Below the pieces are notes generated by a model. The model did not search any database, was not told the origin of the DNA, and worked only from the letters and a program-made list of their open reading frames with translations. Below are positions 1 through 40,397 of a stretch of 40,397 nucleotides of DNA, piece after piece; position 1 is the stretch's first letter, and each line of letters opens with the position of its first letter. Source of the DNA: Planctomycetaceae bacterium. Lineage in GTDB: Bacteria; Planctomycetota; Planctomycetia; Planctomycetales; Planctomycetaceae. The position numbers and the translations under genes are program-made. The DNA is taken from the NCBI GenBank assembly GCA_900299185.1, contig OMIV01000379.1, forward strand, positions 1 to 40,397, written 5' to 3'.

Positions 1-49
1 ATCTACACCTAAGCCTTCGTCGGCAGCGTCAGATGTGTATAAGAGACAG
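1..49. other. Illumina Nextera adapter left on the contig end
   Basis: Bases 1-8 match the 3' end of the Illumina P5 primer. Bases 9-16 (CTAAGCCT) match a Nextera i5 index (S508 type). Bases 17-30 match the Nextera read-1 adapter, and bases 31-49 are the 19-base Tn5 mosaic end AGATGTGTATAAGAGACAG. This is library construction sequence, not genome, so genomic sequence starts at base 50 and whatever lies upstream in the organism is unknown. The match is read directly from the sequence. Confidence 0.98.
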
Positions 50-297
50 GCCTGGAAGTTATCCGTCTTATTCGGGTCACCCTTTACAAGATCCGAATCG
101 CAATTCGCTCCCGGACTGGGTTTATCAGGCATCGCACCTTTGCATGGGAACTCATACCGATACCCATGCAAGCAAGTCGCGACTTTCTTAACTCCGGTCA
201 ATTCAGCCGGTTTGTCCGTTTTGGGAGCGTCATCACCAAACGCCAATCCCGCACCAGCAACCAACGCCCACGCCACTTGTGCCAATCGCAATTTCAT
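50..297 (-). CDS. Small secreted protein of unknown function, truncated at its C-terminal end
   Basis: An open frame starts at ATG 297 and runs without a stop into the adapter at base 49, so only the first 82 codons or so are present. The N terminus (MKLRLAQVAWALVAGAGLAFG followed by DDAPK) is a typical cleavable signal peptide: positive start, hydrophobic core, small residues before an acidic mature end. The mature part is Lys/Pro/Asp-rich with a C-L-H-G-Y-R-Y-E-F-P-C segment and another Cys further on, suggesting disulfide-bonded or metal-binding structure in the periplasm or outside. A GAGG lies about 9 bases upstream of the ATG. I do not recognise a family. It follows the Rieske-SufT gene on the same strand after about 115 bases but looks unrelated to it. 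Confidence 0.7.
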
Positions 298-411
298 AAC
301 AGCCTCGTCTCATGGAGTTACTTCAAGACACGCTACAAACGCATCAGAAGGCTAGCCAGACTGCCGTCATGATTCGACCGAACCACACCGAATTCAGAAT
401 GCGAGCAGGGC

Positions 412-1164
412 CTAGAAAATACCGAGTTGATCGCGAGCTTCATCAGTCATGCGATCTGGAGACCACGGAGGCGTCATCACGATCTTGATAACAGCCTCGT
501 TAACCTCTCGCAGTCGCTCCAAAGCCATCTTCGCCTGTTGCACAAGTTGGGGACCAGCGGGGCACATCGGACTAGTTAGGGTCATATCAACATAGGCCCG
601 CTCACCGTCGTAATTGATGGAGTAGACCAGCCCCAAGTCGACGATGTTGACGAACAACTCAGGGTCGATCACCTGACGAAGTGCCTCCAGCATTTTCTCA
701 TCCAGAGATCTCTCGGCCTTGCTCGGCTCGCTCACAGGTGCCGATGAGCAAGTGCCGGACTCGCCCGACGCTGGAGTCGAGCAACCACAGCTATGTCCTG
801 AAACAATGGGCATCTCGACAGCAACGGGTACCAGTGCAGGTGAGACAGTTCCCGAAGCTGGGCGGCTATAAATGCCACCGTCTCGCAATTCCACTTCGAA
901 GACCCTTATGCCCTCAGTCGCCGGCATACACATGGCTTTTCCGGACGCCAAATCGAATCGAGCACCATGTCGCGGACATGCAATCTGCCCAGCGGCAACC
1001 GCTCCGTCAGTGAGTGGCTGGCCGTCGTGACTACAGGCATCTTCAATCGCGTAAACGTTGCTACCGACCCGAACCAGCAACACCGGAGTATCATCGACGA
1101 CGACTGACAATCGTCCGCCATCTGCCAACTCACCAATCGAAGCAACTCGCTCAAACTCAGCCAT
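412..1164 (-). CDS. Rieske [2Fe-2S] domain fused to MIP18/DUF59 (SufT-like) domain
   Basis: A 250-residue cytoplasmic protein with two domains. Residues 1-103 form a Rieske ferredoxin domain with both ligand pairs intact: C44-x-H46 and C63-x-x-H66. A linker (about 104-155) contains a Cys-rich HSCGCS segment and another Cys near 139. Residues 156-250 are a MIP18/DUF59 domain with DPE, NIVDLGLVY, the conserved Cys (C201 in SPMCPAGP) and the PPWSPDRM signature of SufT-type Fe-S maturation factors. SufT-family proteins help deliver or mature Fe-S clusters. Last gene of the suf group, 46 bases after sufD. An in-frame GTG at 1185 would add seven residues, but ATG 1164 gives a more natural N terminus. 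I infer that the Rieske half gives an electron-transfer or cluster-holding function; the fusion itself is plain in the sequence. Confidence 0.9.
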   Translation of the reverse strand: MAEFERVASIGELADGGRLSVVVDDTPVLLVRVGSNVYAIEDACSHDGQPLTDGAVAAGQIACPRHGARFDLASGKAMCMPATEGIRVFEVELRDGGIYSRPASGTVSPALVPVAVEMPIVSGHSCGCSTPASGESGTCSSAPVSEPSKAERSLDEKMLEALRQVIDPELFVNIVDLGLVYSINYDGERAYVDMTLTSPMCPAGPQLVQQAKMALERLREVNEAVIKIVMTPPWSPDRMTDEARDQLGIF

Positions 1165-1210
1165 CACACACCTATCGATTGTCACAACGACCTACGAAAC
1201 ACATCCTGGA

Positions 1211-2533
1211 TCAGGCATCGCCAATACCAAGCTTCTTCTCCACGGCTTTGTCCAAAGTGTCCCTCACAATCTCGACCGGAATTCGATCGGTCACAGTCTG
1301 GAAGAACCCCTTCACAATCATGTGCATGGCTTCAAACTTAGATAACCCACGGCACATCAAATAGAAAACCTGATCCGTATCAACTCGCCCAGCCGTTGCA
1401 CCGTGAGTGCACCGCACATCGTCCGCCTCGATTTCCAGACCGGGAATAGCATCACAACGAGCCGTATCGCTCAAAATCAACGAATCATTACGCTGATAGC
1501 CGTCGGTTTTTTGAGCATCAGGATCAACCTTAATCATCCCGCGCCAAACAACACGAGCACGATCTCGTAATACATCCTTATAGAGCAAGTCCGATCGTGT
1601 ATTCGGGGCGTGATGCGTCTGCTGAGTGTGGTATGACAACACCTGTCGATCGGTGGCGAAAGTAACGCCATTAACCTGAGCCTCGGCACCCGGACCGTCA
1701 AGATCCACAGTCTGATGGATATGAGCGAGCTTTGCTCCCAGCCCGCTCACCGTCCATTGCAGTGACCCATTCCGAGCCACTCGACCAGATTGATGAGCAA
1801 AATGCCAAGTCTTGGTATTCCAATTCTGGAGTTGCACATACCGCAGTTGAGCGCCCTCGCCCACAATCAATTCAACCGCCCCGACATGTAGACCAATCCG
1901 ATCACTCGAAGCAGATGCCGTTTCCTCCAGCAGAGTAGCGGACGCGCCATCTTCTAGAATGACCAATGTGTGCGAGAAATCGGCGGCATCATCACCAGCC
2001 AATGCAATCAGGCTAAACAGCGGCTTCTCGACGCAAACATTGCGCGGCACAAACAGAACCGTTCCACCATTGCAAAAGGCGGAATGCCACGCCGTGAATC
2101 GATCTGTTGCAGACTTGATGGCAGACGACAGATACGGTTTCAGCAAGTCCCCGTGAGTATTAAGCAGTGACGCCAAATCTCCAAACAGAACGCCCTGTTT
2201 AGCAATTGCCTCGTCTAATACTGACTCACGGCAGCTACCATCAACATGCCTAATCGTCCCACCGAATTCAGCCCGATCCTGCATCAAAGTCGAAATTGAG
2301 CCGTCTTCATCCGCCGTAGATACCGCAAAGTTTTCGGGACGAAAGGTCCGCAAATCAACCCGCTTCCATTCTTCAGGATCGAGCGGCGTGTACTGCCTTT
2401 CTTGGAAGACTTCGTAGCTGTCGCGACGAAGACTCGTTACCCAATCGGGCTCAGATCGACCAGAAATAAATTGGTCGAAGGCCTGCCTGGAAAAACCTCG
2501 CACCACCGCTGGAGTCGCCGTTACCGTTGCCAT
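1211..2533 (-). CDS. sufD: Fe-S cluster assembly scaffold subunit SufD
   Basis: A 440-residue member of the SufB/SufD beta-helix family, cytoplasmic partner of SufB and SufC in the SufBC2D scaffold that builds Fe-S clusters. The C-terminal third carries the family pattern: a QTHHAPNTRS segment, a shared SYH/GMIKV core, and CTHGATAGRVD, whose His matches the essential SufD His known from Escherichia coli. The N-terminal part is divergent, as usual in SufD. Starts at ATG 2533, 201 bases after the sufB stop. That gap contains an AT-rich TATATATT stretch (seen on the minus strand near 2608) but no convincing promoter. Length and motifs are normal for the family. Confidence 0.95.
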   Translation of the reverse strand: MATVTATPAVVRGFSRQAFDQFISGRSEPDWVTSLRRDSYEVFQERQYTPLDPEEWKRVDLRTFRPENFAVSTADEDGSISTLMQDRAEFGGTIRHVDGSCRESVLDEAIAKQGVLFGDLASLLNTHGDLLKPYLSSAIKSATDRFTAWHSAFCNGGTVLFVPRNVCVEKPLFSLIALAGDDAADFSHTLVILEDGASATLLEETASASSDRIGLHVGAVELIVGEGAQLRYVQLQNWNTKTWHFAHQSGRVARNGSLQWTVSGLGAKLAHIHQTVDLDGPGAEAQVNGVTFATDRQVLSYHTQQTHHAPNTRSDLLYKDVLRDRARVVWRGMIKVDPDAQKTDGYQRNDSLILSDTARCDAIPGLEIEADDVRCTHGATAGRVDTDQVFYLMCRGLSKFEAMHMIVKGFFQTVTDRIPVEIVRDTLDKAVEKKLGIGDA

Positions 2534-2734
2534 TTCTCACAACACTTCCAAATGGTATCTCAAACGCACCTAAGCAAAACGCGGTGCCACTCAGTCAGTC
2601 CAATATATACTGCAAGGTTCTCTAAACATCAGCCGCCCGGAGAAGTCACTGCCCAATAGCAGCGCATTCCAAAGCAGCCTGCGACCATTGCGAGGAACCA
2701 TCGCTATAACGATTCGAAGGCCTGCCGCATCGAA

Positions 2735-4150
2735 CTAACCGACGGAACCTTCCATTTGCAGTTCGATCAGCCGATTCATTTCAACTGCGTATTCCATCGG
2801 CAGTTCTTTCACGAGCGGCTCGATAAAGCCGGTCACAATCATCGCCGATGCTTCAGCTTCAGACATGCCACGACTCATCAGATAAAAGAGTTGCTCTTCA
2901 GCAATCTTTGAGACACTCGCTTCGTGCTCAATGACGACGTTGTCGTCTTCAATTTCGATATAGGGGTAAGTATCACTGCGGCTGTGTGGATCGAGAATCA
3001 AGGCGTCACACACCACGTTGGACTTGCAGTTGTGAGCCCCCTTCACAACCTTCGCGAGTCCGCGATAGCTCGCCCGGCCACCGCCTTTCGAAATACTCTT
3101 CGAAATAATGCGACTCGAAGTATGGGGAGCACAGTGCACCATTTTCGCGCCGGCGTCCTGATGCTGGCCGCGATTCGCAAAGGCGATCGACAATGTCTCG
3201 CCGCGAGCACCAGGCTCCATCAGGTAGATGGCTGGGTATTTCATCGTCAACTTCGACCCGAGATTGCCGTCGACCCACTCCATGAGTGCGTCGCCATAAG
3301 CCATCGCTCGCTTGGTCACGAGGTTATACACATTATTGGCCCAATTCTGGATCGTCGTGTAACGGCAACGACCGCCGCGCTTCACGATGATTTCGACGAC
3401 CGCCGAGTGCAGACTGTCCGCGCTCCATGTGGGAGCCGTGCAACCCTCGACGTAATGCACTGAGGCACCTTCATCGACGATGATCAACGTCCGTTCGAAC
3501 TGGCCCATGTTCTGTGAGTTGATACGGAAGTAAGCCTGCAACGGGAATTCGATATGCACCCCTTTCGGGATGTAAATGAATGATCCACCCGACCAGACCG
3601 CGCTATTGAGCGCCGCGAACTTATTATCATTCGGCGGAATGACCGTCGCGAAGTGCTCGCGGAACAACTCAGGGTGATCTCGCAAAGCGGAATCGGTATC
3701 CGTGAAAAGCACACCTTTTTCAGCGAGGTCTTCTTTCAAGCTGCCGTAGACAACTTCCGACTCATACTGGGCCTTTACCCCGGAGAGAAACTTCTTTTCT
3801 GCCTCAGGGATACCGAGCTTGTCATAAGTCCGACGAATCTCATCAGGCACATCGTCCCAACTGCGTTCTTGCCGATCGGAAGCTCGCATGTAGTAAAAGA
3901 TGTTTTGATAATCGAGTTCCCCGAGATTCCCGCCCCAATTCAGATTGGGCTTCGCGAAAAACATATCGAGCGACTGCAAGCGGAAGTCAGTCATCCACTT
4001 CGGCTCGCGCTTCATCTCAGAGATCTGTCGGACGATCTGGTGATCGAGCCCCTTACGGCTCTTAAAGGTGTAGAAGTCAGTCGAGTCGTGGAAGCCGTAT
4101 TGATAATCACCAATACTGACATCGGACTTAACGGGGGCGTCGGTAGACAT
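2735..4150 (-). CDS. sufB: Fe-S cluster assembly scaffold SufB
   Basis: A 471-residue SufB, the main scaffold of the SUF system, on which the cluster is built with SufC and SufD. Strongly conserved family segments are present throughout: [17 protein letters not shown] near the N terminus, [23 protein letters not shown] with the conserved Cys, [14 protein letters not shown], and near the C terminus [11 protein letters not shown] with the Cys implicated in cluster assembly, plus [19 protein letters not shown]. Start at ATG 4150 with an AGG about 9 bases upstream. It lies 213 bases after sufC. The gene order here is sufC-sufB-sufD rather than the common sufB-sufC-sufD. Confidence 0.97.
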
Positions 4151-4363
4151 GATCTAGCACCTATTTGAGATCGCGAAGTCGCGAGTCCGTTGCGTGTATA
4201 GTTCCGATTTTCGATCGTAAATGAGCCCCATCGGGCTCGTCCTGATCAGTATCTGCCTTATGGCTACCCACTTGCAGCGTCCGTAGCCATGTGGCAGATA
4301 ACCACCGGCGCAAGGTCGATGGGGCGGATTCCTTTTTCGGGCGCCAGTTGAAGGCGAAATGCA

Positions 4364-5185
<822 letters not shown>

Positions 5186-5223
5186 CAATTACTTTCTCAG
5201 TTCGGCAGGTTGATACTGCCAAA

Positions 5224-5784
5224 TTACGCCTTAGAAGCTTCCACCAATTCAGGCAAAGCCACCGTTCCACTGTGATGAGGAACCGGAACGGCTTCAATCG
5301 CCCCTTTTGCTAAGCGACGAGCACGGATTTTATCCTGAATTCTCATAATACCTTCGAGCAACGCCTCGGGACGAGGCGGACAGCCCGGCACATACACGTC
5401 GACTGGCACTACCAAATCGACGCCTTTCACAACGTGATAACCCCACTTGAAATACGGACCGCCGCCAATCGTGCAGGCACCCATCGCGATCACGTACTTC
5501 GGGTCGGGCATTTGTTCGTAGAGGCGACGCACACGGCTTGCCATTTTGAAAGTCACGGTGCCCGCAACGATCATGAGGTCAGCTTGTCGAGGGCTGGCGC
5601 GGAATGCACCGGCACCGAAGCGATCAAGGTCATACTTGCTCGCGCCTGTCGCCATCATCTCGATCGCACAGCAGGCCAAGCCGAACGTCATCGGCCAAAT
5701 GCTGGACTCTTTGGCCCAATTCATGGCCTGCTCAAGGGTTGACAGCACAACGCCCTCTTCAAAACGCCCCTCAATCCAGCTCAT
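5224..5784 (-). CDS. nuoB: NADH-quinone oxidoreductase subunit B (NuoB), isolated from other complex I genes
   Basis: A 186-residue NuoB, the complex I subunit that holds the terminal [4Fe-4S] cluster N2 and passes electrons to quinone at the membrane arm junction. All four cluster ligands are visible: the adjacent pair C38-C39 in [11 protein letters not shown]104 in GACTIGGG and C134 in PGCPPRPE. Start ATG 5784 is preceded by AGGTGG. No other nuo gene is present in the window; its neighbours are a sufR-like regulator (100 bases upstream) and sufC (38 bases downstream). It appears complete and functional. A role outside complex I, for example in another [NiFe]-hydrogenase-like module, cannot be excluded from sequence alone but nothing supports it. 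Confidence 0.95.
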
Positions 5785-5883
5785 CTTCCACCTGCTCTCT
5801 GATTGTTATTTCCTTAACAGACCGACGCTGCACTGAAATCTAACGGGGGGAATTGCCCTTTCAACCCTCGGTGGGGCAACGCG

Positions 5884-6510
5884 TTATTGCGTTTCCGAGA
5901 ACTGAAATTCGCAACAATTTCCACCATCAAGGCAGCACTGGGTGAGAGACACATTCGCATTCAAAATACGACTGAAGACTTCTCGCTCCATCTGACAGAT
6001 TGACGGGTCAGCCGAAGCCAACTCGGAATATGGACAGCTCTTTTCGCGAAGCACGGGCATGCCGCTCGTCTGATCGCACTCGACCAAAAAACCTCGCGTC
6101 ACCAATGACTCCTGCAATTGGACGACGCGATCAGTCAGCGAGCTTTCGCTGGCAACTCGCCCAAATCTCCCCACAAGTCCATCACGAATTCGAGACAAGA
6201 CTTCGGCCCGAACCGATTCATCCGAGATCTCGTGAATCGCTCTCCAGAGGATATGAGCGAGGTCTCGATAGTTTTCGCCCAGGTGCCGCAAGCCAGCGTC
6301 GCTGAGGCGATAAACATGATAAGGGCGACCTCGTTCGGCCCGGACCGTTTCGCGAACGACCAAGCCCTGCCCTTCCAGACGACTGAGGCGTTGCCGCACT
6401 GCCGTCGCCGTCACTCCGACGTTATCGCAGATCTCTTGGATTGTACCGCCGCAAAGACGATGCAATTGCTCCAAGAAATCTTGATCGCCTCGGTCGATGA
6501 CAACTCGCAT
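5884..6510 (-). CDS. SufR-like Fe-S-sensing transcriptional regulator
   Basis: A 208-residue regulator of the DeoR/ArsR-like winged-helix type. Residues about 12-55 form the helix-turn-helix (GGTIQEICDNVGVTATAVRQRLSRLE read in two parts), followed by the wing (ERGRPYHVYRLSDAG), which resembles cyanobacterial SufR. The C-terminal part holds a Cys cluster: C159, C172 (spacing x12), C192-C193 and C199-C200, matching the idea of a [4Fe-4S]-binding sensor domain. It is the first gene of the suf group, so it is probably the autoregulated repressor of the cluster. An in-frame GTG at 6555 would add 15 residues, but it lies only 8 bases from a palindrome that looks like the operator, so ATG 6510 is the likelier start. 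Specific assignment as SufR rests on context plus the Cys motif. Confidence 0.85.
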   Translation of the reverse strand: MRVVIDRGDQDFLEQLHRLCGGTIQEICDNVGVTATAVRQRLSRLEGQGLVVRETVRAERGRPYHVYRLSDAGLRHLGENYRDLAHILWRAIHEISDESVRAEVLSRIRDGLVGRFGRVASESSLTDRVVQLQESLVTRGFLVECDQTSGMPVLREKSCPYSELASADPSICQMEREVFSRILNANVSLTQCCLDGGNCCEFQFSETQ

Positions 6511-6884
6511 GCTCAAGTTCCAGTTACATGGATTGGACGCGGGGATATTAGACACGCGAATCTTTTCAGCAACTGAAACAGCGAAAAATATCTAAACTCT
6601 ATTCAGCTCCGAGAGAGGCCTGAAAACGCCCTGATTTTTCGTGTTTCAGACCGGCTCGCAGTTCCTCAACAGCTCTCGACTCGCAGAGGCTGAACACGAC
6701 CCGAGCGATGCCGTGGAGTTTTTCTTGTGCCGCAGAAGACATCGCGCGGCGAGGGGCTAAACTGCGGAGCCCGAAGGCAACGGTTAACGACGCAAGTTGG
6801 CAGGCCTAGGGAGTTTTGCACTGAGATCGCGTTGTACTGAGTGCAGCGATCGAACGACACGAGTTCCAACAGCGAGGCTAGGGA
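6511..6884. promoter_or_regulatory. Divergent control region between sufR-like gene and proline dehydrogenase gene
   Basis: This stretch separates the minus-strand suf group from the plus-strand proline oxidation gene and holds no convincing gene. Near the suf side there is an AT-rich segment (about 6580-6600, containing TAGATA on the minus strand) followed at once by a palindrome. Four copies of the hexamer TTTCAG or its complement lie between 6564 and 6649. On the other side, the proline gene has GAGG at 6874-6877, seven bases before its GTG start. The promoter positions are my inference. Confidence 0.5.
6564..6578. promoter_or_regulatory. Perfect palindrome TTTCAG-CAA-CTGAAA, candidate SufR-type operator
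   Basis: Two perfect 6-base arms separated by 3 bases lie just upstream of the sufR-like gene. A second, wider pair of the same hexamers in the opposite arrangement is at 6620-6625 (CTGAAA) and 6644-6649 (TTTCAG). Position directly downstream of an AT-rich, -10-like segment on the minus strand fits a repressor site for autoregulation. The arms differ from the published cyanobacterial SufR site (CAAC-N6-GTTG), so the binding protein is inferred from position only. Confidence 0.45.
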
Positions 6885-9800
6885 GTGGCCAAGTCCAAGA
6901 AGAAAGCGGCAGAGCCTGGCGAGCAAGACGTCCTCGAGGCTCAGACGCAAGAAGTCGGCGAATGGCTTTTCAGCCATCTGAATCGTCGGCAACCGTCGAT
7001 TTTCGATCGACGTTGGTGGGATGACCGAATCCTGTCGTGGGCGATGACTGATGACGCCGTCAAAGTCCAGATGTTTCGCTTCATCGACGTACTGCCGATG
7101 CTTAAGACGCACGACCAAGTCGCTCGGCATATGCACGAATACTTCGAAGAGGTTAACGCTCGATTGCCTGGTGCGGCGAGAATCGTCCTGCACTACGCCG
7201 AGCCAAAGTCGGTGCTTGGTCGAGCCATCGCCTTCAACGCGCGGCGTAATGCCATGCGAATGGCTCAGCGCTTCATTGCCGGTCATAAGCACGACGAAGT
7301 CCTGCAAACTATCAGCAAACTGCGTAAGCAAGGTTTTGCCTTCACACTGGATTGGCTCGGGGAAGCCGTCGTGTCGGAGCCGGAAGCCAACGCTTATAAG
7401 AATAGCTATCTCGAGTTGCTGTCCGGCCTCAGCGAGACAGTCAACGGTTGGAGTGAAGACCATCAGATTGACTGGGATGATCGCGGTCCAATCCCGCGAA
7501 TGAACGTGTCATTGAAGCTCTCGGCACTCAACAGCCAGTTCCGTCCGGTTGATGCCAGCGGCACGGCAGAGACGGTCAAGAACCGGTTGCGGCCGATCTT
7601 GCGCCGAGCCCAAAAGCAGATGGCTCACGTGCAGATCGATATGGAGCAATACGCCTATAAGAATCTGACTCTCGCAATCGTCCAAGACGTTCTCATGGAA
7701 GACGAGTTTCGGAAGTGGCCGGACGTCGGAGTCGTCATCCAGGCTTATCTGCCGGACTCAGAGCGCGATCTCTTGAAGCTTCGAGAGTGGGTTGAGAATC
7801 GCGGCACACCCATCAGTGTCAGGCTCGTGAAGGGAGCCTATTGGGATTACGAAAACGTGATCTCCGAGCAACATGGTTGGCCGCTGCCGGTATTCAGCCA
7901 AAAGTGGCAATCGGACGACAGCTACGAGCGACTCACCGAGTTCTTGATGAAGAACTATCAATGGCTGAGGCCAGCATTCGGCAGCCACAACCTCAGGAGC
8001 CTCGCTCATGTGGTGGCCTGCGGAAAGACGCTCAATGTTCCTCCCGCCGCTTATGAAATCCAAATGCTCTACGGGATGGCGACCGAACAAGCTCAGCTCT
8101 TCCGCGAGCTGGGGCATCGAGTCCGCATCTACACGCCGTTTGGCGAAATGCTGTCGGGTATGGCGTATCTCGTTCGCCGTCTGCTTGAGAACACATCTAA
8201 TGAATCCTTCCTTCGGCACAGCATTGCCGAAGATATTTCGCAGGAGATCCTCATGGCGAAACCATCCGTCCTCGGAGCCAGCTTGCCAGCCCCTTCAGCC
8301 AAGCCACAACCGGAGTTCTTCAACGAGCCTCCATCGGATTTCAGTCGCGAAGACGTGCGACTGCACATGCAAGAGGCGATCAGTCGGATTGGAAGCGAAC
8401 TCGGCGAACGAGTCTCGATGCTGATCGGAGGCCGAAGACAGCATGGACCGCGACAACTACAGATCGTGAATCCGTCGAACGCCACGCAGACCGTTGGCAG
8501 CATCACCATGGCCAATGCTACCGATGTAGCCAACGCGATCTCGGCAGCCGTAAAGGCCTACGAAGAGTGGTCGAATTTCGATATCGAGCGGCGTGCTCAA
8601 TTCGTGGATTCAGTGGCCGATCACTTGCGAGAACGACGATTCGATCTCGCTGCTTGGGAAGTGTATGAGTGTGGCAAGACCTGGATCGAAGCCGATGCCG
8701 ACGTGGCTGAAGCGATCGACTTCTGCCGCTACTACGCCCAGCAAGCCCGAGCCTATCTGACACCTCGGGAAGTCGATCTAGCCGGCGAAGATAACACCTA
8801 CTTCTACCGTCCTCGCGGAGTCTGTGCGGTCATCGCGCCGTGGAACTTCCCACTGGCGATTCTGTGTGGAATGACTGTCGCCGCGCTGGTCGCTGGCAAC
8901 ACCGTCATCGTGAAGCCTGCAGAGCAATCATCGATCGTGGGCAGCAAGTTTGTGGATGTGCTGCATGAGATCGGCCTACCAAATGGAGCAATCAATTACC
9001 TGCCAGGCTACGGCGAAGAGATTGGTCCCTTGCTTGTGGAAAGCCCCGAAGTCTCGGTGATCGCATTCACCGGCTCGCGCGAAGTCGGCATGCAAATCAA
9101 TCGGTTGGCGGCCGAGTCCCCGCTGACCGTTCCGGGGGTAAAGAAAGTCATCGCAGAAATGGGCGGCAAGAACGCCATCATCGTCGATGATGACGCCGAC
9201 TTAGATGACGCCATCGAAGGTGTCGTGCAAAGCGCGTTTGGATTCGCCGGTCAGAAGTGTTCGGCGTGCTCGCGAGTGATCGTCTTGAAGGAGATCTATC
9301 CTCAGTTCGCCAAGCGATTGGTGGCAGCAACTCGAAGTTTGAAAGTCGGACCTGCGACGGACCCGGCCTCGTTCATGGGCCCGGTCATCAGTCGAGAAGC
9401 TTGCGAACGCATTCGAAGATTCGTCGATGACGCGAACGAAAGACAAAACCGAGTGCTCGATTATCCAATCGATCCAACCTTGGCGAAGTCAGGCCACTAC
9501 ATCGGCCCTCAGATCTTCGTTGATGTGGATCCCAAGTCGGACATCGCTCAGCTGGAAATCTTCGGCCCCGTCTTGGCAATCATTCCGGTGGAAGACATGA
9601 GCGAAGCGATCAAGGTCGCCAACGACACCGAATACGCACTGACCGCCGGCATCTACAGCCGCAGCCCAGCCAACCTGAAGCGCTGCGCGATGCAGTTGCA
9701 AGCTGGCAACATCTACCTCAACCGAGCCATCACGGGAGCGCTGGTCAATCGACAGCCTTTCGGAGGCTTCAAGTTCTCGGGCATTGGAACGAAAGCCGGT

Positions 9801-9932
9801 GGGCCGGATTACCTGTCTCAGTTTGTGATCCCGGTCAACATCACCGAGAACACTATGCGACATGGCTTCGCACCAGCCGATAAGAAGTCGTCCGCCAAGG
9901 GGACGACTCCGGCTACTGAAGAAGCCGTCTGA
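6885..9932 (+). CDS. putA: Bifunctional proline dehydrogenase / 1-pyrroline-5-carboxylate dehydrogenase
   Basis: A 1015-residue enzyme that oxidises proline to glutamate in two steps. The N-terminal half is the FAD-dependent proline dehydrogenase barrel: PRMNVSLKLSAL near residue 205, RLVKGAYWDYE near 311 and FGSHNLRSL near 367. The C-terminal half is an NAD-dependent aldehyde dehydrogenase: APWNFPLAI near 650, catalytic Glu758 in EMGGKNA, and catalytic Cys792 in FAGQKCSACSRV. There is no N-terminal ribbon-helix-helix DNA-binding domain, so it is a minimal PutA that does not act as its own repressor. GTG 6885 is chosen because GAGG sits seven bases upstream. The tail (about 25 residues) is Lys/Thr/Glu-rich and probably disordered. 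It runs convergent with an Xaa-Pro peptidase gene, which makes a proline-supply link plausible. Confidence 0.96.
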   Translation: MAKSKKKAAEPGEQDVLEAQTQEVGEWLFSHLNRRQPSIFDRRWWDDRILSWAMTDDAVKVQMFRFIDVLPMLKTHDQVARHMHEYFEEVNARLPGAARIVLHYAEPKSVLGRAIAFNARRNAMRMAQRFIAGHKHDEVLQTISKLRKQGFAFTLDWLGEAVVSEPEANAYKNSYLELLSGLSETVNGWSEDHQIDWDDRGPIPRMNVSLKLSALNSQFRPVDASGTAETVKNRLRPILRRAQKQMAHVQIDMEQYAYKNLTLAIVQDVLMEDEFRKWPDVGVVIQAYLPDSERDLLKLREWVENRGTPISVRLVKGAYWDYENVISEQHGWPLPVFSQKWQSDDSYERLTEFLMKNYQWLRPAFGSHNLRSLAHVVACGKTLNVPPAAYEIQMLYGMATEQAQLFRELGHRVRIYTPFGEMLSGMAYLVRRLLENTSNESFLRHSIAEDISQEILMAKPSVLGASLPAPSAKPQPEFFNEPPSDFSREDVRLHMQEAISRIGSELGERVSMLIGGRRQHGPRQLQIVNPSNATQTVGSITMANATDVANAISAAVKAYEEWSNFDIERRAQFVDSVADHLRERRFDLAAWEVYECGKTWIEADADVAEAIDFCRYYAQQARAYLTPREVDLAGEDNTYFYRPRGVCAVIAPWNFPLAILCGMTVAALVAGNTVIVKPAEQSSIVGSKFVDVLHEIGLPNGAINYLPGYGEEIGPLLVESPEVSVIAFTGSREVGMQINRLAAESPLTVPGVKKVIAEMGGKNAIIVDDDADLDDAIEGVVQSAFGFAGQKCSACSRVIVLKEIYPQFAKRLVAATRSLKVGPATDPASFMGPVISREACERIRRFVDDANERQNRVLDYPIDPTLAKSGHYIGPQIFVDVDPKSDIAQLEIFGPVLAIIPVEDMSEAIKVANDTEYALTAGIYSRSPANLKRCAMQLQAGNIYLNRAITGALVNRQPFGGFKFSGIGTKAGGPDYLSQFVIPVNITENTMRHGFAPADKKSSAKGTTPATEEAV

Positions 9933-9980
9933 ACAACCAGATGATCGACTGCTCCGACTAACATCGCGGGCAGACATAAA

Positions 9981-10032
9981 AACAGGCACGAAGAGCAGAC
10001 ATGCATACCGAAGTCTGCTCTTCGTGCCTGTT
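9981..10032. terminator. Strong bidirectional intrinsic terminator
   Basis: A perfect 20-base-pair stem (9981-10000 with 10013-10032) encloses a 12-base loop. GGGCTTTT follows on the plus strand, and the minus strand runs into TTTTATG. It sits between two convergent genes, the proline oxidation enzyme and the M24 peptidase, and can end both transcripts. Confidence 0.9.
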
Positions 10033-10086
10033 GGGCTTTTAGGAGTTCGCGTTTTGAAGACGATGAAGCCACGTGGGCGGCCAGCG

Positions 10087-11223
10087 TTACTTCAGTCGCA
10101 ATTCATGACGACTCAAGCGGCGCATGCCCGAATCGCCAATTAAGTAGTTGTGCTCGAGCCTCACTCCACCGATGCCTTCCACGTATAGGCCGGGCTCGAC
10201 CGTCACGACATCGCCGCACATCAAGACGTCTTCACTTTGCGGCACGAGTATCGGAGCTTCAGGATGTCCGAGCCCCAATCCGTGACCGCAGTGATGCACG
10301 AGCGGCATGTGGCCAGCCTCTTGCAAGACACGAGACGCCGCTTCGTAAACAGCGGCTGCATTCGCCCCGACTCGTAGCTCTTCCTCTGCCTGGAGTAAGG
10401 CTGCTTGCACGGTTTCGTAGACCTCAACTTGCTCTGATGTCGGATCTCCTACAGCGAGCGTATTGGTGAAGTCGCTGCGATAGCCGCCGATCACAACCGA
10501 ATAATCGAGAATGAACAGGTCACGTTCGCCAAGAGTTTCATTCGCTGGCAAGCCACCGCGTTTCGGGGTAACGCCGTTGACCGAGCGGAAGTCTCCATAA
10601 ACGACACACGGCAAACCGGCGGCTGATTGAGCCGCAAGCTCCACTTCCAAATACAAATCAAGATCGGTCATGCCGGGAGCGATGAATTCCAATGCTCGAC
10701 GATGACCGGCTTCGCAAGCCCGCATGCAACGTTCCAGCAATGCGATCTCGTCAGGCTCCTTCTGACGACGAAGTTGCCTGATGATGCTGCCCAGTTCCAA
10801 CGCGCGAGTGTCTGGCCCCAAGTCCAACTCGTCACACAACATCACGGGTAACCATTCCGCTTCGACGAGTCCTCGCGCGGCATGCAATTGAGGCTTAACG
10901 CTCTGCAACTGTCGAAACAGAACGTGATCGCGATTCATGACCGAGTGCTTGTGGTCGTACCACGGACCGACCAAAGCAGCGTCGACAAACGGCTCCGCAA
11001 CGGCCGACCGTTTCGTGAAGTTGTCTGCGAACAGGGTCGCTTTGCCTCCACGTTCGAGTAACAGCAAGCCGCGCTCGCAGGTCGAAAAGCTGACGGGGTT
11101 AACCCAGAAATTGCTGAAGTAATGCACGTGCCGCGGATCAGCGATCAACACCCACTCGTACTCATCCGGCAACGCGTCCCACAGTCGATAGCGACGATCC
11201 GAGCAACCTTCAGCAGAGAGCAT
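10087..11223 (-). CDS. M24-family metallopeptidase, Xaa-Pro aminopeptidase/dipeptidase type
   Basis: A 378-residue cytoplasmic peptidase with the pita-bread fold. The five metal ligands of the family are present: D240 and D251 (LDYSVVIGGYRSDFTNT), H314 in HCGHGLGLGH, E343 in VEPGLY and E357 in RLEHNY. The N-terminal domain (about 1-155) is of creatinase/prolidase type, so cleavage of bonds next to proline is the likely activity. A frame open to 11283 begins with TTG; ATG 11223 gives the usual length. It converges with the proline-oxidising gene across a shared terminator, which fits a role in releasing proline from peptides, but substrate choice (Xaa-Pro dipeptide or longer) cannot be read from the sequence. 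Confidence 0.9.
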   Translation of the reverse strand: MLSAEGCSDRRYRLWDALPDEYEWVLIADPRHVHYFSNFWVNPVSFSTCERGLLLLERGGKATLFADNFTKRSAVAEPFVDAALVGPWYDHKHSVMNRDHVLFRQLQSVKPQLHAARGLVEAEWLPVMLCDELDLGPDTRALELGSIIRQLRRQKEPDEIALLERCMRACEAGHRRALEFIAPGMTDLDLYLEVELAAQSAAGLPCVVYGDFRSVNGVTPKRGGLPANETLGERDLFILDYSVVIGGYRSDFTNTLAVGDPTSEQVEVYETVQAALLQAEEELRVGANAAAVYEAASRVLQEAGHMPLVHHCGHGLGLGHPEAPILVPQSEDVLMCGDVVTVEPGLYVEGIGGVRLEHNYLIGDSGMRRLSRHELRLK

Positions 11224-11471
11224 GAATTCAATCCGTTGACAGTAAGTTCGAAAGAGGTGTGAGCGAAACCTCTGGGCTTTCAATCGCAGTAAGGCAAAGC
11301 GTCAAACCGATGGGCAACAGCCTGCAACAATTTGCAGTGAGAAGCTCGCCAGCGAGTGATTCGAGGACACACGCAGCGATGATCCATAACTCAGCAAAGA
11401 CTCTGCAGCATCAACAAGGAGCGTCGAACACGAACGCCGCGCTCCTCGCGAGAATCGTAACCCGACTGCGT

Positions 11472-12524
11472 CTACTCGATGCCTTGCGCAGCCAACCAAC
11501 GTTCGGCATCAAGAGCCGCTTGGCAACCAGAACCCGCAGCCGTAATCGCTTGGCGGTAGTAATCGTCAGCCACGTCGCCAGACGCGAAGACTCCTTCAAT
11601 GCTGGTGTTGGTGCGATGAGGCAAGGTCCATTGGATGTAGCCCTTGTCGGTCGTCAGCAACTGGCCCTTCAGGAAGTCCGTATTGGGAGTGTGACCAATC
11701 GCCGCGAAGTAACCGGCAGCGTCCAATACCTCTGACTTCGACGGATCAACGGTGCTGCGAATGCGAACGGCAGTCACTCCATTCGCGTCATCGCCGAGCA
11801 CTTCATCGATCGTCGAATTCCACTTCACCTCAACCTTGTGATTCTCGATCACGCGTTGAGCCATCGCCTTACTCGCGCGGAACTTGTCGCGACGATGCAC
11901 GACATAGACCTTCGAAGCGAACTTCGCCAAGTACGACGTTTCTTCCATCGCACTATCGCCGCCACCAACCACGACCAGCGGTTTGTTGCGGAAGCGAGGC
12001 AACGCACCATCGCAGACGGCACAGGCAGAGACGCCTCGGTTCTTGAATTTCTTCTCTGATTCCAGCCCCAGGTAATTCGCTCGAGCACCAGTCGCGATGA
12101 TGATCGAGTGAGCTTGCACGGACTCGCCGTTCGCCAACTTGAGAGTGAATGGGCGCCCCGAGAAGTCGATGTCAGCAACGTCGTCGCTAACGATGCGAGT
12201 CCCGCAATTCACAGCTTGCTGGCGGATCAGTTCGACCAGCTCGGGACCACTAACGCCATGCCCGCTATGAGGAGCCATATAGAGACGGCGGTCCTTATCA
12301 ATGGCCTTGTCGAGATAGGCCGATAAGTCGCCCGAGGGGAAGCCAGGATAGTTTTCGACTTCGGTTGTAATCATCAGTTGGCCGCCTGGCGGACGCCCAA
12401 GATCCCAGTTCTCTTGCAGCCCTTGGCCTTCGAACAACAGTGGCTGCAGGTTCGCTCGCGCGGCATAGATCGCCGCTGCTAATCCCGATGGACCAGATCC
12501 AATAATCACAACCTTTTCAGCCAC
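11472..12524 (-). CDS. trxB: Thioredoxin-disulfide reductase
   Basis: A 350-residue flavoenzyme that reduces thioredoxin with NADPH. FAD-binding GSGPSG lies near residue 10, the redox pair is C168-AV-C171 (CAVCDG), the NADPH site is GGGDSAME followed by [10 protein letters not shown], and the C-terminal FAD motif is [20 protein letters not shown]. Between ENYPGFP and GPELVELI there is an extra segment of roughly 25 residues (about 64-90) that the E. coli enzyme lacks. The start is taken as GTG 12524 because AAGGA lies seven bases before it, and the protein then begins [11 protein letters not shown] as is usual; ATG 12542 is six codons upstream and has no clear ribosome binding site. Confidence 0.95.
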
Positions 12525-12651
12525 GAGAGCATCCTTTCGCATTCGAAGTCAACAGCCAGTCGCACATGCCTAAACCGAGTCGCGGAGAACGATACGAGAA
12601 CCAATTCCTCGCGCCAAAGCAGGTTGCTCAGCATCTCAAACGAACGCTTTG

Positions 12652-12677
12652 CCAATCGCACGCAAAAGCGTGATTGG
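12652..12677. repeat. Imperfect hairpin upstream of the DUF1559 gene
   Basis: CCAAT and CACGC pair with GCGTG and ATTGG around an AAAA loop, with a two-base bulge on the left arm. It lies in the 266-base divergent interval between trxB and the DUF1559 gene, about 115 bases upstream of the latter. No T-run follows, so it is not a standard terminator; it may be an operator or incidental. Confidence 0.35.
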
Positions 12678-12790
12678 ATGCGTTGAGTGACCTTAGGTAG
12701 CATCCCTATCCAATCTCGAAGGTGCCTTGTGACCACAAAGAGACCTGGCAGCTTCGATCCCCCACCTGGATTGATAGAAAGCAGGCCAGC

Positions 12791-13864
12791 ATGAAGCGAG
12801 TAGTGAATGTCTCGAGTCGGCGCGGAGGGTTCACGTTAATTGAACTCTTGGTGGTCATCGCGATCATCGCAGTCTTGGTCGCTCTGCTCTTGCCCGCAGT
12901 GCAGCAAGCGCGTGAGGCAGCGCGACGCTCGCAGTGCAAGAACAACCTGAAACAACTGGGAGTTGGGCTGAATTCCTTCGAAGAAACTTACGGCAACTAC
13001 CCACCAGGGATGTTGGACGACGACGGCAGAGCCTTGGGATGGGGCACCTATCTGCTGCCCTACCTCGACCAAGGGCCGATCTACGAGAAGTACCGCGAGC
13101 AAGACATGATCTTCTTGCCGCGAGGTGGCGTCCCACACATCAACCCAGACGTTGGTGGTGGATTCAATGTCGACGCGTGGAATCCTCGCATTGCGATTTC
13201 GGGCTTCCTGCAAACCGCCGGGCCCCCAGGACCGACCGCTGCCAACGCCAACGTTCCACCAATCTCGCGAGCCATCTTGTCTGGTTTTGTCTGCCCCTCG
13301 GACATCCTGCCGCAAAGTGAGAACGCCCTCTCGGGTAAGTCCAATTACTGTGGTAACTCAGGTGTCATCTTGGCGGGATCAGCAACTCCAGCATCGACTG
13401 CTTGGTCAGCTTGCGCCTCGATCAAAGGCAGCGCCCAGAACGGCATTCTGCTTTACGCCAATGACAACACCAACACTTGGGTCGTCAAAGTGCGCGACGT
13501 CACTGACGGTTCGAGCAACACGATCGCCATCGGCGAAGTCACTGAATCTGCTGACGTAACGCGCACCAACAACGGTGACGGCAACTTCCCAACTTGGGCC
13601 GGTGGCAACGACAACGGTGGCTGCAATGGTTGGCGGACGGGTGGCAATCACCTGCGTCTCGCCAGCCGAGACTTCTATTTGAATCGTCGGGTCAGCGCTG
13701 AATCTGATGCGTCGTTCGGCAGTCAGCATGTTGGAGGAGCACAGTTCCTCTTTACTGACGGAGCCGTGCGATTCATCAGTGAGAACATCGACGTCGTGCT
13801 CTACGAGAACATGGCTGGGCGAAACGAAGGCAACGTCGTGAGCGACCTGCCAACAGCCAACTAA
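12791..13864 (+). CDS. DUF1559 prepilin-like secreted protein
   Basis: A 357-residue protein of the DUF1559 family, which is strongly expanded in planctomycetes. It starts with a type IV prepilin leader (RRGG|FTLIELLVVIAIIAVLVALLLPAV), with Gly at -1, Glu at +5 and one hydrophobic helix, followed by QQAREAARRSQCKNNLKQ, the family hallmark. The C terminus contains QHVGGAQFLFTDGAVRF, the H-x9-DG motif typical of these proteins. It should be processed by a prepilin peptidase and exposed at the cell surface or in the periplasm; biological role is unknown. ATG 12791 is preferred to an upstream in-frame ATG at 12722, because it puts the leader at a normal length. It is a monocistronic unit with a clear terminator downstream. 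Confidence 0.93.
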   Translation: MKRVVNVSSRRGGFTLIELLVVIAIIAVLVALLLPAVQQAREAARRSQCKNNLKQLGVGLNSFEETYGNYPPGMLDDDGRALGWGTYLLPYLDQGPIYEKYREQDMIFLPRGGVPHINPDVGGGFNVDAWNPRIAISGFLQTAGPPGPTAANANVPPISRAILSGFVCPSDILPQSENALSGKSNYCGNSGVILAGSATPASTAWSACASIKGSAQNGILLYANDNTNTWVVKVRDVTDGSSNTIAIGEVTESADVTRTNNGDGNFPTWAGGNDNGGCNGWRTGGNHLRLASRDFYLNRRVSAESDASFGSQHVGGAQFLFTDGAVRFISENIDVVLYENMAGRNEGNVVSDLPTAN

Positions 13865-13945
13865 TCAGCATCGAGTTCAGGCGTTGCGATGCAGCCGTGT
13901 TGGCACCAATCGCATGACCTATCTCTGACACCCATCATCAAATCG

Positions 13946-13984
13946 CAAAGGCCGAGTTGCTCATCAACTCGGCCTTTGTTTTGG
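13946..13984 (+). terminator. Intrinsic terminator of the DUF1559 gene
   Basis: A perfect 14-base-pair stem (13946-13959 with 13965-13978) with a five-base loop CTCAT is followed by TTTT. It lies about 80 bases after the DUF1559 stop codon and before the convergent enolase-family gene. Confidence 0.92.
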
Positions 13985-14035
13985 ACACTCGGAAGTTACG
14001 AAGTGAAGTCTTGTCGTTGAGATCAACTCGCGACT

Positions 14036-15154
14036 TCAGTTCTTCACGAACCGCTTGAGCTTGTCGCGATCAAGTTCGATACCGAGTCCCGGCTTCTGCG
14101 GGATCTCCAAATAGCCTTCGGAATCAATGACGAACTTCTCAGTCTGAAGCTCTTCGATGTAGAGGCACGGCGTCAGGTATTCGACATATCGAGCCACGGG
14201 CATCGCGGCCGCGAGCTGTAAGTCAGCCGCCACTCCGATCGCGGTGTTCCAGCCATGAGAGACCATTTGCACGTTGTGGTCGTAGGCCATCCAAGCAATG
14301 CGGCGCGACTCACTAAGTCCACCATTCTTCGTGCAATCGGGTTGGATGATGTCGACGGCGCGTCGTTCCAACCACGGCATAAATGACTGCCGCCGAGTGA
14401 GCACTTCGCCCGTCGAAATTGGGACGGGCGACTGCTTGGTGAGTTCGATAAAGCCTTCGATGTCGTCTGGTGGCAAGGCTTCTTCAAACCACACGATGTC
14501 ATAGTCCGCGAGCATCTTCGCAGTCTCTCGCGCCCAGTTCAGACCATGCGGCCAGAATTGCTCACTGCCGCCGGCATCGACCATCAACTCGATCTTGTCC
14601 CCAACGGCTTTTCGAGCCGTTGAAATGAGCAGTTCATCGAACTTGCGATCGCGCCGACCGAACGGACGCCAGCCCATCTTGATCGACTTGAAGCCGCGAC
14701 CAACGGTGGCCTGTAAGTTTTCCGCCAGTTGAGCCGGCTCGTCGAACAACATCGAACCATACGGTTTGATGCGCGAGCGATAGTTACCACCCAGCAATCG
14801 TGAAACCGGTTGATTGCACGCCTTGCCCATGATGTCCCACAGAGCGATGTCGATACCGGAAATCGCATGCTCGACCGAACCGCCACGTCCCTGCCAAAAG
14901 CTCGACTGCCGCAACTTCTCGCTAACTCGCTCAGGTTCGACGGCTGACTCGCCCTTCAACAGCGGCCACAACAACTCGACCGCCCCGTGAATCAACTTGC
15001 CCGAAGTGAAGCAACTGCCGACGCCCGAGATGCCCTCGTCAGTATGCACTTCGACCAGCGTGTGTAAGTTTTCTTGCGGCTCATGCCCCTGCGGCCAACC
15101 TCCATCGACGGTGGCGCCAGTCAGAGGCAGAACATCTATGCGAGTAATCTTCAT
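14036..15154 (-). CDS. Mandelate racemase/muconate lactonizing enzyme-type enolase superfamily protein
   Basis: A 372-residue enzyme of the enolase superfamily, which abstracts a proton next to a carboxylate using a Mg2+ site. Visible active-site residues: K159 in SIKMGW, metal ligands D193 (VDAGG), E224 (WFEEAL) and E250 (STGE), and H300 in VSHGWNTAIG, with its likely partner Asp268 in VDIIQPD. The Lys and His bases fit the mandelate racemase subgroup, many of which dehydrate sugar acids; the exact substrate is not readable. ATG 15154 is chosen because AGGA lies about ten bases upstream; a longer frame reaches 15241. It is 93 bases downstream of the aldo/keto reductase on the same strand, so both may serve one sugar or sugar-acid pathway. 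Confidence 0.9.
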   Translation of the reverse strand: MKITRIDVLPLTGATVDGGWPQGHEPQENLHTLVEVHTDEGISGVGSCFTSGKLIHGAVELLWPLLKGESAVEPERVSEKLRQSSFWQGRGGSVEHAISGIDIALWDIMGKACNQPVSRLLGGNYRSRIKPYGSMLFDEPAQLAENLQATVGRGFKSIKMGWRPFGRRDRKFDELLISTARKAVGDKIELMVDAGGSEQFWPHGLNWARETAKMLADYDIVWFEEALPPDDIEGFIELTKQSPVPISTGEVLTRRQSFMPWLERRAVDIIQPDCTKNGGLSESRRIAWMAYDHNVQMVSHGWNTAIGVAADLQLAAAMPVARYVEYLTPCLYIEELQTEKFVIDSEGYLEIPQKPGLGIELDRDKLKRFVKN

Positions 15155-15247
15155 GGGATTGGGTTCCTCGGAAGTGAATGACGACTTCATTAAGCCAAGC
15201 GAAGCAACACAGTCTGGCAAGACGAACTCTAATGACAGCAACGAACT

Positions 15248-16240
15248 CTAGCTGCTCTTCGCAGGCTGCATCACGGTGGGCATACCAGAGACAGTCGGTC
15301 CTCGTTCCACGATCCAGCGATCGATCAAATCGATCTGCTCCGAAGACAACGACCAACTCAATGTCGCTGCGTTCTCACGAATCTGCTGGGGACGTTTGGC
15401 ACCACACAAGGCCGCACTGATGCCCGGTCGTTGGATCGTCCAATTGAGCACGATCTCTGCGACCGACTTCCCGATGTCCATCGCCAGCTTTCGCAGCTTG
15501 TCGATGAAGTCTTGATTGCGCTGAAACTCGTCACCGGAAAACATGGGATACTTTCGACGCCCATCCATCTCAGCGAAGACATGCTCGCGCGGCAGCTTGC
15601 CCGCCAACAGTCCCTTCATCAGCGGCCAATACACCAGAGCTGACACGCCCTGCTCGCGACACCAAGGCAACTGTGAGTCTTCGATCTCGCGCTGCAGCAT
15701 GTTGAAGTGCGGCTGATACGCGGACAGCGGGCACACCTGATGGAACTCGGCAAGTTGCTCGACCGTGAAGTTCGACGCGCCGGCGCATCGCACTTTGCCT
15801 GCCGTGATGAGTTCCTTGATCGCCCCCGCCGACTCAGCAACCGGCACTTGAGGATCAGGAGCATGCAAGTAGTACAGCTCAACGCGATCAGTCCCGAGAC
15901 GTCTGAGGCTCTCATCGCACTGAGCTTTCAGCGTCGCAGGTCGAGCGTCGCGCACTTGCTTGTGTTGCTCGTCCCAATGAATGCCGCCCTTGGTGGCGAT
16001 GACGATCCGATCGCGCACTCGCCCCAAAGCCCGCGCGATCATACGTTCGCTCTCGCCCGCGTAGCCGTAGCAGTACGCGGTATCGAAGCAGTTGATGCCC
16101 GCTTCAAACGCCGCTTCAAGTGTTGCCAAGCTGTCAGACTCGCTGACATCGATGCTGGTGATTCCGGTGATTGGCCAGCACCCCATCGCGATGGGAGTGA
16201 AGAAGATGTCGGACTGACCGAGTCGACGTTGAGCGATCAT
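15248..16240 (-). CDS. Aldo/keto reductase
   Basis: A 330-residue NADP(H)-type oxidoreductase with the (beta/alpha)8 fold. The catalytic tetrad is complete: D53 and Y58 in FDTAYCYG, K84 in IATKGG, H126 in YYLHAPDP. The cofactor end shows CGAKRPQQIRENAATL. Length and motifs fit the subgroup acting on sugars and small aldehydes. ATG 16240 is preferred because AAGG lies nine bases upstream; a longer frame to 16309 would overlap the stop of the preceding gene by four bases. It sits between the methyltransferase-like gene and the enolase-family gene on one strand. Confidence 0.92.
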   Translation of the reverse strand: MIAQRRLGQSDIFFTPIAMGCWPITGITSIDVSESDSLATLEAAFEAGINCFDTAYCYGYAGESERMIARALGRVRDRIVIATKGGIHWDEQHKQVRDARPATLKAQCDESLRRLGTDRVELYYLHAPDPQVPVAESAGAIKELITAGKVRCAGASNFTVEQLAEFHQVCPLSAYQPHFNMLQREIEDSQLPWCREQGVSALVYWPLMKGLLAGKLPREHVFAEMDGRRKYPMFSGDEFQRNQDFIDKLRKLAMDIGKSVAEIVLNWTIQRPGISAALCGAKRPQQIRENAATLSWSLSSEQIDLIDRWIVERGPTVSGMPTVMQPAKSS

Positions 16241-16305
16241 GCGAGCGAGCCTTCTGAAGAATGCTGATCGGGACAGCGGAGGATGACGCTCTGCACGATC
16301 AGCAT

Positions 16306-17115
16306 TCAATCAACCGGCGACATCACAGCTCGATGTTTCCAATCCTGGAAGGCCACGACCTTGCGCAAGAAGTGAAACCCACGTTCTTGTTCGGGACTTG
16401 GAGCTAGACACCATTCCCATTGGTCATCGGACGCGGGCAATTCGGCCCTGTAAAGAATCCCCCACTCATCCACGAGGTCACCCTTGATCGAGACTTTCTT
16501 CGCGGAGACATCAGTGATGAGCACGACATGACCCGGCAAGCGGTGCAGATAGTCCAAATGAGCCTCGATCAGATGCCGTCCAAATGCCTCGGCTGCTTGT
16601 TGAGTGCGATTCTTCAAGAGGAATCGCTCGGGCACGACGGGGAGTTGCGAAAGCAGATTGACCGAGATCGTGAGGTCGAGTTCCAAGTCATCACAGAAGC
16701 GTTGCGGTCGCGAGGTCGGTAAAGGCGCCTCAGGACTCAGGCCGAGTTGATAGACCGCATCCATGACTTCCGTGACATCGTGAGTCACCAATCGCACATT
16801 GCCAAACTTCCGCACGGACCAACGGCTATGCCACGGATGCACGATGTCGACGAGCACAACTTCGCGGAACTCGCGCGACAACTCGGCCAGCGGGATGTCG
16901 TGTCGCAAACCCGCTCCCAGCACGACCACTCGTCGCCGCGACGAACAATGCCGCATCGCATCTTCGATCACTGAGCGAGTACGAATCAGATGCGGTGCCC
17001 AAGCCAACTCGCATCTCAAGTAACGGCTCCGCACGCGAGCGATCGAGCGGACATAACCCATCATCCGCGCTGACCACGCGCAGGGAGTCGAGATCTGCCG
17101 AAGAAAGTCGATCAT
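16306..17115 (-). CDS. SAM-methyltransferase-like protein of unknown function
   Basis: A 269-residue soluble protein. Residues 63-69 (VVLGAGL) and the acidic strand end at D90 (VVLVDIVHPW) resemble motifs I and II of class I SAM-dependent methyltransferases. A later DLTISVNLLSQLP segment sits where motif IV would be, and HVVLITDVS looks like a further Rossmann strand. The C-terminal part is rich in Trp and ends FHFLRKVVAFQDWKHR. No specific substrate motif was recognised, and loss of activity is possible. It is the first gene of a three-gene minus-strand group with the aldo/keto reductase and the enolase-family enzyme. Confidence 0.7.
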   Translation of the reverse strand: MIDFLRQISTPCAWSARMMGYVRSIARVRSRYLRCELAWAPHLIRTRSVIEDAMRHCSSRRRVVVLGAGLRHDIPLAELSREFREVVLVDIVHPWHSRWSVRKFGNVRLVTHDVTEVMDAVYQLGLSPEAPLPTSRPQRFCDDLELDLTISVNLLSQLPVVPERFLLKNRTQQAAEAFGRHLIEAHLDYLHRLPGHVVLITDVSAKKVSIKGDLVDEWGILYRAELPASDDQWEWCLAPSPEQERGFHFLRKVVAFQDWKHRAVMSPVD

Positions 17116-17254
17116 GGCTCACGTGCTCAACATCGAGCATCCGCCGTCGCGATGCCGAGTCGCTCCGCTCGTTGGATGCACTCGGAATCAAGTTGGTGAA
17201 GACTTCTCACTTCCAGCCCAATGCATTTGAAACGACAGCGGCGCAGCGTTGCTG

Positions 17255-18304
17255 TTACTTCCCGCGTTCGGCCTTCTGAACCGCCACATGCCAACCCGAG
17301 AAGTCATCGGACTTAATCGGCAGCGGCATCTTCGCTCCAAGCTTCTCAAAGCTCTGTCGCACGCTTTGGCTCTTCGTCCATTCGGCGTCAGTCAAAGAGC
17401 CATCCTTGTCGAGATCCAGTCGCCCGAAGATGTACTTAGCCATGCGGCCTTCGGCGCTATCGGGTTCAACCTTCGCGGGTTCCAAAACTTTGTTACCTGC
17501 GACGCTCACAGTGGGTGCAGTCGAAGACGCTGAAACAGGCTTGCTAACAATCTGAGTTTCAGTCCGAGTGGAAGCTGATCCCGTTGCTGGCGCAGCGGAC
17601 TTCGTTGCCCCTGAAGACGCAGTCGTCGTCGAAGTCGATGCTGGCGTCTTCGGAGGTGCCGGTGCGATCTTTGCGCCGAGAATCTCTTTCGCGGTCAACA
17701 GACCGTCGCCGTTCTTATCAGCAGCTTGAAACTCGGCGAGTTTCGCGCGATCCCACTCATAGAGTCCGATTTGCCCATCGCCGTTGGTATCGAGTGCTCG
17801 AAAGGCGCGCGGCAGATCAACTGTGACGCGCTGCTTGGGCACAGGCTTCTTCGTCGACGATGACGACGGACGCGATGATGAGGACGACGCATTATTCGAA
17901 ACCGGAGTCGGCGCGTTGGAGGAACTGACGCGTGATTCGGCAGCGGCACGTTCGCGTTCACGCTCCCGTTCTCTTTCCCGCTCGCGCTCTCTTTCGCGAT
18001 CACGATCATCGCGGCCTCGCTCTTCGTCACGGCGACGTCGGAAGTCTTCCATCATCTTGGGGGCGAGTTGCTCGAAGTCCTTCAGAGTGATGCCGCGATC
18101 TATGTTGGGATGCTTGCTCAACGCATCCTTAACCGGCCCCGGCGCGTTCTCGATCTCCTTGCGATCAATCACACCGTTACGGTCGCGGTCGATAAAGCCA
18201 AAGAACCGCTCGGGCGAGGGTCCATCAGATTGAGCCATCACAGCCTTCGTCAGCAACATGGCCGCTGTAGCTGCGAGAGTTATTCGAGAGAGTCGAAACA
18301 TCAT
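17255..18304 (-). CDS. Secreted EF-hand protein with Arg-Glu repeat tract
   Basis: A 349-residue protein with a signal peptide (hydrophobic run ending AVMAQ). It has four EF-hand loops: about 39-50 (DRDRNGVIDRKE), 172-183 (DTNGDGQIGLYE), 196-207 (DKNGDGLLTAKE) and 297-308 (DLDKDGSLTDAE). All have Gly at loop position 6 and Glu at 12, so calcium binding is very likely. Between the first and second pair lie an alternating Arg-Glu tract (about 104-119) and Ser/Thr/Pro/Ala-rich linkers. It lies 95 bases after the last T2SS gene on the same strand and may be cotranscribed. ATG 18304 is chosen over a TTG three codons upstream. The function is unknown; a secreted calcium-binding or matrix protein is my inference. 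Confidence 0.88.
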   Translation of the reverse strand: MMFRLSRITLAATAAMLLTKAVMAQSDGPSPERFFGFIDRDRNGVIDRKEIENAPGPVKDALSKHPNIDRGITLKDFEQLAPKMMEDFRRRRDEERGRDDRDRERERERERERERERERAAAESRVSSSNAPTPVSNNASSSSSRPSSSSTKKPVPKQRVTVDLPRAFRALDTNGDGQIGLYEWDRAKLAEFQAADKNGDGLLTAKEILGAKIAPAPPKTPASTSTTTASSGATKSAAPATGSASTRTETQIVSKPVSASSTAPTVSVAGNKVLEPAKVEPDSAEGRMAKYIFGRLDLDKDGSLTDAEWTKSQSVRQSFEKLGAKMPLPIKSDDFSGWHVAVQKAERGK

Positions 18305-18399
18305 CGCATCCAATCATTGTTTCGGTGCGGAGTGGTTTAGTCGGCTTATGAGCGTTGCAGTGCAACAAGTATTCCACAGAGTTTACATCCCACTGCCTA

Positions 18400-19890
18400 C
18401 TATGACTTTGATCCAGCCTTAGCTGGCTTGTCCCCTTCCGGCTTCTTCATGTTGACGATCAACTCGAAGAGTAGCGGGAAGTCGCTATCGCCTTCTTTGG
18501 GCTTCAGAGCCTTGGGTTCAATTTCGATAAACGGTTGCTTGAGAAACTCGGCTCGCAGTCCTTCGGCATCAATTCGTTCTTTAACTCGACCATAGGCCGC
18601 CAGTGTGCCACGAATCGTTTTGACTGTGCCGTTCGACGCATTCAATCGAGTCAGGTACTTGCGATCGGTTCCATCCATCGTGACCGCCAAATCATGAGTT
18701 TGATCGAGCCAATTGACTCCCGAATTCGCCCACTCATCAATGCGATGGATGATCGCGACTTTGGGTTCAAGCTGCTTATTGAGGTCCTGCTGATCTTTGA
18801 TCGCAGAATTCGTCGAAGCGACTTCGTTCTTCACGTCGGCAATCTTCATCGAGCGGAACGTGAAGATGCCGATGATGGCAATCGCGACAGCAGCGGCGAT
18901 CGCGCCGTACTTGATTCGCGAGTAATCCTTCTTCACCACCGGACGTCGCGGATTCAAGAAGTCGACCGAATGAGCTGTCTCGCGACTGAACCCAACCAAC
19001 TGACCGATCGGACCTGCGAAGGCCGAATGCTCGGTACTGCCAACGGTGCCTCGAACTTCGACTCCATGCGCGGTTAAGGGATCGAGCCGATCGACCTCGC
19101 ACCCAAAGCGTTCACGCAATGCGTTGCCCAGTTCCACATCCTCTTTCGCGCCACCGACCAACCAAATGCGAGCGAACTTACCTTCCGGCAATCGCTTGCT
19201 GTTGGCGACTGACGAGCGGCTGATTTCAGCCAGGATCGACGAGCAACCTTGTTCGGCATGCTCTTGCACAGTCTGAGTCGAATGCGAGAAGTACAAGTGC
19301 CCGTTACCGACGACCGACATCTCGACGCGGTTGCCATGACGTGCAACGACCAATGCCAAGTCCGCAGCAACTTTGGACGCTGCCGTCTCCGCCGCGAAGA
19401 CCAGCTCTGCAGTCGCGATCGACGAAACTCCAACTGAGACGACTTCCAACCCCGCGATGACAGCCGCGCCGTACAGCCGAGCGATTCGCTCTTGTGGCAC
19501 CGTCACCAGCAACGCATCTCGTCCGGCAAAGTCCGTTCGTTGCGGCAACGGCAAGTAGTCGAGAGCTACTTGGTCAAGCGGCACCGTCGACTTACTGGCA
19601 GCTTGAAAGCGAACGATCGTCGGCAACTCTTCGTCATTGCCCGGCGGCAACTCCAAGTGGCGAACCACGACCTCTTCGCGAGGTAGCACCACCATGACCT
19701 TGCTGGTCGAAATACCGGATTGCTGAAGGACTCGCTTAAGCCACTCGCCGGTCTCTAGAGGTGATGTCAACACGCCATCGGGAACGGTCGCGGCCAGGGT
19801 CTTGAGGACTCGAACCTGTCCGTTCGAGACATCCGCCAGCACGCCGCACACTCGATGCGGTTCCAGGTCAATTGAGAGGTATTCAGCCAT
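18400..19890 (-). CDS. gspL: GspL-like (PilM-PilN fusion type) T2SS inner-membrane platform protein
   Basis: A 496-residue bitopic membrane protein. Residues 1-300 are an actin-like cytoplasmic domain of PilM/GspL type (MAEYLSIDLE start, VMVVLPREEVVVRHLELPP, and a WLVGGAKED nucleotide-site segment). FLNPRRP near 311 is the motif that opens PilN-like sequences. A transmembrane helix follows at about 328-348. The remainder is a periplasmic coiled/ferredoxin-like domain. In T2SS, GspL recruits the ATPase GspE to the inner membrane. It follows gspK after 168 bases and is the last clear T2SS gene of the operon; no gspM is found downstream. Motifs point to GspL/PilM, and the operon context supports the T2SS role. 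Confidence 0.85.
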   Translation of the reverse strand: MAEYLSIDLEPHRVCGVLADVSNGQVRVLKTLAATVPDGVLTSPLETGEWLKRVLQQSGISTSKVMVVLPREEVVVRHLELPPGNDEELPTIVRFQAASKSTVPLDQVALDYLPLPQRTDFAGRDALLVTVPQERIARLYGAAVIAGLEVVSVGVSSIATAELVFAAETAASKVAADLALVVARHGNRVEMSVVGNGHLYFSHSTQTVQEHAEQGCSSILAEISRSSVANSKRLPEGKFARIWLVGGAKEDVELGNALRERFGCEVDRLDPLTAHGVEVRGTVGSTEHSAFAGPIGQLVGFSRETAHSVDFLNPRRPVVKKDYSRIKYGAIAAAVAIAIIGIFTFRSMKIADVKNEVASTNSAIKDQQDLNKQLEPKVAIIHRIDEWANSGVNWLDQTHDLAVTMDGTDRKYLTRLNASNGTVKTIRGTLAAYGRVKERIDAEGLRAEFLKQPFIEIEPKALKPKEGDSDFPLLFELIVNMKKPEGDKPAKAGSKS

Positions 19891-20058
19891 GCGAGTCTGT
19901 CCCAGTATTAAAAAGACGAGCCCATTTAACTTGGAACTCGATGCCGTTCATCTGGCTTCCTGAGTGCATCCCTAAGTGGACCTAAACCGCACGGCGAGAC
20001 CGCGCGACATCAACTCGGGCACACTCTTCTTTAACAGTGCCGTTCAGTCTTCCTCACG

Positions 20059-21960
20059 TTACGGCTGATTGCCATTCGACTGATTGCCGGTCAGCAGATC
20101 CGATGGGTAGCCACGTCCCAGATCCGTTAGATCGCGGACACTGAGAATTTTTGACGGCTTCTTGGTCGCATCAATCACCACTTCCAACCGCGTGAACCCG
20201 CCACCTTGCTGGAAGTAGCCAACGACCTGGGCTCGATACACCGACCCGTGCGACGTCAGGTACTTATCCAATTTTGACATCGTCGGAAGATCAACGATTC
20301 CCTGCATAACGAGCCAACCCGTATTGGACCGCGCTTTGATCTCTTCGGGGATGGCATTGCCGTCAGCCCCAATCACCGACGACTTCACGATCGCGTCCGC
20401 AATCTCTTCCGTCATGTTCGGAAGACCGAGCAGCACTTCATGCCGAGCTTGCCCCACATTGATACGTCCTTGGATCTCGGCTTCACGTCGCGTCGTCAGT
20501 CGATCCATCAAGATCGGCAGGTACTCGCCCATCGTCTTCGGGTCGTCGGTCCACGGACTCTGCAGCACGGTGTCGCGACCATCGACCTTCGTAGCGACCT
20601 CCACGCCGATGAGGTCATAAATGGAACCGAGCTCGTACTTCGAGCCTTCTCGTAGATCGATGCCGCCGCGCGTCACCGCCCCCTGAATGCCGCCGGATAG
20701 GGCATTGCCCAGTCTTTGCACTCCCGTCGCCAATTGGCTTTGAGTTGGCTGTTGAGTCGAACTCGACGAGTTGTTCGAAGACGTGTTTCCCGACTGAGTG
20801 TTGCTGGAATTGTTGCTACTTGTCCCTGTGCGACTCGCTGTGGCATTCGAGGTGTTGTTGCTGGAGTTGTTTGAGTTCGATGAGTTACTGGAGTTCGACG
20901 AGTTATTGCCGGTCGAAGAATTACCGCCTGTTGTCCCCGTTCGAGTATTGCCACCGCGAGTGTTCCCGGTGTTCGACGCAGTCGCACCTGTTGTCGTCGT
21001 GCCTTGAGTGCCGTTCTGCTGAGCCGCATTCGGATCTTGGCGAGGACCGTTCGCTCGCAACGCAATCACGAACCGTGCGATGTTCTCATCGAACTCTTCT
21101 TCGAGCTTGTCGTAGAGGTCGGTCAATAGCCCGTCATTGATGTTGATCTTCGTTGCGTTCTTCGAGTCCAAATTGGACTCGCGACTGTCGATCGTCAGGA
21201 ACGACTGCCACCCCAGTTGCAGATTGCCGTCGCCGTTGTCGAACGGCGGAGATGCATCGCCATCGTCCTCGTTGGGATCGAGCAGTCCGTTGCGATTGGC
21301 GTCTTCCCCATAGAGCAAGTCCGGCGTCACACCAGCGACTTGCAGCAATTCATCGAGCGACTTGAGACCGCCATTCGCAGACTTGTAAGGCGGCGACTGT
21401 GATTCGTAGTACTCGGACTCCACGCCAAACTCGCGCGGGACATCGTCTTCATCAAGCCAGTCCAAGATGGCATCGGCGATGTCCTCGGTCATGTTCGGCA
21501 GATACATCAAGATGGTGCGTGTCTGCGTCTCATCCAGCCCGTAGCCCAAGATGGAGTTGAGATTGATCTTGGACGATTCGTCGACGAGTCCAAATCGAAT
21601 TGCTCCGGCCTTCGGGTCTGTCTCGATCGGAGCAATCACGCTGAACATGCCCCGTCCGCGAGCCGTGTCGCCCGATCGAATCGTGACGGCTCGGAAGCGA
21701 TCAGGGTTGTGATAGGTGTTGCTGTCGTCGGTTGATTCAGGATTGGCGATCATCGCCGCGACAAGTTCCACACCTGAATCAGCGAACGCTCGACTTTCCG
21801 CCTGCCGGCCAAACATCGAAGTGGCTTCAACCTCGGAAACCATCATCTCAGAAAACGTATAAGCCCCCAGCGTCAGCACGGCGACAACAACGAGCACCAA
21901 CAACAAGATCGAACCTTGTCGTGGCGAAGCCTGCCGAGTGTTTGTAATCGCGCGTTGCAT
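20059..21960 (-). CDS. gspK: Minor pseudopilin GspK with low-complexity insert and EF-hand-like loop
   Basis: A 633-residue GspK, roughly twice the usual length. The N terminus is a pseudopilin leader, G16|SILLLVLVVVAVLTLGAYTF, with no Glu at +5, as is typical for GspK, which caps the pseudopilus tip. Two helix-hairpin-type repeats are visible (LPNMTEDIADAILDW near 154 and LPNMTEEIADAIV in the C-terminal half), matching the GspK alpha domain. Residues 220-231 (DANRNGLLDPNE) form a canonical EF-hand loop. Residues about 309-410 are a Ser/Thr/Asn/Gly linker that inflates the protein. It follows gspJ after 179 bases that contain a hairpin. Identity is secure; the insert is unusual. Confidence 0.92.
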   Translation of the reverse strand: MQRAITNTRQASPRQGSILLLVLVVVAVLTLGAYTFSEMMVSEVEATSMFGRQAESRAFADSGVELVAAMIANPESTDDSNTYHNPDRFRAVTIRSGDTARGRGMFSVIAPIETDPKAGAIRFGLVDESSKINLNSILGYGLDETQTRTILMYLPNMTEDIADAILDWLDEDDVPREFGVESEYYESQSPPYKSANGGLKSLDELLQVAGVTPDLLYGEDANRNGLLDPNEDDGDASPPFDNGDGNLQLGWQSFLTIDSRESNLDSKNATKININDGLLTDLYDKLEEEFDENIARFVIALRANGPRQDPNAAQQNGTQGTTTTGATASNTGNTRGGNTRTGTTGGNSSTGNNSSNSSNSSNSNNSSNNTSNATASRTGTSSNNSSNTQSGNTSSNNSSSSTQQPTQSQLATGVQRLGNALSGGIQGAVTRGGIDLREGSKYELGSIYDLIGVEVATKVDGRDTVLQSPWTDDPKTMGEYLPILMDRLTTRREAEIQGRINVGQARHEVLLGLPNMTEEIADAIVKSSVIGADGNAIPEEIKARSNTGWLVMQGIVDLPTMSKLDKYLTSHGSVYRAQVVGYFQQGGGFTRLEVVIDATKKPSKILSVRDLTDLGRGYPSDLLTGNQSNGNQP

Positions 21961-22046
21961 GATGATGACTGCTATTTCTCAAACCGTGATGGTGAGTGCT
22001 GACGTTACCGGCATAAGTCCGTGGCACAGGTTTTCAATCTGCGAAA

Positions 22047-22103
22047 CCACCAAGAAATAGGCAGGCGAAAAACCTGCCCCACAACCAGACTGACTCTTGG
22101 TGG
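22047..22103. repeat. Nested inverted repeat between gspJ and gspK
   Basis: Outer arms of nine bases (CCACCAAGA at 22047-22055, TCTTGGTGG at 22095-22103) enclose an inner hairpin, GGCAGG-CGAAAAA-CCTGCC (22060-22078). On the coding (minus) strand no U-run follows, so it is more likely an RNA-processing or stability element than a full terminator. It sits in the 179-base gap. Confidence 0.5.
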
Positions 22104-22139
22104 AAACGTCAGTCTTTGATTCATCCTCAACAATAATTC

Positions 22140-23117
22140 TTACAGGCTCATCCCCTCGAATGAATTCGCGGCAGGCAGAGTGATGACAATCCGAAAGGTG
22201 TCCGTCATCTCGCTGGCCTGACGCCTCACGAACGACGACATCGAATCACTTGGACTCTTGAAGGTGATGGCCACTCCCACGGCATTGGGTAGTCGACCTT
22301 CGACCTCGCTGTCCCATGCCGTCAGCCACTCAGCTCCATCGAAGTAAGAGAACGAGATCGACTCAATCTCCGGAGCAAGCTGCTCGGTCTTGGAAGCTGC
22401 TGTCACGAGATCGGTGTTGGTTCCAGCCATCGACAGTGACAAGCGATCTGCCGACGTGCGAGTCAGTCCGGATGCTCCACTCGAGGTCCCAAACATCATC
22501 GCGATGCTGCTGGTTGACCCGCCAAGAAAGTACGAGACCGACTTTAGGTCGCTCGACGAATACGGATTACCTGCAACGTCAGCAGTGCCTCGACTGCGTC
22601 GATCTGGCCGGAGCACGTGCATCACAATCGAGTCCGCATCGCCAAAGATACCCAAGGCACTACCGGAGTAAGCGTCGGACAACAGCATCGGCTCGGTCGG
22701 CGTTTGAGAAGTCGATTGAGTCCCGGAAGTCGAGCCAGATTGATTCGTGTTTTGATTGCCGGTTTGTCCCGTTCCGCCGCTGGTCCCAGTGCTCTGAGTA
22801 TTCCCCGACTGCTGAGTACCAGTGCCCGAAGTTGTGCTAGTTCCAGAGTTCTCAGAAGAAGACGTCGAAGACGAGTTGCTCGTCGATGCTGCGGCGGGCT
22901 TCTTGCGATAGATCGTCGACCGAATGTCGTGCGACAAACGATTGAAGATCGACCGAGCAATTTGAGAGCGAGTGACTTCTTCTTGCCCCGACAACGAGAA
23001 CCGCCAATGGAGATCCAGCGCCGTAAACAGCACGCCCAGCAAGACCACCGTCAAAGCCATCGACAGTAATAATTCCAACAGCGTGAATGCGCCGCGAGTT
23101 CGGAGAGGTGCTTTCAT
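22140..23117 (-). CDS. gspJ: Minor pseudopilin GspJ with low-complexity insert
   Basis: A 325-residue pseudopilin in the gspJ position. The leader is RTRGA|FTLLELLLSMALTVVLL with Glu at +5; the residue at -1 is Ala, not the usual Gly. The globular part has the GspJ-like ending SFSYFDGAEWLTAWDSE and AVGVAITF. Residues about 75-142 are a Ser/Thr/Gly/Asn/Gln linker absent from textbook GspJ. Its ATG overlaps the gspI stop by four bases (23114-23117), so translation is probably coupled. In T2SS, GspJ joins GspI and GspK in the tip complex. Confidence 0.88.
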   Translation of the reverse strand: MKAPLRTRGAFTLLELLLSMALTVVLLGVLFTALDLHWRFSLSGQEEVTRSQIARSIFNRLSHDIRSTIYRKKPAAASTSNSSSTSSSENSGTSTTSGTGTQQSGNTQSTGTSGGTGQTGNQNTNQSGSTSGTQSTSQTPTEPMLLSDAYSGSALGIFGDADSIVMHVLRPDRRSRGTADVAGNPYSSSDLKSVSYFLGGSTSSIAMMFGTSSGASGLTRTSADRLSLSMAGTNTDLVTAASKTEQLAPEIESISFSYFDGAEWLTAWDSEVEGRLPNAVGVAITFKSPSDSMSSFVRRQASEMTDTFRIVITLPAANSFEGMSL

Positions 23118-23572
23118 GGCTGGGTCTCCGTGCCGGTGTCAGTCACCTGTTGGAACACCAACGGATCACGGATCAATCGCGAGATCGAATAGCTGGTCGC
23201 CGAGAGATCGCTCTGTTTGAAGTACTTCACAGTGACCGTCACGAGCAGCAAGTCAGCATGGGGACCGGGCGTTGAAGCCAGAGTCCACGTCCAATTCGCA
23301 TCGTCCTCAAACGGTTGATCGTTGATGGCCTGCAACGGCTCAACGGCTGCCGCGACTTCATTGAGCTTCGATTCACATCTCAAGATCGCATGAGTCAGCA
23401 ATCGTGCCTGCACCGCGGCCGACATGCCGTTGTTCGACAATTGGCTCAGGGCTGCCAGCGCTCCAATGAAGATGCCCAGTGCGATCACCACTTCCATCAA
23501 CGAGATCCCGGCTCGTCGAAGCATCCGCTTCGGAGCAGGCTGAATTCGTTGATGGTGGCGGATCTGTTTCAT
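23114..23572 (-). CDS. gspI: Minor pseudopilin GspI
   Basis: A 152-residue pseudopilin with leader AG22|ISLMEVVIALGIFIGALAAL, Gly at -1 and Glu at +5. The rest is short and beta-rich, with WTWTLASTPG and LLLVTVTVKY, as in GspI, the first member of the tip complex. It overlaps gspJ by four bases. ATG 23572 gives a 22-residue leader; Met17 is a possible shorter start. Assignment rests on the leader, size and position between gspH and gspJ. Confidence 0.87.
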   Translation of the reverse strand: MKQIRHHQRIQPAPKRMLRRAGISLMEVVIALGIFIGALAALSQLSNNGMSAAVQARLLTHAILRCESKLNEVAAAVEPLQAINDQPFEDDANWTWTLASTPGPHADLLLVTVTVKYFKQSDLSATSYSISRLIRDPLVFQQVTDTGTETQP

Positions 23573-23697
23573 GAAGACTTACAGAATTTGGTTGCCCGAT
23601 TCGAAGCGTTACCCGTCTCGCGACTCAGCGAGTTGGCAACTCGATTTCGACATCCATGTGACGCACCTCACAGCTCTCGACATAGCGACAAACTCCA

Positions 23698-24336
23698 TCA
23701 ATTTGTCGTCGAGACTGTCGCTGCTCCGGTGATGTCTCGAACTCGAATACGTCGAGTCGTCGCAGCTTCGTCCACAATGTCGAACTCGGCGTTCGAGGAT
23801 GTCCCATCTGAATAGAACAAGATCGGCGCCGACCAAGAGGTCTGACTGAATTCACTCGGTAGCCCGGTGAGAAGTTCGGGATTCAATGCTTCTGCAGGGC
23901 TCTCGTTGACAGACGAGAAATACACGCCCTCAGGTAGTTCGCCGTGCGACTGACCGCTCGCCGTCACCGTCTTCCCACCCTCAGCCGCGCCATTCGAATT
24001 CTCATACGGCACCCGCATGTAACGGCGGCCATTCGGCTCGAAACGAAATTGAAAAACGATGTCTTGATCGAGAGAAAGAATGCGAGTTCCAGCCACCATC
24101 TCGCGTACCGCCTCGGCAGCTTCCTTCACTCGATACTCGCGCTGCAGTCGCATCACTGGCGACCAACCCAACGAGGTGATCAGCACAATGATGCTCATCG
24201 CAATCAGCATCTCGAACAGCGTGTATCCCGCTGCTGTTGGCAACCCGTCGGCTTTCAAAGCCTGATCTCGACGGCGCACATCGAGCCCCACGCGTGTTTC
24301 CGCGCCAAGAGCAGCGACGATGTTCCGTCGGTTCAT
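23698..24336 (-). CDS. gspH: Minor pseudopilin GspH
   Basis: A 212-residue pseudopilin in the gspH position. The leader is TAAG37|YTLFEMLIAMSIIVLITSLGW, with Gly at -1 and Glu at +5. The remainder is GspH-like: VVREMVAG-type alpha helix (AAEAVREMVAGTRILSLDQ), then a beta-rich part ending with PILFYSDGTSSNAEFDI, which matches the conserved C-terminal strand of GspH/FimT. Even from ATG 24336 the leader is long (37 residues). An in-frame ATG at 24417 would lengthen it further and would place an intercistronic hairpin within the ribosome binding region, so I prefer 24336. It follows gspG and precedes gspI by 125 bases. Confidence 0.85.
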   Translation of the reverse strand: MNRRNIVAALGAETRVGLDVRRRDQALKADGLPTAAGYTLFEMLIAMSIIVLITSLGWSPVMRLQREYRVKEAAEAVREMVAGTRILSLDQDIVFQFRFEPNGRRYMRVPYENSNGAAEGGKTVTASGQSHGELPEGVYFSSVNESPAEALNPELLTGLPSEFSQTSWSAPILFYSDGTSSNAEFDIVDEAATTRRIRVRDITGAATVSTTN

Positions 24337-24426
24337 CACGATGCACGTTACCTTGCAGGAACTCCTGGCCGATTCGGATGTCAGCAACTTGCAGCCAACT
24401 CCAAAGTCATCCGCCATACAAACTCA

Positions 24427-24481
24427 AAGCGCCAGTGAATGCATCCCGCAGCATCCACGGTCAACGCACTGACTGGCGCTT
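24427..24481 (-). terminator. Intercistronic hairpin between gspG and gspH, possible attenuator
   Basis: Perfect 10-base arms (24427-24436 and 24472-24481) enclose 35 bases. On the coding strand the stem is followed by TTTGAGTTTGT, a weak U-rich tail. It lies right after the major pseudopilin gene and could reduce read-through into minor pseudopilin genes or protect the upstream mRNA. The arms are seen in sequence; the role is inferred. Confidence 0.5.
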
Positions 24482-24524
24482 CGAGTGATCTCAGGCCGAT
24501 CCAAACGACCTTATGTAATCCAGA

Positions 24525-25001
24525 CTACAATTTCTGATTCCAGTTGGTGATGTCGTCGTCGGTTCCATCTTGCTTATCAGGACCGTTCGACCAAATCGCA
24601 GGCTTGCCACCCGGCGTAGCGCGATTGCCGCTCGCGGGATACTCGTAACTCAACGGGTTGCCCCAAGCGTCGCTCGGCACGTCTTCCAAGTAAGGCTTCA
24701 AATCGCGGCCGTTCTTGTCGGTCCCTGGATTCAGCAACGTTCCAACGACGGTGTCCGCACCGCCTTGAGGAAACTCACCATCATGATCGACGGCGAAGTA
24801 CTTGATCGCGTCTTCGAAGCCTTTGATCTTGGCTTGAGTCGCCTTGATCTGAGCGTCTTGCTGACGGCCAAGCAGTTGAGGTACGGCGAGCGCAGCGATC
24901 AAGCCAATGATCGCCAGCACGATCAACATTTCGAGCAGCGTGAAGGCCGCACGATGTATGAGCAGAGAAGCCGGACGCACGGGGCGAGAAATACGACGCA
25001 T
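24525..25001 (-). CDS. gspG: Major pseudopilin GspG
   Basis: A 158-residue major pseudopilin, the subunit that builds the T2SS pseudopilus. Leader HRAA19|FTLLEMLIVLAIIGLIAALAVPQLLG has Glu at +5 but Ala at -1. The globular part is classical GspG: FPQGG, LKPYLEDVPSDAWGNPLSYEYPASG, and near the C terminus GPDKQDGTDDDITNW, the acidic loop that binds calcium in known GspG structures. ATG 25001 is chosen because AGGAG lies ten bases upstream, the best ribosome binding site in the operon; in-frame upstream ATGs exist at 25103 and 25061. It starts 106 bases after the gspF stop. Confidence 0.95.
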   Translation of the reverse strand: MRRISRPVRPASLLIHRAAFTLLEMLIVLAIIGLIAALAVPQLLGRQQDAQIKATQAKIKGFEDAIKYFAVDHDGEFPQGGADTVVGTLLNPGTDKNGRDLKPYLEDVPSDAWGNPLSYEYPASGNRATPGGKPAIWSNGPDKQDGTDDDITNWNQKL

Positions 25002-25107
25002 GAATGCAACACTCCTGAGGATAGATGAGGGGTTCGAGGCAGGATGAATTATTGATCTCATGATTGGGCGATCTCGACAGCCATGAAAGTCTGCCTGCCC
25101 CATGAGC

Positions 25108-26316
25108 TTACAAGATCGACGACGACTGCAAGATCGGCAGCAACAAACCGGCCATGACGAACATCACAATGCCGCCCATGACCACCAGCATGATTGGCTC
25201 GATCATGCGAACGAACAAATCCAAGTTGCGAGTCGTTCGAGCTTCCATGCTATCAGCGATCTCAACCAAGACTTGTTCCAGGTTATTAGCTTCCTCAGCC
25301 ACCGCGATCATCTCGACGGTCTCCTCTGGAAACTCACCACAAGCCCGTAACGGATGAGCCAACGTCTTACCGGCAGAAACATTCTCACTGGCGCGAGCAA
25401 TGGCTCCCGACAACACACGATTGCCCATCGCATCTTTGCCGATCCGCAGGGAATTCAGAATCGGCACACCATTCTTTAGCAGGGTACCCAAGATGCGGCA
25501 GAACCGAGCGATCGCCAACGTGCGATAGATCCGCCCAATCAGAGGCGTCTTGAGACGTGCTTTATCGAATGCCAATCGACCTTCTTCGCTCACACCGTAA
25601 AAGCTCATGGCGACGCCGGTGACCGCACTGAGAATCAACAAGATCAGCCCATAGTTGCCGATGAAGTGACTGATCCCAACCACGGCCATTGTCACAAACG
25701 GCAGCTCGCCCTTGTCTTCGAACTTTTGAAAGATCGGTTCGAACTTAGGCACGAACCAGACCATGAGTGCCGTAACAACTGTTGCACCAGCCAGCATCAA
25801 GAACAGCGGGTAAGTCATCGCTCCGAGCACGCGGCTCTTCATGTCCTCTTGATGTTCGGTGAAGGTCGCGATCCGCTTCAGGACGTCTTCCATGAAGCTG
25901 CCTTCTTCACCAGCTCGAATCATGCTGATGGTCAAATCTCCGAAGGCTCGCGGATGATGTCTCATCGCTTCAGACAATCGAGTTCCGTCCGAGACTTCGG
26001 CTCGTACATCAGCCAACACCAGCTTGAGCGACTGATTGCGTGATTGCCGTTCCAGCAACTCTAGCGATCGAAGCAGCGGTACTCCCGATCGCAGCAAGTC
26101 AGCCAATTGCGAGTAGAACGTCGCAAGCTCGCGATTACCGACGCGGCGACCTCGAAAGCGTTCTTGCTTCTTGGCTGCTTCAGCCAATTCGATCTTCAGC
26201 GGAAACAACTGGCGCAGCGCGAGCGTTGAAGCCGCCGCTGACTCGTTGTCCGCAGACAACAAGCCCGTGACTTGCTCGCCGCTCATCGACTTGGCTGTGT
26301 ACTGAAAATCGGGCAT
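25108..26316 (-). CDS. gspF: T2SS inner-membrane platform protein GspF
   Basis: A 402-residue polytopic membrane protein, the platform that couples the GspE motor to pseudopilus growth. It begins MPDFQYTAKSMSGE, typical of GspF, and has two T2SSF domains with the repeated pattern ELATFYSQLADLLRSGVPLLRSLE and IARFCRILGTLLKNGVPILNSL. Three hydrophobic segments are visible, after MTYPLFLM, at NYGLILLILSAV and at MIEPIMLVVMGG. ATG 26316 gives the normal start; the frame is open to 26370. It follows gspE after 93 bases. Confidence 0.95.
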   Translation of the reverse strand: MPDFQYTAKSMSGEQVTGLLSADNESAAASTLALRQLFPLKIELAEAAKKQERFRGRRVGNRELATFYSQLADLLRSGVPLLRSLELLERQSRNQSLKLVLADVRAEVSDGTRLSEAMRHHPRAFGDLTISMIRAGEEGSFMEDVLKRIATFTEHQEDMKSRVLGAMTYPLFLMLAGATVVTALMVWFVPKFEPIFQKFEDKGELPFVTMAVVGISHFIGNYGLILLILSAVTGVAMSFYGVSEEGRLAFDKARLKTPLIGRIYRTLAIARFCRILGTLLKNGVPILNSLRIGKDAMGNRVLSGAIARASENVSAGKTLAHPLRACGEFPEETVEMIAVAEEANNLEQVLVEIADSMEARTTRNLDLFVRMIEPIMLVVMGGIVMFVMAGLLLPILQSSSIL

Positions 26317-26409
26317 TTGTTTCTTGTCCGTCGTCTGTGATCCGCCGTTGGTCGTCTCTCGCAGCCTCATTGGCCTTCATGGACGATGCCGCTGAACGCT
26401 CACGAGATC

Positions 26410-28095
26410 CTAAACGACATCACCTTTCGTAATTCGCACAACGTCTTCGACGCTGGTCGTGCCATCCAACACTCGCAGCCAACCACATTGCCGCAGAGTC
26501 AACATGCCGTTGTCGACACCATGCGCTCGAATACGAGTTGAACTGGCTCGTTCGACGCACAGCTCTCTCGTTCGTTCATCGGAATGAAGCAGCTCAAAGA
26601 CACCGATGCGTCCCGAGTAACCAGTCTCGCCGCATTCTCGACAACCAACCGGAACACACATTTGACTGAGGTCGGCCTTCGGGAAGTCTTTGGGAAGTTC
26701 GTCGAGCGTGGGTACGTAATTTCGTTTACAGTTCTTACAAAGACGACGCACAAGTCGTTGAGCCATGACAGATTCAACCGTGCTCGCGACGAGGAACGGT
26801 TCAATCCCCATATCGACCAAACGCGTAAACGCAGAGGCCGCGTCGTTCGTGTGCAATGTGCTGAAGACGAGGTGCCCTGTTAGCGACGATTGCACCGCGA
26901 CTTCGGCCGTTTCTTTATCGCGAATTTCACCGATCAGGATGACGTCGGGGTCATGACGCAGAATGGCTCGCAGTCCCGATCCGAAGGTCAATCCGATGCG
27001 GCTATGAACCTGGATCTGACTGATGCCTTCGAGCTGATATTCCACTGGGTCTTCAACCGTAATGATCTTCACAGTCGGATCGCGAATCTCAGCCAACGCG
27101 CTGTAGAGCGTGGTCGTCTTACCGCTTCCTGTGGGACCAGTCACAAGCAGAATGCCATGCGGCAACTTGATGAGTTCTTGGAACTCGTCGTAGATCTGCT
27201 TGGGCATACCCATGCCCGACAGATTGAAGACCATCCGCCCCTTATCGAGCAGACGCAGCACGATGCCTTCACCGTGCAACATCGGGATGATCGAAACGCG
27301 GACGTCGATGTCTCTGCCCGCGACTTTCAATTCGATGCGGCCGTCTTGAGGCAGACGTTTCTCGGCGATGTTCAACCGAGACATGATCTTCAAACGAGTG
27401 ACTATGGCCGCCGAGAACTGATTGATCTCCGGCGGAACCGGCTGCACGCGAAGCATGCCGTCCACTCGGTAGCGAATCGTGAGACCACGTTCGCCCGGCT
27501 CGATATGCACGTCGCTCGATTTCTGTTCGAGCGCTTCGAGCAACAACTGATTCACCAGCCGAATGACCGACGCTTGCTGAGCCATCTCAGCGAGTTCACC
27601 GTCAGCTCGCGCAGCTTCAGCCAAGTACGTGTCGTCGTCGTCCGTCTTCTGTTTGACGAGTTCCGTAATCGTGTCGCCGCCAACACCCAAACTTTGCTTA
27701 ATCAGCCGTTCGAGATCAGCTCTTCGCGCAAGGACCGGATCCAATCGCAAACCCGTCAACGAGCTGAGTTCATCCAGTGCTTCGAGATCGAACGGATCGC
27801 TGATGGCGACCGTCACGCGACCATTGGTCGCTCGACTCAACGGCAAGACGCTGTGACGAAAGATGGAAGACGTGGGAAAGAGTTCGAGCAACTCGCGATT
27901 GCCCTTCTCCTCTTTCAGGTCAACGAATTGCATTCCCAATTCGTCGGCGAAAGCTTTGAGCGCATCTTCTTCAGTGACGAAGCCCAGATCGACAACAGCT
28001 TGATCAAGCCGCTTGCCGTTCATTTGGCGACGCGACTGCTCGCACTGCTCGCGAGTGATCAAGCCGCGTCGAAGTAATACCTCGCCAATATCCAT
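26410..28095 (-). CDS. gspE: T2SS assembly ATPase GspE
   Basis: A 561-residue cytoplasmic hexameric ATPase that powers the T2SS. N-terminal GspE/MshEN-type domains (residues 1-140) start [17 protein letters not shown]. The motor has DVHIEP, Walker [10 protein letters not shown] (320-328), the Asp box VEDPVEYQ, Walker [11 protein letters not shown] (384-393) and the His box [13 protein letters not shown] four-Cys zinc site is present: C453-x2-C456 and C485-x2-C488. All catalytic motifs are intact. Related PilB ATPases share these motifs; the surrounding gspD-L order decides for GspE. It lies 150 bases after the gspD-like gene. Confidence 0.95.
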
Positions 28096-28245
28096 GTGAG
28101 TTGGGATCGTGAATGAGGATGAAGAAGTTGTAAGTGGCCAACGGCTATTGGTGAGCGATCAATGAAGAGCCGATCTTCGATAGAGGCCGTAGTGCATCCT
28201 CATGACCACCGTCAGCCGTTCTTGATCTCTCATCACTTCTGTCGA

Positions 28246-31200
28246 TCAACGGCCCCGACCACCACCGCCTGGGAAGCCGCCGCCCGGAAACCCACCACCG
28301 GGGAATCCACCGCCACCGTTCCCGCCGCGCCCGCCGCCACCACCTTGTTGCATCTGAATCAACTGGCGGATTTCATCGGGGTTCGGCTGCTGAGGTTGCG
28401 GAGTCGAAGGCCGACTCTCACCGCCACCACTGCCAGATCCACCTCGGCTGGAAGACACTTTGATCTTGGGCATCACGGCCCCTAACGCGCTCTTGAGCTG
28501 GCTCGTCTTCATGTGCTCCAATGAAACGACTCGAACGGTCCGTTTGGAATCGAAAGCTGCTTGATCGATCTGCCCAACGAGCGCTTCAACTTGCTTAAAG
28601 AGCGGCTCGCTGGAAGCGACGACCAATCGATTCGATCGAGCATCGATACCGATCGTCATCTTCACGGTTTGAGCGGCACCCGCGCCACCTCGACCGCCGC
28701 GACCACCACCACCTTGAGCGCCCATTAACGCCGCCAAAGGATTGGCTTGCTGAGCACCACCTCGCTCACCTTCAAGCTCTTCACGGAAGATATCTCGCAC
28801 GAGTTCGACCACTTCCGAAAGCTCGGCATGCTTAACTTCGATGTAGCGTGGAGTGCGTTTGCTGAGTTGCTCTGGAGTCTCAGAGGCATCCAAAACTCGC
28901 AGCATGTCTTCAACCTCATTGACCATGTGGCTAGGACCGCTGACGAACAGCGAATTCGTGCGAGTATCGGGAATGATACGAAGCGTCTGCGGGCCATTGC
29001 TGATTGAGTTCAACCCAGTCATATCCATCAAGCCGCGTCCCATCGACGAGATGCCTGAGGTCAGCTCTCCGAGCATCCCACTGCTCGACCCACCGGACGT
29101 TGAAACGCTGCTTGTTGGGAAGAGCCGCTCCAAAACCGTCGCAGATTCCAGAGCGTCTGCGGACCGCAGATAGAAGACGGTCCACTCTGTTTTAGGAGGC
29201 AGCGCTTTCGAGACCGAAGCAATGACGTCTTCGAGTTGATCAAGCGCAACCGGGTCTTCTGACATCACCACCAAGTTTCCATTCCGTACCGTGATCAGAA
29301 TCGGAATGTTCGGGTCAGCTTTCCGCTCCTCAGTCTTGGCGGCTCCCGCATCAGCAGCGTCGGTAGCTTGGAACAGCTTTTCAAACTGAGCGTTGACTTC
29401 CGCTTTGCTGGCAGGCTGATCCTGTGTTTGAGCCACGGCGTCATCAGACACAAACCGCTCCTGAACAACTTCGGTGTAGCTCGCGAGTTGGCTGCTTGCC
29501 CGACGATCGAGACTGGCCGACTTGCCATTTTCGAGCAAACCTCGCGGCTTCGCAGGCTCGGCGTCGTTCGTCGCAGCGGGCTTGTTGTTATCGACCGGAC
29601 GAGCATCTGGAGCTGGTGCTCCCAACACCTTTCTCAGCGACTGAGTCCGGCTGCTTTCGGTTGCCGATTCACCCTCGCCCTTCTTAGACGCTGAAGGAGT
29701 CACCGTGCGAATTGGATTGCGTCCCTTTCCGCCCCAAGCTTGCTCTAGCATCTTCAAAAACTCTTCAGGATTGCGGCCCCCGAGAGGAATCGTCCGCACG
29801 TTACCTTGCTGACTTCCAAATCCCCCAGAGGCAGGATCAAGTTGAGCAAGCAACAACTTGATCTGATTCACTTGGTCGCCCGTGCCTTTGACAATCAGCC
29901 CTGTCCCTAGCGGGTGAGGTTGCACAACCGGAGCCGAATTACCTTCCGAAATAAAGAGCGACTGAATTGAAGCAGTGGCTGTGTAAGCATCCATCCGACC
30001 GAGCGGGATGACCGCAACTTGAGTCGTCGTGCCGCCAGCACCATCCAGCTGTTTCAGCGTTTGCTCAATTTGCTGATGCATGGCCGCCGTCGCGCGAATG
30101 TGTATGCGTCGAGCTCGCCCATCCTCGTTCACAACAGTGCCGGGGAAAAGAACATTGAGTGTCTTCGTTACTTCCATTGGGTCAGCAGACTTGAGCTCGT
30201 AAACATGAAAGTACGGCTGCTTGCTACCACGCCCGGCTGTATCATTTCCAGTATCAACATCGACTGTCTTCAGAATCTCTTCGATCGTCTTCATATCTTC
30301 AGACTTGGCAGTCACCAACAGCGTATTAGTTCGCTCGTCGATAGTGACAGCGACGCGAAGATTGGGATCTTGATTCGGCGATCGAGAGGATCGACTGCTG
30401 CTCGACGATGACGAAGAACTCGAACGCGGATCTCCATTGAAGCCCGAGCCGGCACTCACATTCTCGATTCCTCGACGAGGCAGACCAAAGAGGTCGCGAA
30501 CGACGTTTTCAGCATCGATCGCATCAACATGCTTCAGCGCAAACTGCTTGAAGAGTTTGTCGCCAGGTTCAATGCTTAGGCTCGTAAGCAACTCATGAAT
30601 ACGACGTAAATTGCTACCGATATCAGTAATAATGAGTTTGTTCGCTCGATTGAGCGCTACAACTTTCCCCTGAGGCCCCAATAGTTCCTTCACTTCGTCA
30701 GCAGCATCGTGCGGCGTCATTCCCTCGATTGGGACGATGACCGTCATCAGTTCGTTGCGACCGCGAGATGGCATTTCCGCCAATGGAACAGTCGGGACGA
30801 GGTTTGGAGGAATCCCGTCATCAATGTTAATAACGACCAGAAATTCATCCCGGCGAACGAGGATATATCCCTTTTGAATGAGATACCCGTTGAGAACGTC
30901 CAACGCTTCTGCGGGCGTGTATTCACGCTCGTCGTAGTAATTGAAACTACCGGTTGGAACGTCGTTCAAATCCAGTGTCAGACCTGATGCATCGGCGAAA
31001 AGCTTGAGCACGTCGACCCAAGGCGCGAATCGGAAATTGAACGAGAGCTTGCTGAGCTTCTTCTTCTCGCCGTCTTTCCCGCCGAATGACAGAGTCGCAG
31101 GCTGGCCATCCCCATCTGTGGTTGAGGGATTACTGCCGACTGCCGCCGCATCAACATTGCGAGGACGACCACTGGTTCCACCGCCGCGACGAGTATCGTT

Positions 31201-31920
31201 TCCACCAGGCTGCGTTTGCGGTCCACCGCCCCCAGGACGGCCACCACCGAAATTATCTTGGAAGGTAAAACTACTTCCTCGCTTCTCTTCGATGGCCGAA
31301 CGTTGCTGAGGATTAAGTACCTTTTCCGCATCCTTGTCGCGCTTCAACCGCAACTCTTCCAGCTTGGCTGTACGCTCCTCAGTCGACAAATCTCGGTTTC
31401 GGAAGATCTCATCCCGAGCCTTGTCATAATCGTCGTTGGCCTTGCGAACCGCCTCTTTCTGGCTGTCCGACAAATTGAGCTGCTTTTGATAATCCTCATT
31501 TTCCAGCGCTCGTGACCCCTGACGCTGAAACGATAATTGCTGCAGACGATTCCACTGCTCTGCCTTAACGATTTTCTTCAACGCGTTCTCTTGGAAATTC
31601 TGCATCTCCGTGCCGATCGCACGTCGCTCTTCGTCGTCCTTGGCTTGCCTCATCCGATCAAAGAAATCTCGGAACTGGTTGTTGTCGCGCAGGCCATCCT
31701 GAAATGCAGTGATCTGCTTAATTTGATCTTCCGAGAGCTTCAGTTCTTGCTGAACGTCGTCGCGACGAAGCATGAATGTCGGACTATCGAAGCCGCCTCC
31801 ACCGCGACCTCGTCCTCCAAAACCACCCGGCGGGCCAAACTGAGCGACAGCCACATCCGCAGTGCAAGCAGCAAAGGAGAGTGACAGCATCAAAGCGAGA
31901 GGTCGCAATGTGATCCGCAT
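28246..31920 (-). CDS. GspD-position secretin-like protein with repeated N domains and no visible pore domain
   Basis: A 1224-residue secreted protein in the gspD position. The signal peptide (MRITLRPLALMLSLSFAA and cleavage near AVA|Q) is followed by Gly-rich sequence and a helical LSEDQ/LSDSQ domain (about 50-220) reminiscent of Spy/LTXXQ folds. Residues about 291-365 look like an N0/STN domain (FAPWVDVLKLFADASGLTL). Then come about seven N1-type (NolW) repeats near 392-450, 455-554, 570-626, 633-696, 706-903 (with a ~130-residue insert), 913-1011 and 1023-1121, plus half a repeat. The end is Gly-rich with GGGFP repeats. I see no secretin beta-barrel (no VPLLGDIP-like lip segment). ATG 31920 has AAGG seven bases upstream. 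It may act as a periplasmic channel extension for a pore encoded elsewhere; that is inference. Confidence 0.88.
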   Translation of the reverse strand: MRITLRPLALMLSLSFAACTADVAVAQFGPPGGFGGRGRGGGGFDSPTFMLRRDDVQQELKLSEDQIKQITAFQDGLRDNNQFRDFFDRMRQAKDDEERRAIGTEMQNFQENALKKIVKAEQWNRLQQLSFQRQGSRALENEDYQKQLNLSDSQKEAVRKANDDYDKARDEIFRNRDLSTEERTAKLEELRLKRDKDAEKVLNPQQRSAIEEKRGSSFTFQDNFGGGRPGGGGPQTQPGGNDTRRGGGTSGRPRNVDAAAVGSNPSTTDGDGQPATLSFGGKDGEKKKLSKLSFNFRFAPWVDVLKLFADASGLTLDLNDVPTGSFNYYDEREYTPAEALDVLNGYLIQKGYILVRRDEFLVVINIDDGIPPNLVPTVPLAEMPSRGRNELMTVIVPIEGMTPHDAADEVKELLGPQGKVVALNRANKLIITDIGSNLRRIHELLTSLSIEPGDKLFKQFALKHVDAIDAENVVRDLFGLPRRGIENVSAGSGFNGDPRSSSSSSSSSSRSSRSPNQDPNLRVAVTIDERTNTLLVTAKSEDMKTIEEILKTVDVDTGNDTAGRGSKQPYFHVYELKSADPMEVTKTLNVLFPGTVVNEDGRARRIHIRATAAMHQQIEQTLKQLDGAGGTTTQVAVIPLGRMDAYTATASIQSLFISEGNSAPVVQPHPLGTGLIVKGTGDQVNQIKLLLAQLDPASGGFGSQQGNVRTIPLGGRNPEEFLKMLEQAWGGKGRNPIRTVTPSASKKGEGESATESSRTQSLRKVLGAPAPDARPVDNNKPAATNDAEPAKPRGLLENGKSASLDRRASSQLASYTEVVQERFVSDDAVAQTQDQPASKAEVNAQFEKLFQATDAADAGAAKTEERKADPNIPILITVRNGNLVVMSEDPVALDQLEDVIASVSKALPPKTEWTVFYLRSADALESATVLERLFPTSSVSTSGGSSSGMLGELTSGISSMGRGLMDMTGLNSISNGPQTLRIIPDTRTNSLFVSGPSHMVNEVEDMLRVLDASETPEQLSKRTPRYIEVKHAELSEVVELVRDIFREELEGERGGAQQANPLAALMGAQGGGGRGGRGGAGAAQTVKMTIGIDARSNRLVVASSEPLFKQVEALVGQIDQAAFDSKRTVRVVSLEHMKTSQLKSALGAVMPKIKVSSSRGGSGSGGGESRPSTPQPQQPNPDEIRQLIQMQQGGGGGRGGNGGGGFPGGGFPGGGFPGGGGRGR

Positions 31921-32340
31921 TGGAAAACCTTGGAGATGAAGGCTGAATAAGACGGAGAACGCTACCCCATCCAACAACGCTCAGTTACATCCGGTATCGC
32001 GACTTTCTGAAAAGTCGCGATAAACGGAATCTCCGAAAAGCGAAGGAACGGAAGTCCGTGACGTAATGAGAGTTCAATCATGCCCATAAAGCGAAATATT
32101 GGGGCGATTGATCTCCGCTCCGTGACTCTATCACGGCGGAGACTTAGTGCGGCCCAAGTCGGCAGGGGTTACGGAGCAATCGTCCGACCGATGCTAGCCC
32201 TGAGACTACCAAGTCTCAAGAAGCGGTCTATGACGACAGGTTTCAGTAAATCGACACGCCCCCACCACATGTCGAATCTGAGTGACCTGACTGCACATTC
32301 GTCGCTCGATCGGCTTAAATGACTTGAACCGATCTCATTG
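31921..32340. promoter_or_regulatory. Non-coding region upstream of the T2SS operon with five inverted repeats
   Basis: No credible gene lies here, and a terminator closes the preceding gene, so the T2SS promoter should be within this stretch. Inverted repeats: ATCGCGACTTT/AAAGTCGCGAT (31996-32006/32011-32021, 4-base loop); ACGGA/TCCGT (32048-32059); TCTCCG + CCGTGA pairing with TCACGG + CGGAGA (32112-32142, two-base bulge); TGAGACT/AGTCTCA (32201-32218); GATCGG/CCGATC (32308-32334). None has a T-run behind it. They may be operators or a structured leader. I could not match them to a riboswitch class. Confidence 0.5.
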
Positions 32341-32379
32341 CAAAAAGAAAAACCGCAGCCGGATGCCGGCTGCGGTTTC
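32341..32379 (-). terminator. Intrinsic terminator of the 626-residue secreted protein gene
   Basis: Perfect 13-base-pair stem (32350-32362 with 32366-32378) and a three-base loop. On the minus strand it is followed by TTTTTCTTTTTG. It sits about 30 bases after the stop of the gene at 32408. Confidence 0.93.
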
Positions 32380-32407
32380 ATAGAATTCAAATATCGAACT
32401 AAGGCAG

Positions 32408-34288
32408 TTATTGGATTGGAACGACGGGGTTGAAGCCACCGTCTGCTCGCTTACCGAACGGCTCAACCTTGTCGAAGTCAATCGAATCGGTCCCAGATCC
32501 GCCAATCACGTTCGCAAATCGAGCATAGTTGCCAGCGTCCTTGACGGCCAAATCGCTGGGCAGGACACCGCCACCAAGCATCTCACGCAAACCGATCGCT
32601 GCAGTGTTGAACTGAGTTAGGTCCGAGGCATGCTCGGCGAACGACTCAATAATCATTTGCCATCGGCGGAATTCAGTGTCCTTCTTCGTCGGAGATCCCG
32701 ACTCTGGAACATTTGCAGTTTCCGTCTGAGGAACACTGGACACGACACCGTTCACAGTTTGATTAAACGTCTGAGGCACGCCACCGGCTGGGATACGCTG
32801 CTGTCGGAGTGCTTGCTGCAACGTATCATCGATTCGGACGGTATCATCGAGCGTACCCGATCCAGCGTGAAGAATAGTTTCATCAAAGAAGGCTCGACCG
32901 AGATACTGAGTGAAGACGTTGTCCGGCCCACCAAAGATTGTTTGGCGATCGCGGAAGAAAGCTCGATCTTCATCCGTCGAACCGGTGACTCGCTGACGAG
33001 TATCAAACTGCAGCGGCAAAGCGTTGTCTTCACTCCACAACAGTGGGTAAGGGTATGTCAATTGGCCATTTCGGCCGATCGACTGCCGACCCGCTGCTTG
33101 ATCTTCCAAGCGATCAAGATGGCTGAAAGAGTCAGAAGTCGAAAAGCCAAACTGGCGTGTCAAACGGTCTGCAGTGAAGATCGTCGGGGTACCGGTATTG
33201 CCATTCGCAAGAGTTACCGCCCGATCTTGAACGAACCGCTGAACGGTACCATTCAATGCTGTATATGGCGCAACCCCTGCCCCCCAAATCGTATTTATGT
33301 CAGTAAAGGAGCGATTATACGTAATGGGTGAGTTCAGTACTTGAGCTTGTACGGCCCCCAACTGAGTGGTCGGCGGAACAATTCCTTCCAACGTATCTCG
33401 AATGGCCTGGAACGTCGCCAAAACATCGTTGAATCGGGAAGAATCAGACTGCACGTCGGTTCGAACCACTCGGTAAACCAAGAGATTATTGAGCTGAGCA
33501 TTCGCAGTTAGCCGAGGGACATAGGCCGAATCAAGAATTATGCGTTCCTGTCCTCCGTTGTTCCCCCCTCCCTGAGTATTGCCACTCGTCGCCAACAAAA
33601 TTCGAGAGATAAAACCCGTCGTTCCAGCCGTATTGCCTGCAGCTTGGCCGGTTCCGTTGGCTGGAATCACATAGACAAAATCTCCAGCCTGAACCTGAGA
33701 CGCAATGCTGGGAAGCGTGGCATTGTTATTATTGCCGCCACCCTGCGCCTGGAATGTTAGTTGATAATACTGTGAGCCGTTGGTGTTGTTGTTATTGACG
33801 GCCGGTCGAGTGAGCGTAGCCAAGCCACCCAGCGGGTTGGGGCTGATCACTGCCACGTTGCGAAGCTGTGAAATGTTGCCGAAGACGGAATTAAACCCGG
33901 CGTCGCGCCCAGCAATGATTTGCGAACGATTCGCTTGCAGGAACCGAATCGCCAGCTCGACCTGTTGCAAAGCCGCCATGTGATTGCGGATGACCGAGCG
34001 AGCACCTTCAGAAAGCCGCGGATCGTTCATGTCGGCTTGCGTCAGCGTCAACAGTGTCGAAACCTGCTGCGGATCTAAAGCGGTATCGAAGATGAATTGA
34101 ATCGCCGGGAAGTTTTGCAAGATATCTGTCCGGAGGGTCGGGATATCAGGTCGACCAGTCGTATCTCCATAGTCAGCACGAGGAGCAAGCACGTCTGCCG
34201 TTGGGCCAGTTGTCTGAGCCGACGCAGTCGCTGATGCGCCGCACGCAGCGACCAAGCCGACCAGCGAGAAGAACCAATTCTTTTTCAT
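32408..34288 (-). CDS. Large secreted protein of unknown function
   Basis: A 626-residue protein with an N-terminal signal sequence (MKKNWFFSLVGLVAACGASATASAQ). It could be cleaved at ASA|Q, or be lipidated at the Cys in VAAC, which fits a lipobox loosely. The mature part has Asn/Gly-rich stretches (VNNNNTNG near 165, GGGNNNNAT near 185, GGGNNGG near 239) and otherwise mixed helical and beta content with no motif I recognise. Start ATG 34288 has GAGG seven bases upstream. It has its own terminator and lies upstream of the T2SS operon on the same strand, so it is a candidate T2SS client, but that is only proximity. Confidence 0.85.
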   Translation of the reverse strand: MKKNWFFSLVGLVAACGASATASAQTTGPTADVLAPRADYGDTTGRPDIPTLRTDILQNFPAIQFIFDTALDPQQVSTLLTLTQADMNDPRLSEGARSVIRNHMAALQQVELAIRFLQANRSQIIAGRDAGFNSVFGNISQLRNVAVISPNPLGGLATLTRPAVNNNNTNGSQYYQLTFQAQGGGNNNNATLPSIASQVQAGDFVYVIPANGTGQAAGNTAGTTGFISRILLATSGNTQGGGNNGGQERIILDSAYVPRLTANAQLNNLLVYRVVRTDVQSDSSRFNDVLATFQAIRDTLEGIVPPTTQLGAVQAQVLNSPITYNRSFTDINTIWGAGVAPYTALNGTVQRFVQDRAVTLANGNTGTPTIFTADRLTRQFGFSTSDSFSHLDRLEDQAAGRQSIGRNGQLTYPYPLLWSEDNALPLQFDTRQRVTGSTDEDRAFFRDRQTIFGGPDNVFTQYLGRAFFDETILHAGSGTLDDTVRIDDTLQQALRQQRIPAGGVPQTFNQTVNGVVSSVPQTETANVPESGSPTKKDTEFRRWQMIIESFAEHASDLTQFNTAAIGLREMLGGGVLPSDLAVKDAGNYARFANVIGGSGTDSIDFDKVEPFGKRADGGFNPVVPIQ

Positions 34289-34504
34289 GCCTGCACCTCA
34301 TTTAAGTTTGACGACTCAATCGCGATTTTCGAGAAGGGCGATGAACTCTACCCGCCGGTCAGAAGGACGGTCAAAGGCTTTGTCTGCTGTAAAGAAGATT
34401 GAATGCTGCTGACTACAAACGCGCGCGATCTATGTGACAAATCGGCTCGAAGTCGTCTGCCACGCGATGATTGCAGACGGGACGCGGAACGATACATGAA
34501 ACTT

Positions 34505-34544
34505 AAAAACAAAACGGGCCGCAGCGTTTGACGCTGCGGCCCGT
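34505..34544 (-). terminator. Intrinsic terminator of the 583-residue secreted protein gene
   Basis: A perfect 14-base-pair GC-rich stem (34514-34527 with 34531-34544) and three-base loop TTG. The minus strand continues TTTTGTTTTTAAG. It follows the stop at 34677 by about 130 bases. Confidence 0.92.
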
Positions 34545-34676
34545 CGATTAGTGCCTCCATCAGCCTCACGGTTAGGTGCAATTCTCTGCGGCGGTACGAT
34601 TAAGTCCAACTGACGCTGTTACTTTGCGATCATCAGCCCAAGAGCCCGCGCGAAACGGAAGGATCTCTGAATTCCT

Positions 34677-36428
34677 CTACTGGGCTCCGCCGCGTGCTCC
34701 TCGCCCGGCAGTCGTGACAGTTTGGAAAATCTTGAAAAACCCGGACACGGTGCTTGACGGAACTTCGGTCCGCAAACGCACGCCCTCTGGCTCGGTTCCA
34801 ACGGCGAACGTCACAAAACTCGAATCAAGCTTCAGGCCCTTCAATTGAGCAACTGGAATCTGAGCTCCCAGAGGCGGAACCGTACCAGCCTTCGACAATT
34901 CGTCGGCAATGACTGCTCCCTTCAGAGCTAGGTTTGGCAAGTCAATCATGAAGAGCAGGTTTGCCTTCTCAAGCTGGCGAGATCGACTCTTCGCAACCGC
35001 AGTCGGCTTAGCTGGCGCCGGATCCTTGATCGCCGCGATCGCCAATTTCATGCCCTCAGCGCCGCCGCCAATCGTCTGCAAATAAGTATCCGACGTATTG
35101 GCAATTCGCTGAGTTATGCCTTCCTTGCCATATGCAACCTCAATGATCTTCTTTTGAGCTTCAACTCCAGGCAGATCATCGCCGTATTCCTGAGTGGTCG
35201 TCACGACGTCGACCGTCAGATCTCCGACTTTTTCTGCATCTAACTTCGATTTGTGCTCTTGCTTCACACCGGGTACTTCTATCTTCAATTCAGCCATCGC
35301 TTTGCGGCTGAGTTCTCGCATTTTCAAGGCAGGATTGACTTCCATCGCAATGACTCCGTTCACGATCCCCTCGGGACCTGGTGAATTGAGCCCAAACGAA
35401 CCCGCCACAGCGCCAATCTTGATTGCAGAAAAGTCCTTTTGGAGTGCTTCCATCTTGGCCTTCATATCGGCGTTGTCTGCGAACATAGAGCGGCTCATGT
35501 CCAAGCTCCATTTCATCAATGCCGATGCGTCTCCATGAGCCGCGAAGTAAGCAAACTGAGATTGTGGCTGCTTTGCGATTAGCGAGAGATCGCTGGTGGG
35601 ATGAGACTGCAGGAACTTGTCTGAATCAGATCCTTTGCCGACAACCAAGAGCTCGTCGATCGTCAGAGCTTCGTTGCTGACCTTGATACCAATTGAAAGG
35701 CTGTCGGAGTCGCGAGCACCTTGCAGAAGATTATGGCCGAGCTTGCCATACATCTCCCAGATTGCTCCAACGTTCATACCGGGCTGAGCAGCTCCCGCCG
35801 TCAGTGCCTTTAACCCTTCGATACCGTCGTCAAGTTGCTTATCTGCCGAAAGCAATTCCTCTGCATACGTCGACCGCAGCTTGGCAATGTTGACATGGAT
35901 CGAAACGTCAGAGTCGTCGAAGAGCGAATTGGCCCGCTTGTCGATGGTGGTAGAAATGGACTTCGTCTTACCGCTCTTGCACGCTGCGATGAGTTCGGCA
36001 GCAGCAGCGTCCTCGGAGTATGCAACCCAATTATCAGCGGTCACGTAGGTGAAGTTGTTTCCGACAGCTTCCTTCAACGCGGCTTCGTCGTTGGTAGGAA
36101 CGATAAAGACCACTGAGGGCGCCGCGTTCTTCTCGATGAAGGCCGCGAAGTACCAATCTTGCTTGAGTTCCACCCCGCCCAGAGTGGTATTCGAAATCAA
36201 CGCGCCCATTTGGTTGGCTTGAGAAAGCACGACGAATCCGAAGCCGGGGGCTCCTTGATTGACGAAGTTACCGACTTTTTCGAGCGTCGATTGAGGAACT
36301 TTCAACCGCCCAACAATGGCAGCGTCTTTCGGGACAAGATCCAAAGGGCCGGCAGCAAATGCAGCAACGTTGCTAAACAGCAACGCCCCAGCCAGCGCTC
36401 CTCCGATGAAGCGGCACAAGGACATCAT
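34677..36428 (-). CDS. Secreted planctomycete protein of unknown function
   Basis: A 583-residue protein with a clear signal peptide (FIGGALAGALLFSNVAAFAA|GPLDLVPKDA). The mature part starts with a PKDAAIVGRLKVPQSTLEKVGNF segment like those of large secreted planctomycete proteins of DUF3352-type, with alternating helices and strands that suggest repeated domains, and ends in Gly/Arg. I cannot assign a function. ATG 36428 is preceded by AGGA seven bases away; a second ATG follows at once. It is a single-gene unit with its own terminator. Confidence 0.85.
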   Translation of the reverse strand: MMSLCRFIGGALAGALLFSNVAAFAAGPLDLVPKDAAIVGRLKVPQSTLEKVGNFVNQGAPGFGFVVLSQANQMGALISNTTLGGVELKQDWYFAAFIEKNAAPSVVFIVPTNDEAALKEAVGNNFTYVTADNWVAYSEDAAAAELIAACKSGKTKSISTTIDKRANSLFDDSDVSIHVNIAKLRSTYAEELLSADKQLDDGIEGLKALTAGAAQPGMNVGAIWEMYGKLGHNLLQGARDSDSLSIGIKVSNEALTIDELLVVGKGSDSDKFLQSHPTSDLSLIAKQPQSQFAYFAAHGDASALMKWSLDMSRSMFADNADMKAKMEALQKDFSAIKIGAVAGSFGLNSPGPEGIVNGVIAMEVNPALKMRELSRKAMAELKIEVPGVKQEHKSKLDAEKVGDLTVDVVTTTQEYGDDLPGVEAQKKIIEVAYGKEGITQRIANTSDTYLQTIGGGAEGMKLAIAAIKDPAPAKPTAVAKSRSRQLEKANLLFMIDLPNLALKGAVIADELSKAGTVPPLGAQIPVAQLKGLKLDSSFVTFAVGTEPEGVRLRTEVPSSTVSGFFKIFQTVTTAGRGARGGAQ

Positions 36429-36570
36429 TGCATTTTCCTAGCGAGTTCAATCGCGACGCGGATCCTGACAGCGCTGGCCGTTGCGGCGGCACAACAAAGC
36501 GTTGCACTCCGATCGCTCGGCGAGAGCATAACTCGATCGCTTCGAAAGCTGCCATCTGGCAATCCGCAGT

Positions 36571-36598
36571 TTGACTCGCGCGTTTCCCGGTCTATGTT
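36571..36598 (+). promoter_or_regulatory. Sigma70-like promoter in the 680-base non-coding interval
   Basis: TTGACT (36571-36576), 16 bases, then TATGTT (36593-36598). It matches five of six -35 bases and four of six -10 bases. An intrinsic terminator lies about 130 bases downstream with no gene between, so it may drive a small RNA. Confidence 0.4.
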
Positions 36599-36604
36599 TG
36601 GGCG

Positions 36605-36731
36605 TCGTCGATGGCGACCGCTGACGAGCAGGTCTGAGGGGGACAATCGCCAGTGACAATTAGATGTCTGCTGTTTTGAGGCGCGATAGGGAGAGCTGGG
36701 AACTTTGAGGGGACCCTGTCGCGCCTTTTTT
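36605..36731 (+). ncRNA. Candidate small RNA framed by promoter and terminator
   Basis: The interval from 36429 to 37110 (about 680 bases) has no convincing protein gene. Within it, a promoter-like pair ends near 36598 and a strong plus-strand terminator ends at 36731, predicting a transcript of about 125 nt. Its 5' half can form a stem between TGGCGA (36612-36617) and TCGCCA (36647-36652), and its 3' half is the terminator hairpin. I could not match it to 6S, SRP, tmRNA or RNase P RNA. The rest of the interval (36732-37110) shows nothing clear apart from the ribosome binding site of the next gene. Confidence 0.4.
36679..36731 (+). terminator. Intrinsic terminator without an obvious upstream gene
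   Basis: A 12-base-pair stem with one G-U pair (36680-36691 with 36714-36725) and a 22-base loop, followed by six T. The T-run exists only on the plus strand, while the nearest gene to the left is on the minus strand, so it must end some other plus-strand transcript. Confidence 0.8.
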
Positions 36732-37110
36732 CGTACCTGCAACCGCAAGCTACGAACGGCATATCCGAGCCACAACAGCGATCCGTCGCTATCAAATAGT
36801 GACGTCGATCGCCCGTAACTTTGCGTTGAGAACCCGTTGTTCTCCGCAGCGAAAGGTCGCATCCCCCAGGTCAAGTTGCCGACCTCGACATTGTTCTGCC
36901 AAGACTGTGGTGAAAGCAGGACATCCACTTGGCTAACATCCCGCCCCGCCGTAAACGGTGTTGCACGTTGAGTGCTTCATCACGGCGGACCGCTCGCGAA
37001 ACGACATCTAGAAGGCAATCTTCGGACTTTGTTTCGCCTTCGAATTCCGTCCGGCAAGATCGCCACGACCGCAGCCACTGTTCCTCAAACCATTTCCATG
37101 TGAGGGATTG

Positions 37111-38211
37111 ATGACAGAGCCATCTCGTAGAAATGCGCAAGCTCGAACAATTCACGGCTCGATGATCAGAGCCGTGATCGCTGGCAGCTTCGTGCTTTGG
37201 TCTCTGACCACTTCTGCCGTCTCTGCCGAGTCATCATCGACCGCGAGCACGATCGAGTACGTCCAACCTCGCATGGTGAAGATCTTCGGAGCTGGAGGAC
37301 TCAAAGGTCTCTCGCACCACGGCACCGGATTTCTGGTATCAAAAGAAGGTCATATCGCAACCGCCTGGAGCCATGTGCTTGATCCCGCCGAAGTCACCGT
37401 CGTGCTGAATGACGGTCGCCGATTCACCGCCAAAGTGCTCGGAGCTGAACCCAACAAAGAACTCGCCGTATTGAAGCTCAACGCACCAGACGGATCGTCG
37501 TTTCCGTTCTTCGATTTGTTGAGCGCTGTATCCGGCGCCGGCGAGGGTGCTCGAGTGCTGGCCTTCAGCAACATGTTTCAAGTGGCCGCTGGCGACGAGT
37601 CCGTTTCCGTCTTGCACGGAGTGATTGCGGCCAAGACGCAATTCAAACTGCGACGCGGCACATTCGAGATCCCTTACGAGGGACCGGTCTATGTCGTCGA
37701 CGCTATCACGAATAACTCGGGAGCAGCCGGCGGGTTATTGACGAGTCGCGATGGCAAACTGCTGGGAATGATCGGTCGCGAAGTTCGTAATGCCGAAACT
37801 AATACCTGGGTGAATTATTCCATCCCCCTCACCGAACTCAGGCAGCCCATCGATGAGATCATCACCGGCAAGTTTTCGACATCCGCACGGAAGCCAGCCG
37901 ACGAACCCAACGCTGCTCGCCGTTACGAGCCGACGGACTTCGGCATCGTCATGGTTCCTGATGTGCTTTTTCGAACTCCGGCTTATGTCGACACGGTTAT
38001 CGCAGGCTCCGCAGCTGCGAAGGTCGGATTGAAGTCAGACGACCTCGTGCTCTTCGTGAATGGAGACTTAATGCAGTCGGTACGCACGATGAAAGATGCA
38101 CTCGGTCGCTTGGAAGCTGGTGACATTCTGAAGCTCGTCGTGCGACGCGGTGACGAACTTATCAACGTCGAAATTGCCGTGCCCAAGAAGGCTGCGAAGC
38201 CCATGAAGTAA
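37111..38211 (+). CDS. HtrA-like trypsin-fold protein with PDZ domain, apparent pseudoprotease
   Basis: A 366-residue exported protein: signal segment about 18-39, trypsin-like domain about 50-255, PDZ domain about 275-355 (AYVDTVIAGSAAAKVGLKSDDLVLFVNG). The fold is recognisable from GTGFLVSKEGHIATAWSHV, with the triad His at H88. The Asp position reads KELAVLK (E117 instead of Asp) and the Ser position reads NSGAAGGLL (A206 in place of Ser in the usual GNSGGPL). Loss of the nucleophile implies no proteolysis; peptide binding or chaperone-like sensing by the PDZ part is my inference. ATG 37111 has GAGG six bases upstream. The next gene lies 168 bases downstream on the same strand. Confidence 0.88.
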   Translation: MTEPSRRNAQARTIHGSMIRAVIAGSFVLWSLTTSAVSAESSSTASTIEYVQPRMVKIFGAGGLKGLSHHGTGFLVSKEGHIATAWSHVLDPAEVTVVLNDGRRFTAKVLGAEPNKELAVLKLNAPDGSSFPFFDLLSAVSGAGEGARVLAFSNMFQVAAGDESVSVLHGVIAAKTQFKLRRGTFEIPYEGPVYVVDAITNNSGAAGGLLTSRDGKLLGMIGREVRNAETNTWVNYSIPLTELRQPIDEIITGKFSTSARKPADEPNAARRYEPTDFGIVMVPDVLFRTPAYVDTVIAGSAAAKVGLKSDDLVLFVNGDLMQSVRTMKDALGRLEAGDILKLVVRRGDELINVEIAVPKKAAKPMK

Positions 38212-38379
38212 CTTCATTGAGAAATGGCTGTCAGCAAACGAGTCGCGTCGAATGGACTTCGCTGAAGGTCCTCGCATCCTCAATGTCACAGCCCCGAGTG
38301 GGCGTCAAATCCATACAGAGGCCGCCTTGATCGGGCAGCCTCCATTTCCATTCCTCAGTTTCAATTTCGAGTACGAGTC

Positions 38380-40167
38380 ATGCTGTTTGTGTCTTGTCGT
38401 CGGTGGTGGGTTCGATGTCTGGCGATCGCAATTCTGAGTTACTCCAGTGTCGGTCAGCTTCGAGCGGACGATCCACCAAGTGCCGTTGGTCCGGTCATGA
38501 AGTTGTTTCAAAGTGGCCGACTGCCCGCTGAGCGACAAGGCACGGTCGTTGAGATGATCTGCAACCGAGGCAACGAGCACGATCTCAAGGTCGTCTTCGA
38601 CAAGGTCGTGCAGCCCGACGGTTTCCCCACCGATCTGCGAATCAAGTCGATGGGTTGGCTGAGCGACGCCGCGACGACTCGCAAAGTCAAACCTGCCGGA
38701 GACCTGAAAGCTTTGGAGCAGCTCGTCGGTTCCAAAGAGCCCGCCCTGCAAATGGCTGCGATTCGCTTGGCATCCACTTGGAAGGACACGGGCATCACGG
38801 CGGCTCTTCAAACGTTGGCCGCCAACGGCAAGGCGTCCCCCGAATTGCAACGAGCTGCAATCGATGGCTTGGTGGCCATCGGCGATGCAGCCAGCAAAGA
38901 AACCTTGTTGAAGATCGCCAGCTCGAACGCGGCGCAAGATCTTCGCATGAAGTCGATCGCCGGATTGGTCGGAATCGACTTGCCGGTCGCCGCATCTCAG
39001 GCCGCAACGACACTGGAGACCGCGTCACCTCAAGACAATCCAGCCGTCATGCTGGATGCCTTCTTCAATCGCAAAGGAGGCACAGACGCATTGGCTGCGG
39101 CACTCAAGACCCGCAAGCTGAAGGTCGACGTCGCTAAGACCTCACTCCGCTACATGTACTCGGTCGGCATCAGCGACGCGGCTCTGTCGGGAGTCCTCAG
39201 TGAAGCCGCCGGAGTTGCTTCCGATCCTCCGCCACCCACTCAAGAGCAAGTGGCCAAGATCGTCGGCGAAGTCGTTGCCAAGGGCCACGCGGCGCGTGGC
39301 GAGAAAGTCTTTCGCCGAACCGACGTCAGTTGCATGCGCTGCCACAGCGTCAGCCGAGCAGGCGGGCAAGTCGGTCCGGACTTGAGCGCCTTGGGAGGCT
39401 CGTCACCGGTCGATTACGTGGTGAACTCGATCCTGAATCCGAATCTCGCGGTGAAGGAGCAGTACGTCACTCGCATCTTCGTGCTGGACAACGGCAAGGC
39501 TTACACCGGAGTCGTGATCGACCGAGACGACACGCGAGTCCGTATTCGAGACGCTCAAGGCAAGACGGTCATAATTCCTACAGCAGACATTGACGAGGAA
39601 GTCGAAGGCAAGTCGCTCATGCCGCAAGGCATCACGAAGTTCCTCACCCACGATGAAGTGTTGGACCTCGCCAAATTCGTCTCGGAACTCGGCAAGCCTG
39701 GCCCTTACGAGATTCGCAAGGTGCCCAGCATTCAACGTTGGCGTTTGCTGGCCAAGCCCGCCAAGGAACTGACTGACGACGTGCCGCATCTCGAACACAT
39801 TCGACAGTTCATTGTTGGAAGCCAGCCTGAAGAGTGGGTCTCGGCGTATGCCAAGGTCGCAGGAGCGTTACCACTCGAAGAACTCAGAGCGGGCAAGACT
39901 TCGACCGTGCTGATCTTGCAGGGAGAAGTGCAGGTCAACGAACCAGGCAAAGTCGGCTTCAAGATTCAGTCCACCGAGAAGTTTCAAGCGTGGGTCGATA
40001 CCGAAGCTTTCGACAACAAGACCGATGTGGAAGCAGCCCTCGAAGCTGGTCGGCACACCATCACCGTGCGAGTGGAAGTTTCCAGCCGCGAAGCTCCCGA
40101 ACTCAAGGTCGACGTGCTGAAGCCGACAGACTCGACCGCCCAATTCGAAGTCGTCGGCGGGACATAA
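38380..40167 (+). CDS. HEAT-repeat protein with Pirellula/Verrucomicrobium-type haem-binding domain
   Basis: A 595-residue exported protein. After a signal peptide (CLAIAILSYSSVGQLRA|DD), residues about 35-270 form helical HEAT-like repeats (LQMAAIRLASTWKD, LQRAAIDGLVAIGD, LRMKSIAGLVGI). Residues about 300-435 are the putative haem-binding domain of planctomycetes and verrucomicrobia: a C318-MR-C321-H322 cytochrome c site, VGPDLSALG, SILNPNLAVKEQYVTR, and SLMPQG, whose Met414 could be the distal ligand. The C-terminal 150 residues are beta-rich and unassigned. It likely transfers electrons or binds haem in the periplasm. It ends 230 bases before the window edge, and a hairpin follows. Confidence 0.92.
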   Translation: MLFVSCRRWWVRCLAIAILSYSSVGQLRADDPPSAVGPVMKLFQSGRLPAERQGTVVEMICNRGNEHDLKVVFDKVVQPDGFPTDLRIKSMGWLSDAATTRKVKPAGDLKALEQLVGSKEPALQMAAIRLASTWKDTGITAALQTLAANGKASPELQRAAIDGLVAIGDAASKETLLKIASSNAAQDLRMKSIAGLVGIDLPVAASQAATTLETASPQDNPAVMLDAFFNRKGGTDALAAALKTRKLKVDVAKTSLRYMYSVGISDAALSGVLSEAAGVASDPPPPTQEQVAKIVGEVVAKGHAARGEKVFRRTDVSCMRCHSVSRAGGQVGPDLSALGGSSPVDYVVNSILNPNLAVKEQYVTRIFVLDNGKAYTGVVIDRDDTRVRIRDAQGKTVIIPTADIDEEVEGKSLMPQGITKFLTHDEVLDLAKFVSELGKPGPYEIRKVPSIQRWRLLAKPAKELTDDVPHLEHIRQFIVGSQPEEWVSAYAKVAGALPLEELRAGKTSTVLILQGEVQVNEPGKVGFKIQSTEKFQAWVDTEAFDNKTDVEAALEAGRHTITVRVEVSSREAPELKVDVLKPTDSTAQFEVVGGT

Positions 40168-40258
40168 CTCGACAGTCGCCGCTTGACTCTTCGAGTCGTG
40201 CGATTGCCTTAGAAACGCACGGCGATTCGCGTTGAGCTTTCAATTCCATGAGCCACGT

Positions 40259-40283
40259 AGGCGAGTCACTCCACGACTCGCCT
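40259..40283 (+). terminator. Possible weak terminator of the haem-binding protein gene
   Basis: A 9-base-pair perfect stem (AGGCGAGTC with GACTCGCCT) and seven-base loop lie about 90 bases after the stop. No T-run follows, so it would be a Rho-assisted end or simply a 3' stabilising hairpin. Beyond it, 40284-40397 shows no gene. Confidence 0.4.
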
Positions 40284-40397
40284 CACATTCAATTCCAGAC
40301 TCGAAGTGACGCTAATTCTGGCTCATCGCAAAACCGTGGGGGTAACTGGTATCAGCCGACGAGTCTGACTTTGGTGGTGTGAAGTGTTTCGATTCTC

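Follow-up and report, generated by a model that had tools for sequence, protein, structure and literature searches.

A poreless GspD-like protein at the head of a planctomycete type II secretion operon and a pore gene encoded elsewhere

The first gene of a type II secretion (T2SS) operon from a Planctomycetaceae bacterium encodes a secretin-like protein with an N0 domain and a ladder of N1 domains and no pore domain, and a long pore-bearing secretin is encoded on another contig of the same genome. Secretins are usually described as the product of one gene with few N rings. The gene lies in a window of 40,397 nucleotides, the whole stretch of DNA analysed here (contig OMIV01000379.1). Its product is probably the N-terminal half, on the inner-membrane side, of a GspD that has been split and lengthened; its pore would come from a second gene, and the two halves are proposed to stack end to end. 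As far as sequence can establish them, the domain content, the lack of a pore, the existence of a partner gene, the operon linkage and the order of parts in fused relatives are findings.

Domain layout of the window protein and its operon

The window protein has 1224 residues counted from an ATG, while the mechanically called frame begins at a TTG 19 codons upstream (Table 1). Pfam recognizes PF03958 (Secretin_N) in six stretches (E 8.2e-56). A custom N1 profile, built and iterated with sequences of these families and more lenient than Pfam, also finds six N1 domains and misses the fifth, which is split. The structure model, computed from a 45-row alignment (mean pLDDT 69.4, with 370 of 1199 residues below 50), contains seven beta-alpha-beta-beta-alpha units, which we assigned from its secondary structure. 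The first four span residues 391-449, 455-553, 570-626 and 633-694. The fifth (708-740 and 874-906) is interrupted by an insert of about 133 residues, mostly at pLDDT below 50, and the sixth and seventh (911-1011 and 1024-1125) are followed by the Gly-rich tail. The modelled N0 aligns with the N0 of GspD (4jtm) at Z 10.3 and rmsd 2.1 over 78 residues. The best structural match of the whole model is a PulD chain (6hcg; Z 13.6, rmsd 11.9 over 290 residues, matching domain by domain), and the top Foldseek matches are chains of XcpQ, PulD and GspD. The initial annotation had read N0 and about seven N1-type repeats by eye, and both the count and the fold are borne out by the model.

Table 1. Features of the window discussed in the text.
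Feature	Coordinates	Strand	Evidence
Poreless secretin half (helical domain, N0, seven N1, Gly-rich tail; 1224 aa)	28246..31920	-	Pfam, profiles, model
Signal-peptide-like N-terminus, residues 1-27	31840..31920	-	Sequence read by eye
Helical domain, weakly Spy/CpxP-like, residues about 47-214	31279..31782	-	Model and structure comparison
N0 domain, residues 292-365	30826..31047	-	N0 profile, model, structure comparison
Seven-N1 (Secretin_N) ladder, residues 391-1125	28546..30750	-	Pfam, N1 profile, model
Linker inserted in fifth N1, residues 741-873, mostly low confidence, one helix	29302..29700	-	Model
Gly-rich GGGFP tail where pore domain expected	28249..28353	-	Sequence, alignment, model
GspE ATPase	26410..28095	-	PF00437 E 7.5e-132
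GspF	25108..26370	-	PF00482 E 9.8e-57
GspG major pseudopilin	24525..25103	-	PF08334 E 2.9e-13
GspH-position minor pseudopilin	23698..24417	-	N_methyl 19.6 bits (cut-off 21.2); position
GspI-position minor pseudopilin	23114..23572	-	N_methyl E 0.061 only; position
GspJ-like	22140..23117	-	T2SSJ E 3.1e-5 (24.7 bits, cut-off 28)
GspK	20059..21960	-	PF21687 E 1.4e-15
PilM/GspL-like	18400..19890	-	PF11104 E 4.5e-11

The pore is missing by every approach applied to the window protein: PF00263 has no match at E<=1, a custom pore profile run with filters off has none at E<=100, and the model contains no beta-barrel. The Gly-rich end named in the initial annotation stands where the barrel would be, and a Gly/Arg-rich C-terminal end is conserved in all six aligned poreless proteins. 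We therefore reject a pore hidden in the C-terminal third, for which neither Pfam nor the unfiltered custom profile gives a match. Among 49 frames of 1100-1450 aa from related loci (44 of which have the window protein as best match), the pore profile reaches a domain E below 10 in six, the best being 0.086 (L102, residues 496-555). Against the NCBIfam GspD model TIGR02517 the window protein scores 197 bits, below the cut-off of 351.35. It resembles GspD in its N0 and N1-type folds and in leading a gspE-K operon, but differs in lacking the pore and in having seven N1-type domains where GspD has three.

The front domain, earlier described as a helical domain of LSEDQ type, is indeed helical in the model. 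It has no Pfam match at E<=1, LTXXQ included, and its best Spy/CpxP-type structural match (5io8; Z 8.3, rmsd 3.4 over 83 residues) belongs to a helical fold in which a Z below about 13 may carry little meaning. The best Foldseek E is 2.1, and we regard the domain as weakly Spy/CpxP-like. The gspD position of the gene holds: gspE, gspF, gspG and gspK follow downstream on the same strand, with gspH, gspI and gspJ assigned by weaker matches and position. GspC (PF11356) has no match in this genome, while among 14 controls E. coli and Caulobacter are positive; GspC may be replaced here by something unlike it.

The pore gene in the genome and in relatives

PF00263 has six matches in the genome, of which two are partial, and none lies on the window's own contig. 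These six matches rule out a genome devoid of any pore. One is a 1284-aa protein on contig C380, with its own N0 (E 1.4e-27, N0 profile), six PF03958 stretches and PF00263 at E 1.5e-39. It scores 351.0 bits against TIGR02517, at the cut-off of 351.35, and is the ortholog of the pore gene that closes this operon in relatives. The assembly comprises 383 contigs and has an estimated contamination of 3.4%, and the pore and window genes lie on different contigs. Apart from the pore itself, just one prepilin-like frame on the C380 contig resembles any window protein.

The operon linkage is seen in relatives. In G174 (L150) the genes run on one strand in the order poreless gene, E, F, a 273-aa frame, G, H, a 143-aa frame, J, K, PilM, a 564-aa frame and pore gene. 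In G130 (L152) the order, also on one strand, is poreless gene, E, F, a 243-aa frame, J, K, PilM, a 465-aa frame and pore gene, with G and H unmatched. Across 101 genomes of the family, with one hand-picked row per genome per gene (some of them partial matches), the poreless gene is placed in 82 and the pore gene in 82; among the matches listed, both are placed in 77 genomes and share a contig in 25. In 18 of these 25, the pore gene follows the poreless gene on the same strand, 10.4-11.8 kb further downstream (median 11.3 kb). The 18 include one genome (G121) with a pore divided between two contigs, for which the piece on the poreless gene's contig was used. In the other seven, the two genes are 0.39-7 Mb apart in linear distance. 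Of 40 complete poreless frames that have enough sequence downstream, 9 have no gspE within 1.5 kb. Taken with the C380 gene, this linkage supports the suggestion in the initial annotation that the pore is encoded elsewhere.

The remaining genomes are mixed. All five genomes with only the poreless gene placed have partial pore pieces among the matches listed. Of five with only the pore gene placed, one (G177) has a diverged 1245-aa poreless-like frame, one (G190) a fragment, and three (G164, G127 and G156) no recognisable poreless-like piece among the matches listed. Neither gene has a row in 14 genomes, again among the matches listed; nine of these have a type-2 pore, three have type-1 pore pieces and two have weak matches only.

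Fused and complementary forms and competing readings

In some relatives, the two parts occur as one protein. All six frames fetched from the sister family f79 (2114-2425 aa) carry a single N0 near the N-terminus, then 8-12 N1 domains by the custom profile, then the pore, an order colinear with the window protein followed by the pore protein. In one fusion (G269, L157), residues 166-658 correspond to 311-793 of the window protein, residues 650-972 to its residues 850-1168, and residues 1137-2030 to 387-1208 of the C380 pore protein; L158 and L172 have the same order. Family f80 has a fused form of 3240 aa with 29 N1 domains by the custom profile (G262). Where the parts are separate, their domain sets can be complementary: in all six genomes from f67 (three), f83, f81 and f68, the N0 profile matches the poreless protein but not the pore protein, and in five of these, f68 being the exception, the pore gene follows on the same strand at 14-19 kb. 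Within the window family, type-2 pores lack an N0 in five of five examined, and the poreless giants of those five genomes carry N0 and 21-32 N1 domains (custom profile). In the tree, 17 of 18 split pores fall in one clade (99/95) with the fused forms outside; f81 does not group with the main split clade, and two changes of the split label are therefore required. The 14 f78 genomes of the class sample have no full-length match to either part, and the arrangement is therefore not class-wide.

A different picture emerges from the type-1 pores of the window family, which have their own N0 in three of three tested (N0 profile) and could therefore each be a complete long secretin alone. The poreless protein might then be a separate periplasmic scaffold or regulator, forming its own ring or binding the assembly platform through its N0, with no stacking. 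Such a role would suit the N0 and six N1 stretches of the pore in this genome, the three genomes (among the matches listed) in which a type-1 pore has no recognisable poreless gene, and a second poreless paralog of 1068 aa (C152), located apart from type II genes to the extent that its frames were compared. Against it speak the f79 and f80 proteins, in which the poreless and pore parts are fused head to tail, and the pores without N0 in the other split families examined; we hold it to be unlikely. A strictly split secretin would have a pore half without its own N0. Because the C380 pore has one, we claim likeness in function more firmly than membership of that class.

In the favoured reading, a split and lengthened GspD, the poreless protein would be exported into the periplasm, and its N0 and seven N1 domains are predicted to surround the pseudopilus there as a stack of rings. 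A second gene, which lies on C380 here and closes the operon in a number of relatives, would supply the pore in the outer membrane; its product would contribute more N1 rings in addition to the PF00263 pore. Both cylinders are proposed to stack end to end, the poreless one towards the inner membrane and the pore in the outer membrane, giving a conduit longer than that of normal GspD, and the extra length may serve the enlarged planctomycete periplasm, a feature of the phylum according to the part of the source considered (PMC11958385). The initial annotation had proposed that the window protein extends the periplasmic channel; the complementary domain sets and natural fusions support this, while assembly of the two proteins into a joint channel is our inference.

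It is very improbable that the system functions without a classical outer-membrane secretin, the other option first raised: the window contig lacks a PF00263 match, but the long multi-N1 pore gene on C380, orthologous to the operon-ending gene, together with linkage, complementarity and fusions contradicts it. Nor can we give real credence to a broken or mis-assembled secretin gene whose pore was lost by truncation or frameshift, as a fragmented assembly might suggest, because full poreless frames (1103-1572 aa) recur at 45 of 62 loci fetched from named genomes, the C-terminal end is kept, and dN/dS is 0.066 (G069 vs G048) and 0.050 (G265 vs G293, with dS 1.3, near saturation).

Ring number and known split secretins

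The predicted ring number varies widely, from 15 for the window pair (8 plus 7 from the partner) through 29-41 in the type-2 pairs, five of which were examined, to 45-49 where everything is fused into a single protein (4213 and about 4600 aa). These numbers depend on the profile: the fused giants reach 44-48 N1 domains, and the custom profile and Pfam give 24 vs 15 stretches in the G157 giant, 36 vs 18 in the poreless giant of G299 (3259 aa), 44 vs 42 in G111 and 12 vs 12 in G269. Several families encode the two parts separately, and their outer-membrane channel would be lengthened by a docked poreless stack; the relatives with both parts joined in one very long protein point to added rings as the means of lengthening. 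Whether N1 ring number sets conduit length across Planctomycetota, with several families building the conduit from two separately encoded cylinders, a poreless stack docked beneath the pore, seems to us evenly balanced.

Split secretins are already known. The N- and C-terminal parts of one secretin are encoded by separate genes in rhizobial type III systems, as RhcC1 (NolW) and RhcC2, and as HrcIIC1 and HrcIIC2 (PMC3574062, PMC3973906). The likeness to the window protein, drawn by description, lies in the two separate genes; these systems differ in being type III, and the sections of those papers considered describe no lengthened N1 ladder. In mitochondrial GspD, according to the part of the report considered, the Secretin_N domains are separate proteins, GspDN1-GspDN3, with a GspD-GspDN1 contact in yeast two-hybrid assays (PMC8134430). 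These are single or partial N domains, and the eukaryotes have no N0, unlike the planctomycete poreless part with its N0 and long ladder. Extra N domains also occur in Thermus thermophilus PilQ, whose six rings (350 A) are said, in the portion of the paper considered, to span most of a wide periplasm (PMC5745081); PilQ is one protein including the pore, serves a type IV pilus and has six rings against 8 plus 7 here.

What is new is the long, variable ladders, which occur in several families of one bacterial class, split or fused, alongside type II genes. The matches listed, from largely open-access literature with preprints excluded, hold no description of split or ladder-type secretins in planctomycetes, which speaks weakly for novelty. 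If the halves stack, ring number would be a natural ruler for a secretion machine that spans an enlarged periplasm. Gene fission in a membrane machine can also be put to the test here. Annotation easily misses such type II systems, because the poreless gene scores below the GspD cut-off and the C380 pore at it.

The poreless protein and a separate pore

We read the window frame at 28246-31920, which encodes a product of 1224 residues, as the inner half of a split and lengthened GspD. Pfam finds six Secretin_N stretches in it (E 8.2e-56) and no PF00263 match at E ≤ 1, and a custom pore profile run with filters off returned nothing at E ≤ 100, in agreement with the initial annotation, which had described a secretin without a pore. 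In the AlphaFold model, where pLDDT averages 69.4 (mostly 80-95 in folded blocks, <50 in linkers), a helical domain comes first, then an N0, seven N1 units, the chain of one being interrupted by an insert, and a Gly-rich tail that is disordered; this recovers the N0, about seven N1 repeats, helical front and Gly-rich end read earlier by eye. In structure alignments of the model, the N0 matches that of GspD (4jtm; Z 10.3, rmsd 2.1), while the PulD alignment covers residues 268-602 with Z 13.6 and an rmsd of 11.9 over 290, so that the match holds domain by domain and not as a rigid whole. The GspD entry of NCBIfam, whose cut-off is 351.35 bits, gives the protein 197 bits. Other, shorter frames in the window's genome (see table) and in further genomes of the class carry the front helical domain as well.

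A pore encoded elsewhere had been proposed as one of two alternatives, and PF00263 is found at six places in the window's genome, two of them partial, with no match on the window contig itself. One of the six is a 1284-aa protein on contig C380 with an N0, six N1 and a pore, which we call the type-1 pore protein.

Coordinates of the features discussed (N1 by profile, a custom profile more lenient than Pfam)
Feature	Location	Strand	Length	Content
Poreless protein	window 28246-31920	-	1224 aa	
EF-hand protein	window 17255-18313	-		next after PilM-like gene
Type-1 pore protein	L030:11872-15726 (C380)		1284 aa	N0 kept by N0 profile
Second poreless paralog	L031:4808-8014 (contig C152, window's genome)		1068 aa	N0 + 5 N1 by profile
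Frames with front helical domain	G000:C292:55131-55850; G000:C382:16925-17281			
G111 fused giant	L149:2096-14737		4213 aa	one N0, 44 N1 by profile, pore
G034 fused giant	L148:1308-16529		5073-aa frame	one N0, 48 N1 by profile, pore
G299 (f68) poreless giant	L171:741-10520		3259 aa	N0, 36 N1 by profile, 18 Pfam stretches

Linkage of the two genes

Downstream of the poreless gene, the window contig carries gspE, F, G, weak H/I/J candidates, K and a PilM-like gene. One relative (G174) has on one strand the order PORELESS-E-F-(273 aa)-G-H-(143 aa)-J-K-PilM-564 aa-PORE. Rows for both genes were hand-picked in 77 of 101 family genomes, and both lie on one contig in 25. In 18 of these the pore gene follows on the strand of the poreless gene, 10.4-11.8 kb downstream, and in seven it is 0.39-7 Mb away. 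The operon seems dispersed in the window's genome, since the best match to the 564-aa gene is on contig C70 and, pore aside, a single prepilin-like frame on C380 resembles window proteins. The family of genomes is Planctomycetaceae-like, with 62 related loci in records under the names Planctomyces, Gimesia, Schlesneria, Thalassoglobus, Planctomicrobium, Alienimonas, further Planctomycetota and one Kuenenia. In 25 of the 35 related loci with room for it, a homologue of the window's EF-hand protein is encoded divergently, upstream of the poreless gene and ≤2.5 kb from it.

Fused forms and the order of the parts

Class-wide searches for either part (59 genomes each) found both in a single frame in sister family f79. 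Each of the six frames fetched (G261, G295, G269, G272, G284, G257) carries, besides the pore, 8-12 N1 by profile and a single N0 close to its N-terminus. The G269 frame first matches the window protein, in order from residue 311 to 1168 of the latter, and then the C380 pore protein (387 to 1208), an order repeated in G272 and G257; a further fused protein, of 3240 aa, is present in G262 (f80). The arrangement is not class-wide, as 14 f78 genomes in the sample have no full-length match to either part.

The fusion order suggests a geometry for the two halves, in which the N0 and the poreless rings would sit at the inner membrane end and the rings of the pore protein, with the pore, at the outer membrane end. 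The window pair has 8 + 7 = 15 predicted rings, whereas ordinary GspD has four N domains (PMC8134430) and Thermus PilQ, 350 Å long and described by its authors as spanning most of a wide periplasm, has six rings (PMC5745081). The planctomycete ladder may serve an enlarged periplasm. Split secretins are known, as mitochondrial GspD/GspDN (PMC8134430) and as RhcC1/RhcC2 of rhizobial type III systems (PMC3574062, PMC3973906). As far as the literature searched reaches, a bacterial type II split with a long, variable N1 ladder is new, as are fused versions that give the order of the parts.

Two further families, represented by G111 and G034, hold everything in one protein. Pfam finds 42 Secretin_N stretches and PF00263 (E 4.5e-50) in the G111 giant; the G034 protein likely starts, by eye, near residue 480 of its frame. 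Across the phylum, pore frames >4000 aa occur in at least five (G111, G034, G002, G095, G255) of 118 genomes surveyed with PF00263; among the matches listed, the remaining pore frames measure 398-1413 aa, so that the G111 and G034 giants are three or more times as long. No pore match was found in the 3259-aa G299 frame.

N0 and the history of split pairs

Some genomes of the window's family also have type-2 pairs, in which, in the five genomes examined by profile, the poreless proteins (2000-2690 aa) carry 21-32 N1 together with an N0, and the pore proteins (1295-1317 aa) 7-8 N1 and no N0. In G157, gspE comes after the poreless gene, and further along that strand stand J-, K- and PilM-like genes and then the pore, all within 21.3 kb, of which all but 2 kb was covered; the G208 pore gene is two frames ahead of the poreless gene, and no linkage was found in the remaining three.

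The other split families place the N0 on the poreless protein and none on the pore protein in all six genomes (f67, three; f83, f81 and f68, one each). The f81 pore protein is not merely cut at its N-terminus, since a signal-like stretch begins four codons past a stop. In five of the six the pore gene shares the strand of the poreless gene and follows 14-19 kb downstream of it; in the f68 genome (G252) the distance is about 2.5 Mb. Pores from these other split families have no N0; the type-1 pore keeps one, though its poreless partner has one too. With its own N0 the type-1 pore could stand alone, which is the main weakness of the split reading.

In a tree built from the pore ends of 28 proteins, one clade (99/95) takes in 17 of the 18 pores from split pairs (types 1 and 2, f67, f68, f83), with the f79 and f80 fused forms outside it and the f3 and f63 fused giants further out. 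The f81 split pore is placed elsewhere, so the split/fused label needs two changes. The simplest reading, with the root on long branches, is that a fused form would have come first and fission later; the N0 of the type-1 pore would then have been either gained later or kept as a copy. The closer pair compared shows clear purifying selection (dN/dS 0.066, dS 0.21), and the second pair agrees with it (dN/dS 0.050, dS 1.3). Like the window's genome, G024 carries a second poreless paralog (L076).
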